A program made the translations under genes and the position numbers. Positions 1 to 38,058 of a stretch of 38,058 bases of DNA are shown piece by piece (the stretch's first letter is position 1; each line of letters starts with the position of its first letter). The notes beneath the pieces were generated by a model. That model was not told the DNA's origin and did not search any database. It worked only from the letters and a program-made list of their open reading frames with translations. The stretch covers positions 1 to 38,058 of the forward strand of contig JAFXVA010000003.1 in assembly GCA_017534965.1 (NCBI GenBank). Reading direction: 5' to 3'. Source of the stretch: Elusimicrobiaceae bacterium (GTDB lineage Bacteria; Elusimicrobiota; Elusimicrobia; Elusimicrobiales; Elusimicrobiaceae).

Positions 1-1543
1 AGGTAAGAGGTAATTTGTTTTTAAATGTTTGATATTTTGCGCCTAAAATAAAGGGCAAAATCTTTTTAAATTGTTTTGTGGGGATATACAGCAATGCAAG
101 GGTAAACAAAAATATTAACCCGCAAATAAAAATTCTTATAAAGCTGTTTTGCTCTTGTAAATTCCCTCCTATAAAAGCAGCAGGTATTAAGGCAAGTAAA
201 TTTAAACAACTTAAAATAACGGCATCTTTTAAAGGTAGCCAAAATTTAATTTGCGGTATATGTTTTTTAAAAAATAAGACAACAACAAAATAGGCAAAAA
301 GCGAACAGCCAATTTGAGCATAAGGAAAAGCAAAAGGTCCAAAGTGATAAATAGAAAAATACATTACGGCAAAGATAATAATATTCTTAAAAAGCATATA
401 TTTAAAACTTTCTTTTATCTTTCTTGTGCTGGCAATTAAACTTGCGGCAAAAGGTGCAAGCATACCGGTAATAAGCCATAGCATAAGCGGTCTTAAAAAT
501 TTAACGGCATTTTGGGCTGATTCTTCATTGAATTCTCCCCTTTTAAAAAATAAATTAACTATATCCGGTGCAAAATAACAGGTAAAAATAGCAAGCGGTA
601 TCATAATAAATAAAAGCAAATAATTTACTTTTAGATAGTTCTCATTTAAAGCATCAAAATCTTTTGCGGAAGCATTTTCGTTTAACTGAATATGAAACAC
701 TTGGGTTATTTTGAGGGTTAAAATCTCACTTGGGGAATCGGTTAATTGTTTTGCGTAAGATAAGGCACTTATTATGCCACCGGTAAAACTGCTCATTAAA
801 TAAAAAGGCAATAAGGAAACAATAGAATCTATTACGACTAACATTTGGTTGGTTATAATATTATTTTTTAAGCGGCTTTCAAGAGTTGTTTTTATATGGG
901 TAAAAGACCAATTTAATTTGTTTTTCATTATAAAAAGGCAGGTTATAATTTGTATAAAATAAGAAATTATAAACCCAATAAGCATAGTTTTTATGCCAAG
1001 AGTTTTATGTAATAAAAGCATTATCAACATTGGCAAAAGAGCATTTAACGGAAAGAGAAAATTTATTGAAAAGATGTGGTAGATATACATTATATCAAGT
1101 ATAAAATAACACAAAATATAAGTGCAGGTGTATAAAAAGGCAAGACGTAAAATTAAAACATCTTGACTTAAAATATCAATAGAAAATTTTGAAATAATAG
1201 AGAAAATACCAACAGGAAAAAGCATCCCCGCAAGTAAGATAAGCAGTAATATTGTTATATACAAAAGTAAAACAAAATTTAGGAAATTTTGGGCGGTTTT
1301 TTCGTTCTCTTTTTTTAAATATATTGCCTGAGGAATAATAACATTGCTGTTTAAAGAAGTAAAAAATAGAGCTGCAAGCCCTACAATAAAGAGAATATAA
1401 AAATAGACATCACAATTTGCCCTTGTGCCAAAATAAAAGGCAATTAAAATGCTATTTACAAAGGAAAGCATTTTCCAAATAAAAGTAGAGCCAATGGATA
1501 AGGCCGCGCCTTGTTTATAAGAATAGGGTTTAAATAAAGACAT
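1..1543 (-). CDS. MurJ/Wzx-like lipid-linked oligosaccharide flippase (3' end cut by window edge)
   Basis: Reading the minus strand from the ATG at 1543 gives an uninterrupted frame of 514 codons that runs off the left edge. The product begins MSLFKPYSYKQGAAL and is almost entirely hydrophobic, with about a dozen predicted membrane segments separated by short basic loops. This is the architecture of the MOP flippase superfamily (MurJ/MviN, Wzx), which moves undecaprenyl-linked glycans across the inner membrane. The N-terminal part (FGTRANCDVYFY) resembles the MviN pattern of a FG(x)n D-x-F/Y segment. At 514 residues it is already close to the usual MurJ length of 500-550, so little is missing. 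It is divergent from a glycan gene cluster starting at 1649, so a polysaccharide or LPS precursor flippase is as likely as the housekeeping MurJ. Family confident, exact substrate not. Confidence 0.8.
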   Translation of the reverse strand, partial: MSLFKPYSYKQGAALSIGSTFIWKMLSFVNSILIAFYFGTRANCDVYFYILFIVGLAALFFTSLNSNVIIPQAIYLKKENEKTAQNFLNFVLLLYITILLLILLAGMLFPVGIFSIISKFSIDILSQDVLILRLAFLYTCTYILCYFILDIMYIYHIFSINFLFPLNALLPMLIMLLLHKTLGIKTMLIGFIISYFIQIITCLFIMKNKLNWSFTHIKTTLESRLKNNIITNQMLVVIDSIVSLLPFYLMSSFTGGIISALSYAKQLTDSPSEILTLKITQVFHIQLNENASAKDFDALNENYLKVNYLLLFIMIPLAIFTCYFAPDIVNLFFKRGEFNEESAQNAVKFLRPLMLWLITGMLAPFAASLIASTRKIKESFKYMLFKNIIIFAVMYFSIYHFGPFAFPYAQIGCSLFAYFVVVLFFKKHIPQIKFWLPLKDAVILSCLNLLALIPAAFIGGNLQEQNSFIRIFICGLIFLFTLALLYIPTKQFKKILPFILGAKYQTFKNKLPLT

Positions 1544-1601
1544 ATAATTATTATATTATTTTAAAAAAATTAATGACAGAATTTGCGGGCATACTTTAAA
1601 G

Positions 1602-1642
1602 GTTAATTATATGCTATAATTATGATAAAGTTATTTTGAGGA
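1602..1642 (+). promoter_or_regulatory. Promoter and RBS of the glycan operon
   Basis: An extended -10 box, TGC followed by TATAAT (1615-1620), lies 28 bases before the ATG at 1649. A GAGGA Shine-Dalgarno sits about 7 bases before the start. No good -35 is visible at 17 bp, as expected for an extended -10 promoter. It would drive the genes from 1649 to about 7812. Confidence 0.5.
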
Positions 1643-1648
1643 CAAAAA

Positions 1649-3160
1649 ATGAATATAAAAAATATAATTATTCAAGCCGGTGGTAAGGGCTCTCGCTTAG
1701 AAGGCCTTACCAGAAACAAGCCTAAATGTCTAGTCCCTGTTAACAATTTACCCATCATCTTTTATGCTTTTGAGAAGTTTAAAGATGCCAACTTTACCAT
1801 TATTGCAGATTATAAAACAGATGTTTTAGAGAAATATTTAAAAGCCTTTGCTTCCCAATACAAATATACTATTGTAAAGGCCACTAAAAAAGGCACGATT
1901 TCCGGCTTAAAAGAAGCCATAAAACCTTTTAAAGAAAAAGAACCTTTTATGATTATGTGGTGTGATTTAATTTTATCCAAAGATTTCAAAATACCGCAAG
2001 ACAAAGGAAATTATATAGGTATTTCAAAAGATTTTGAATGTCGCTGGTCCTACATTGATGGAAAATTTATAAAGCAACCCTCTAAAGAAAACGGCGTAGC
2101 GGGCTTATTTATTTTTGAAGATAAATCATTGTTAAAAGATATTACAGATGAGGGCGCTTTTGTTGACTGGCTAAGTAAAAAAGATTTAGCATTTAAGCGT
2201 TTAGATTTGTTTGGCTCAAAGGAAATTGGCACTTTGCTTGCTTATAGCGATAATAATGATAACTCCCACCGCTGCCGTCCGTTTAATTCTATGAAGTTTG
2301 AAGGCGATTTGGTTATTAAAGAAGGCATTACTCCGCAAGGCAAAAAAATTGCTATTGATGAGATTGCTTGGTATAAACATGTAAAGAAACTTGGTTTTGA
2401 GTTTATTCCGGAAATTTATGAATACGAGCCTTTAAAAATGAAAAGGGTTAAAGGTAAAAATATTTTTGAATATGATTGCTTAACAAAAACCCAAAAAACA
2501 GATATTTTAACTGCTCTTGTTAAGGCTTTGCGCTCTTTGCATAATTTGGAAAGACCTAAAGAAGCCACTATAAGCGATTGCCAGGAAAATTATATTACTA
2601 AGACTTTTGATCGCCTTGAAAAAGTTAAAAATTTGGTTCCTTTTGCAGATAAAGAATTTATAAAAATCAATGGTGCATATTACAGAAATATCTTTTTTGA
2701 TAAAGAGGAACTTATTGCCCTTGTTAAAAAGCATTTTCCAAAAGAGTTTAAATTAATACACGGAGATCCTACTTTTTCTAACTTAATGTTTGATACTTTT
2801 GATATGCGTGCCGTTTTAATTGACCCAAGAGGTTATTTCGGCAAAACAAAGTTATATGGCGATGCTGATTATGACTGGGCAAAACTTTATTATTCCATAA
2901 ACGGCAATTATGATTTGTTTAACCGCAAAAAGTTTACTTTGGATATCAGACAAAAAGATGTAGAACTTGCTATAAAGCCCAGCAACTGGGGCGATATGGA
3001 AGAATGTTTTTTTGACTTACTGCCGGAAGTAAATAAAGAAAAAATAAAGATGTTGCATGGAATTATTTGGCTTTCCCTTACCACTTATGCCTGGGAAGAT
3101 TACGATAGTATTTGCGCAGCATTTTATAACGGCCTCATTAAATTAAGCGAGGTTTTATAA
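1649..3160 (+). CDS. Bifunctional nucleotidyltransferase / APH-type kinase
   Basis: Two enzymes are fused. Residues 1 to about 230 are a sugar-phosphate/choline-phosphate nucleotidyltransferase fold: the nucleotide-binding signature GGKGSRLEGLTRNKPKCLVP sits at residues 11-30 and a metal-binding Asp is at about 106 (MWCDL). Residues from about 240 to 503 are an aminoglycoside/choline-kinase-like domain with Brenner motif HGDPTFSN (H371, D373, N378) and the following DPRG (D392). Such fusions activate a small alcohol or sugar by phosphorylation and then nucleotidylation for transfer to surface polysaccharide. The substrate could be choline (LicA/LicC-like) or a sugar and cannot be read from the sequence. 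The next gene, a HAD phosphatase, begins 1 base after the stop, which suggests a common pathway. GAGGA ribosome site supports this start. Confidence 0.85.
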   Translation: MNIKNIIIQAGGKGSRLEGLTRNKPKCLVPVNNLPIIFYAFEKFKDANFTIIADYKTDVLEKYLKAFASQYKYTIVKATKKGTISGLKEAIKPFKEKEPFMIMWCDLILSKDFKIPQDKGNYIGISKDFECRWSYIDGKFIKQPSKENGVAGLFIFEDKSLLKDITDEGAFVDWLSKKDLAFKRLDLFGSKEIGTLLAYSDNNDNSHRCRPFNSMKFEGDLVIKEGITPQGKKIAIDEIAWYKHVKKLGFEFIPEIYEYEPLKMKRVKGKNIFEYDCLTKTQKTDILTALVKALRSLHNLERPKEATISDCQENYITKTFDRLEKVKNLVPFADKEFIKINGAYYRNIFFDKEELIALVKKHFPKEFKLIHGDPTFSNLMFDTFDMRAVLIDPRGYFGKTKLYGDADYDWAKLYYSINGNYDLFNRKKFTLDIRQKDVELAIKPSNWGDMEECFFDLLPEVNKEKIKMLHGIIWLSLTTYAWEDYDSICAAFYNGLIKLSEVL

Positions 3161-3161
3161 A

Positions 3162-3530
3162 ATGTTAAAACTTTCCCCTTTAGCACATACTTGGATTTTT
3201 GATGTGGATGGAACGATAGTTAAACATAATGGCTATAAAATAGACGGCAAAGATACTTTGCTTGCAGGAGTAAAAGAGTTTTTTGCTACTTTACCTAAAG
3301 AAGATAAAGTAGTTTTTTTAACTTCCCGCACAAAAGAACAAATAGAAGATTTAAAAGTCTTTTTACAGGGAAATAATATTCGTTATGATGTTATTATTTC
3401 GGATATGCCAATGGGAGAGCGTATTTTGGTTAATGATGATAAACCAAGCGGGTTAGCCTGCTGTTATGCTAATAGGAAAAAAAGAGATTTTCCTTTAAAT
3501 ATTGAGTATATTATAGATAAAAATCTTTAA
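3162..3530 (+). CDS. Small capless HAD-superfamily phosphatase
   Basis: The 122-residue protein has the HAD motifs in order: DVDGT (D14 nucleophile, D16 general acid), a Thr-Ser pair in FLTSRTK (T54/S55), and NDDKP at 91-95 as the Mg-binding acidic motif. There is no room for a cap domain, so it belongs to the small C0-type HADs that act on exposed phosphates. It is separated by one base from the upstream nucleotidyltransferase-kinase and precedes glycosyltransferase-like genes, so it probably dephosphorylates a precursor of a surface glycan decoration. It lacks the KdsC-type signature DVDGVLTDG, so I do not call it Kdo-8-phosphate phosphatase although kdsD is nearby. Confidence 0.8.
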   Translation: MLKLSPLAHTWIFDVDGTIVKHNGYKIDGKDTLLAGVKEFFATLPKEDKVVFLTSRTKEQIEDLKVFLQGNNIRYDVIISDMPMGERILVNDDKPSGLACCYANRKKRDFPLNIEYIIDKNL

Positions 3531-3552
3531 AATTCTTATTTGGGGATATAAG

Positions 3553-4545
3553 ATGAATTTTGATAAAGTCCATAATCTAAATAAATTTCTAAGCAATATT
3601 GCCATAATAAAACCCCTGCGTAAAAAATTAAGAATTTTTTTGGATACTATAACTATCGGTTTTTATATCAAAAATATTGAAAAAAAGACTTACGAAAAAT
3701 ATTTGTTAAAAGACGGCTATAACCTTGCTTTAAGAGAAGGTAATGGAGAGACTTTTTTAGTCTGTTCATTAATTGATGAATTAGAAAAAACTTATAAAGC
3801 AAAAGTAAAACTTTTTATAAAACCATCTCATGAGTATCTTATGAAAATGTTTGCTATAAAAGATTATGTGGTTGTTAAAGATTTTTCTAAAAAAACAATA
3901 TATCCTGTATACTTAAATAAAACCCCTCTTCCGCAAAAAGGAAATGTTTGGTTTGTAAAGGAAAGATATAATAAGGAAACTAATAAGAAAATAGGTTGGA
4001 AGTACTTTAATAACTTTAGAGAAGAAATTTTGAATTTGCTCGGCTTACCCTTAACCACTAAATTAATTGCACCTGTAAATAAACTAGAGATGTCTAAAGA
4101 TTTCAGAGAGACAATTAATAGGTATAATTCTCTTGATAAAATTATTCTATTTATACCGGAAGCCAATTTAAAAAGTGTCGGTAATTTAGAATATTGGGAA
4201 AAGTTGGCCTCTTTACTTAAAAAAGCAGGGTATAGTGTAATTTCTAATGTCATTTGTAAAGAAAATTATTTAAAGAATGCTGACTTAAATGAAGATTTTG
4301 CAATAGAAGATTTAATTGCTTTGGGTTTTAATTGTAAGTCTATTATATCAAACAGAAGCGGTATGTGCGATGTTTTTAACCAAAGAGGAAAAGCTCTTTT
4401 TGTATTTGATACAGCGTACAAAATTAAGCAAGCTAAAGATTTTTATAACCTAAATGTAATGTTTAACAGAAATGATATAAACGAATACGCCGATGAAACT
4501 CAAATTTCCCCTGAAGAATTAGCAAATAACATAACAGAATTATAG
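3553..4545 (+). CDS. Putative glycosyltransferase (GT-B / GT9-like fold)
   Basis: This 330-residue protein has no confident textbook family match by eye. The C-terminal half looks like the nucleotide-sugar domain of GT-B enzymes: a hydrophobic strand IILFIPEANLKS, an amphipathic helix WEKLASLLKKAGY, a strand VISNV, and then the SNRSGMCD turn at about 266-273. That turn is shared with the gene at 6646 (GVRSGLLD), so the two are distant paralogues. In GT9-like folds the equivalent segment is the phosphate/sugar-binding helix. A GGGGA ribosome site lies just before the ATG. Position inside the LPS/capsule cluster supports a role in glycan assembly. Acceptor and donor unknown. Confidence 0.6.
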   Translation: MNFDKVHNLNKFLSNIAIIKPLRKKLRIFLDTITIGFYIKNIEKKTYEKYLLKDGYNLALREGNGETFLVCSLIDELEKTYKAKVKLFIKPSHEYLMKMFAIKDYVVVKDFSKKTIYPVYLNKTPLPQKGNVWFVKERYNKETNKKIGWKYFNNFREEILNLLGLPLTTKLIAPVNKLEMSKDFRETINRYNSLDKIILFIPEANLKSVGNLEYWEKLASLLKKAGYSVISNVICKENYLKNADLNEDFAIEDLIALGFNCKSIISNRSGMCDVFNQRGKALFVFDTAYKIKQAKDFYNLNVMFNRNDINEYADETQISPEELANNITEL

Positions 4546-4566
4546 TTTTTGGAAAAAATAAGATTT

Positions 4567-5649
4567 ATGATTTATAGAATAAAAATAAAATTACAAAATG
4601 GTGTTTTATATCAACTGCGTTTAGGTCGTTTGACTTTGTTTGAATATGGGCGTGAAAATGGTAAAGTATTTTTGCGCTTACCTTTAAGAAAAAAACCTCA
4701 ATTAGATAAACCGATATTTTATTTAAAAATAAATAGCCGAATGTATAAAATATCTATACCCTGTTTAGAATTTTGGTTAAGTGTTGTAAAAGAAATGAAA
4801 GGTGATTTTTATTTACTTTGTGATGATGCTATATTAGAAAGACATATTTTAAGAAATGTTAGGTTTGAAAACTCGGATATTAAAATTATACATAGTAAGC
4901 GTGGTAACTTTAAAAAGCAAGTTAGCAATATTTGTTCTAAGCGGTGGAAAAATGCGGCTTTTGCCCATATATCTGTATATTTACATGCGCAGCAAAATAA
5001 AATAAGTGAATTTTGGAATATAGATGCCGATGATACAATGATTTTTGCTTCCCCGGCGGATGTAGCATCTTCTTTAACTAAAGTGGCTTCTTATGCAAGA
5101 GATAATAATTTAGATGCTTTTTCTTGGGATATGCATAGAAGTTCTTTTTATGGCTTATATTGGACTTTTGGCGTTACTTTTACAAAGTTGAATAAAACTA
5201 TTGGTTCTATTCTTAAACAGGCGGGAAATGGGGCCTGGCGTAAAATATATTCAAGCTGTATTTTAGAATCAGAAGGTTTAGATACTAATTTAGATTGTTT
5301 CTTTTCTTATTTACTAGATAAAGGACAACTAAAACTTGGAACTTTTAATATTGAAAATGTTTATTTTATGCATTGGGGAATTGCAAATTTTTTAGAATAT
5401 TTTAAAACTTTGCAAGTTGTTCAAGGCAAAAAGATGTATTATCCCATATCAGAATGTATTGATGAAAATATGGGATATATTTCCTGTGCCAAAGATGTTA
5501 TTTGTCTAGATTGCGGAATTTCTAAACAAAAGAGCCAGCAAGTGCTGCAAGATAAATTACATGCATATTTTAAAAGATTAATATATTTGGCAAAACATTT
5601 TGAACAACCAAGTGTTAAGGAAAGTTATAAAAATTTTTTAAAGCAATAA
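4567..5649 (+). CDS. Putative glycosyltransferase-like protein with an acidic DADD motif
   Basis: I do not recognise a named family with certainty. About 360 residues, no signal peptide or membrane segment. The middle contains FWNIDADDTMIFASP, a strand ending in Asp-x-Asp-Asp followed by a hydrophobic stretch, which is what the metal-binding DxD of GT-A glycosyltransferases looks like. Further on are the aromatic-rich FSWDMHRSSFYGLYWTFG and MHWGIANFLEYF segments. The start is unclear: a TTG at 4549 is in frame and only 3 bases after the previous stop, while the ATG at 4567 is a commoner start; neither has a good Shine-Dalgarno, so translational coupling is likely. Its place among glycan genes supports a glycosyltransferase role, but this is inference. 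Confidence 0.5.
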   Translation: MIYRIKIKLQNGVLYQLRLGRLTLFEYGRENGKVFLRLPLRKKPQLDKPIFYLKINSRMYKISIPCLEFWLSVVKEMKGDFYLLCDDAILERHILRNVRFENSDIKIIHSKRGNFKKQVSNICSKRWKNAAFAHISVYLHAQQNKISEFWNIDADDTMIFASPADVASSLTKVASYARDNNLDAFSWDMHRSSFYGLYWTFGVTFTKLNKTIGSILKQAGNGAWRKIYSSCILESEGLDTNLDCFFSYLLDKGQLKLGTFNIENVYFMHWGIANFLEYFKTLQVVQGKKMYYPISECIDENMGYISCAKDVICLDCGISKQKSQQVLQDKLHAYFKRLIYLAKHFEQPSVKESYKNFLKQ

Positions 5650-5676
5650 ATCCCCCTTTTGTAAAGGAGCAATTTT

Positions 5677-6645
5677 ATGGATATAACAAATAAAAAAGAT
5701 TTAGATAATGCAAAAGATATTGTTAAAAGGGAAATAATCTGTTTACAAAAATTAGAAGAATTGCTAGTTAATACCCCCTTGTCTAAAGTATTAGATTTAA
5801 TGCAAAACACTAAAGGTCGTGTTATTTTTACAGGGATGGGTAAATCAGGAATTGTGGCACAAAAAATTGTTGCTTCTCTTGCTTCAACGGGAACGCCGGC
5901 TTTTTTTGTTCATCCGGCAGAAGCAAGTCATGGCGATTTGGGTATGATTTCTAAGGAAGATATTGTGCTTGCTATATCTAATAGCGGAGAATCAAAAGAA
6001 CTTGTTGATATAGTTAATTATTGTAAGCGTTTTGGTATTACTATGGTTGGTATTACGAAAAATCCACAAAGTTCTTTGGGAAAATGCGTTGATTATATTT
6101 TACAATTACCCAATGTGCCTGAGGCTGATACTTTAGGGCTTGCCCCAACTTGCTCTACCACTGCAACTTTAGTATTGGGAGATGTTTTAACAGTATGTTT
6201 AATGAATAGAAATAAATTTACGGAAACCGATTTCGGTATAAGACATCCCGGCGGAAAACTTGGCAGTATCTTGCAAAGTGTGGCAGAAATTATGCATAAG
6301 GGTGATGAGATGCCTATTTTACCAGAAGATTCTACTTTTGAAAAAATTATTATTACTATGAGCGATAAACGATTGGGGTGTGTAGGTTTTGTTGATAAAA
6401 ATGGTAAATTAAGCGGTATTTTTACAGATGGGGATTTGCGAAGAAAAATATCCCCTGATTTATTTAATAAAACGGGTAAAGATTTAATGCACCCAAAGCC
6501 CCAACAAATAGCACCTGATATGTTATGCTCGGCTGCTATAAGGTTGATGAATGAGAAAAAAATAACTTCTTTGTTTATTGTTAAGGATTATCGCCCTGTC
6601 GGAATAGTCCATATTCACGATTTGCTTAAAAAGGGAGTTTCATAA
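5677..6645 (+). CDS. kdsD: D-arabinose-5-phosphate isomerase (KdsD/KpsF family)
   Basis: The enzyme interconverts ribulose-5-phosphate and arabinose-5-phosphate, the first committed step towards Kdo for LPS or capsule. The 322 residues show the family layout: an N-terminal SIS isomerase domain with FTGMGKSG (51-58), the HPAEASHGDLG loop (79-89) containing the catalytic His, and SNSGESKE (101-108); then two CBS domains (about 204-260 and 268-322) with SGIFTDGDLRR and VGIVHIHDLL typical of the motif. Length matches E. coli KdsD/GutQ/KpsF. An AAGGAG ribosome site lies 7 bases before the ATG. The neighbours are glycosyltransferases, so the product most likely feeds Kdo synthesis for this locus. 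Confidence 0.95.
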   Translation: MDITNKKDLDNAKDIVKREIICLQKLEELLVNTPLSKVLDLMQNTKGRVIFTGMGKSGIVAQKIVASLASTGTPAFFVHPAEASHGDLGMISKEDIVLAISNSGESKELVDIVNYCKRFGITMVGITKNPQSSLGKCVDYILQLPNVPEADTLGLAPTCSTTATLVLGDVLTVCLMNRNKFTETDFGIRHPGGKLGSILQSVAEIMHKGDEMPILPEDSTFEKIIITMSDKRLGCVGFVDKNGKLSGIFTDGDLRRKISPDLFNKTGKDLMHPKPQQIAPDMLCSAAIRLMNEKKITSLFIVKDYRPVGIVHIHDLLKKGVS

Positions 6646-7812
6646 ATGAAATTGTGGCATATTGTTAAAGGAACAGGGGTAAATGCTACTTATAATTTAT
6701 GCGGATATCCTATATACAAAATAAAAGAAAAGTTAAATATAAGAGAAAGAATTTTCTGTAAAGGATTACTATCTTCTAAAAAAACTTTTTGTTATGAAAA
6801 AGGTATTTCTCTTAAAGAATTTTTTGTTTTTAAAAAGTGTTTTTTAAAGCGTGGAATATACAAGTATAGAGCTATTGTTAAATTATTTGGTTTAACTTTG
6901 CAAGATCAAGAAGAAGTAATGGCATTTTATAAAAAATATAAGTCTAAAATTCCTGCAGATACAGATTATTTGTGTTTTCTGTCAACCGGTATAGGTGAAT
7001 TTAGTTTATTTTTGTCTTTATGTTTAAATAATTTTATGAAACAAAATCATATTAAACATCCCTTATTTATTACAAAAAACAAATATCACATAGCCCTGCT
7101 TAATATTTTTTGTCCTTCACTTAAAATCATATTAGTTTTAGATTTTCCATTTCAAAGAGTAAACGAGTTTAAAATAAATAATATTAGGGCAAAATATTTT
7201 TTCCCTTTGCCTTATTTTCAACAGGTAGAAAAAGATATACATAATAAAAGAATACACTTTGGGGAGTCTTTATTAAATTTTTTTGAATTAAATAACAAAA
7301 AATTTGATGTTAATTTACCTAAGATTTTATCTAAATGGCAATATACAACAGAAGAAAAATTAAAACCTTTTTCTTTAAATAACAAAGATTTTGTTTTTAT
7401 ATCCCCTCAAGCCAATAGTTGCCAAAGGATTAATATAAAATTTTGGAATACTCTGGTAGAAAAATTACATAATAAAGGTTTAAAAATTATTTTTAATTCC
7501 TCAGATTTTTCTGTGCCACCAGGATGTTTAACGGCAGATTTTTCTTTGAAAGAAGCATTTGTAATTGCTCAAAAAGCAAAGGCTATTATTGGGGTTCGCA
7601 GTGGCCTATTAGATCTTTTAAGTATGAGTGAAACACCTATACATGCAATTTATACTGCTTTTAAAGACAGAAAAGATTTTCCGCCAATGTCTAAAGAATA
7701 TGTAAGAATAGGTTTTGATTTAGAGAAACTCCCAAAGGAAATAAGAAAATCTAAAATTTATTCTTATTTTTATAGTGAAAACCTTATAGAAGAGATTTTA
7801 AATAACTTATAA
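6646..7812 (+). CDS. Putative glycosyltransferase (GT9-like), paralogue of the 3553 gene
   Basis: The 388-residue protein starts immediately after the kdsD stop codon, with an AGGGAG ribosome site inside the end of kdsD, so the two are co-translated. The N-terminal half has an unusually basic, Cys-containing region; the C-terminal half has GT-B features: strand FVFISPQANS, helix FWNTLVEKLHNKG, strand LKIIFNSSD, and IGVRSGLLDLLS with G316-V-R-S-G320. The RSG turn and helix are the most conserved segment shared with the 3553 gene and resemble the nucleotide-sugar phosphate binding helix of family GT9. Function inferred from fold and context only: transfer of a sugar in LPS/capsule assembly. Confidence 0.6.
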   Translation: MKLWHIVKGTGVNATYNLCGYPIYKIKEKLNIRERIFCKGLLSSKKTFCYEKGISLKEFFVFKKCFLKRGIYKYRAIVKLFGLTLQDQEEVMAFYKKYKSKIPADTDYLCFLSTGIGEFSLFLSLCLNNFMKQNHIKHPLFITKNKYHIALLNIFCPSLKIILVLDFPFQRVNEFKINNIRAKYFFPLPYFQQVEKDIHNKRIHFGESLLNFFELNNKKFDVNLPKILSKWQYTTEEKLKPFSLNNKDFVFISPQANSCQRINIKFWNTLVEKLHNKGLKIIFNSSDFSVPPGCLTADFSLKEAFVIAQKAKAIIGVRSGLLDLLSMSETPIHAIYTAFKDRKDFPPMSKEYVRIGFDLEKLPKEIRKSKIYSYFYSENLIEEILNNL

Positions 7813-7821
7813 GATTTCTAT

Positions 7822-8916
7822 TTAATAGGTTAGTTCCTTAATTAATTCTTTAATGTCAAAATCTTTATTGTAGGCGTGTTGGTTTTCAAGTAAAGTGGCG
7901 TTTTGGCTGTTTGGGCCCCATAAAACTATATTTTCTTGGTCTAGACCTGAATAAATACAAATTTGTTTTTTACCAAAGCCGCTTGCGGCGTGAACTATGT
8001 AAGTATCTGGGGTAATTAAGATATCAGCTTGTTTTAAAAGTGCGATATTTAGCAAAATTCCGCCTTTTAAGGCGTTTTCTTGCGAAACTAGGGTAAGATT
8101 ACCCGGTAAATCCTTATACCCCCTAAAAAAAGTTTTTAAATTGTCGGCCGGACCGATAATTAAGATTTTATATTTTGGCAGTAATTTGGCAATTTCTAAG
8201 GCCTGTTTTGCGCTAAAACATCTTCTATGAGAGGCGGCAAAAGGGTTAAAAATAATAAGTTTTTCCCCCGCCTGTAATTTTAAAGATTTTACCACTTTTT
8301 CGGCAAGTTTAACACTTTCTTTTGGAAGTGGCAAAATATAGCGGTAGTCAAAAGCATAATCTCTAGGCAAAATTTTAAGCCCTTCAAAAACGGCTTTATG
8401 TAATTTGGTAATATGCGCGCTGTTCCATTTGTAAGGTTTGTTGATATTATAAAGTTTATAGGTATCTCTGTTAAAACCAAAGATAAAACGCGCTTTTATA
8501 AGACGCAGTAAGAAAATGCTTTGGGCGGTGGGTTCTTTATCTATATCAATAACAAGGTCGTATTTTTCTTTTCTCAAAGCAAGGCCTAATTTTAAAATTT
8601 TAAACCAGCTTCTTTTATAAAGATAAATTTGGTCCACGTCTTTATTGTTTTCAATGATAGTTTTTGCGCTTGGTCCTGTTATAACCGCTAAATGTATTTT
8701 GGGATAAAGGGCTTTTAAATTGTGAAAGGAAATGGTGGAAACTATCATATCGCCAAGTTTATTATCATAGCGTAAAAAAAGCACTTTTTTAATGCTTTTA
8801 AATGCACTTGGCGAATAATGTGCCGGTGATTTTCTATCAAATAAAAACTTGGCAAGTTGTGCTTTTTTTGCACGCAACCATAAATTTTTATTTCTGTTCC
8901 ACTCTCTAAAAGTCAT
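7822..8916 (-). CDS. Glycosyltransferase family 9 protein (LPS heptosyltransferase-like)
   Basis: The protein is 364 residues, the usual length for ADP-heptose:LPS heptosyltransferases. Diagnostic segments are VLFLRYDNKLGDMIVSTISF (about 46-65), the glycine-Asp acceptor-site strand of GT9; the Rossmann-like strand YDLVIDIDKEPT; the mid-domain FNPFAASHRRCFS; and the C-terminal ADILITPDTYIVHAASGFGK, which in the family binds the nucleotide sugar. It probably adds heptose or a related sugar to the LPS core. It converges on the plus-strand cluster (9 bases between stops). It has no Shine-Dalgarno; an extended -10 (TGC plus TATAAT, 8923-8931) lies 6 bases before the ATG. Confidence 0.88.
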   Translation of the reverse strand: MTFREWNRNKNLWLRAKKAQLAKFLFDRKSPAHYSPSAFKSIKKVLFLRYDNKLGDMIVSTISFHNLKALYPKIHLAVITGPSAKTIIENNKDVDQIYLYKRSWFKILKLGLALRKEKYDLVIDIDKEPTAQSIFLLRLIKARFIFGFNRDTYKLYNINKPYKWNSAHITKLHKAVFEGLKILPRDYAFDYRYILPLPKESVKLAEKVVKSLKLQAGEKLIIFNPFAASHRRCFSAKQALEIAKLLPKYKILIIGPADNLKTFFRGYKDLPGNLTLVSQENALKGGILLNIALLKQADILITPDTYIVHAASGFGKKQICIYSGLDQENIVLWGPNSQNATLLENQHAYNKDFDIKELIKELTY

Positions 8917-8922
8917 AGTTAT

Positions 8923-8931
8923 ATTATAGCA
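8923..8931 (-). promoter_or_regulatory. Extended -10 promoter, probably giving a leaderless mRNA
   Basis: On the minus strand TGC-TATAAT ends 6 bases before the ATG at 8916. A transcription start about 7 bases after the -10 would fall on or next to the start codon, and no Shine-Dalgarno is present. Confidence 0.5.
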
Positions 8932-8936
8932 AGAAA

Positions 8937-10283
8937 CTAAAATGCCTTGCTTATGCCGAACTCCCAGCGGGTGCGTTCAAATTCATAACTTTCAATATTG
9001 GAAGTTCTTTTATTGTAAATAAAATTAACTCTGGGTGTTAAATCATAAACACTTAAAAGATTACTGCTTAAAGAAACATAAACACCACGTATATGTTCTG
9101 TGCGTTTTACTTCAACTAAAGTTTCGTGATTTATATAAGTTCCTTTTTTTAAAAAATAATTGCCTGAAAGGCTTGGCTCAACATAAAGATTAAAACCAAG
9201 CGGCAGCTGCACTCCGACACCGAAAGAATAATTTTGATGGAAATAAGAATTATAATCTAATTTAGCATCTGTTGTGGAAAACCCTGCCCCCAAAACAAAA
9301 TAAGTATAGTTGTTTAAAAAGAAGAATAAGCGGGCATTTATTGCATATTCTTTGGCATTAAAAACTTTATAAAGAGATTGAATATAATGTATATCGGAAG
9401 CTTCAATTCTGCCGTGAAGGGAAAAGCGACGGCTTAAATCGCGCGAGGCCTCGGCAAAAATACCTGCTGTGTGGGAATAGCGGTGTTCCTCGTTAAATTG
9501 TTCTTTATAAGAGGCCCCAAGCCAATATTCCCCCCTTTGTGCGGTGTATCTTGGCCCGCTTGCAAGCCCAAGCGACCAAAAGGAAAAGCGTTCGTCATCA
9601 TAGTGTATCGCATCAATGCTAAGGCGGTTTTTTATGCTCCATTTATCATTAAATTTGTAGGTATAGTCAAATAACCCAGAACCTTGAAAGCCGACATCAC
9701 TTTGTATAGATTCTAACTCACGGCAAAAGGGCAAACCGGAAATATATACGCACTCAATTTGTTTACCGCTCACACCGTTAATATTAGTATCAGGGGCAAT
9801 ACCAACTTGAATTTGAGCGTTCCAAACTTTTTCTTGTCTTATTTGATAAAGTAGCCAATTACCTTGCAGGCGCATTTCATCGGGCAAATCATCTTGGGAA
9901 AGAGCAAGTTGCATATTAAAACGGGCGGTTTCATATTCTTTTTTTAAAAAATAAACCCAAGCTAAATTAAAACGCGCCATTGTTAAAGAAGGGTTATAAT
10001 TTAAAAGTTGGCGGTATAAACGAACGGCTCTGTTGTAATCTTCGTTTTTAGTTGCAATAGAAGCAAGTATAAAAGTTATTTCTTCTTTCTCCTGTCTTGT
10101 TTGAGCTTGGTCGTAGGCTTGTTCTAAAATTTGTGTTGCTAAAGGGTAGTTGCCTTGTTCTATTAGATTTTGTATATCGTCAATAGTGGGTTCGGCTTGA
10201 GGCAAAATATAAGCCAAATCTTGCGCAAAAGTTATATTAAAAATAAAAATAAAGGATAGAAAAAATAAAAATTTTTTTAGCAT
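8937..10283 (-). CDS. Slam-like outer-membrane protein (surface lipoprotein assembly modulator family, DUF560)
   Basis: Slam proteins translocate TbpB/fHbp/hemophilin-type proteins across the outer membrane. This 448-residue product has the full layout: a Sec signal peptide cleaved near TFA/Q at 20-21; a TPR-rich periplasmic domain (about 35-150, helices such as NYPLATQILEQAYDQA and YNRAVRLYRQLLNYNPS); the junction motif KVWNAQIQVGIAPDTNIN (152-169), matching the W...APDxNIN signature at the start of the DUF560 barrel; then alternating amphipathic strands to a terminal Phe (ISKAF), the BAM recognition residue. The final strands VNFIYNKRTSNIESYEFERT also fit the family. Two Cys (178, 187) lie in an early barrel loop. 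The two upstream genes encode TbpB-like proteins, its expected clients. A bidirectional terminator separates it from them, so it is expressed from its own weak promoter or by read-through. Confidence 0.82.
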   Translation of the reverse strand: MLKKFLFFLSFIFIFNITFAQDLAYILPQAEPTIDDIQNLIEQGNYPLATQILEQAYDQAQTRQEKEEITFILASIATKNEDYNRAVRLYRQLLNYNPSLTMARFNLAWVYFLKKEYETARFNMQLALSQDDLPDEMRLQGNWLLYQIRQEKVWNAQIQVGIAPDTNINGVSGKQIECVYISGLPFCRELESIQSDVGFQGSGLFDYTYKFNDKWSIKNRLSIDAIHYDDERFSFWSLGLASGPRYTAQRGEYWLGASYKEQFNEEHRYSHTAGIFAEASRDLSRRFSLHGRIEASDIHYIQSLYKVFNAKEYAINARLFFFLNNYTYFVLGAGFSTTDAKLDYNSYFHQNYSFGVGVQLPLGFNLYVEPSLSGNYFLKKGTYINHETLVEVKRTEHIRGVYVSLSSNLLSVYDLTPRVNFIYNKRTSNIESYEFERTRWEFGISKAF

Positions 10284-10288
10284 ACTAA

Positions 10289-10294
10289 ATTATA
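10289..10294 (-). promoter_or_regulatory. -10 box directly before the Slam-like gene
   Basis: TATAAT on the minus strand ends 5 bases before the ATG at 10283. No Shine-Dalgarno exists in the short space after the terminator hairpin. Either the gene makes a leaderless mRNA or it depends on read-through. Confidence 0.35.
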
Positions 10295-10333
10295 TAAAAA
10301 AAAGCCCTTGTTTACTTATACAAGGGCTTTTTT
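10295..10333. terminator. Bidirectional intrinsic terminator
   Basis: A GCCCTTG / CAAGGGC stem extended by flanking A/T pairs, with a 10-base loop and T-runs in both directions. It ends the minus-strand gene at 10348. Confidence 0.85.
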
Positions 10334-10347
10334 AAGTGTTTTATTGT

Positions 10348-11568
10348 TTAATTGCTTTTTTTAGCACCAAAACCTATATGAGTATTGATGAATAAATTGC
10401 CACCTGCTAGGGTTGTATTATGACCGGTGAAAGCAATTTCTCCCACAACCTCATCTTTAGAAATACTACTGCCTTCTACTACAACACCGCTTCCATATGT
10501 ATCCATCCCAAGATGATTAACGACATTGTTTTCAATAGGCAAACGACTTGGCGAACCACTTAACACAATATTTGTTATTAAGAAGTTAGGGCTATTATTC
10601 GTTATTTCGTTATTTATACTTCCGGTAAGCGCAATATCATACCAAGCATAAGAATTTCCGAATTTAGTATTAGTAATATTACCGCTTAATTGTTTGGTAT
10701 TAAAGTTAAGGGATAAGGTTATATCACCATATAAGTCATTAGTTGCGCTGTTTCCGCCGCAATTGTTATTTAAGTAGTTTATGGCGCCGATTGCCTTGCC
10801 AGTAAAGGCAGCTATATTAGAAGTAGCGGCGTATCTGTTATATTTGCTTGCCATAAGCTGTTTGGAAGTGTCAAACATATAGAATTGTCCGGAACTATAT
10901 CTTCTATATCGTTTAGATTCGCTGCTTGATTCCATGCTAGAGTTGGTATAACGAGACAACCAAGTATAATAACCAAAATCACTATTTTCTAAACCAAGCA
11001 AGCGGCCACCTAAAGCGAGATTGGAAGTCAGCGTCCAAGTGACATTTTCATTGGTTAGGGTAAGCATACCTGTTTTTTGTTTCAAAGAAGTTGTTGTTAA
11101 GGTACCCAAAAATTGCGTCTTAGTATTTCCGGCATAAAAATCTGCCACATTAGAAGATGTCATAGTGCCTAAGTCGAAGGTCGTTTTGACAGCGGGACTT
11201 GGTTTGGTAAAGCCCCAAACATATTTACGAGATCCTGCCGTTTGAAAAATATCATTTGTCTGATAGGAATTATTAGCAACCTTGATTGGTGCATAAACAG
11301 ATAGTTCCAAGGAAATATTTTTACCGCTTTTGGTCATGTTAACCTGTGAGCCTTCGGTTATTGTTTGTATGTTATTTGAGGAAAGGGTTTTTAATAGTTT
11401 GCCTGACTGAATAGAACCACCGGTATTACTTCCGCCGCCACCAGTGCCGGGATTAACAGGCGCAACAACGGCAGCCCCGCCGGAAGATCCGCCGCTTCCG
11501 CCTGAGGCAAGCATAACGCCCCCACCTATACCGAGGGCAGCTAAAATAGAAACGATTATAGCAGTCAT
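10348..11568 (-). CDS. TbpB-like Slam client, surface-exposed or secreted (substrate A)
   Basis: Start chosen at 11568: a perfect AGGAGG lies 4 bases before this ATG, while upstream in-frame ATGs have none. The 406-residue protein opens with a hydrophobic, uncharged leader (MTAIIVSILAALGIGGGVML) followed by a Gly/Ser-rich linker with one SNTGG. The C-terminal half matches the TbpB-type handle-barrel pattern: FGYYTW, FYMFDTSKQ, AAFTGKAIGAI, then GDITLSLNFNTKQLSGNITN, and the end VGEIAFTGH...IGFGAKK, similar to the GxFxGxxxxxFGAKK end of transferrin-binding-protein-like and hemophilin-like proteins. There is no lipobox Cys, so a released rather than lipid-anchored protein is possible. It lies next to a Slam-like gene, its likely exporter. 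The ligand (haem, metal or host protein) is unknown. Confidence 0.72.
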   Translation of the reverse strand: MTAIIVSILAALGIGGGVMLASGGSGGSSGGAAVVAPVNPGTGGGGSNTGGSIQSGKLLKTLSSNNIQTITEGSQVNMTKSGKNISLELSVYAPIKVANNSYQTNDIFQTAGSRKYVWGFTKPSPAVKTTFDLGTMTSSNVADFYAGNTKTQFLGTLTTTSLKQKTGMLTLTNENVTWTLTSNLALGGRLLGLENSDFGYYTWLSRYTNSSMESSSESKRYRRYSSGQFYMFDTSKQLMASKYNRYAATSNIAAFTGKAIGAINYLNNNCGGNSATNDLYGDITLSLNFNTKQLSGNITNTKFGNSYAWYDIALTGSINNEITNNSPNFLITNIVLSGSPSRLPIENNVVNHLGMDTYGSGVVVEGSSISKDEVVGEIAFTGHNTTLAGGNLFINTHIGFGAKKSN

Positions 11569-11599
11569 AAAACCTCCTATGAAACATAAAGTATTAAAC

Positions 11600-11629
11600 A
11601 TAGTATGCAGGTAAAACAAAAAAAATCAA
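11600..11629 (-). promoter_or_regulatory. Promoter of substrate A
   Basis: Minus-strand TTGATT (11624-11629), 18-bp spacer, TACTAT (11600-11605), giving a 5' UTR of about 25 bases carrying AGGAGG. The same arrangement precedes substrate B. Confidence 0.6.
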
Positions 11630-11640
11630 GAGTATTACAT

Positions 11641-11671
11641 AAAAAGGCAGTCTTTAAAAGACTGCCTTTAT
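11641..11671. terminator. Intrinsic terminator between the two substrate genes
   Basis: A 10-bp stem AAAGGCAGTC / GACTGCCTTT (11643-11652 and 11660-11669) with T-runs on both sides ends the gene at 11704 and gives the two paralogues separate transcripts. Confidence 0.8.
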
Positions 11672-11703
11672 ACTTTATGTTTCTGACTACTATTTAGTCA
11701 TAT

Positions 11704-13131
11704 TTATTGTTTCTTTGCACCGAAGGAAATAAACACATTGTTAAAACTTGTGGATCCTGTTGGTTCTGCCGTATGACCGGTAAAAGCAAGTTGTCCAACC
11801 ATTTCATCTTTAGAAACAGAACTGCCTTTAACTATCACAGCATCACCGAAATTGCTTCCGTTATTATTCATCGGAGTTAAATTGTTTCCGTCATATCTGT
11901 GTAAAGTATAGGGAAGGGAAGCTGTCTGATTTCTGTCATAATCAACATTGGTAAATATTATGTTATATGGTTCAGATGAAGTAACATCTTTAATAGTTCC
12001 TGTTAGAGTGAAACTATACCAAGCTGAACCGCCCACAACAACATTACTTATATTGCCACTTAAATTTTTATTAGCCAAATTAAGATTTAATGTAATATCA
12101 CCTGTAAGATTTGCAACATTATTGACACCGCAGGTAGTTCTAAGGAAATGCCTAACGCCTATAACGTTACCGCTGAAGGTGGCATTATTGCCATACCTAG
12201 AAGTATAATTACTGCCGGTAAACTGTCTAGAGGTGTTAAACATATAGAACTGCTGGGCTCCATATCTTGTGTAGCGTTTTTGCAAACTTGATGAAGTTAT
12301 TGCCCAAGTGCCACTTGAATATCCGTGTTCAATCATATAGTTTGTGAAAACTGATTTCCAGCTATAATAACCAAACTCACTATACTGCAAGCCAAGTTTT
12401 CTAGCACCTAAAGCAAAGTTTGTTAGATTAAAAGTCCAAGTGAGATCAGTTAAATTTGTTGAAACAGTATTTTCCATAATACCGCCGGCGCCTGTAACAA
12501 AACTTGCATGAAGCGTTGGAATATTTTTTGTCTGTTGAGCCGGAAGATTATAGAAATCAGCATAGTTTGTAGAACTTTTAATAGTGCCAAGATTTATTGT
12601 CTTTTTCATTATAGGATTATCAGCAGTATAACCTGAAACAAATCTATAATTCCCATCAACGGTATAAGCACGTTCTTCGTTTGTTTTATAAGTTGTTCCG
12701 CTGACTAAAATAGGCGCAAAAGGTGCCATGCCGATACTAAGGTTTTTACCGCTTAAAGTGGTATTGCCATGCGCAGCTTTACCCACAACACTAACACCGC
12801 TTAAAGAACCGCTTGCAAGCAAAGCACCGACATTGGAAGAACCGCTTGTTCCCCCTGTATTACCGCCGGTAGTGCCACCTGTATTAGAACCACCTGTGTT
12901 AGAGCCACCCGTATTGCTTCCACCTGTATTAGAACCACCGGTATTACTTCCGCCAGTGTTGCTACCCCCTGTGTTAGAACCGCCGGTATTACTTCCCCCG
13001 CCACCAGTGCCTGGGTTAACAGGCGCAACAACGGCAGCCCCGCCGGAAGATCCGCCGCTTCCGCCTGAGGCAAGCATAACACCCCCACCTATACCGAGGG
13101 CAGCTAAAATAGAAATGATTATAGCAGTCAT
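11704..13131 (-). CDS. TbpB-like Slam client with SNTGG repeat linker (substrate B)
   Basis: Start chosen at 13131 because AGGAGG lies 4 bases upstream. The 475-residue product has the same leader as substrate A (MTAIIISILAALGIGGGVML, one Val to Ile change), then a long Gly-rich stalk containing eight SNTGG repeats, then a body homologous to A: FGYYSW, QFYMFNTSRQF, ATFSGNVIGV, GDITLNLNLANKNLSGNIS, SFTLTGTIKD, and the end VGQLAFTGH...ISFGAKK. These are TbpB beta-barrel features. The stalk would let the barrel stand off from the surface or membrane. There is no lipobox Cys; the single Cys after the leader (RTTCGV) aligns with the single Cys of A (NNNCGG). A role as a Slam-exported surface or secreted ligand-binding protein is inferred from fold and neighbours. 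Confidence 0.72.
   Translation of the reverse strand: MTAIIISILAALGIGGGVMLASGGSGGSSGGAAVVAPVNPGTGGGGSNTGGSNTGGSNTGGSNTGGSNTGGSNTGGSNTGGSNTGGTTGGNTGGTSGSSNVGALLASGSLSGVSVVGKAAHGNTTLSGKNLSIGMAPFAPILVSGTTYKTNEERAYTVDGNYRFVSGYTADNPIMKKTINLGTIKSSTNYADFYNLPAQQTKNIPTLHASFVTGAGGIMENTVSTNLTDLTWTFNLTNFALGARKLGLQYSEFGYYSWKSVFTNYMIEHGYSSGTWAITSSSLQKRYTRYGAQQFYMFNTSRQFTGSNYTSRYGNNATFSGNVIGVRHFLRTTCGVNNVANLTGDITLNLNLANKNLSGNISNVVVGGSAWYSFTLTGTIKDVTSSEPYNIIFTNVDYDRNQTASLPYTLHRYDGNNLTPMNNNGSNFGDAVIVKGSSVSKDEMVGQLAFTGHTAEPTGSTSFNNVFISFGAKKQ
12875..12994 (-). repeat. Eight tandem 15-bp units encoding SNTGG
   Basis: Eight in-frame copies of a 15-base unit (plus-strand form CCACCTGTATTAGAA with variants) inside substrate B. 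Units differ mainly at synonymous positions, so the peptide rather than the DNA is conserved. Substrate A has a single copy at the homologous place. Confidence 0.9.
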
Positions 13132-13162
13132 AAAACCTCCTATGAAACATAAAGTATTAAAC

Positions 13163-13192
13163 ATAGTATGCGTGTAAAGTTAAAAAAGTCAA
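13163..13192 (-). promoter_or_regulatory. Promoter of substrate B
   Basis: Minus-strand TTGACT (13187-13192), 18-bp spacer, TACTAT (13163-13168), the same geometry as before substrate A. Confidence 0.65.
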
Positions 13193-13253
13193 GTGATTTA
13201 ATATGTCTTTTTTTTATGTATTATAATACTTTTCACTCGTAAAATATAACCTA

Positions 13254-13282
13254 TTGACATTAGTGTAAATAATTACTATAAA
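13254..13282 (+). promoter_or_regulatory. Consensus sigma-70 promoter of the aax operon
   Basis: TTGACA (13254-13259), exactly 17 bp, TATAAA (13277-13282). It is the best promoter in the window. A small stem AGCGA/TCGCT (13290-13306) sits in the leader immediately before the G-rich ribosome site. Confidence 0.85.
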
Positions 13283-13315
13283 TTAGAAAGCGATATTTTG
13301 TCGCTAGGGGGTTAA

Positions 13316-14614
13316 ATGAAAAGAAACATAGTTGTATTACTCGCTGTTTTATGCCTTTTATGCTTTGCTTTGTTTATACAAGCAGCACCAAACCAGGCAC
13401 AAAACAGCCAAAATGCAAACCCTATGATGATTTATGCGGAGGAAGATTGGGAAGATACTACAATTATTACTCCTGTTAAACATCACAGGCGTTTGCAAGA
13501 AAATAAACATGCCCATCACGAGATAGAAAATGATCCATTATCTTTTTACTCTGATTTCAAAGAGGCAGTAGAAAAGATGATAGGTCTTCAGTTCGGTATG
13601 GATATTTCTTTTACAGCGCAAAGACTTTCGCCTAACGGAAAACAAACTGCCATACAGGCAATTTATTATCCTTATGCCGAGTGGACTTTGTTTAAAGATA
13701 AAGGTTTTTGGGGAACGGCCGAGTTAAACTTTAGTTATAACCTTGTTCGTTATTGGGGGCAGGAAGCAAGTGTCTTGCAGGATAGAGGGCAAATTGTTAA
13801 CTCAATTAACGATTATCCAAGTAAAGATGATACTTTTTCGCAAATGTCCTTTACTCACACTTGGGGCGGAAGTTTAAGTTGGCTTTCTTGGACTGTCGGT
13901 CAGTTTCCGATTTATAATTTTGACGGAACAGATTATGACGCAAATGAGCAAACAGGTTTAATTAACTATGTTCTTGCGCAAAATGCAACTCAGGCATACC
14001 CTTCGGCAAGTCTTGGTGCTTATGTTCAAATTACACCGACGGAAAATCTGACTATTGCCGGTGGTTATCAAGATGCGCACAATGTCGGTGGAAATAAAAT
14101 TGAATTTGACACCGCCTTTGACGGCAAATATACCGGTTTTGCTTCTGTAAGTTATAACTTTAACTTGTTTGGCAAGCCGGGGCAATATAGCGCACTTGGT
14201 TATTATCAACCTTCTGTGGAAGAGCAAGCCGGATATACTTGGGGTTGGTCTTTAAACAGCCAACAGGGCTTGACGGAAAAATTAACTATCTTTAACAGAA
14301 TTAACGGCATCAGCGAGGAAATTTTGCCTATCAGCCGTTCTTATGTTCTAGGGCTTGCCTATAAAGATCCTTTAAACAGAAATCCTTTAGATGTTATAAC
14401 CTTTGCAACTGCTTATAATCAGTTAAGTGCGCAAGGGCTTGGCAATCCTGCTTACAACCGCGCTTATGAAATGGCTTTTGAAGTCCAATGGGTTTGGGGC
14501 TTTAGCCAATATTTGACAATTACGCCGGATATTCAGGTTTATCCTAATGCCGGTCTAAATTCCGAAGAGGAATTTGTGACGGTAGCTTCCTTAAGAACTA
14601 CCTTTATGTTTTAA
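13316..14614 (+). CDS. aaxA: OprB-family outer-membrane porin, AaxA-like (arginine uptake)
   Basis: The 432-residue protein begins with a signal peptide (MKRNIVVLLAVLCLLCFALF, cleavage near IQA/A) and a His/Arg-rich N-terminal linker. From about residue 85 it is a series of amphipathic strands with OprB landmarks: AEWTLFKDKGFWGTAELNFS, WTVGQFPIYNFDGTDYD, and the C-terminal YLTITPDIQVYPNAG, the porin family's TPDxQ signature, ending in TTFMF with the terminal Phe used by BAM. OprB porins pass sugars, but in Chlamydia an OprB homologue, AaxA, sits upstream of aaxB and aaxC and admits arginine. The same gene order follows here 18 bases downstream, so AaxA is the best call. Driven by a near-consensus promoter; AGGGGG ribosome site. 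Confidence 0.83.
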   Translation: MKRNIVVLLAVLCLLCFALFIQAAPNQAQNSQNANPMMIYAEEDWEDTTIITPVKHHRRLQENKHAHHEIENDPLSFYSDFKEAVEKMIGLQFGMDISFTAQRLSPNGKQTAIQAIYYPYAEWTLFKDKGFWGTAELNFSYNLVRYWGQEASVLQDRGQIVNSINDYPSKDDTFSQMSFTHTWGGSLSWLSWTVGQFPIYNFDGTDYDANEQTGLINYVLAQNATQAYPSASLGAYVQITPTENLTIAGGYQDAHNVGGNKIEFDTAFDGKYTGFASVSYNFNLFGKPGQYSALGYYQPSVEEQAGYTWGWSLNSQQGLTEKLTIFNRINGISEEILPISRSYVLGLAYKDPLNRNPLDVITFATAYNQLSAQGLGNPAYNRAYEMAFEVQWVWGFSQYLTITPDIQVYPNAGLNSEEEFVTVASLRTTFMF

Positions 14615-14632
14615 TTACGGGGGGTTTATTTT

Positions 14633-15244
14633 ATGAAAGAAAATTGTAATTGCAGTCAAGAATATGGAACAAGATATCCCACTTTATGTTTTTACAGCGG
14701 TGGTGCAGGGCAGGCCCAAGACGGCATTCCGCCACAACCTTTTGAAACTTTTTGCTATGATTCTGCCTTAAAACAAGCCAAAATAGAAAACTTTAATGTT
14801 ATACCCTACACTTCTGTTTTACCAAAGGAATTATACGGCAATATCGTGCCGGTAGATAAAGTTGTGGATAGTTTTCACCACGGGGCTGTTTTAGAAGTTA
14901 TCATGGCCGGCAACGGGGCAAATATTAACGAACATAAAGCTATTGCCACCGGCGTAGGTATATGCTGGGGTAAAGATAAAAAAGGCAATTTAATCGGCGG
15001 ATGGGCAGCAGAATATGTGGAATATTTCAGCACCCCGATTGACGATGAAATAGCCGAAGGCCACGCAAAAATGTGGCTTAATAAATCTTTAAAACACGAA
15101 CTTGAACTTAGAGGTGTCCAGAAGCATAGCGAGTTTCAATACTTCCATAACTATCTAAACTTAACTCAACCTTTTGGTTATTGTTTAACAGTTCTTGGTT
15201 TTTTAAACTTTAGAAACGCTGCCCCGGTAGTTATTAAAAAATAG
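14633..15244 (+). CDS. aaxB: Pyruvoyl-dependent arginine decarboxylase
   Basis: This enzyme converts arginine to agmatine and CO2 using a pyruvoyl group formed by self-cleavage. The 203-residue proenzyme has the cleavage site in [15 protein letters not shown]: cutting between T60 and S61 gives a 60-residue beta chain and an alpha chain whose new N-terminus is the pyruvoyl. Downstream, [21 protein letters not shown] and the WAAEYVEYF segment with the conserved proton-donor Glu fit the PvlArgDC family, which has about 160-200 residues. The N-terminus carries two extra Cys (NCNCS). It lies between an AaxA-like porin and an AaxC-like antiporter, which is the chlamydial aax layout. The product would consume protons and deplete arginine. 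Start supported by a GGGGGG ribosome site 11 bases upstream. Confidence 0.93.
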
Positions 15245-15265
15245 TTTAAAAAAGAAAATCTTAAA

Positions 15266-15313
15266 TCCCCTCCCTTGATTTTTGGCTTTACCCAATATAT
15301 TAAGGGAGGGTTT
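15266..15313 (+). other. Hairpin between aaxB and aaxC (attenuator or processing site)
   Basis: CCCTCCCTT (15268-15276) pairs with AAGGGAGGG (15302-15310), a 9-bp stem around a 25-base loop, followed by TTTAAAAAAT. The T-run is short, so partial termination or mRNA processing that sets the aaxB to aaxC ratio is more likely than full termination. Confidence 0.55.
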
Positions 15314-15336
15314 AAAAAATAGAAAATAGGTGATTT

Positions 15337-16788
15337 ATGGGAAAAAATAACAATAATACAGCAGGTAAACTTGGGGTTATAGGTCTTGCCGCAATTGTTA
15401 TCAGTTCTATGATTGGGGGCGGTATTTTTTCGCTTCCACAAAATATGGCGCAAAGTGCCAGCACAGGGGCTGTTTTAATTGCGTGGATAATAACGGGTAT
15501 CGGCATGTATTTTATCGCTAATACCTTTAGTATTTTATCGGAAGTTAAACCGGATTTAACTTCTGGTATTTATATGTATGCCAGAGACGGCTTTGGCCCT
15601 TTTACCGGTTTTACTATCGGGTGGGGTTATTGGCTTTCGCAGATATTTGGCAATGTGGGTTATGCCGTTATAACAATGGATGCTTTAAATTACTTTTTCC
15701 CCCCTCATTTTGCGGGCGGGAATAATTTGCTTTCCATTATTTGCGGTTCACTCTTAATATGGTTTTTTAACTTTGTTGTTTTAAGAGGTGTCCGTCAAGC
15801 TGCCATAATGAATATTATGGGCACTATTGCAAAACTTGTGCCCCTTGCTATTTTTATAATTTTACTTATCTTTGCTTTCCATTTTGATAAGTTTTGTTAT
15901 AATTTCTGGGGTCATTTAAGAACGGATAATCTTGGTCCTTTCAGCGTGCAACTTAAAAGCACAATGCTTGTTACTTTGTGGGCTTTTATCGGTATAGAAG
16001 GTGCAGTTGTTTTATCTAACAGGGCAAAAAGTCAAAATGAAGTTAGCAAGGCAACCTTTCTTGGTTTTATTGGGTGTTTGGTAATTTATATTTTACTTTC
16101 ACTTTTGCCTTTTGGTTTTATGGACCAGCAGGAAATTGCTAAAATTGCAAACCCATCAACTGCGGGTATTTTGGAAAAGCTCGTCGGTCCGTGGGGCAGT
16201 TGGCTTATGAATATAGGGCTCTTGATTGCCGTTTTATTTAGCTGGCTTGCCTGGACTATGATAGCAGCCGAAATACCTTGCGCGGCGGCAAAAAACGGCA
16301 CTTTTCCTAAACAATTTGCTAAGGAAAATAAAAACGGCGCGCCCTGTTTTTCTTTGTGGGTAACAAGTGCTATTATGCAACTGGCAATTCTTATGGTTTA
16401 TTTTTCAAATAATGCTTGGAACACTATGCTAAGTATTACAGGCGTAATGGTTTTGCCTGCTTATATTGCAAGCACAATGTATCTTTGGAAACTCGCCAGA
16501 AACGGCGAATATGAAAAAGCAAAAACAAGCGGTAAAATGCTTGCCGTTATGACGGGTATTTTGGGCTCTGTTTATGGTTTTTGGCTGATATATGCAGCAG
16601 GTTTAAAATACTTGTTTATGGCGTTCATTTTCCTTGCTATCGGCATACCTGTTTTTATGATAGCAAGAAAGCAAACTGCCGACGGGCAGGCAATTTTTGC
16701 CAAAAAGGAAAAAGGTTCAGTTTTCTTTATTCTTTTAGTTTCCCTTTGTGCGATAATTGCTTTTGCCGGCGGTTATTTGAAATTGTAA
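15337..16788 (+). CDS. aaxC: Arginine/agmatine antiporter, APC superfamily
   Basis: The 483-residue protein is a 12-segment membrane transporter. TM1 has the unwound substrate-binding motif SSMIGGGIFSLP, the hallmark of basic amino-acid/polyamine antiporters in the APC superfamily, and TM6 has LWAFIGIEGAVVLSNRAK, another family signature. Length fits AaxC/ArcD-type antiporters. It would import arginine in exchange for the agmatine made by AaxB, completing a proton-consuming cycle with AaxA supplying arginine to the periplasm. An AGGTGA ribosome site supports the ATG at 15337. It ends the operon, followed by an intrinsic terminator. Without this context it could be an arginine/ornithine or lysine exchanger. 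Confidence 0.88.
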   Translation: MGKNNNNTAGKLGVIGLAAIVISSMIGGGIFSLPQNMAQSASTGAVLIAWIITGIGMYFIANTFSILSEVKPDLTSGIYMYARDGFGPFTGFTIGWGYWLSQIFGNVGYAVITMDALNYFFPPHFAGGNNLLSIICGSLLIWFFNFVVLRGVRQAAIMNIMGTIAKLVPLAIFIILLIFAFHFDKFCYNFWGHLRTDNLGPFSVQLKSTMLVTLWAFIGIEGAVVLSNRAKSQNEVSKATFLGFIGCLVIYILLSLLPFGFMDQQEIAKIANPSTAGILEKLVGPWGSWLMNIGLLIAVLFSWLAWTMIAAEIPCAAAKNGTFPKQFAKENKNGAPCFSLWVTSAIMQLAILMVYFSNNAWNTMLSITGVMVLPAYIASTMYLWKLARNGEYEKAKTSGKMLAVMTGILGSVYGFWLIYAAGLKYLFMAFIFLAIGIPVFMIARKQTADGQAIFAKKEKGSVFFILLVSLCAIIAFAGGYLKL

Positions 16789-16810
16789 ATAAAATCAATT
16801 AATTTGATTT

Positions 16811-16837
16811 AAAGGGCGTTAAAAACGCCCTTTTTTT
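16811..16837 (+). terminator. Intrinsic terminator of the aax operon
   Basis: AAAGGGCGTT / AACGCCCTTT stem with a 3-4 base loop followed by seven T residues, 23 bases after the aaxC stop. Confidence 0.9.
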
Positions 16838-16877
16838 ATAGGTCTTTTGGCCCAGATAAAAGTAGGCCTAAAAACCC

Positions 16878-16907
16878 TTGTGAAGAAATATTAAATAAAT
16901 CTATAAT
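16878..16907 (+). promoter_or_regulatory. Promoter of the ankyrin-repeat gene
   Basis: TTGTGA (16878-16883), 18 bp, TATAAT (16902-16907). An AGAGG ribosome site precedes the ATG at 16943 by 9 bases. Confidence 0.6.
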
Positions 16908-16942
16908 ATATTTATAAGTCTTAATAAAAGAGGTTTTTTGAA

Positions 16943-17878
16943 ATGAAAAAAATATTTTTTATTGTCGGTGCCTTTCTTGTGGTAACGGGGTTTACCAAAC
17001 AGGAAATTGCTTCAAATATAGATAAAGAAATTTTGAATAATTTTAAAACAGAAATAACAAAAGTAGCCGAAACTCAACAATCCCCCTGGGCTATTTTTAC
17101 TGCAATAGATAATAATAATTATGCCGAAGTTAAACGCCTTTTAGCACAAGGCGTAAGTCCGACTAAAAGAGATTGGGCCAATAATACTCCTTTAATGTGG
17201 GCCGCAAAAAGAGGATATACCGATATTTGCCAACTTTTAATTTCTTATTTTAAAAATCCTAAATATATAGACGAAGTTAATGAATTTGATTGGACTGCTT
17301 TGATGTTTGCCGCCCAAAATAATCATGCTCAAACGGTTAAACTCTTAATTGAAAAAGGGGCAAATAAAGAGCATAAAACAACGAGTTTTTCCGAAACAGT
17401 GTTAGGCGTGGCTGCCCAAGGCGGCGCAACCGATGCTGTTAAAGTCTTATTAGAAAAGGGTGTAAATATTGAACAAAAAGGAGATTTCGGTTATACCCCC
17501 TTAATGTATGCAGTAGATTCAAATCATCCAGATACGGTTTCCTTCTTAATTTCTAAAAAAGCAAATGTTAATGCCAGAGATGAAATGGGAGAAACCCCTT
17601 TAATGATTGCAGCTTCTCTAGGGCATTATAAAATAGTTCAAATTTTAATTGCCAATTATGCCAAAATTAATGATAAAAGCGACGAGAACAGAACCCCTTT
17701 AATGTATGCCGCTACAGGTGGCTCTTATGATTCCGTAGTTTATATGCTTTCTGATGCACGCCTTGAAAAAGCAAAAATAAATGAACAAGATATTTATGGT
17801 AAAACCGCTTTATATTATGCAAGAAAAAACGGACACATCAAAGTTGCGGAATATTTAAAATCTAAAGGCGCAAAATAA
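16943..17878 (+). CDS. Exported ankyrin-repeat protein
   Basis: The 311-residue protein has a short basic N-terminus and hydrophobic core (MKKIFFIVGAFLVVTGF), a probable Sec signal or membrane anchor. From residue about 48 to the end it is built of roughly eight ankyrin repeats, each about 33 residues with the TPLMxAA helix start and a following VxxLLxxGA helix: examples are NTPLMWAAKRGY, WTALMFAAQNNH, YTPLMYAVDSNH, ETPLMIAASLGH and RTPLMYAATGGS. Ankyrin arrays mediate protein binding. It is a single-gene unit with its own promoter and terminator. Partner unknown; a periplasmic scaffold is most likely given the signal peptide, and a host-directed effector is possible but has no specific support here. 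Confidence 0.88.
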   Translation: MKKIFFIVGAFLVVTGFTKQEIASNIDKEILNNFKTEITKVAETQQSPWAIFTAIDNNNYAEVKRLLAQGVSPTKRDWANNTPLMWAAKRGYTDICQLLISYFKNPKYIDEVNEFDWTALMFAAQNNHAQTVKLLIEKGANKEHKTTSFSETVLGVAAQGGATDAVKVLLEKGVNIEQKGDFGYTPLMYAVDSNHPDTVSFLISKKANVNARDEMGETPLMIAASLGHYKIVQILIANYAKINDKSDENRTPLMYAATGGSYDSVVYMLSDARLEKAKINEQDIYGKTALYYARKNGHIKVAEYLKSKGAK

Positions 17879-17894
17879 ATAAGTTTTATACCAT

Positions 17895-17932
17895 ATAAAA
17901 AAGCCCTATTTTAAAAGATAGGGCTTTTTTAA
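17895..17932. terminator. Bidirectional terminator between convergent genes
   Basis: AAAAAAGCCCTAT / ATAGGGCTTTTTT inverted repeat with T-runs both ways; serves the ankyrin gene (plus) and the TM2 gene (minus). Confidence 0.9.
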
Positions 17933-17949
17933 TTTTCAGTTTATAATTT

Positions 17950-18195
17950 TTAATTATTATATTTATGATCAAATTCTTCATCGCTCATTAAGAGATATAA
18001 AACACCTTCAACAATGCTTATAATAAGCGGTAAAGTTGTTACGGAAAAGATTAAGTAAATCACTCCCCAAACCCATTTACCAAGATAAAATTTATGCATA
18101 CCAAACCAACCCATACCAAAGGCGATAATGGCTGTAGCAATTCTATCCTTAATTCGTCTTAAATCACCATCTTCGTTAATATAATGTTGCAACAT
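17950..18195 (-). CDS. TM2-domain membrane protein
   Basis: The 81-residue protein has two membrane segments joined by a tight turn, with the TM2 signature GMGWFGMHKFYLGKWVWGVIYL: the Gly-x-x-Gly-x-His-x-Phe-Tyr-Leu-Gly pattern is diagnostic. The N-terminus is cytoplasmic and charged (NEDGDLRRIKDR) and the tail is acidic. The molecular role of bacterial TM2 proteins is not established. An AGGGGGA ribosome site lies 5 bases before the ATG. It is followed by a bidirectional terminator and preceded by rnpB on the same strand. Confidence 0.88.
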   Translation of the reverse strand: MLQHYINEDGDLRRIKDRIATAIIAFGMGWFGMHKFYLGKWVWGVIYLIFSVTTLPLIISIVEGVLYLLMSDEEFDHKYNN

Positions 18196-18223
18196 AAAAT
18201 CCCCCTCTATTCTTAAAATTTAT

Positions 18224-18560
18224 GGGCTTATACCCCGGATTCTGTTGCTTTAGTAAAAACTAAAGCCGGAAACCATTTGTCTAAGCGGCCTACTTTACCT
18301 TAGCGCAGGGGCCCTGCATCGGCGTCTTTGGCCTTGCTCCAAGCGGGGTTTGCCTTGCCATAAAGATTGCTCCTTATGCGGTGGTCTCTTAAACCGCCAT
18401 TTCACCCTTACCTATCAAAGATAGGCGGTATCTTTTCTGCTGCACTTTCCGTCGAACAGGGTAATATAGCCCTGCCCTCCCGCGTTTTCACACGGCGCTT
18501 TTGCCCTAGGAGTCCGGAAGTTCCTCCCCCATACAAAGTATGAAAGCGGTTTCCCAGCCC
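18224..18560 (-). ncRNA. rnpB: RNase P RNA (class A)
   Basis: The ribozyme that matures tRNA 5' ends. On the minus strand the ends pair as P1 (GGGCU at the 5' end, AGCCC at the 3' end). The conserved regions appear in order: GGAGGAACUUCCGGACUCC (CR I, slightly variant), AGUGCAGCAGAAAA, GGUAAGGGUGAAAUGGCGG and AAGAGACCACCGC (CR II/III), GGAGCAAGGCCAAA (CR IV) and AACAGAAUCCGG (CR V). About 337 nt, a compact class A RNA. It begins 4 bases after the rnhA stop, so its promoter must lie inside rnhA or it is cut from that transcript. It accounts for the whole 369-base gap between coding genes. Confidence 0.95.
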
Positions 18561-18564
18561 ATAA

Positions 18565-19236
18565 TTATATTTTATCAAATAATTCAAGTTGAACGGGTTT
18601 TTTTATTTCCGTTTTGGCTGTTTTTTTCTTTGTAGGAGTTTTGGTAAAAATAGGGTCTTTTTGTGCTTTTTCTTTTTTTACTTCTTTTTTAGGAGCAGTT
18701 TTTTTGACCACTTTTTTTATGACGGCTGGCTGAAGTTTTGAAACTTCTTCTTTTTTAGTTTCTGTTTTATTTATAACAGGTTTTGGTTCTTCTTTAACAA
18801 TGTCAGAAGTTAAAACAGGTTTTACAGGGGCATTTTTTAAAGCCCTATCCATAATGATATTGCAAATTTCATCGGCTTCTTTGTTTTGTTCGCGCGGAAC
18901 ATGGGTAATAGAAATTTGCTTAAATTTCCCGGCAAGTTGTTTAATTTCGCCCATTAAAATTTGAAGTTCCGGATTTTTTATTTTATATTCGCCAAGATAT
19001 TGGCGCACCATTAATTGAGAATCTGCTTTAATAGTTAAGGAACATTTACCATAGTCGCTTGCTGCTTTTAAAGCCATTTTTAAGGCAGTAAATTCCGCTT
19101 GGTTATTGGTACACTCTTTAAAGAATAAACCTTCTTTAACAAGAATATTACCTTGTTTATCTTTTATTATCCAACCACTTGCCCCAGGGCCGGGATTTCC
19201 GCGGCTTCCGCCGTCAACATTGATAAATAATTCCAT
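18565..19236 (-). CDS. rnhA: RNase HI family protein with basic tail and clamp-binding-like C-terminus
   Basis: RNase HI removes the RNA strand of RNA-DNA hybrids. Residues 1-130 carry the fold and active-site acids: D8 in NVDGGSRGNPGP, E48 in TNNQAEFTAL, D72 in KADSQLMV and D122 in NKEADEICN, with H112 in the THVPRE loop. It belongs to the short-loop RNase HI family rather than the E. coli form with a basic protrusion. From about 135 to 215 is a low-complexity Lys/Thr/Pro/Glu tail, probably disordered. The protein ends in QLELFDKI: Q216-L-E-L-F220 fits the QLxLF pattern of bacterial sliding-clamp ligands, so the tail may tether the enzyme to the replisome. Weak ribosome site; lies directly upstream of rnpB. 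Confidence 0.9.
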   Translation of the reverse strand: MELFINVDGGSRGNPGPGASGWIIKDKQGNILVKEGLFFKECTNNQAEFTALKMALKAASDYGKCSLTIKADSQLMVRQYLGEYKIKNPELQILMGEIKQLAGKFKQISITHVPREQNKEADEICNIIMDRALKNAPVKPVLTSDIVKEEPKPVINKTETKKEEVSKLQPAVIKKVVKKTAPKKEVKKEKAQKDPIFTKTPTKKKTAKTEIKKPVQLELFDKI

Positions 19237-19261
19237 AATATTTTTCTTCTTTTTAAATAAT

Positions 19262-19303
19262 TGGGGCGGTCTAGCACACTTTGACCGCCCGTTTTTTGTT
19301 TTT
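19262..19303 (+). terminator. Strong hairpin with T-run on the plus strand, downstream of gdhA
   Basis: GGGCGGTC / GACCGCCC (19264-19271, 19283-19290) with an 11-base loop. The long T-run follows only in the plus direction, whereas gdhA is on the minus strand. It may still stop gdhA transcription weakly, or it blocks opposite transcription. Confidence 0.55.
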
Positions 19304-19306
19304 AGT

Positions 19307-20656
19307 TTAAATTACACCTTGGGCAATCATAGCATCGGCAACTTTTTTGAAGCCCGCTATATTTGCACCGAGTAAATAATCGTCTTTCTTGCCATATTTT
19401 GTTGCGGCATCAACGCAAGAATTATGAATACCTATCATAATTTTGTGGAGTCTGTCTTCAACTTCTTCTTTGGTCCAAGAAAGGCGGATAGAGTTTTGCG
19501 TCATTTCTAAGCCGGAAACAGCAACACCGCCTGCATTGGCTGCTTTGCCCGGAGCATATAAAACGCCTGATTTTTGGAAAAGTTCCACAGCTTCCGGCGT
19601 GCAAGGCATATTTGCGCCTTCACAAACAAGTTTAACGCCGTTTTTAACAAGGGTTTTTGCATCTTCAAGCAAAAGCTCGTTTTCGCAAGCAGTTGGGAAA
19701 GCCGCAAAGCAAGGTATAAACCAAGATTTCTTGCCTTCGTGAAATTCTGCGTTTTTATATTTCTTTGTATATTCAATAAGGGTTCCTCTTTTAACGAAAA
19801 CAAGGTTTTTAAGGAACGCAATTTTTTCTTCGTTAAGGCCGTCTTTATCATAGATTGCGCCGGTGTAATCATTAAATCCAACAACTTTGCCGCCAAGTTG
19901 CATAATTTTTTCGGCGGTATGAATACCGACATTACCTGTGCCGGAAATAATGCAGTTTTTGCCTTTAACACTTTCATTAACGCGTTTAAGCATTTCTTCT
20001 GCAAAATAAACAACACCGTAGCCGGTTGCTTCCGGTCTGATAAGACTGCCGCCAAAACTTGGCCCTTTACCGGTAAAAACGCCGACAAATTGGTTAGTTA
20101 ATCTTTTATATTGGCCGAACATATAACCAACTTCTCTTGCGCCAACGCCAAGATCGCCGGCCGGGACATCGGTAAATTGACCGATATGGCGGTAAAGTTC
20201 GTTCATAAAAGATTGGCAAAAACGCATAACTTCCATTTCGCTTTTACCTCTGCAGTCAAAATCTGAACCGCCCTTACCCCCGCCCATAGGCAGACCGGTT
20301 AAGCTGTTTTTAAAAGTTTGCTCAAAACCTAAGAATTTAAGCATACTTAAAGTTACGGTTTCGTGAAAACGGCAACCGCCTTTATAAGGCCCGATGGCGC
20401 TGTTAAATTGGACTCTATAACCGCGGTTTACGCGAATATTGCCTTTATCGTCGCACCACGGCACGCGGAAAGTGATAATTCTTTCGGGTTCAACTAATCT
20501 TTCAAGAATAGCATATTTTTGATATTTTGGTTCGGCCTCTAAAATCGGCTGTAAAGTAGAAAGGACTTCCTTTACTGCTTGTTGAAATAAGGTTTCTGCC
20601 GGATCTCTTTTTGAAACTTGTTCAAGAATATCTTGCAGATATGTTTTGGTTGACAT
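19307..20656 (-). CDS. gdhA: NADP-specific glutamate dehydrogenase
   Basis: Converts 2-oxoglutarate and ammonia to glutamate, assimilating ammonium. The 449 residues align along their length with the hexameric bacterial GdhA (E. coli 447). Landmarks: RVQFNSAIGPYKGGCRF (81-97) with the substrate Lys, GLPMGGGKGGSDFD with catalytic K128, FTDVPAGDLGVGAREVGY with the catalytic Asp, and the dinucleotide-binding IISGTGNVGIHTAEK. The GTGNVG glycine pattern and overall similarity to E. coli favour NADPH and biosynthesis. Single gene with its own promoter and a GGAGG ribosome site. Confidence 0.97.
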   Translation of the reverse strand: MSTKTYLQDILEQVSKRDPAETLFQQAVKEVLSTLQPILEAEPKYQKYAILERLVEPERIITFRVPWCDDKGNIRVNRGYRVQFNSAIGPYKGGCRFHETVTLSMLKFLGFEQTFKNSLTGLPMGGGKGGSDFDCRGKSEMEVMRFCQSFMNELYRHIGQFTDVPAGDLGVGAREVGYMFGQYKRLTNQFVGVFTGKGPSFGGSLIRPEATGYGVVYFAEEMLKRVNESVKGKNCIISGTGNVGIHTAEKIMQLGGKVVGFNDYTGAIYDKDGLNEEKIAFLKNLVFVKRGTLIEYTKKYKNAEFHEGKKSWFIPCFAAFPTACENELLLEDAKTLVKNGVKLVCEGANMPCTPEAVELFQKSGVLYAPGKAANAGGVAVSGLEMTQNSIRLSWTKEEVEDRLHKIMIGIHNSCVDAATKYGKKDDYLLGANIAGFKKVADAMIAQGVI

Positions 20657-20690
20657 TTTTTACTGCCTCCGTTAAATAATGATTACTTAT

Positions 20691-20719
20691 ATGATAACAT
20701 TAAAGCAGAATATAAGCAA
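20691..20719 (-). promoter_or_regulatory. gdhA promoter
   Basis: Minus-strand TTGCTT (20714-20719), exactly 17 bp, TATCAT (20691-20696), 35 bases upstream of the gdhA ATG, whose GGAGG site is at 20666-20670. Confidence 0.7.
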
Positions 20720-20774
20720 GAGCATAAAGCTAAAGAGTTTTGAGAAGATTTTTTATTTTAGCAAAAAGATTTTT

Positions 20775-22286
20775 TTATTTTCCTTCTTTTTTATCTTTTA
20801 AATTATTTTTTATATCGCTGTAGCTGGCCCAAAAACCTCTGCCCCCCTCTTTGACGGAGTAAAGGGCTTCATCGGCACAATGGATAAGGTCGGCCTGTTC
20901 TTGCGAATCATAAGGATAAACCGCTATACCCTGACTGATAGATAAGTGCACTTCTTGGCCTTTAGTCAGTTCCGGGTTCATTTTGATATCTTTGACTTTT
21001 TGGCAAAGTCTTTTTGCGATATGTTTTGCTTCCTCAGCTGTGGTGCGAGGTAGCATAATAATAATTTCATCCCCGCCGTAGCGGCAAGGAATATCGGTTT
21101 GTCTAAGACTTGTTCTTATAACCTTGCTTACTTCTTTTAGGGCTTCATCACCAAAGATATGGCCGTAAGTATCGTTAATGGTTTTAAAATGGTCAATATC
21201 AAGCAAGATTATGGCAAGAGTTAAATTAAATCTTTGCGAGCGGTAAATTTCCTGTGAGAGATTTTCATTAAAAAATCTTCTTAAACAAAGTTTTGTAAGT
21301 TCATCGTAATTTGAAAGTTCCTGCACCTTTTCAAAAAGTCTAGCATTATCAATAGCAAGGGCAATTTGCGTTGAAAATTGTTTTAAAGATAAAATATCTT
21401 CCTGCGAAATTTTTGCGCGGGAAAGCATATTATCAAAAACCAGCCAGCCAAGATTGTTTGACTGCATACTTAAAGGTAAAGATAAAACGATATCAGAGCT
21501 TGTAATTAAAGGGCAGACATATTCCCCCCCGGGACAGCGCGATAAAAACGCCCTATGAACATTTTTGGAAACATCAATACTTTTTACTTCGCCCGAAAGG
21601 TCTGCACTGTAGGCCTCGTTTACTACTTGGGTTTTGGGGTCTAAAAGATACATTGAAGTTCTATCAAAATGGAAGGTGTTTTGTATGCTTTTTAAAATTT
21701 CTTTTAAGCTATCGGCGAGTCTTAAAGAACTTGCAAAAAGTTTTGCTAGCCCGTTTAAAGCTCTTGCTCTTTCAAGTTGGGACATGTGGTAAGAATCAAT
21801 TTCTATTACATTTATTTTAGAAGAAAGTTCGCTACATAAACCAAGAATAATTTGTTTATCGCTTTGGGTAAATTCTTTACTCTTTTTAAATCTTTCAAAT
21901 CTTAAAACACCATATCTGCTACGCATTTGTTGCCCGGAAGTAAGGGCTTTTAAACTTTCAAGCGGTGTTCTCCATTCAACAAGGGCATAAATAACAGGAT
22001 AATCTAAAGTTGGCGAATCCATAAGACCATCTTGTAAAAATTTAACAATTTCAGGAGAGTCCTTATCTACGAAAATATTTTCCTGTAATTCAAAATGCTC
22101 CCCGTTTAAAGAAGTAGATTGCAGAGAAATAATTGATTTATCTTCATTCCAATCAAAAAAAGATATTCTTTGGGCATCAAGGTAATCTGCCATTATCGGT
22201 AAAGCGTGACGCAAAAGTTCATCTAAGGAATAAAACCTTTTAGACATCTTTCTGTAAAAATCATATAGTAAATGTGTTCTTGGCAT
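20775..22286 (-). CDS. Diguanylate cyclase with GAF-type sensor region
   Basis: The 503-residue protein makes c-di-GMP. Residues 1 to about 330 contain two GAF-like modules (about 20-165 and 180-325; the second has FHFDRTSMYLLDPKTQ and ISQEDILSLKQFSTQIALAIDNA, a classic GAF end leading into a helix). From about 335 is a GGDEF domain: YDELTKLCLRRFF, LLDIDHFKTINDTYGHIFGD, and the active-site loop GGDEI at 404-408. An RxxD inhibitory I-site (RQTD, 395-398) lies exactly five residues before it, so product inhibition is likely. No membrane segment. It follows by 4 bases a solute-binding-protein homologue that lacks a signal peptide, suggesting that the pair forms a cytoplasmic sensing unit. Confidence 0.92.
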   Translation of the reverse strand: MPRTHLLYDFYRKMSKRFYSLDELLRHALPIMADYLDAQRISFFDWNEDKSIISLQSTSLNGEHFELQENIFVDKDSPEIVKFLQDGLMDSPTLDYPVIYALVEWRTPLESLKALTSGQQMRSRYGVLRFERFKKSKEFTQSDKQIILGLCSELSSKINVIEIDSYHMSQLERARALNGLAKLFASSLRLADSLKEILKSIQNTFHFDRTSMYLLDPKTQVVNEAYSADLSGEVKSIDVSKNVHRAFLSRCPGGEYVCPLITSSDIVLSLPLSMQSNNLGWLVFDNMLSRAKISQEDILSLKQFSTQIALAIDNARLFEKVQELSNYDELTKLCLRRFFNENLSQEIYRSQRFNLTLAIILLDIDHFKTINDTYGHIFGDEALKEVSKVIRTSLRQTDIPCRYGGDEIIIMLPRTTAEEAKHIAKRLCQKVKDIKMNPELTKGQEVHLSISQGIAVYPYDSQEQADLIHCADEALYSVKEGGRGFWASYSDIKNNLKDKKEGK

Positions 22287-22290
22287 AAGA

Positions 22291-23496
22291 TTACTCGTTA
22301 TATAAACTTAAAATATCATCTGCTTCTTTTTGTTCTTTGAGCAAATATTCTTCTAACTTACTGCCGGAATAAGTGTTTCTTACAATATCGCTGGCGGTAT
22401 TTGTCATAATTTCGCCCAGCATTTCCATTAAAGTTCCGCTTGCTATATGGTTGTGCAAAGTTCTTGCAGAGGCAAGAATTTTTGTGTAATTTTGCACACG
22501 TGCAGGTGAAGAAATTAAGAAATTTTCAAAACTTGCTTCCAAAGCAGGGAAAACTTCCGTTACAGAGGCATATTTAATTTGATTTTCTGCCGTAGTAAGC
22601 CATTTTAATAATAAAGCGGCTTCTTCTTGATGTTGGCCTTTTATTAAAGCAAGGCAAGTTGCATCAAGATAGTTTACATAATTTTCGCCTGTTCTGGGAA
22701 TAGGCAAAGTTTTAACTTCAAAATTTGCCCTTTGCCCTTCAAACATAGCAATACCCTGGCGGCGTGTCATTATCATACTAGCTAGGCCGGAAGATATCGT
22801 GCCAAGAGAACTTCTTTCTCTTAAAATAGGCATATAGCCATTTGTTGCAAGTTTCACAAATTCTTCAATACCTTGTTTTGTTTGTGGAACATTAAAGCCG
22901 GAAAGATTTTCTTTTTCATCCATTAAAAATCCTCCCTTGCTCCAAATACAAGGTAAAACAGCCCTGTGGGATAAAGACCCCCTCCAATCGCTGTTTTGCA
23001 TAGGAAAATAGCCTTCCGTATCACTAAATCTTTCTTTTAACATTTTACAAGCTTCAAGCATACCTTGCCAAGTGCTTAAAAGTTCTTGTGGGTTTTTTGT
23101 TATTTGGGAAAGGTGGTCTTCCCTATAGTGCAAAGCTGTAATATCAAACCACCAAGGAATAGAATAAATATCAGAAGTTCCTTTTTTATAACAATGAGGG
23201 TGCAAAAGTTCAAGATAATTATCAACCCTAAAAGTTTTATCAAATTCGGTAAGATTAACTAAAACACCGGCTTTTATTAAAAGTTCAGTCCAATAATGTG
23301 GCATAGCAATAATATCCGGTCCTTTACCGGAACGGACTAAATGGCGGAGTGTAAAAATTTTATTCCACAAAGTTGCGCGGTTTATAACTTTAACCTCAAT
23401 ATCAATAGAAGGATTTTCCTTTTTAAAATCTTTAAGAAAATCATCCATTACGCTGTGGGTTCTTTCCGCATTATCGGGCATTATCCAAAAAATCAT
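22291..23496 (-). CDS. Family-1 extracellular-solute-binding-protein homologue without signal peptide
   Basis: The 401-residue protein has the fold of ABC-transporter sugar-binding proteins: VMDDFLKDFKKENPSIDIEVKV, GKGPDIIAMPHYWTELLIKAGVL, IYSIPWWFDITALHYRED, and the C-terminal AALLLKWLTTAENQ (the AxxFxxxLxS-like helix of the family). However, it starts directly with the first beta strand (MIFWIMPDNAERTH), and an in-frame stop only two codons upstream of the start (23500-23502) excludes a longer N-terminus, so there is no signal peptide or lipobox. It should stay in the cytoplasm. Its start overlaps the tsaD stop by one base (TAATG), and its stop is 4 bases from a GAF-GGDEF gene. No permease or ATPase is nearby. 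A ligand-sensing role linked to c-di-GMP is inferred. Confidence 0.82.
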   Translation of the reverse strand: MIFWIMPDNAERTHSVMDDFLKDFKKENPSIDIEVKVINRATLWNKIFTLRHLVRSGKGPDIIAMPHYWTELLIKAGVLVNLTEFDKTFRVDNYLELLHPHCYKKGTSDIYSIPWWFDITALHYREDHLSQITKNPQELLSTWQGMLEACKMLKERFSDTEGYFPMQNSDWRGSLSHRAVLPCIWSKGGFLMDEKENLSGFNVPQTKQGIEEFVKLATNGYMPILRERSSLGTISSGLASMIMTRRQGIAMFEGQRANFEVKTLPIPRTGENYVNYLDATCLALIKGQHQEEAALLLKWLTTAENQIKYASVTEVFPALEASFENFLISSPARVQNYTKILASARTLHNHIASGTLMEMLGEIMTNTASDIVRNTYSGSKLEEYLLKEQKEADDILSLYNE

Positions 23497-24500
23497 TATT
23501 TATTCCAGCTCCTTACAATCATATTAGGATCTATATTTATTTTACCTTGTTTTGCTTTAAATTGTATCTTTTTATAGGCCGCAAGTGCAATCATAGCAGC
23601 ATTATCAGAGGAAAGCCCCTTCTTAACAAAGCGGGCCTCAAGGCCTGCTTTTTGGGCTTTTTCCTTCATAAGTTCTTCTAAAGCATTATTGGCGGCAACG
23701 CCACCGCCAACGGCAATAGTTTTAACTTTATATTTTTTTGCTGCTTCAAGGGTTTTTTTGACTAAAGTTTCTACAACAGCACTTTGAAAGGCAGCACAAA
23801 TATCTGCTTTGTTTGCATTTTTATTATCTCTTAAATAATAACTTACGGCAGTTTTAAGTCCGCTGAAGGAAAATTCAAAAGTGCCAGGCATAAAAGGTCT
23901 TGGAAATTTTATTTTATTTTTATCCCCTTCTTTTGCCCATTTTGAAACTTGGGGCCCGCCCGGATAGCCAAGACCAAGAAGTTTTGAAACTTTATCAAAG
24001 GCCTCGCCTGCGGCATCATCACGGGTTTTGCCAAGTTGTTTATAGTTGCCGTAATTTTTGACAAGCCAAAGTTCTGTATGTCCGCCGGAAACAATTAAAG
24101 ATACTAAAGGAAATTTTAAAGGATTTATTTTAGGTGTTCCCGTAAGTTCACAGGCAAACAAATGGCCTTCAAGGTGGTTAACACCTATTAAAGGAACATT
24201 ATAAAGTAAAGCCAAAGTTTGCGCTGCAATAGAACCAACCAAAAGCCCCCCCGGCAATCCGGGGCCGTTTGCAAAAGCGACATAGTCCGGTTTAATTTTG
24301 CCTAAGGCAGAACTTATAACACTTGCGATTTTTGCGGCGTGGGCACGGCTTGCAAGTTCCGGCACGACACCTGCATATTTTTTATGTAGTTCAATTTGGC
24401 TGTAAACAACATTGGAAACAATTTCTTGCCCATTTTTAAGTAGAGCAGCGGAAGTTTCATCACAAGTGCTTTCAATACCTAAAATATAAAAATCTTTCAA
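23496..24500 (-). CDS. tsaD: tRNA N6-adenosine threonylcarbamoyltransferase
   Basis: TsaD transfers threonylcarbamoyl to A37 of ANN-decoding tRNAs, working with TsaB/TsaE. Conserved: YILGIESTCDETSAA at the N-terminus, the metal ligands in GVNHLEGHLFA (HxxxH at about 109/113), SGGHTELW, and GGVAANNALE. Start chosen as TTG at 24500, because a GGAGA ribosome site in the end of ctpA precedes it by 6 bases and the product then begins just before LGIESTCDE as in the family (334 residues). An ATG at 24524 would add eight residues and lacks a ribosome site. Overlap or near-overlap with ctpA upstream and a one-base overlap downstream put it in the long minus-strand operon. Confidence 0.95.
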   Translation of the reverse strand: MKDFYILGIESTCDETSAALLKNGQEIVSNVVYSQIELHKKYAGVVPELASRAHAAKIASVISSALGKIKPDYVAFANGPGLPGGLLVGSIAAQTLALLYNVPLIGVNHLEGHLFACELTGTPKINPLKFPLVSLIVSGGHTELWLVKNYGNYKQLGKTRDDAAGEAFDKVSKLLGLGYPGGPQVSKWAKEGDKNKIKFPRPFMPGTFEFSFSGLKTAVSYYLRDNKNANKADICAAFQSAVVETLVKKTLEAAKKYKVKTIAVGGGVAANNALEELMKEKAQKAGLEARFVKKGLSSDNAAMIALAAYKKIQFKAKQGKINIDPNMIVRSWNK

Positions 24501-24513
24501 AATAGTTCTCCAA

Positions 24514-25857
24514 TTATATTTCAACTACTTGTTTTGTTTCTTTTTCTTTTAATTCTTTTTGTTCCTCACTAAAAGTGGCAAGGGCGCCAAGACTTTTGCG
24601 GGCTTTTAAAATTTCAACTGCTCTATCAAGAACGATATCTTTAGTTTTTAAATTTTCGTCATGAACAGCCGTTTTTTTAGAAGGTGAATAAATTAAATTT
24701 GTGGCATATAAAATAGCATTATGTTCTTTATTGATATCAAAAGCAATTTCCATATCTGGGACAATACCGCCTGTTTCATCAGGATTTTTGGCTTTAAAGT
24801 TTTTATGTATCATACGCCCAAGAGGTGTATAATAGCGAGCAACGGTCAATTTGAGCCCAGCGCCCCCCTCTGTTGTCATTATTTGTTGAACACTGCCTTT
24901 ACCAAAAGTTCTAGCACCGATTAAGAAGGCGCGTTTATGGTCCTGCAAAGCTCCGGCGACAATTTCACTGCCGGAAGCAGACATTTCATTTACGAGTAAT
25001 ACTATAGGTAAATCTTCGTATTTTGCTTTAGCTATACTTTTATATTCTTTAAAAAATTCAGGGTTTCTGCCTTTTGTATAAACAATAAGTTTATTTTCTC
25101 CGACGAACATTTTTACCATATCTACGGCACTATCTAAAAGTCCGCCTGGGTTAAAACGAAGGTCTAAAACAAGGGCTTTCATATTTTGTTTTTTAAGTTT
25201 TTCCAAAGCTTTTTGAAAATCTGATATTGTATGGCCTGAAAAATCTTGAACATAAATATAACCAATTTCATTATCTAACATTTTTTCATAGATAATTTGG
25301 GGTATGATTTTTGTTCTTTTTAAAGATATAGTTTTTTGTTCTTTTTTTCCGTCTTTAGCGGTTCTTTCTATTACAACTTTAACATTTGTGCCGATAATAC
25401 CTCTTAAAGCGGCGACGGCCTCATCCGTTGTCATATCTTTTACAAGTTTTTCATTTATTTTTAACACTTCGTCGCCAGGTTCAATACCGGCTTTATAAGC
25501 CGGAGTGTTTGGCATGGGAGTTGTAACTATAAGGCGGTCTTTTTTAGAAGCATCTAGGCGCATACCGACCCCGCCGAATTCTCCTCTTGTTTCTTCTTGC
25601 ATAGGTTTAAGTTCTTTTTTAGTCATGAAATCGGAAAACTCATCAAGTCCGCGGACCATACCTATTAGGGCATTTTCCAAAAGTTCTTTATTTTCTTTTT
25701 CTTCTACATAGTTGACTTTGATTTTATCCATTACATCAACCATAACTTTCATTTCCTCTAGGCCGTTATTAACGCCCGAATAGGCAAACGGAAATAAACT
25801 GCCTACAAAAAATGTAGCCACCATAAAAATAACATATTTATTTACTTTTCTTTTCAT
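24514..25857 (-). CDS. ctpA: C-terminal processing peptidase (S41, CtpA/Prc family)
   Basis: A periplasmic serine protease that trims C-termini, often acting on peptidoglycan hydrolases. The 447-residue protein has an uncleaved or cleaved signal segment (KYVIFMVATFFVGSLFPFAYSG), a PDZ domain (about 95-180, GVGMRLDASKKDR...AGIEPGDEVLKINEK), and the S41 catalytic core with SASGSE at 293-298 (nucleophile S295) and the general-base Lys in FGKGSVQ (K320); the 25-residue Ser-Lys spacing is as in Prc and CtpA. Directly downstream of an EnvC-like gene and an FtsX-like gene, an arrangement seen in many bacteria, so it probably tunes septal peptidoglycan hydrolysis. AAGGAG ribosome site. Confidence 0.95.
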   Translation of the reverse strand: MKRKVNKYVIFMVATFFVGSLFPFAYSGVNNGLEEMKVMVDVMDKIKVNYVEEKENKELLENALIGMVRGLDEFSDFMTKKELKPMQEETRGEFGGVGMRLDASKKDRLIVTTPMPNTPAYKAGIEPGDEVLKINEKLVKDMTTDEAVAALRGIIGTNVKVVIERTAKDGKKEQKTISLKRTKIIPQIIYEKMLDNEIGYIYVQDFSGHTISDFQKALEKLKKQNMKALVLDLRFNPGGLLDSAVDMVKMFVGENKLIVYTKGRNPEFFKEYKSIAKAKYEDLPIVLLVNEMSASGSEIVAGALQDHKRAFLIGARTFGKGSVQQIMTTEGGAGLKLTVARYYTPLGRMIHKNFKAKNPDETGGIVPDMEIAFDINKEHNAILYATNLIYSPSKKTAVHDENLKTKDIVLDRAVEILKARKSLGALATFSEEQKELKEKETKQVVEI

Positions 25858-25883
25858 AATATAAAACTCCTTAAAATTAAAAT

Positions 25884-27029
25884 CTATTCAAGCCAAATTT
25901 CCGGATCTTGAGCGGTAGTTCCTTTTCTTATTTCAAAGTAAAGAGCGCTTTGATTACTACCCATACCGGGGCCTTGGGTATCTTGTCCGATAAGGCCGAT
26001 ACTTTGCCCTTCAGTAACTTTTTGGCCTTGCTGGGCTAAAATCTTGCTTAAGAATCCATAAATCGTAAAGAAACCTTCGCCATGGTCTAAAATAACAACA
26101 TTTCCATAAGATCTAAACTGCCCTGCAAAAATAACATTACCATCTGCTACGGCAGCAACGCCTTGGCCTTCTTTTGCTGCAATTTTAATACCATCTCTAA
26201 AAATCCAGGTTTTTAGTTGCTCTTGGTATTCTTTACCGAATTTACTTATTATTTTACCTTTTATTGGCCAAGGAAGCGAATTTTGGGCAATATTTATTGC
26301 CGCATTGGAAGCTTTTTGGCCCATGGCTTTATTTTGTTGTTTACGGGTATCTTCTGCCTTTTGTAAAAGCTTTTGCAGTTGTTTTGCACTTTCTTTAAGT
26401 TCTTTTAACTCTTGTTTGCGCTGTTCATATAATTGATGAGTGGTTTGTAAATCTTGTTTTTTCTGTTCATAATTTTTGGCAAGGGTTTCTTTTTGAGATA
26501 AAGCATTTTGATGTTTTCGTTCAAGGTTTTTATTTTCTTTTTCAATTTCCTGTAATTCTTTTAAACTGAGTTCTTTTTTATTTTCCAGTTGAGATACAAA
26601 ATTGGAGTGGCTTATAAGTAAAGATTTAATAATAAGCAGTTTTTCAAGCTGGATAGTATCATAAAAAGAATTATTTAAAGAATTTTCCAAAGTATAATAA
26701 TTGGCTTCTGTGGCAAGTAAAGCATTCCACAAATCGCGTGTTTGTTCAAGTTGGACTTTTTGTTCTGCCGTAGAAGAGGCCTTGCCCTTAAGCGTTTCAA
26801 TATCTTTGATTAATTTTTTGGCAAGTTGTTCGGTTTGTTGCCCTCTTTTAGAAAGATTTTGCACTTCTTTCTGCAGTAAATTTTCTTTTTGTTTATATTT
26901 TTGCAACTCTGCTTCTTTTTGTTTGGTTTCCTGTTCAAGACGTGCTAAATCTTGGCGGTTTGTTTCCTCTGCGCCATAAACAAAAGGGCCTAGCCCAAGC
27001 AATATAAAAATAATTAGAATCTTTTCCAT
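25884..27029 (-). CDS. envC: EnvC-like murein hydrolase activator (degenerate M23/LytM domain)
   Basis: The 381-residue protein has a signal peptide (MEKILIIFILLGLGPFVYG), a long coiled coil (about 22-240, rich in Gln, Glu and Lys) and a C-terminal LytM domain from about 250. In the LytM domain the zinc ligands of active M23 peptidases are missing: the HxxxD position reads IFRDGIKI and the HxH position reads ALYFEIR. Non-catalytic LytM proteins such as EnvC and NlpD activate amidases at the septum. Its gene overlaps the FtsX-like gene by 16 bases, matching FtsX-EnvC partnership, in which FtsX contacts the coiled coil. CtpA follows. Confidence 0.88.
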   Translation of the reverse strand: MEKILIIFILLGLGPFVYGAEETNRQDLARLEQETKQKEAELQKYKQKENLLQKEVQNLSKRGQQTEQLAKKLIKDIETLKGKASSTAEQKVQLEQTRDLWNALLATEANYYTLENSLNNSFYDTIQLEKLLIIKSLLISHSNFVSQLENKKELSLKELQEIEKENKNLERKHQNALSQKETLAKNYEQKKQDLQTTHQLYEQRKQELKELKESAKQLQKLLQKAEDTRKQQNKAMGQKASNAAINIAQNSLPWPIKGKIISKFGKEYQEQLKTWIFRDGIKIAAKEGQGVAAVADGNVIFAGQFRSYGNVVILDHGEGFFTIYGFLSKILAQQGQKVTEGQSIGLIGQDTQGPGMGSNQSALYFEIRKGTTAQDPEIWLE

Positions 27030-27766
27030 TTAGACATTGTCCCTCCAAGGACCATGACTAATATTATAAATATAATTTGTTCTTTATGATCATTAGTGGT
27101 AAAAGGCAAACTTAAAGATAAATAAGTTAATAATAGTTTGCTTACCAGTAAAGTTATTAAACCGACAGCAAGCCCGCATAAAATACCGCACAAACGTTCT
27201 TTTGCGGTAAAAATCTGAGTATAGTATGCTTCAACAAAAAAGCCAAAGGATATTAAAGCAAGAATAATAAGCAAGGCAAGGATATCAATATATTTTATAA
27301 AGGCCCTTAAGGAAAGAGCAAGTTTATTTTGCTGTGTTTTATAATAAACTTCCAAAGCAGAATCAAAGTTATAGATATTATTTTTTAGCCAATTTTCTGT
27401 ATCAAGCAAGACTTGCTCGTTTACTTCAACCTCATATAAAGCAGGCATAAAAGCCGGATTTAAAACATAATCACTTTGCCCTTTTGCCCCTTTAGAAAAA
27501 ATATCAAAAATATCTTGTGAACTTAATTGTTTATAATTAACAACGCCGTTTAAATGTTTTAGCACCTCTTGTAAAGATTTTTGTTTTTCCTCCGGAGCAT
27601 TATAAGAAAGAACTATTTTAAAATCTTTTTGCACGGCATTTAAGGCAAAAGTTGCATTTTGTCTTGCAAAAAGATAAATTTGTCCTAGCAAAGCAATGGC
27701 AAAGAGTATTAAAAATACTCTTCGGTGTCCGTTCATTAAAATTGAAGTTAAATTATTATTTTTCAT
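27014..27766 (-). CDS. ftsX: FtsX-like cell-division permease
   Basis: The 250-residue protein has one N-terminal membrane segment (about 17-36), a periplasmic domain (about 37-155) and three C-terminal membrane segments, the topology of FtsX. The periplasmic part has the loose FtsX pattern (FKIVLSYNAPEEKQKSLQEVLKHL, then NPAFMPALYEVEV, similar to the NPLPxxxxV motif). FtsX with FtsE gates amidase activation through EnvC, and an EnvC-like gene overlaps its 3' end. There is no ftsE in the window; the gene just upstream is an alkaline phosphatase. The sequence is divergent, so the call rests on topology and neighbours as well as motif. Confidence 0.75.
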   Translation of the reverse strand: MKNNNLTSILMNGHRRVFLILFAIALLGQIYLFARQNATFALNAVQKDFKIVLSYNAPEEKQKSLQEVLKHLNGVVNYKQLSSQDIFDIFSKGAKGQSDYVLNPAFMPALYEVEVNEQVLLDTENWLKNNIYNFDSALEVYYKTQQNKLALSLRAFIKYIDILALLIILALISFGFFVEAYYTQIFTAKERLCGILCGLAVGLITLLVSKLLLTYLSLSLPFTTNDHKEQIIFIILVMVLGGTMSKWKRF

Positions 27767-29201
27767 TTAAGAACTCCCTTATTATTTGTGCAATTTGGGT
27801 GTTATGCATTATATTGGGGGCCTTAACTTCTGCTCCGTAAAAAATAGCTAAAAGCGGGCTAGAGGTGTGAGAAGTTGTGTTCCATACTACACCCAAATTT
27901 TCAGAAGCTTTTTTAAATGCCTTTTCAATATTGAAATCTTTTTGGTTTTCTTCTAATCCGATTTGATTTAAAGTTAAATTTAAACCCATATTCTTATTAA
28001 TATAGTCAAGAGCTTTTTGCGGGGTTTGCTTATCTTTGGGTAAGGCCTTAAATTGTTTTGATAAGATATAAAAACTTCCTTTTTGTTCAAGTAATTTATC
28101 TAAATTATCCGGGGAAATATAATCATAATGTCCTTGAACATAACCTGCATCCATTTTGTATTCTTTTTCTTCTTTTGTCATTTTTCTGTAATTAAAGCCA
28201 AAACCGCCGGTGTCATGGTCTGCAGTGATAATTAAAAGTGTGTTTGGATGTTTATCAGTCCAATTCTTAAGATAAGTTAAAGTTTCTTCGGCTTCAAGCA
28301 TTTCTCTTAAAGTTGTGGCAGCATCATTAGTATGGGCTGCCCAGTCAACTTCGCCTGCTTCCACCAAAAGAAAGAAACCCTTTTTATTTTTGCTTAAAGT
28401 ATCAACGGCTTTTTTAGTCATTGTTGTTAAGCTTGGTGCACTTTTAAGCCCGTCAATATTAAAGGGGTAACCTTCTGCTGCAAAACGACCAAAAATTTTA
28501 TTTCCTTTTACTTTTGAGAGGCCTTTTTCGTCAAAGGCAATAGCATAACCGCTTTTAAGCAAAGTTTCAAAAGTGGTATCATCTTGGTTTTTTGGTGTAA
28601 TATCATCTTTATAAGGAACTTTGTTTAAGATATTTGTTAAAACACCGCTTTTTAAATTGTTTTTACTTACAAAATGGTTAAAGCCCCCCCCCATTACAAC
28701 ATCAGGTTTTACTTCAAGTAAATTTTTGGATAAATCCGTATAATTTCGTCTATTTTGGACATGACCAAACAAACCGGCAGGGGTTGCATCAAGAACATAA
28801 GTATCGGTTAAAAGCCCGGTAGCTTTGCCTTGCTCTTTTGCCATAATCAAAACGCTGTCAACAGGATTAAAATCTTTATCCACGCCGACAGCTTCTGGTT
28901 TTGTTTTGTAGCCCGTTTCAAATTGGGTGGCAGCAGCAGCTGAATCGGTAACAATACTGAAAGCCGTATCATTTGAAACTAAAGAAAGTTTACCTTCGTT
29001 AATTAATTTTTCTAAAGTGGAAGTTCTATCTTTAAAAGGGCTGTTTGGAGCAAGTTTTGCATATTGCATTAAAAGGTGCATTATGGTTGGGCCTGTGCCA
29101 TCGGCAATAAATAAGATTACATTTTTAGGTTCTTCTTTTGCAAAACTTGTGCTTAAGAAGAACAAAATACAAAAAATACTGAGAATTATTTTCTTTACCA
29201 T
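27756..29201 (-). CDS. phoA: Alkaline phosphatase (PhoA family)
   Basis: A periplasmic phosphomonoesterase. The 481-residue product has a signal peptide (MVKKIILSIFCILFFLSTSFA, cleavage at 21-22) and the family motifs: NVILFIADGTGP with metal ligand D34, the nucleophile S87 in VTDSAAAATQF, GLLTDTYVLDATPAGLFGHV, LVEAGEVDWAAHTNDA, and TADHDTGGF with the late metal-binding Asp and His. The downstream ftsX-like gene overlaps by 11 bases and the upstream glgA by 7. This position, between glycogen and division genes, says little about its use; scavenging of phosphate is the usual role. No Pho box is visible. Confidence 0.95.
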   Translation of the reverse strand: MVKKIILSIFCILFFLSTSFAKEEPKNVILFIADGTGPTIMHLLMQYAKLAPNSPFKDRTSTLEKLINEGKLSLVSNDTAFSIVTDSAAAATQFETGYKTKPEAVGVDKDFNPVDSVLIMAKEQGKATGLLTDTYVLDATPAGLFGHVQNRRNYTDLSKNLLEVKPDVVMGGGFNHFVSKNNLKSGVLTNILNKVPYKDDITPKNQDDTTFETLLKSGYAIAFDEKGLSKVKGNKIFGRFAAEGYPFNIDGLKSAPSLTTMTKKAVDTLSKNKKGFFLLVEAGEVDWAAHTNDAATTLREMLEAEETLTYLKNWTDKHPNTLLIITADHDTGGFGFNYRKMTKEEKEYKMDAGYVQGHYDYISPDNLDKLLEQKGSFYILSKQFKALPKDKQTPQKALDYINKNMGLNLTLNQIGLEENQKDFNIEKAFKKASENLGVVWNTTSHTSSPLLAIFYGAEVKAPNIMHNTQIAQIIREFLNEK

Positions 29202-30649
29202 TTTGGCCCTCTCTTTATCAATTCGGCAAATAATTTAAGATATTGATTTGAGGAATTTTCCCAAGAGAAATTTTTAAGCATAGCATTTGTCATAATACTT
29301 CGCCATTCATTTCTTTTGGAGTAAACTTGCAGGGCTTGGTCTAAAGTTTCAGCAAGACCACCTGCATCAAGAGTATTTATAAAGAAACCTGTCGGTTCAT
29401 TAGAACCTTGACCATAAGGAACAACCGTATCTCTAAGACCGCCGACGCGTGAAACTATCGGCAAAGAGCCATATCTCATAGCAATCATTTGGCTAAGCCC
29501 GCAGGGCTCAAAACGGGAAGGCATTAAAAACATATCGCTTGAAGCATATATTTTGTGGGCCAAAACTTCGTCGTGAACAGGCCTAAAGGCAACTTTATTT
29601 GGAAAAGTAGAAGCAATATTCTTTAAAATTTCTTCGGCTCTTTCTTCGCCTTTACCTTCTATAACAAATTGCACCTTGCTTGCAAAATGCGGGATAATAT
29701 CGGCAATTAAATCAATACCTTTTTGATAAGCAAGACGGCTAACCACACCAACCATAGGAATATTTAAGTTTTCCTCAAGGCCGAGTTCTTTTTGTAAAGT
29801 TATCTTGCATTTTTGTTTGCCTTGCAGGGATTCATCGTCATAACCCATAGGTATAAGGGTATCGCTTTGCGGGTCCCAAACTTCGCCGTCAATACCATTT
29901 ATAATACCGCTGAAATCATTACCTTTATTTCTTAAAACGCCTTCAAGGCCGAAGCTGTTTTGTCCGTTTAAAAGTTCTCTTGCATAAGAAGGGCTGACGG
30001 TGTTTACTTTATCGGCAAAAACAATGCCGGTTTTTAAATAACTGATTCCCCCCCAATACTCAAATTTTTCAGGGGTAAAATCTACCCAAAAGAAGCCCGC
30101 TTTCTCAAAACTTTCTTTAGGAAAATATCCCTGATAGGCAATATTGTGTATTGTAAAAATAGTGCGTGTTCTGGTAAAAAAAGCATCGGTTTTATAAACC
30201 GTTTGTAAATAAGCGGGAATAAGCCCTGCCTGCCAGTCGTTAGCGTGGATAACATCAGGCCTAAAACCGATAAATTTACAAGCTTCTAAAACGGCGCGGT
30301 TATAAAAGATAAAGCGTTCGTCATTGTCTGCATAATCGCCTTTTTTAGTTGCATAGAGATCGGGCCTGTCAAAATATTTGTGCGAGCCGATAAAAAATAC
30401 TAAAGCATTACCCCATTTAAGATAGGAAATGCGGGCTTCTTCCAATTTTTGCCCGATAGGAACAAAGAAAGTGCCCGGCACTCTTTTTAAAGAAGAGGAG
30501 TTTGCAATATTTCTATAATGTGGCAAAAATAAAATAACTTTTGCTCCTCTTGCACGGGAAAAATCTTGTGTTAGCGCTCCTACAACATCGGCAAGTCCGC
30601 CTGTTTTACAAAAAGGGAAAGCTTCGCTTGCAGCTAAAACTATATTCAT
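29195..30649 (-). CDS. glgA: Glycogen synthase (GT5)
   Basis: Elongates glycogen using ADP-glucose. The 484 residues match bacterial GlgA (about 477-490). The ADP-glucose motif KTGGLADV is at 15-22, HANDWQAGLIPAYL in the N-domain, and the C-domain has VSRLAYQKGIDL and the catalytic loop FLMPSRFEPCGLSQMIAMRYG with the conserved Glu. Ribosome site AAGGAG before the ATG. The other glg genes are not in the window. Confidence 0.97.
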   Translation of the reverse strand: MNIVLAASEAFPFCKTGGLADVVGALTQDFSRARGAKVILFLPHYRNIANSSSLKRVPGTFFVPIGQKLEEARISYLKWGNALVFFIGSHKYFDRPDLYATKKGDYADNDERFIFYNRAVLEACKFIGFRPDVIHANDWQAGLIPAYLQTVYKTDAFFTRTRTIFTIHNIAYQGYFPKESFEKAGFFWVDFTPEKFEYWGGISYLKTGIVFADKVNTVSPSYARELLNGQNSFGLEGVLRNKGNDFSGIINGIDGEVWDPQSDTLIPMGYDDESLQGKQKCKITLQKELGLEENLNIPMVGVVSRLAYQKGIDLIADIIPHFASKVQFVIEGKGEERAEEILKNIASTFPNKVAFRPVHDEVLAHKIYASSDMFLMPSRFEPCGLSQMIAMRYGSLPIVSRVGGLRDTVVPYGQGSNEPTGFFINTLDAGGLAETLDQALQVYSKRNEWRSIMTNAMLKNFSWENSSNQYLKLFAELIKRGPKW

Positions 30650-30658
30650 AAAATCTCC

Positions 30659-31561
30659 TTATTTAATTTCATCTTGCCCCATGGCATTTTCAATAATTTC
30701 TTCCGTTTTAATTTCAGCAGGTTCTTCTTCTTCATTTTTTATTTCTTCTTTAGTTTGTTCTTGTTGCTCGGTTTTTTGTTCCTGCTCGGGAGTAATTTGT
30801 TCTTGAGTGTTATTTTCGGCCTTCGGTTCTGTTGTAAAATCAAAAGTTTCGTTTTCGTTTTGAACAGAAGTTTCCTTAATTTCTGTTTCCCCTTCTTCTA
30901 AAGGCAAAATTGTATCTGCTTTAGGTAGAGGTGTATTAAATGGTAAATCATCTTGAATTTCTTTTACTTCTTTTGTGGCAAAAGTTTTTAATTCAGGTAA
31001 TTGAGAAAGCGAGTTTAAACCAAAAAGTCTTAAAAACTCTTCTGTTGTGCCGTAAACTAAAGGTTTACCCGGAACATCTTTTTTGCCGACGATTCTAACC
31101 AGTCCCCTTTCCATAATTTTTTCTAAAGGGGTAACGATATCAACCCCGCGGATAGATTCGATTTCCGCTCTGGTTATAGGTTGTTTATAGGCGATAATGG
31201 CAAGAGTTTCTAAAGCGGCATTGGAAAGTTTTGTTGAACTCTTTTCATTAAATAATTGGCGCACCCAACGGCCGTATTCGGGTTTTGTTGACATTTGAAA
31301 ACCACCGCCGATTTCCACAATAGCTATTGCTCTGTTTGTTTGGGCATATTCTTGTTGGAGCATACGCACAAGTTCGCCCGTTAAAGCAATATCATTAACC
31401 TGCGCCACTTGGGAAAGTTTCGCTAAAGTCAAAGGTCTATCGGTAATAAAAAGCAAATTTTCTATAATTTTTTTATAGTCATCCCCTGTAAGCATATCTT
31501 GCAGGTTTTCTTTTTTATCTTGTTCTTCTTTATTTTCCTGCTGGGTTAGGTTGTTTTCCAT
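30659..31561 (-). CDS. scpB: Segregation and condensation protein B with long acidic tail
   Basis: ScpB is the winged-helix kleisin-interacting subunit of the SMC condensin complex. Residues about 22-200 carry the tandem winged-helix core: YKKIIENLLFITDRPLTLAKL, TLAIIAYKQPITRAEIESIRGV (the family's best motif) and LVYGTTEEFLRLFGL. Beyond about 210 is an extra 90 residues rich in Glu, Gln and Thr, probably disordered; ordinary ScpB ends near 190-200. The gene overlaps scpA by 32 bases and has a GAGGAG ribosome site inside it, so the two are produced together. Confidence 0.95.
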   Translation of the reverse strand: MENNLTQQENKEEQDKKENLQDMLTGDDYKKIIENLLFITDRPLTLAKLSQVAQVNDIALTGELVRMLQQEYAQTNRAIAIVEIGGGFQMSTKPEYGRWVRQLFNEKSSTKLSNAALETLAIIAYKQPITRAEIESIRGVDIVTPLEKIMERGLVRIVGKKDVPGKPLVYGTTEEFLRLFGLNSLSQLPELKTFATKEVKEIQDDLPFNTPLPKADTILPLEEGETEIKETSVQNENETFDFTTEPKAENNTQEQITPEQEQKTEQQEQTKEEIKNEEEEPAEIKTEEIIENAMGQDEIK

Positions 31562-32324
31562 TTTCTTGCTCCTCTTGTTGTTTGATTAAACTCTTATAAT
31601 CTAAGTTTTTATTTTCAGGGTTAAGGTAAATTCTGATTTCTTTTTTATCTTGGTCTTGACGTGCTAAGATTTTGCCTATTTTTAAAAGTTCAAGCAAAGC
31701 CATAAAACAGGTTATAACACCGCGTTTTTTAGTTTCGCCCACAAAAATATCGTCAATTAAAACCCAAGGCCTATCTTTAAGCAGCATAACAAGTTTATCC
31801 ATCTTTTTATCAATAGGAAATTCTTCTACTTTTAAAAGTTCGGCGTGTTGTTTATCTTCCAATTTTTTAAAGGCACGGCGAACAGCGGCAAGCAAATCAA
31901 AAATTTGCACTTCAAGCACTTTTTCGCCCGAGTCAAAAACCGGGGCTGATTTATAAAAATTATCTTTAAATTTTTCAAGATTATTTTCTAAATATTTAGA
32001 GGCCTCTTTAAACTTTTGATATTCTACAAGTTTTTCAATAAGTTCTTTTGCCGGGTCGGGCCCTTCATTTTCGGATGTCGGCACTTGGGATGGCAAAAGT
32101 TGGCGCGCTTTAATTTGCATAAGCGTGCTTGCCATAACCAAAAACTCGCCGGCAATTTCCAAATTTAATTGTTTAATAATATCTAAATACTCAAGATATT
32201 GCGCCGTGATTTCAGAAATATTGATATCATAAATATCAAGATTATCTTTTTTAATCAAGTGCAAGAGAAGGTCCATCGGCCCTTCAAAAATATCAAGATG
32301 TATTTTTAAATCTTCTTTTGTCAT
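31530..32324 (-). CDS. scpA: Segregation and condensation protein A (kleisin)
   Basis: ScpA bridges SMC heads and binds ScpB. The 264-residue protein begins with HLDIFEGPMDLLLHLIKKDNLDIYDI, the standard kleisin N-domain motif, followed by YLEYLDIIKQLNLEIAGEFLVMAS, an acidic linker, and a C-terminal winged helix (KRGVITCFMALLELLKIGKI). It starts within the trpS stop (ATGA overlap), has no independent ribosome site and is therefore coupled to trpS. The end overlaps scpB. Confidence 0.95.
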   Translation of the reverse strand: MTKEDLKIHLDIFEGPMDLLLHLIKKDNLDIYDINISEITAQYLEYLDIIKQLNLEIAGEFLVMASTLMQIKARQLLPSQVPTSENEGPDPAKELIEKLVEYQKFKEASKYLENNLEKFKDNFYKSAPVFDSGEKVLEVQIFDLLAAVRRAFKKLEDKQHAELLKVEEFPIDKKMDKLVMLLKDRPWVLIDDIFVGETKKRGVITCFMALLELLKIGKILARQDQDKKEIRIYLNPENKNLDYKSLIKQQEEQENGKQPNPAGK

Positions 32325-33376
32325 AAAATATTCATTACTTTTTTAACTTCGCTTAAAGTTTTTGCGGCACTTTCCCTTGCTTTTAAAGCCCCTTCTTTTA
32401 AAATTTGTTGTAAATAAGCTTCGTCTTTGGCAAAAGCTTCGCGGCGTTTATTAAAAGCGTCAATTTCAACTGCCATAAGTTCAAAAAGTTCTTTTTTGCA
32501 TGCTACACAACCGCAAGCACCGGCGCGGCAATCGGCTTCTTTCTTGGCAAAATCTTTATTATAGATTTTGTGGAAGGCAAAAACTGCGCAACCATCCGGA
32601 TTTGCAGGGTCGTTTGCTTTTTTCTTGTTAGGATCTGTAAACATAGCCATAACTTTTTTGCGCACGCTTTCAAGATCTTCGCCAAGTTCAATAGTGTTGC
32701 CGTAAGATTTTGACATCTTTCTGCCGTCTAAACCCGGCACTTTTGGAATTTTAGTTAAAAGCGGTTTTGGCTCAAGCAAAGCATCACTTTTATAAATATC
32801 ACTAAAGCGGCGCACGATATCGCGTGCAATTTCAAGATGGGCAATTTGGTCTTGACCGACAGGCACATAAGTTGCCTTGTGTATCAAAATATCCGTTGCC
32901 ATTAAAACAGGGTAGCCAAGAAAACCAAAAGAAGCCATTTCATTTAAGTCTTGTTCTGCAAGCATGGCAATTTTTTGGGCAGCGCCTTTATCTTCCTGGC
33001 CGGCGTATTTTTTCTTAATAAGTTCGTTTAATTGTTCTTTATAAGTCGGGTTTCTAAGAAGCCAGCCAAGCGGTGTAAACATACCAAGTAAAGTAGCAAG
33101 TTCGCTAACTTCCGGCACGTGCGATTGAACAAAAATCGTGCATTTTTTAGGATCCAAGCCCGCCGCAAGCCAATCTATAACCATTTGTTTGCTGTTTAGG
33201 GCAAGGTTTTCCGTCCTATCATAAGCAGTGGTAAGGGCGTGTAAATCTGCCACGAAAAAGAAACATTTATGTTCGTTTTGTAATTTAACAAAATTGCTTA
33301 AGGCGCCAAAATAATTGCCTAAATGTAAACGGCCTGTGGGGCGCATACCGGAAACAACAATATTTTTATCTTCCAT
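32321..33376 (-). CDS. trpS: Tryptophanyl-tRNA synthetase with a putative Fe-S cysteine cluster
   Basis: Charges tRNA-Trp. Class I signatures: the HIGH equivalent HLGN at 18-21 in RPTGRLHLGNYFGAL, and KMSKS at 220-224. Length of 351 residues is slightly above the 330 typical. The C-domain holds C263, C283, C288, C290 and C293; C283-x6-C290-x2-C293 reproduces the C-x6-C-x2-C that binds a [4Fe-4S] cluster in Thermotoga maritima TrpRS, with C263 at a similar distance upstream. GGAG ribosome site 8 bases before the ATG. It lies between an M50 protease gene and scpA-scpB, a common neighbourhood. Confidence 0.97.
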   Translation of the reverse strand: MEDKNIVVSGMRPTGRLHLGNYFGALSNFVKLQNEHKCFFFVADLHALTTAYDRTENLALNSKQMVIDWLAAGLDPKKCTIFVQSHVPEVSELATLLGMFTPLGWLLRNPTYKEQLNELIKKKYAGQEDKGAAQKIAMLAEQDLNEMASFGFLGYPVLMATDILIHKATYVPVGQDQIAHLEIARDIVRRFSDIYKSDALLEPKPLLTKIPKVPGLDGRKMSKSYGNTIELGEDLESVRKKVMAMFTDPNKKKANDPANPDGCAVFAFHKIYNKDFAKKEADCRAGACGCVACKKELFELMAVEIDAFNKRREAFAKDEAYLQQILKEGALKARESAAKTLSEVKKVMNIL

Positions 33377-33379
33377 TTT

Positions 33380-34000
33380 TTATGCTCCAATTATCAAATT
33401 TATTAAGTGTAAACAAAAATTAAACACGGGCATTACTATAACTCTAAAAACCCCTGTTACAATAAGAATAATAACAAAAATCATACCATAGCGTTCAAGA
33501 CTAAGATATTTTAAACTTTGCTTAGTAGGCAAGAAAGCGGCTACAATTTTACTTCCGTCTAAAGGCGGAACAGGTATCAAATTAAATATTGCTAAAATCA
33601 GATTTATTTGTATGCCGTAACTTAAAATTCTATAAGCAAAAATTTCTTGAAAATTGCTTAAAATTAAAACTTTATAAATTATTACGCATAAAGTCACCAA
33701 AATTAAGTTAGAAGCAGGGCCTGCAAAAGCAACTTTTGCCATATCGGTTTTTGGCCTGTTTAGATGTAAAAAATTGACCGGCACCGGTTTAGCCCAACCA
33801 AACATAGGTAAACCGGAAAAATAACAAATCATCGGCAAAAGGATAGTTCCCACCATATCAATATGTTTTATAGGATTAAAAGTTAAACGCCCCATAAGAT
33901 AGGCGGTATCGTCGCCGTTTCTGTAGGCAATATAGCCGTGCGAATACTCATGGAGTATTATTGAAAAAAGTAAAATCAGTAAAGTTATAAATATTTCCAT
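33380..34000 (-). CDS. Site-2-type M50 membrane metalloprotease (YwhC-like)
   Basis: The 206-residue integral membrane protein has the zinc-binding HEYSH (H17, E18, H21) in its first membrane segment and the third ligand in NLIPVPPLDGSK, matching the NxxPxxPLDG motif of short, PDZ-less M50 proteases. About five or six membrane segments. No PDZ domain, so it is not RseP. It is the first gene of the long minus-strand run and lies 3 bases before trpS. Its promoter appears to be an extended -10 (TGC-TAAAAT, 34010-34018) 9 bases before the ATG with no Shine-Dalgarno. Substrate unknown. Confidence 0.9.
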   Translation of the reverse strand: MEIFITLLILLFSIILHEYSHGYIAYRNGDDTAYLMGRLTFNPIKHIDMVGTILLPMICYFSGLPMFGWAKPVPVNFLHLNRPKTDMAKVAFAGPASNLILVTLCVIIYKVLILSNFQEIFAYRILSYGIQINLILAIFNLIPVPPLDGSKIVAAFLPTKQSLKYLSLERYGMIFVIILIVTGVFRVIVMPVFNFCLHLINLIIGA

Positions 34001-34009
34001 ATAATAGGT

Positions 34010-34018
34010 ATTTTAGCA
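34010..34018 (-). promoter_or_regulatory. Extended -10 of the long minus-strand operon
   Basis: Minus-strand TGC-TAAAAT ends 9 bases before the ATG at 34000, too close for a usual leader; suggests a nearly leaderless transcript. Confidence 0.45.
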
Positions 34019-34040
34019 ATTTTAAAGCCCTTTTTCCATG

Positions 34041-34067
34041 TTTATTTACATATAAATAAAGTATAAT
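34041..34067 (+). promoter_or_regulatory. Inverted repeat and -10 box before the first DUF805 gene
   Basis: Perfect inverted repeat TTTATTT-N6-AAATAAA (34041-34060) directly followed by TATAAT (34062-34067). It occupies the -35 to -10 region of the plus-strand gene and could bind a regulator, but AT-rich chance is not excluded. Confidence 0.4.
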
Positions 34068-34097
34068 AAATAGGTAATTAAACTTAGGAGAAAAATT

Positions 34098-34631
34098 ATG
34101 GATGATTTAAAAAAATATTTTATGCAATACTTTTGGGATGTCATAAAAAATCAATATTTTGATTTTGGCGGTAAAGCCACGCGTAAGCAATTTTGGCTTT
34201 TCTTTGCTTGGAATTATGCTTTATATTTACTCTTTTATATGGGGACACAAGTTATAGCAAGCATGATATTTTTTGTTAATGAGAAAGTAGCCGTCGTAGT
34301 TGGAATTATACTGATGTCTGTTTATAGTATTATATCCTTAGCTTTATTTATACCAAATCTTGCTATACAATGTCGCAGATTTAGAGATGCCGGGGTAAGT
34401 CCGTGGTGGCTTTTACTTCCGTTTGTATTATGTGGTATAACATCAATGGTTATGCTATATGCTATTGGTGTTGGTGTGCTTGGTGGCGAGTTTACGCATT
34501 CTTTGCTGGCAATAATAATTATTACATTTTTATTATGTTTTTTAACTCTTGTGGCCTGGCTTATAGTTTTAATATTACCCAGCGGATTTTTTAACAAGGA
34601 AAAGGGAAACTTGAATATTATTCAAAAATAA
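34098..34631 (+). CDS. DUF805 membrane protein 1
   Basis: The 177-residue protein has the DUF805 N-terminal signature FDFGGKATRKQFWLFFAWNY followed by four hydrophobic segments and the mid-protein RRFRDAGVSPWWLLLP, also typical of the family. A TAGGAG ribosome site lies 7 bases before the ATG. First of three tandem paralogues. Function of DUF805 is unknown; this copy has a long insert between the last two membrane segments compared with the next one. Confidence 0.88.
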   Translation: MDDLKKYFMQYFWDVIKNQYFDFGGKATRKQFWLFFAWNYALYLLFYMGTQVIASMIFFVNEKVAVVVGIILMSVYSIISLALFIPNLAIQCRRFRDAGVSPWWLLLPFVLCGITSMVMLYAIGVGVLGGEFTHSLLAIIIITFLLCFLTLVAWLIVLILPSGFFNKEKGNLNIIQK

Positions 34632-34673
34632 TATATAGTATTTTTGTTGTTAATTTATTTGGAGGAAGTTATA

Positions 34674-34997
34674 ATGAATAAATATTTTATTGATGTCATC
34701 AAAAATCATTATATTGATTTTGCTGGCAAAGCAACAAGAACACAATTTTGGATGTTTGTATTGTGGGACTTTATTGTCGGTTTCGTTTTAGGCCTTGTTT
34801 GCGGTATGTTCTTGAAAGGGCAAACTGCAAATATGGTAAGTATGCTTTATACTCTTGCTTTGCTCTTGCCAAGCCTTGGTATTGCCGCAAGAAGACTTAG
34901 AGACGGCGGTTTTACACCTTGGCTTCTCTTGTTAGGTTTTATTCCCGTTATTGGCTGGCTTATTTTGCTCGTCCTTTATATTATGCCAAGCAAATAA
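34674..34997 (+). CDS. DUF805 membrane protein 2
   Basis: Start placed at 34674, because GGAGGAA lies 7 bases upstream; an in-frame start at 34644 would add ten residues and has no ribosome site. The 107-residue product has FAGKATRTQFWMFVLWDF, RRLRDGGFTPWLLLLGFIP and the final LLVLYIMPSK, the compact core of DUF805 with four membrane segments. Paralogue of the flanking genes; an intrinsic terminator follows. Confidence 0.88.
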   Translation: MNKYFIDVIKNHYIDFAGKATRTQFWMFVLWDFIVGFVLGLVCGMFLKGQTANMVSMLYTLALLLPSLGIAARRLRDGGFTPWLLLLGFIPVIGWLILLVLYIMPSK

Positions 34998-35016
34998 GAG
35001 TATTTGAAATATAAAT

Positions 35017-35048
35017 AAAGCCCTTGTTTTTTAGCAAGGGCTTTTTTA
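35017..35048 (+). terminator. Intrinsic terminator after DUF805 gene 2
   Basis: AAAGCCCTTG / CAAGGGCTTT stem, 8-base loop, T-run. The loop-distal sequence is nearly the same as in the terminator at 10295-10333. Confidence 0.88.
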
Positions 35049-35084
35049 TAATTATTATCCTTTATCAAAGGAGAAAATTAAAAT

Positions 35085-35534
35085 ATGTTCAAAACTTATT
35101 TTATAGATGTGCTTATACATCACTACGCCGATTTTAAAGGCAGAGCTACCCGCAAACAATTTTGGATGTGGTTTTTGTGCTGTTTTATAATAACTTTTGC
35201 AGTTTCTTTCGTGTTAAATTTTATAGCAGGTTTTTGTGAGGGTATGCAGCTTCCATCTGCGCCGCAAATAAAAGAGACACTTAACTCTATTAATATCATG
35301 TTTACTAATATTTGGGTTATTGCTATTTTATTACCCAATGTATCTATATCGGCCCGTAGAATAAAAGATGCGGGTTTACCAGTTCTTCTGGTTTTACTAA
35401 TGATTCCCAGTTATATAGTTTTAATAATGAATATGTTTGCTCAAAAACCTCCTTTAGAATTATCTGGTTTTTCGTGCCTTGCAGGAATTGTAGTTTTTAT
35501 TCTCTGGCTATTACCTAGCAAAAAAACAGAGTAA
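35085..35534 (+). CDS. DUF805 membrane protein 3
   Basis: The 149-residue protein shares DFKGRATRKQFWMWFLCCF and ARRIKDAGLPVLLVLL with the two preceding genes and ends in WLLPSKKTE. Four hydrophobic segments with a longer loop after the first, containing the only charged-rich stretch (PQIKETLNSIN). Separated from copy 2 by a terminator and with its own AAAGGAG ribosome site, so it may be independently transcribed. Confidence 0.88.
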   Translation: MFKTYFIDVLIHHYADFKGRATRKQFWMWFLCCFIITFAVSFVLNFIAGFCEGMQLPSAPQIKETLNSINIMFTNIWVIAILLPNVSISARRIKDAGLPVLLVLLMIPSYIVLIMNMFAQKPPLELSGFSCLAGIVVFILWLLPSKKTE

Positions 35535-35552
35535 ACTAAAAATATTTTTAAC

Positions 35553-35597
35553 AAAAACCCCTGTTTCTTTTAAAAAAAGAAAAAGCAGGGGTTTTTA
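35553..35597. terminator. Intrinsic terminator after DUF805 gene 3
   Basis: AAAAACCCCTG / CAGGGGTTTTT stem with a long A/T loop that can extend the pairing (TTTCTTTT with AAAAGAAA), T-run on the plus strand. Confidence 0.88.
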
Positions 35598-35624
35598 AAT
35601 GCCAAAATTCCCCCCTTCTAAAAA

Positions 35625-35633
35625 TGATAAAAT
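35625..35633 (+). promoter_or_regulatory. Extended -10 of the MFS gene, probably leaderless
   Basis: TGA-TAAAAT ends 7 bases before the ATG at 35641; no Shine-Dalgarno. This favours 35641 over the in-frame ATG at 35599, which directly follows the terminator T-run. Confidence 0.45.
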
Positions 35634-35640
35634 ATATATT

Positions 35641-36879
35641 ATGAAAGCAGAATCAAAAAGCATTATTATTATTGCTATTGCAAATGGGCTTATTTCCTTT
35701 GGTTATTCCTTATCAATTCCGTTTTTAACCCTTTATTTAACTACACAAAAGCAAGTGCCGGCGGGAGTTGTGGGCATTATGCTTGCTTTAGCAATGGTAA
35801 CAACGGCTATTGCAAGTGCAATCAGCGGGGAAGCGTGTGATGCTTTCGGGCGTAAAAAAGTTATGGTAGTTTCGCTTGCCTTGCGCGCCCTTTCAATGAT
35901 TGTTATTGCCGGTTTTATCTTTTTTGATGCTCATTATATGTGGACTATGGCGGCCCATTTTGCAGGTTGTTTTTTGGGCGCTTTTTTTAGGCCTGCTTCT
36001 AATGCGTGGATTGCCGATAATACCACCCCCACCCAACGCATAAAAGCGTTTGGTTATATTCGTATCGGTCAAAATCTTGGTTGGTTTATGGGTCCAGCCG
36101 TAGGCGGTTTTTTGACGAGATATTCTTATTCTTTAGGTTTTGCTTCAACGGGTTTAACCTTCTTTATAACAACGCTTTATGTCTATAATACTATTAAGGA
36201 AACGCTAGCCAAAACTATTGCAAGAAAAACTAATTTTATTGATATGATTTTGGCTTTAAAAGATACAAAACTTGCCAAACTTTGCACTTATAATTTTTTA
36301 ATTTCTATCGTCAGTGCGCAACTTGTTGTGGGGCTTTCCTTGCACTCGGTAAAAGTTATGCACCTTAGCGAAAATTTTGTCGGCATACTTTTTTCCGCAC
36401 AGGGTTTTACCGTTGTTGTTTTGCAATATTATATAAGCAAATTATCCAGCAAAATAAGTATAACTTCTGCCTTGGCACTTGGCTGTTTTTTATATGCAAT
36501 AGGTTATGGATCAGTCGGTTTTGCTTGGTGCGTGGGTGCTTTGATGGCAGGCGTTGTTGTTAGTGCTATTGGCGAAATGTTTGTTTTACCCGCAGGCCAC
36601 AGCCTTGCTTCCAATATTGCGCCAAATAATCAGCGGGGCAGATACCTTGGCCTTTATGTTTTATCAAATCAGGCGGGCAGCGCAACAGGTATTTTTATTG
36701 CCGGTGTTTTAATGCAAGATATCAGCCCTATTTACGCCCCAGGCCCTTGGCTTGTGGTGGCAGCAATCGGCGCAACAGCGGGTGTTTTATTTTATAGTTT
36801 AAAACGCTCTTTAACTAGAGAGCAAAACGGCCTAAAACCTAAAAATTCTGTGCCTTTAATAAAGGAAATGCCATCTTGA
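35641..36879 (+). CDS. MFS transporter (drug/metabolite exporter type)
   Basis: The 412-residue protein has 12 membrane segments. The MFS motif A in loop 2-3 is present as GEACDAFGRKKVMVVSLALRA (about 66-86), and a motif-C-like Gly/Pro stretch, GQNLGWFMGPAVGGFL, is in TM5, which points to an antiporter of the drug-export (DHA1) side. Start chosen at 35641, since the product then begins a few residues before TM1 as in the family. The terminator just upstream makes the longer start at 35599 improbable. Substrate unknown. Confidence 0.85.
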   Translation: MKAESKSIIIIAIANGLISFGYSLSIPFLTLYLTTQKQVPAGVVGIMLALAMVTTAIASAISGEACDAFGRKKVMVVSLALRALSMIVIAGFIFFDAHYMWTMAAHFAGCFLGAFFRPASNAWIADNTTPTQRIKAFGYIRIGQNLGWFMGPAVGGFLTRYSYSLGFASTGLTFFITTLYVYNTIKETLAKTIARKTNFIDMILALKDTKLAKLCTYNFLISIVSAQLVVGLSLHSVKVMHLSENFVGILFSAQGFTVVVLQYYISKLSSKISITSALALGCFLYAIGYGSVGFAWCVGALMAGVVVSAIGEMFVLPAGHSLASNIAPNNQRGRYLGLYVLSNQAGSATGIFIAGVLMQDISPIYAPGPWLVVAAIGATAGVLFYSLKRSLTREQNGLKPKNSVPLIKEMPS

Positions 36880-36896
36880 TTAAAATTAGCAAATAC

Positions 36897-36925
36897 TTGC
36901 TTTGTTTGCTAAAATTGAGTATAAT
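36897..36925 (+). promoter_or_regulatory. lon promoter
   Basis: TTGCTT (36897-36902), exactly 17 bp, TATAAT (36920-36925), then an AGGGGG ribosome site 8 bases before the ATG at 36959. No CIRCE or other heat-shock element is visible. Confidence 0.65.
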
Positions 36926-36958
36926 AATAAGTGAAATTTACCCTAGGGGGTCTTGTTT

Positions 36959-38058
36959 ATGTCAGAAGAAATTAATGAAACACAGCAGAACTTTCCACCG
37001 CGCTTACCCGTTATAACGATACGCGATGTGGTTATGTTCCCGGGTATGTCTTTACCTATCTCTGTTAACAGGCCAAAATCTGTAATGGCTGTTGAAGTGG
37101 CGCTTGGTGCGCCGGGCAAATATATTATTGCCCTTTCTCAAAAACAGGCCGAGGTTGAAGACCCAAAAGAAGACGATTTATTTAAGTTTGGCGTTTTGGC
37201 GCAAATTACGCAATCTTTAAAAATGCCTGACGGCAGTATGAAAGTATTTTTGCAAGGTCTTAGCCGCGCTGCTATTGAAAACCTTGAGTTTAACCCCCTT
37301 GCAAAATGCTGGTTTGCCCAAGTTTCTTATCCTAAAGAAGAAGTTGTAAAAGATGCCGAAGTTCAGGCCCTTATGCGCCAAACCCTTGATGCTTTTGAAG
37401 AATATGCAATGGTAACAAAACGCATTGCTATTGAAGGCGTTTCCTTTTTAAGACAGATTGAAGACCCTTCAAAACTTGCAGATACTATTGCTTCAAACAT
37501 TATCGTTAAAACGCAAAACAGGCAAGACATTTTGGAAAGTGTTAATGTTAAAAAACGCCTTGAAAAACTTTTAAAACTTTTGGCTAGCGAAGTGGAAATT
37601 ATTACCCTTGAAGAAAAAATTCACTCTAAAGTTAGAAGCCAAATAGAAAAATCTCAGAAGGAATATTATCTTAACGAGCAAATGAAGGCAATTCAAAAAG
37701 AATTGCGCCAAAAAGATGATTTCCAAAAAGATTTAGACGAGTTAAGAGCAAAAGTCAAAAAAAATAATTTGCCAAAGCAGGCAGCAGAAGTTGCTACAAA
37801 AGAAATTGAGCGCCTTGCCAAAATGGCGCCCTTTTCTCCGGAATCAACCGTTTCAAGAACTTTCCTTGATTGGCTTGTTAATATGCCGTGGGATATTTCC
37901 ACAACGGATGTTTTAGATATTGAAAAAGCAAAAGAAATCTTGGACGAGGACCACTACGGCCTTGAAAAAGTTAAAGAAAGAATTTTAGAGTATCTTGCAG
38001 TGCGCCAACTTACCAAAAGTTTAAGAGGGCCGGTTTTGTGCTTCGTCGGGCCCCCGGG
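36959..38058 (+). CDS. lon: ATP-dependent protease Lon (5' part; runs off the right edge)
   Basis: Lon degrades misfolded and regulatory proteins. The 366 codons seen here cover the N-terminal substrate-binding LON domain (LPVITIRDVVMFPGMSLPI at about 15-33), the coiled-coil linker with EYYLNEQMKAIQKELRQ (the family signature), the segment FLDWLVNMPWD, then LDEDHYGLEKVKERILEYLAV and LCFVGPPG, which is the start of the Walker A. The window ends there; the rest of the AAA+ domain and the Ser-Lys protease domain are outside. No frameshift in the visible part. Own promoter and an AGGGGG ribosome site. Confidence 0.97.
   Translation, partial: MSEEINETQQNFPPRLPVITIRDVVMFPGMSLPISVNRPKSVMAVEVALGAPGKYIIALSQKQAEVEDPKEDDLFKFGVLAQITQSLKMPDGSMKVFLQGLSRAAIENLEFNPLAKCWFAQVSYPKEEVVKDAEVQALMRQTLDAFEEYAMVTKRIAIEGVSFLRQIEDPSKLADTIASNIIVKTQNRQDILESVNVKKRLEKLLKLLASEVEIITLEEKIHSKVRSQIEKSQKEYYLNEQMKAIQKELRQKDDFQKDLDELRAKVKKNNLPKQAAEVATKEIERLAKMAPFSPESTVSRTFLDWLVNMPWDISTTDVLDIEKAKEILDEDHYGLEKVKERILEYLAVRQLTKSLRGPVLCFVGPP

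What the first reader, a model, noticed from the sequence alone, without database searches (positions are those of the whole stretch)
8937..13131. Slam-type export locus with two TbpB-like clients that lack a lipobox
Seen: a signal peptide + TPR + beta-barrel protein with the APDTNIN junction motif, next to two paralogues whose C-termini match TbpB-type barrels (TGxIxLxLNxxxKxLSGNI, ending FGAKK). Known: Slam (DUF560) exports TbpB, fHbp and hemophilin-type proteins and is described mainly in Proteobacteria. Inference: a Slam/client pair in a probably non-proteobacterial diderm. Clients carry no lipobox Cys and an uncharged N-terminal leader, so they may be released, or anchored in another way.
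Basis: partly seen in the sequence, partly recalled or inferred. Interest (0 to 1): 0.82.

Follow-up and report, generated by a model that had tools for sequence, protein, structure and literature searches.

The report
Slam export locus in gut Elusimicrobiota
A gut bacterium outside the Proteobacteria carries a Slam outer-membrane exporter beside two hemophilin/TbpB-fold client proteins whose shared leader has no lipid-anchor cysteine and no charge; across related species this leader is found only with one branch of Slam proteins.

Summary
The finding holds. The window is Elusimicrobiaceae (phylum Elusimicrobiota). ORF 8937-10283(-) is a Slam by sequence (PF04575 105.7 bits, cut-off 22; TPR_Slam 42.9, cut-off 35.2) and by model (TPR domain plus 14-strand barrel). 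The neighbours 10348-11568(-) and 11704-13131(-) are paralogous clients. The model of the first (pLDDT 80.6) matches solved Slam substrates best: hemophilin HphA Z 15.4, then fHbp, TbpB, HpuA and NHBA. Window clients lie under the TbpB_B_D cut-off, but a homologue beside a sister Slam passes it (29.1 vs 26 bits).

The leader is more than a missing Cys. MTxIIxSILxALGIGGG is 74% identical between genomes, where the rest is 32%, with 65% of the codons for shared residues changed. In the own genome its core pattern hits only these two genes. In seven genomes of two genera, all clients beside one Slam clade (support 100/99) have it. Clients of the other Elusimicrobiota Slams with a readable N-terminus carry a lipobox, except one distant SPI-type client. 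So Slam branch and client leader type go together.

Export is inferred from homology. Whether the client is released, or anchored by the leader, is open.

The parts
8937..10283 (-). Slam (SlipAM/DUF560) outer-membrane translocon: signal peptide, TPR domain (about 34-151), 14-strand beta-barrel (154-447)
   Evidence: PF04575 105.7 bits, PF24575 42.9 bits; AF2 pLDDT 87.3; tblastn to an annotated SlipAM of Novosphingobium, 92% coverage, 24.9% identity, E 2e-26
10348..11568 (-). Client A, 406 aa: Cys-less hydrophobic leader (1-22), Gly-rich linker (23-53, low confidence), handle (about 54-180), C-terminal barrel (about 181-404), ends FGAKKSN
   Evidence: AF2 pLDDT 80.6, pTM 0.80; VIA Z 15.4 to HphA; only PF01298 hit in the genome, below cut-off
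11704..13131 (-). Client B, 475 aa: same leader, longer (SNTGG)n linker, same client family, ends FGAKKQ
   Evidence: About 43-46% identical to A in the body; profile hit E 3e-144, though it was one of the profile's own rows
11503..11568 (-). Leader of client A, MTAIIVSILAALGIGGGVMLAS
13066..13131 (-). Leader of client B, MTAIIISILAALGIGGGVMLAS
11412..11637 (-). 5' cassette of client A (promoter-like region, SD, leader, start of linker), 93% identical DNA to that of client B
12975..13200 (-). 5' cassette of client B
12875..12996 (-). 15-nt tandem repeats coding the SNTGG linker of client B
10298..10333 (.). Terminator-like hairpin between client A and Slam (14 pairs)
   Evidence: consensus match only
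11643..11669 (.). Terminator-like hairpin between client B and client A (12 pairs)
   Evidence: consensus match only

Best explanation
A Slam (type XI/T11SS) secretion locus. Shown by sequence and structure prediction: the outer-membrane protein is a Slam, and the adjacent paralogues have the handle-plus-8-strand-barrel fold of Slam substrates. Inferred from Slam biology: clients cross the inner membrane through Sec by their N-terminal hydrophobic leader, stay unfolded in the periplasm (Skp-like chaperone), are recognised through the C-terminal barrel ending FGAKK, and pass through the Slam barrel to fold outside. Shown here: clients of this one Slam clade all share a conserved, Cys-free, uncharged leader, so they cannot be lipidated at the usual place; clients of the other Elusimicrobiota Slams mostly have a lipobox. 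Inferred, less certain: after export these clients either keep the leader as a hydrophobic anchor (about 45%) or lose it to signal peptidase and are released like hemophilin (about 40%). The effector part is probably a surface or secreted binder of gut or diet ligands, not a heme or transferrin shuttle, since no TonB-dependent receptor was found in the genome.
For: Slam HMMs well over cut-off. Slam model with TPR plus 14 barrel strands. Client fold: the 50 entries shown are all Slam-substrate families, Z 12.8-15.4. A homologous client (G112) passes PF01298 at 29.1 bits next to its Slam, and in G156 a Slam neighbour matches PF01298 at 43-48 bits and NHBA at E 3e-7. Among 90 Elusimicrobiaceae genomes all 10 with the client profile also have Slam (15 have Slam; hypergeometric 5e-10, not corrected for kinship, and most of the 10 supplied or closely match rows of the profile). 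Three of them (G018, G023, G025) were not in the profile, and their clients are unlinked to Slam. Leader conservation and exclusivity. Slam clade matches leader class. LspA, signal peptidase I and an OmpH/Skp-family protein are present; no PF00593 receptor.
Against: No export has been measured. Window clients alone do not reach the PF01298 cut-off. An uncharged leader is an unusual Sec signal, and signal-peptide prediction software was not available. The tree has few rows and the Cys-less genomes are all from one family.
Confidence: 0.85

Rival explanations
1. Same Slam export, but the leader is an ordinary, if odd, cleaved Sec signal, and clients are simply soluble secreted proteins (TbpBBDsol type, like HphA/HrpC). 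The leader's similarity is only ancestry plus local copying.
For: Soluble Slam cargo is known (PMC8406197). HphA is the top fold match. Signal peptidase I is present. In the window the 5' ends of A and B are 93% identical DNA, so local copying does occur.
Against: Between genomes the leader stays 74% identical while 65% of the codons for shared residues differ and bodies are 32% identical: selection on the peptide. Signal peptides normally keep only their physico-chemical pattern (general knowledge). No clear A-X-A site; n-region uncharged in all 13 complete leaders.
Confidence: 0.4
2. Same Slam export, but the leader is retained as a Gly-rich hydrophobic helix that anchors the client (in the outer leaflet after Slam transport, or in the inner membrane with the Gly linker as tether), replacing the lipid.
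For: Conserved GIGGG hydrophobic stretch followed by a long Gly/Ser linker, positioned as the lipobox and Gly linker of lipidated clients. Strong peptide-level conservation.
Against: No precedent found in the papers read. Helical anchors in the outer leaflet are rare (general knowledge).
Confidence: 0.4
3. The barrel gene is a TPR-porin for polysaccharide export (BcsC/PelB type) and its neighbours are unrelated surface proteins.
For: Foldseek's top matches of the Slam model include BcsC and PelBC, as no Slam is among the 50 solved chains listed. A glycosyltransferase gene lies downstream.
Against: Slam-specific TPR and barrel HMMs both pass cut-off; full-length similarity to annotated SlipAM; neighbours have the Slam-client fold.
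Confidence: 0.03

Closest known systems
Slam / type XI (T11SS, DUF560/SlipAM) secretion with TbpBBDsol clients, e.g. HrpB-HrpC of Xenorhabdus, HphA of Acinetobacter
   Same: TPR plus 14-strand barrel; adjacent client of hemophilin fold with single handle and C-terminal barrel; no lipobox
   Different: Outside Proteobacteria; no TonB-dependent receptor found in the genome; clients in tandem arrays (2 to 6 copies); conserved uncharged GIGGG leader in place of a standard signal peptide
Slam with lipidated clients (TbpB, fHbp, HpuA, NHBA)
   Same: Fold, C-terminal FGA ending, Gly-rich linker after the leader; lipobox versions occur next to sister Slams in this phylum (G015, G026, G100, G320; unlinked in G018, G023, G025)
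   Different: No Cys in the window clients; leader class differs

Membership tests
Slam (SlipAM, PF04575) | DUF560 barrel domain over the curated cut-off | tested here: met
   105.7 bits vs 22, positions 1-288 of 288
Slam (SlipAM, PF04575) | N-terminal periplasmic TPR domain of the Slam type | tested here: met
   PF24575 TPR_Slam 42.9 bits vs 35.2
Slam (SlipAM, PF04575) | 14-stranded outer-membrane barrel | tested here: met
   14 long strands, residues 154-447, in the AF2 model, pLDDT 87.3; strand number for Slam from PMC5449769
Slam (SlipAM, PF04575) | Moves a client across the outer membrane | not testable with these tools
   needs an export assay
Slam client (TbpB-like cargo) | C-terminal eight-stranded barrel with handle/pedestal | tested here: met
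   Client A model: Z 15.4 to 8gm3, 15.3 to 7re4, 14.1 to the 5kkx TbpB C-lobe
Slam client (TbpB-like cargo) | Gene next to or co-occurring with Slam | tested here: met
   Adjacent in all seven genomes of the Cys-less clade; client profile found only in Slam-positive genomes
PF01298 TbpB_B_D | Score over the curated cut-off of 26 bits | tested here: not met
   Client A 16.2 bits, client B no hit; homologue G112 29.1
Surface lipoprotein (SLP) | Lipobox with Cys at the signal peptidase II site | tested here: not met
   No Cys in residues 1-30 of either client
Hemophore (hemophilin) | Delivers heme to a TonB-dependent receptor | tested here: inconclusive
   No PF00593 receptor in the 96.5% complete genome; heme binding not tested

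The most novel reading that the evidence does not exclude
One Slam lineage has switched from lipidated clients to clients with a dedicated, conserved Cys-free leader that acts as a new targeting or membrane-anchoring signal, read either by that Slam clade or by a specific processing enzyme: a third client class beside lipidated and plain soluble cargo.
Probability: 0.35. Interest if true: 0.75.

Novelty: new variant of a known kind. Interest (0 to 1): 0.56.

Why it matters
The papers read describe Slam/T11SS as a proteobacterial system (PMC8406197, PMC12282271), and one founding survey searched Proteobacteria only (PMC5449769). Strong Slam genes with fold-confirmed clients in Elusimicrobiota widen the range of the system to another phylum. 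The natural pairs of Slams with lipobox or Cys-less clients within one family make a question testable: does Slam, or the client's N-terminus, decide whether the cargo stays on the surface? Tandem client arrays (2 in this genome, 6 in a sister species at the same locus) point to diversifying surface or secreted binders in gut symbionts that are little studied.

Tried and rejected
A sequence search of client A alone (phmmer) against solved structures gave nothing. A client-profile search gave only low-complexity Gly-linker and other chance matches; the lipobox-client profile gave one meaningless leader match. A C-terminal peptide search gave nothing. BcsC/PelB-type polysaccharide export was rejected because both Slam HMMs pass. 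The leader as a motif shared with other proteins was rejected: the other pattern hits in the family that were translated are chance frames or other proteins, not N-terminal MTx leaders (not every hit was translated). Weak PF04575 hits (about 18-40 bits) elsewhere in the phylum were not counted as Slam: those inspected have no client beside them. No paper combines Elusimicrobia with Slam in the held library, which lacks most subscription journals. The genome-contig scan found one close relative only. The Foldseek list for the Slam model shows no Slam, which says nothing against membership.

Full report
What is there. On the minus strand lie client B (11704-13131), client A (10348-11568) and a Slam (8937-10283), followed by a GT9-family glycosyltransferase (7822-8916) and preceded, in divergent orientation, by an AaxA-like porin. 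The two clients start at ATG codons preceded by GGAGG. The longer ORFs listed mechanically begin inside a duplicated promoter-like stretch.

Organism. The Slam is 86% identical to that of a goat-abomasum MAG named Elusimicrobiaceae (JAFQAA010000022), phylum Elusimicrobiota. The window is one contig of a 1.32 Mb, 96.5% complete assembly.

The Slam. Both curated Slam models pass their cut-offs. The predicted structure has a TPR-type helical domain and 14 long barrel strands, the number given for Slam in PMC5449769. tblastn against plasmids returns only proteins annotated surface lipoprotein assembly modifier, the best over 92% of the length. It is the only Slam in the genome.

The clients. An alignment of 15 sequences, from the window and five other genomes, gave a model of client A with pLDDT 80.6; residues 1-53 are low-confidence. 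VIA-align ranks hemophilin HphA structures first (Z 15.4), followed closely by fHbp, TbpB, HpuA and NHBA; rows within Z 1 are tied. The PF01298 barrel model alone is too weak for the window clients (16.2 bits, cut-off 26), but this is its only hit in the whole genome, a homologous client (G112) passes it, and a more distant Slam neighbour in the order (G156) matches it at 43-48 bits and matches NHBA by sequence.

Distribution. In 341 Elusimicrobiota genomes 18 have a Slam hit over 60 bits, two of them fragments (G035, G095; my count); many weaker hits exist and are not counted. In the window's genus 5 of 18 genomes have it. Sister species G006 has the same order of genes with six clients instead of two, plus one client elsewhere. 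G000 A and B correspond to two of the six (81 and 79% identity); the others have no counterpart in the window.

Two client classes. Lipobox clients (for example MKKLAILASGLALTACGGGG) sit next to the Slams of G015, G026, G100 and G320, and unlinked in G018, G023 and G025. Cys-less clients (MTxIIxSILxALGIGGGVMLAS or a close form) sit next to the Slams of G000, G006, G013, G017, G088, G112 and G075. G018's single contig has the length I remember for Elusimicrobium minutum Pei191; this was not tested. On the Slam tree the Cys-less class falls on one side of a branch supported 100/99, with 0 of 500 label shuffles as good (with outgroups). The rows are related, so the shuffle count is not a probability. 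One Slam (G267) has a client with no visible N-terminus, and G156 has an SPI-type client outside both classes; both are left out of the count.

The leader. Over codons 2-17, 13 leaders are 79% identical on average (74% between genomes) against 35% (32%) for the rest, and between genomes 65% of the codons for shared residues differ. Selection on the peptide, not recent copying, explains this across genomes. Inside the window copying also occurred: a 226-nt 5' stretch of A and B is 93% identical while the bodies are about 45% identical. In the own genome a DNA pattern for the [A/G]xGIGGG core of the leader hits only these two clients. Of the loci from elsewhere in the family that were translated, only Slam clients carry the MTx leader; not every pattern hit was translated. 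No leader has a K or R before residue 41.

Mechanism. Shown: homology, fold, linkage, leader conservation. Inferred: Sec export, periplasmic holding by an OmpH/Skp-type chaperone (one hit, 35 bits; Skp role from PMC9090332), recognition of the barrel, passage through Slam. The genome has LspA and signal peptidase I, so absence of a lipobox is not absence of the lipoprotein pathway. No TonB-dependent receptor was found, which speaks against a heme or transferrin relay. Released versus leader-anchored is open and is the main question.

Comparison with what is known. Soluble Slam cargo (hemophilin type) is known, as are lipidated clients (PMC8406197, PMC12282271). The surveys read describe T11SS as proteobacterial, and Hooda 2017 searched Proteobacteria only. 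What differs here is the phylum, the arrays, and a leader class tied to one Slam clade. I place it as a new variant of a known kind.

Noticed in passing
13316-16788 (+): OprB-family porin matching AaxA (265.7 bits, below the equivalog cut-off 600), pyruvoyl-dependent arginine decarboxylase and an amino-acid permease: an aaxABC-like arginine uptake/decarboxylation set as in Chlamydia; same gene order in sister species G006 (L036 16035-19415).
   Followed up: partly
11412-11637 and 12975-13200: Two 93% identical 226-nt 5' cassettes (promoter-like region, SD, leader, linker start) in front of divergent client bodies; could allow recombination between clients.
   Followed up: partly
12875-12996: 15-nt tandem repeats coding SNTGG in the linker of client B; linker length varies among clients.
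   Followed up: no
L081 (G156) 977-3487: Slam-adjacent 836-aa protein whose C-terminus matches NHBA (E 3e-7) and TbpB_B_D over cut-off, with a long different N-terminal part and an SPI-type leader.
   Followed up: partly
L045 (G035) 8220-8672 and L080 (G095) 3204-3662: Truncated Slam barrels without an intact TPR part or client: likely decaying copies.
   Followed up: no
7822-8916 (-): GT9 heptosyltransferase-family gene directly downstream of Slam; same neighbour in G006 and G013.
   Followed up: no

What the first reader, a model, noticed from the sequence alone, without database searches (positions are those of the whole stretch)
18565..18740. RNase HI with a C-terminal sliding-clamp-binding-like motif
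The protein ends QLELFDKI after an 80-residue Lys-rich disordered tail. QLxLF is the consensus of bacterial beta-clamp ligands. Known: archaeal RNase HII and eukaryotic RNase H2 bind PCNA via PIP boxes; E. coli RNase HI is recruited by SSB. A clamp-tethered bacterial RNase HI would be a parallel solution.
Basis: partly seen in the sequence, partly recalled or inferred. Interest (0 to 1): 0.58.

Follow-up and report, generated by a model that had tools for sequence, protein, structure and literature searches.

The report
RNase HI with a clamp-binding tail
In one group of bacteria, the enzyme that destroys RNA paired with DNA carries at its very end a short conserved motif that should hook it onto the ring (sliding clamp) travelling with the DNA-copying machine, a tether known for a different RNase H type in archaea and eukaryotes but not found described for this bacterial enzyme.

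Summary
The window encodes an RVT_3-type RNase HI (223 aa). It has a folded core (residues 1-133, pLDDT about 97), an 80-residue Lys-rich disordered linker, and the ending QLELFDKI. QLELF fits the published bacterial clamp-binding consensus Q-phi-x-[L/M]-[F/L]. The linker varies freely in length and sequence, and the Q, L and F codons vary synonymously. The two exceptions are one gene end broken by a palindrome and one Q-to-P change. The motif is absent from 44 of 44 RNase HI homologues of other phyla and from 10 of 13 of other orders of the class, so it marks this lineage rather than all RNase HI. The host clamp (DnaN) keeps its peptide pocket, and polymerases of the same order carry Q..LF or xxLF at their known clamp sites. 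Best reading: RNase HI tethered to the beta clamp. Binding itself is untested. Five full-text searches of an open-access library that bore on it listed no clamp-bound bacterial RNase HI.

The parts
18565..19236 (-). RNase HI (RVT_3 type), 223 aa, with C-terminal clamp-binding-like motif
18832..19236 (-). catalytic RNase H domain, residues 1-135; acidic residues D8, E48, D72, D122 invariant in 38 aligned homologues
   Evidence: alignment A2; AlphaFold2 pLDDT about 97 for residues 1-130
18592..18831 (-). disordered Lys-rich linker, residues 136-215 (24 Lys of 80)
18577..18591 (-). QLELF, residues 216-220: predicted beta-clamp-binding motif, followed by DKI and stop
   Evidence: consensus from PMC13254535
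18215..18565 (-). RNase P RNA (rnpB, RF00010, class A) directly downstream, sharing one base with the stop codon by the Rfam match

Best explanation
The protein is an RNase HI with intact catalytic residues whose C-terminal QLELF peptide docks in the peptide pocket of the beta sliding clamp (DnaN), with the disordered linker acting as a flexible leash. Tethering would keep the enzyme at forks and on clamps left behind on the lagging strand, where the next RNA primer lies directly ahead, and at R-loops met by the fork. Shown here: the domain, the motif, its conservation, the disordered linker, a clamp with a conserved pocket, and related motifs in polymerases of the same order. Inferred: that the peptide binds DnaN, and that the purpose is primer and R-loop removal (primer removal would be an aid, because full-length PolA with a 5' nuclease domain is also present).
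For: QLELF fits QL[S/D]LF and Q-phi-x-[L/M]-[F/L] (PMC13254535 passages). Motif in 74 of 76 readable homologues of the order against 2 of 612 background ORFs. Linker length and sequence vary. Q is CAA 23 and CAG 23, L uses five codons, F two, over 46 genes, so selection is on the peptide. Tail disordered, with pLDDT rising from about 50-60 to 79 at residues 211-220. DnaN in 57 of 60 relatives; over 30 DnaN, positions L155, T172, G174, R176, L177, P242, M362 and P363 (E. coli numbering) are invariant and N320 is kept in 29. DnaE at the known clamp site: xxLF in 29 of 29 readable, with Q in 8. UmuC-type polymerases carry QPGLF (L349) and QLDLF (L351) about 60-68 residues from the end, comparable to E. 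coli UmuC 357-QLNLF-361 (PMC3716654); this also covers the QP.LF form seen in 21 of 46 RNase HI. In the 36 genomes of the window's family no second RNase HI was found. The order's RNase HI form one branch (SH-aLRT 90).
Against: 21 of 46 homologues have Pro at position 2 and 6 of 46 have G, E, D, K or Q, outside the aliphatic phi of the published consensus. The window's own DnaE site reads ATFSLF without Q, most DinB of the sister family have ESLF, and 25 of 30 MutS show no Q-type motif in the last 120 residues, so Q..LF is not used by every expected ligand. Some pocket positions differ from E. coli (R246Q, M364V, S346P). Two homologues have lost the motif, so it is not indispensable everywhere.
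Confidence: 0.8

Rival explanations
1. The conserved C-terminal peptide binds another partner (another replisome or transcription protein) or is a C-terminal degradation signal, and its likeness to clamp ligands is coincidental.
For: No interaction was measured. In many members 2-5 further residues follow the motif, and Pro at position 2 is common.
Against: Three spaced residues (Q, L, F) are kept exactly as in clamp ligands, and both QL.LF and QP.LF occur at the UmuC-like site of polymerases in the same order. A degradation signal would not need Q at that spacing (inference).
Confidence: 0.12
2. The end of the gene is conserved as DNA or RNA because rnpB starts at the stop codon (promoter or 5' leader of RNase P RNA).
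For: rnpB lies directly downstream in the window and in 29 of 38 scanned loci of the order.
Against: Synonymous codons vary at the Q, L and F positions. The gap to rnpB ranges from -4 to +128 bases in 17 loci. The motif is kept in all 9 scanned loci without a detected rnpB (L013-L019, L021, L040). Homologues of other phyla next to rnpB lack the motif.
Confidence: 0.02
3. The Lys-rich tail itself is the targeting device (a nucleic-acid grip like a hybrid-binding domain) and the terminal motif is a minor extra.
For: 24 of 80 linker residues are Lys in the window protein. Ten of the 12 genomes of the sister family without the tailed enzyme have an RNase H1 with a C-terminal hybrid-binding-like domain.
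Against: The Lys-rich linker is not conserved; sister-family members have a short tail yet keep the motif.
Confidence: 0.06

Closest known systems
RVT_3-type RNase HI (M. tuberculosis Rv2228c N-terminal domain 3hst, halophilic archaeal RNase HI 4e19)
   Same: catalytic domain and acidic active-site residues
   Different: the solved relatives match only the core; the linker plus terminal Q..LF is an addition found in this order
Bacterial beta-clamp ligands with clamp-binding motifs (DnaE, Pol II, Pol IV, UmuC, MutS, RecB)
   Same: QLELF fits the consensus and sits on a disordered C-terminus
   Different: an RNase HI was not among the partners named in the passages I read
Archaeal RNase HII and eukaryotic RNase H2 with PIP boxes for PCNA
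   Same: an RNase H tethered to a sliding clamp by a short peptide (PCNA-bound RNaseH2: PMC11731006, title and abstract start in a search listing; archaeal case recalled)
   Different: unrelated RNase H type (type 2, not type 1) and a different clamp motif; a parallel solution, not a shared origin
E. coli RNase HI recruited to the replisome by SSB
   Same: RNase HI brought to the replication fork (PMC11253446 passages)
   Different: there through the SSB C-terminus, here predicted through the clamp; whether this organism's SSB also binds was not tested

Membership tests
RNase HI (type 1 RNase H, RVT_3 branch) | RNase H fold and family profile match | tested here: met
   PF13456 E 2.2e-23, PF00075 E 1.1e-10; confident core model
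RNase HI (type 1 RNase H, RVT_3 branch) | four acidic catalytic residues | tested here: met
   D8, E48, D72, D122 invariant in 38 sequences; assignment as catalytic is from general knowledge of the family
RNase HI (type 1 RNase H, RVT_3 branch) | cleaves RNA in RNA:DNA hybrids | not testable with these tools
   needs protein
beta-clamp ligand with a clamp-binding motif | Q-phi-x-[L/M]-[F/L] peptide | tested here: met
   QLELF in the window protein (consensus); relatives with QP.LF fit less well
beta-clamp ligand with a clamp-binding motif | motif in an accessible, flexible segment | tested here: met
beta-clamp ligand with a clamp-binding motif | motif conserved among orthologues | tested here: met
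   74 of 76 in the order; not in other phyla (0 of 44)
beta-clamp ligand with a clamp-binding motif | cognate clamp with a conserved peptide pocket | tested here: met
   a few pocket positions differ from E. coli
beta-clamp ligand with a clamp-binding motif | direct binding to DnaN | not testable with these tools
   no complex prediction or assay available
PIP-box RNase H2 | PIP box with two aromatic residues | tested here: not met
   tail reads QLELFDKI; PIP consensus from PMC9690074
RNase H1 with hybrid-binding domain | Cauli_VI / hybrid-binding domain | tested here: not met
   no PF01693 match in the window's genome
SSB-recruited RNase HI | binding to the SSB C-terminus | not tested
   SSB was not examined

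The most novel reading that the evidence does not exclude
This order (Elusimicrobiales-like) uses a stably clamp-tethered RNase HI as its main hybrid-removing enzyme. The tether arose once at the base of the order and probably again in a related lineage of the class. Where it is absent, an RNase H1 with a C-terminal hybrid-binding domain usually takes its place, so clamp tether and hybrid grip would be two interchangeable ways to keep RNase H on its substrate.
Probability: 0.45. Interest if true: 0.66.

Novelty: new variant of a known kind. Interest (0 to 1): 0.57.

Why it matters
Bacterial RNase HI is described in E. coli as recruited by SSB, and E. coli RNase HII as not binding the clamp (PMC11253446). 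A lineage-wide RNase HI with a clamp motif would be a bacterial parallel to the PCNA-tethered RNases H of archaea and eukaryotes. It makes a sharp test possible: the same enzyme family occurs with and without the tether in related bacteria, so the effect of clamp tethering on R-loop and primer removal can be measured by swapping or deleting an eight-residue tail.

Tried and rejected
Genome-wide count of C-terminal Q..LF in the window's genome by DNA pattern was too permissive (572 forward and 997 reverse matches, any frame, listing cut) and was not used; the background rate was taken from ORFs in fetched loci instead.

DNA-level constraint from rnpB was considered and rejected. RNase HII as a negative control: my first reading was 0 of 30; one search showed that one (L098, G025) ends QQELFI, so it is 1 of 30, and RNase HII tails of genus g1 carry a GLF or SLF without Q. 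MutS as a positive control was weak. Viral contigs: 23 relatives found, none with the motif (at least one of these, L373, is cut off early). Primer removal depending solely on RNase HI was rejected, because PolA-type 5' nuclease is present in 59 of 60 relatives.

Left out before counts: L448 (contig end); L191-L194 (no match to my profile); weak hits of another RNase H type (L195-L201); most of the weakly matching family f12 was not fetched. In the tree I left out 11 near-duplicate rows of the order and used 29 of 44 loci of other phyla and 13 of 22 of other classes of the phylum. DnaE counts: 29 of 30, L304 being cut; L318 and L324 were read, since one search took the wrong strand for them. 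DinB: differ because one search did not turn minus-strand loci; one search is the one used. DnaN: one search found 17 of 30 loci by a narrow pattern; one search replaced it.

Full report
What is there. The minus strand of the window encodes a 223-residue protein at 18565-19236 that ends QLELFDKI. Residues 6-126 match RVT_3 (E 2.2e-23) and RNase_H (E 1.1e-10). Closest solved relatives are RNase HI of a halophilic archaeon (4e19; organism recalled), further RNases H (3u3g, 4h8k) and M. tuberculosis Rv2228c (3hst), all matching the core only. Four acidic residues, D8, E48, D72 and D122, are invariant in 38 aligned homologues. AlphaFold2 gives a confident core (residues 1-133, about 97) and a disordered tail (about 50-60), with a local rise to 79 over residues 211-220, which contain the motif; that rise may only reflect alignment conservation. 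The linker, residues 136-215, holds 24 Lys. The next gene on the strand, beginning at the stop codon, is RNase P RNA.

Where it comes from.

Conservation. Of 60 relatives, 47 have a clear homologue: 35 of 36 in the window's family and 12 of 24 in its sister family f2. All 47 gene ends were read: 46 end in Q..LF with 0-5 residues after it. Twelve more genomes of the order from the phylum sample all have it, and of 18 further ones 16 have it, one (G130, ending EPPSLFGDF) has lost the Q, and one is cut by its contig end. Total 74 of 76 readable. The other exception, G049, has its gene end replaced after ...KENG by a palindromic sequence. An overlapping sample with named records gave 33 of 36 Elusimicrobia loci: two of the three misses are these two genomes again, and the third, L279, ends EAKKAV. 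Background: 2 of 612 other ORFs of at least 150 aa, one of which is the RNase HII of G025.

What is under selection. The linker varies from about 10 to 90 residues and is poorly alignable. Within the motif of 46 genes, Q is coded CAA 23 times and CAG 23 times, the L by five codons, the F by two; position 2 is P (21), L (19) or other (6), and position 3 is mostly E or D (29 of 46). So the peptide, not the DNA, is kept. rnpB follows the gene in 29 of 38 scanned loci of the order, at distances from -4 to +128 bases in 17 measured, but the motif is also present in the nine loci without a detected rnpB.

Distribution. Other orders of the class: 3 of 13 (QGLLF, QAELF, QGELF); other classes of the phylum: 0 of 22 with the five-residue form and one with the six-residue form QLMLKF (L142); other phyla: 0 of 44; viral contigs: 0 of 23. 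On a tree of the core alone (92 rows, 135 columns) the order is one branch (SH-aLRT 90), and presence or absence needs 6 changes, 5 if L142 is counted as lacking it: consistent with one acquisition at the base of the order, two losses, and separate events elsewhere. The tree has few columns and many open forks, and counts of changes cannot tell gain from loss.

Is it a clamp motif? QLELF fits the consensus QL[S/D]LF and its revision Q-phi-x-[L/M]-[F/L] (PMC13254535 and PMC9690074, passages read). DnaN is found in 57 of 60 relatives. In 30 DnaN sequences, positions L155, T172, G174, R176, L177, P242, M362 and P363 of the E. coli pocket region are invariant, while R246, S346 and M364 differ (L177, Y244, V247, M364 and R365 are among those named in PMC13254535, the other pocket positions are recalled). 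In-clade controls: DnaE at the clamp site reads xxLF in 29 of 29 readable, with Q in 8; the window's own is ATFSLF (the position of the DnaE site is recalled). Two of three UmuC-like polymerases read carry QPGLF or QLDLF near the place of E. coli UmuC QLNLF, the third QLDLC. DinB of the sister family mostly reads ESLF, and MutS shows a Q-type motif in 5 of 30. The controls support the motif type but also show that this order tolerates a missing Q.

Genomic context of function. In the window's family the tailed enzyme is the only RNase HI found (G003, G016 and G023 gave no PF00075 match, of which G003 and G016 have the tailed enzyme). RNase HII is present in 58 of 60 and PolA-type 5' nuclease in 59 of 60. 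In the sister family, 15 of 24 genomes have a second or alternative, classical RNase H1 with a C-terminal hybrid-binding-like domain: 10 of the 12 without the tailed enzyme, and 5 of the 12 with it, among them G049, whose tail is broken. This is suggestive of exchange but uncorrected for relatedness, and two genomes (G041, G048) have neither.

Mechanism. Most likely the tail docks RNase HI on the beta clamp. A clamp left at the 3' end of a finished Okazaki fragment faces the next RNA primer, and clamps at the fork meet R-loops; a leash of tens of residues would let the enzyme search near the ring. Domain, motif, conservation and pocket are shown; binding and purpose are inferred.

Known or new. 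Two recent reviews (PMC11253446, PMC13220808, passages read) were consulted. The first describes RNase HI recruitment by SSB in E. coli and says that E. coli RNase HII does not bind the clamp; in the passages I read neither names a clamp-bound bacterial RNase HI. Eight searches of the open-access library were run, of which bore on this question, and none listed such a report; I read listings and passages, not all papers, and subscription papers and preprints are not covered. The RNase HI is an ordinary member of its enzyme family, and the clamp motif is of a known kind; the combination, conserved through an order, is the new variant.

Noticed in passing
window 18215-18565 and 18565-19236; loci L215, L219, L223, L230, L235, L264: RVT_3-type RNase HI lies directly upstream of rnpB not only in this order (29 of 38 scanned loci) but in 6 of 16 scanned loci of other phyla, such as Thermosediminibacteraceae, Deltaproteobacteria and Chloroflexi: an apparently ancient linkage of RNase HI with RNase P RNA. 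One paper search listed nothing obvious on it.
   Followed up: partly
L376-L390 (sister-family genomes): A classical RNase H1 with its hybrid-binding-like (Cauli_VI) domain at the C-terminus, whereas in eukaryotic RNase H1 it is N-terminal (recalled); 15 of 24 genomes of family f2.
   Followed up: partly
L038 (G049) downstream of the RNase HI core: A palindromic repeat sits at the gene end and has removed the terminal motif; L041 has a different short palindrome between stop codon and rnpB.
   Followed up: no
L098 (G025), L106 (G018), L091 (window genome): RNase HII C-termini: QQELFI in G025, NQLEFL in G018, and a GLF or SLF without Q in the window's genus; possibly weak clamp motifs on RNase HII too.
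   Followed up: no
window 14633-16788: Pyruvoyl-dependent arginine decarboxylase followed by a basic amino acid/polyamine antiporter: a likely arginine-agmatine acid-resistance pair.
   Followed up: no
window 34098-35534: Three consecutive genes with DUF805 domains.
   Followed up: no
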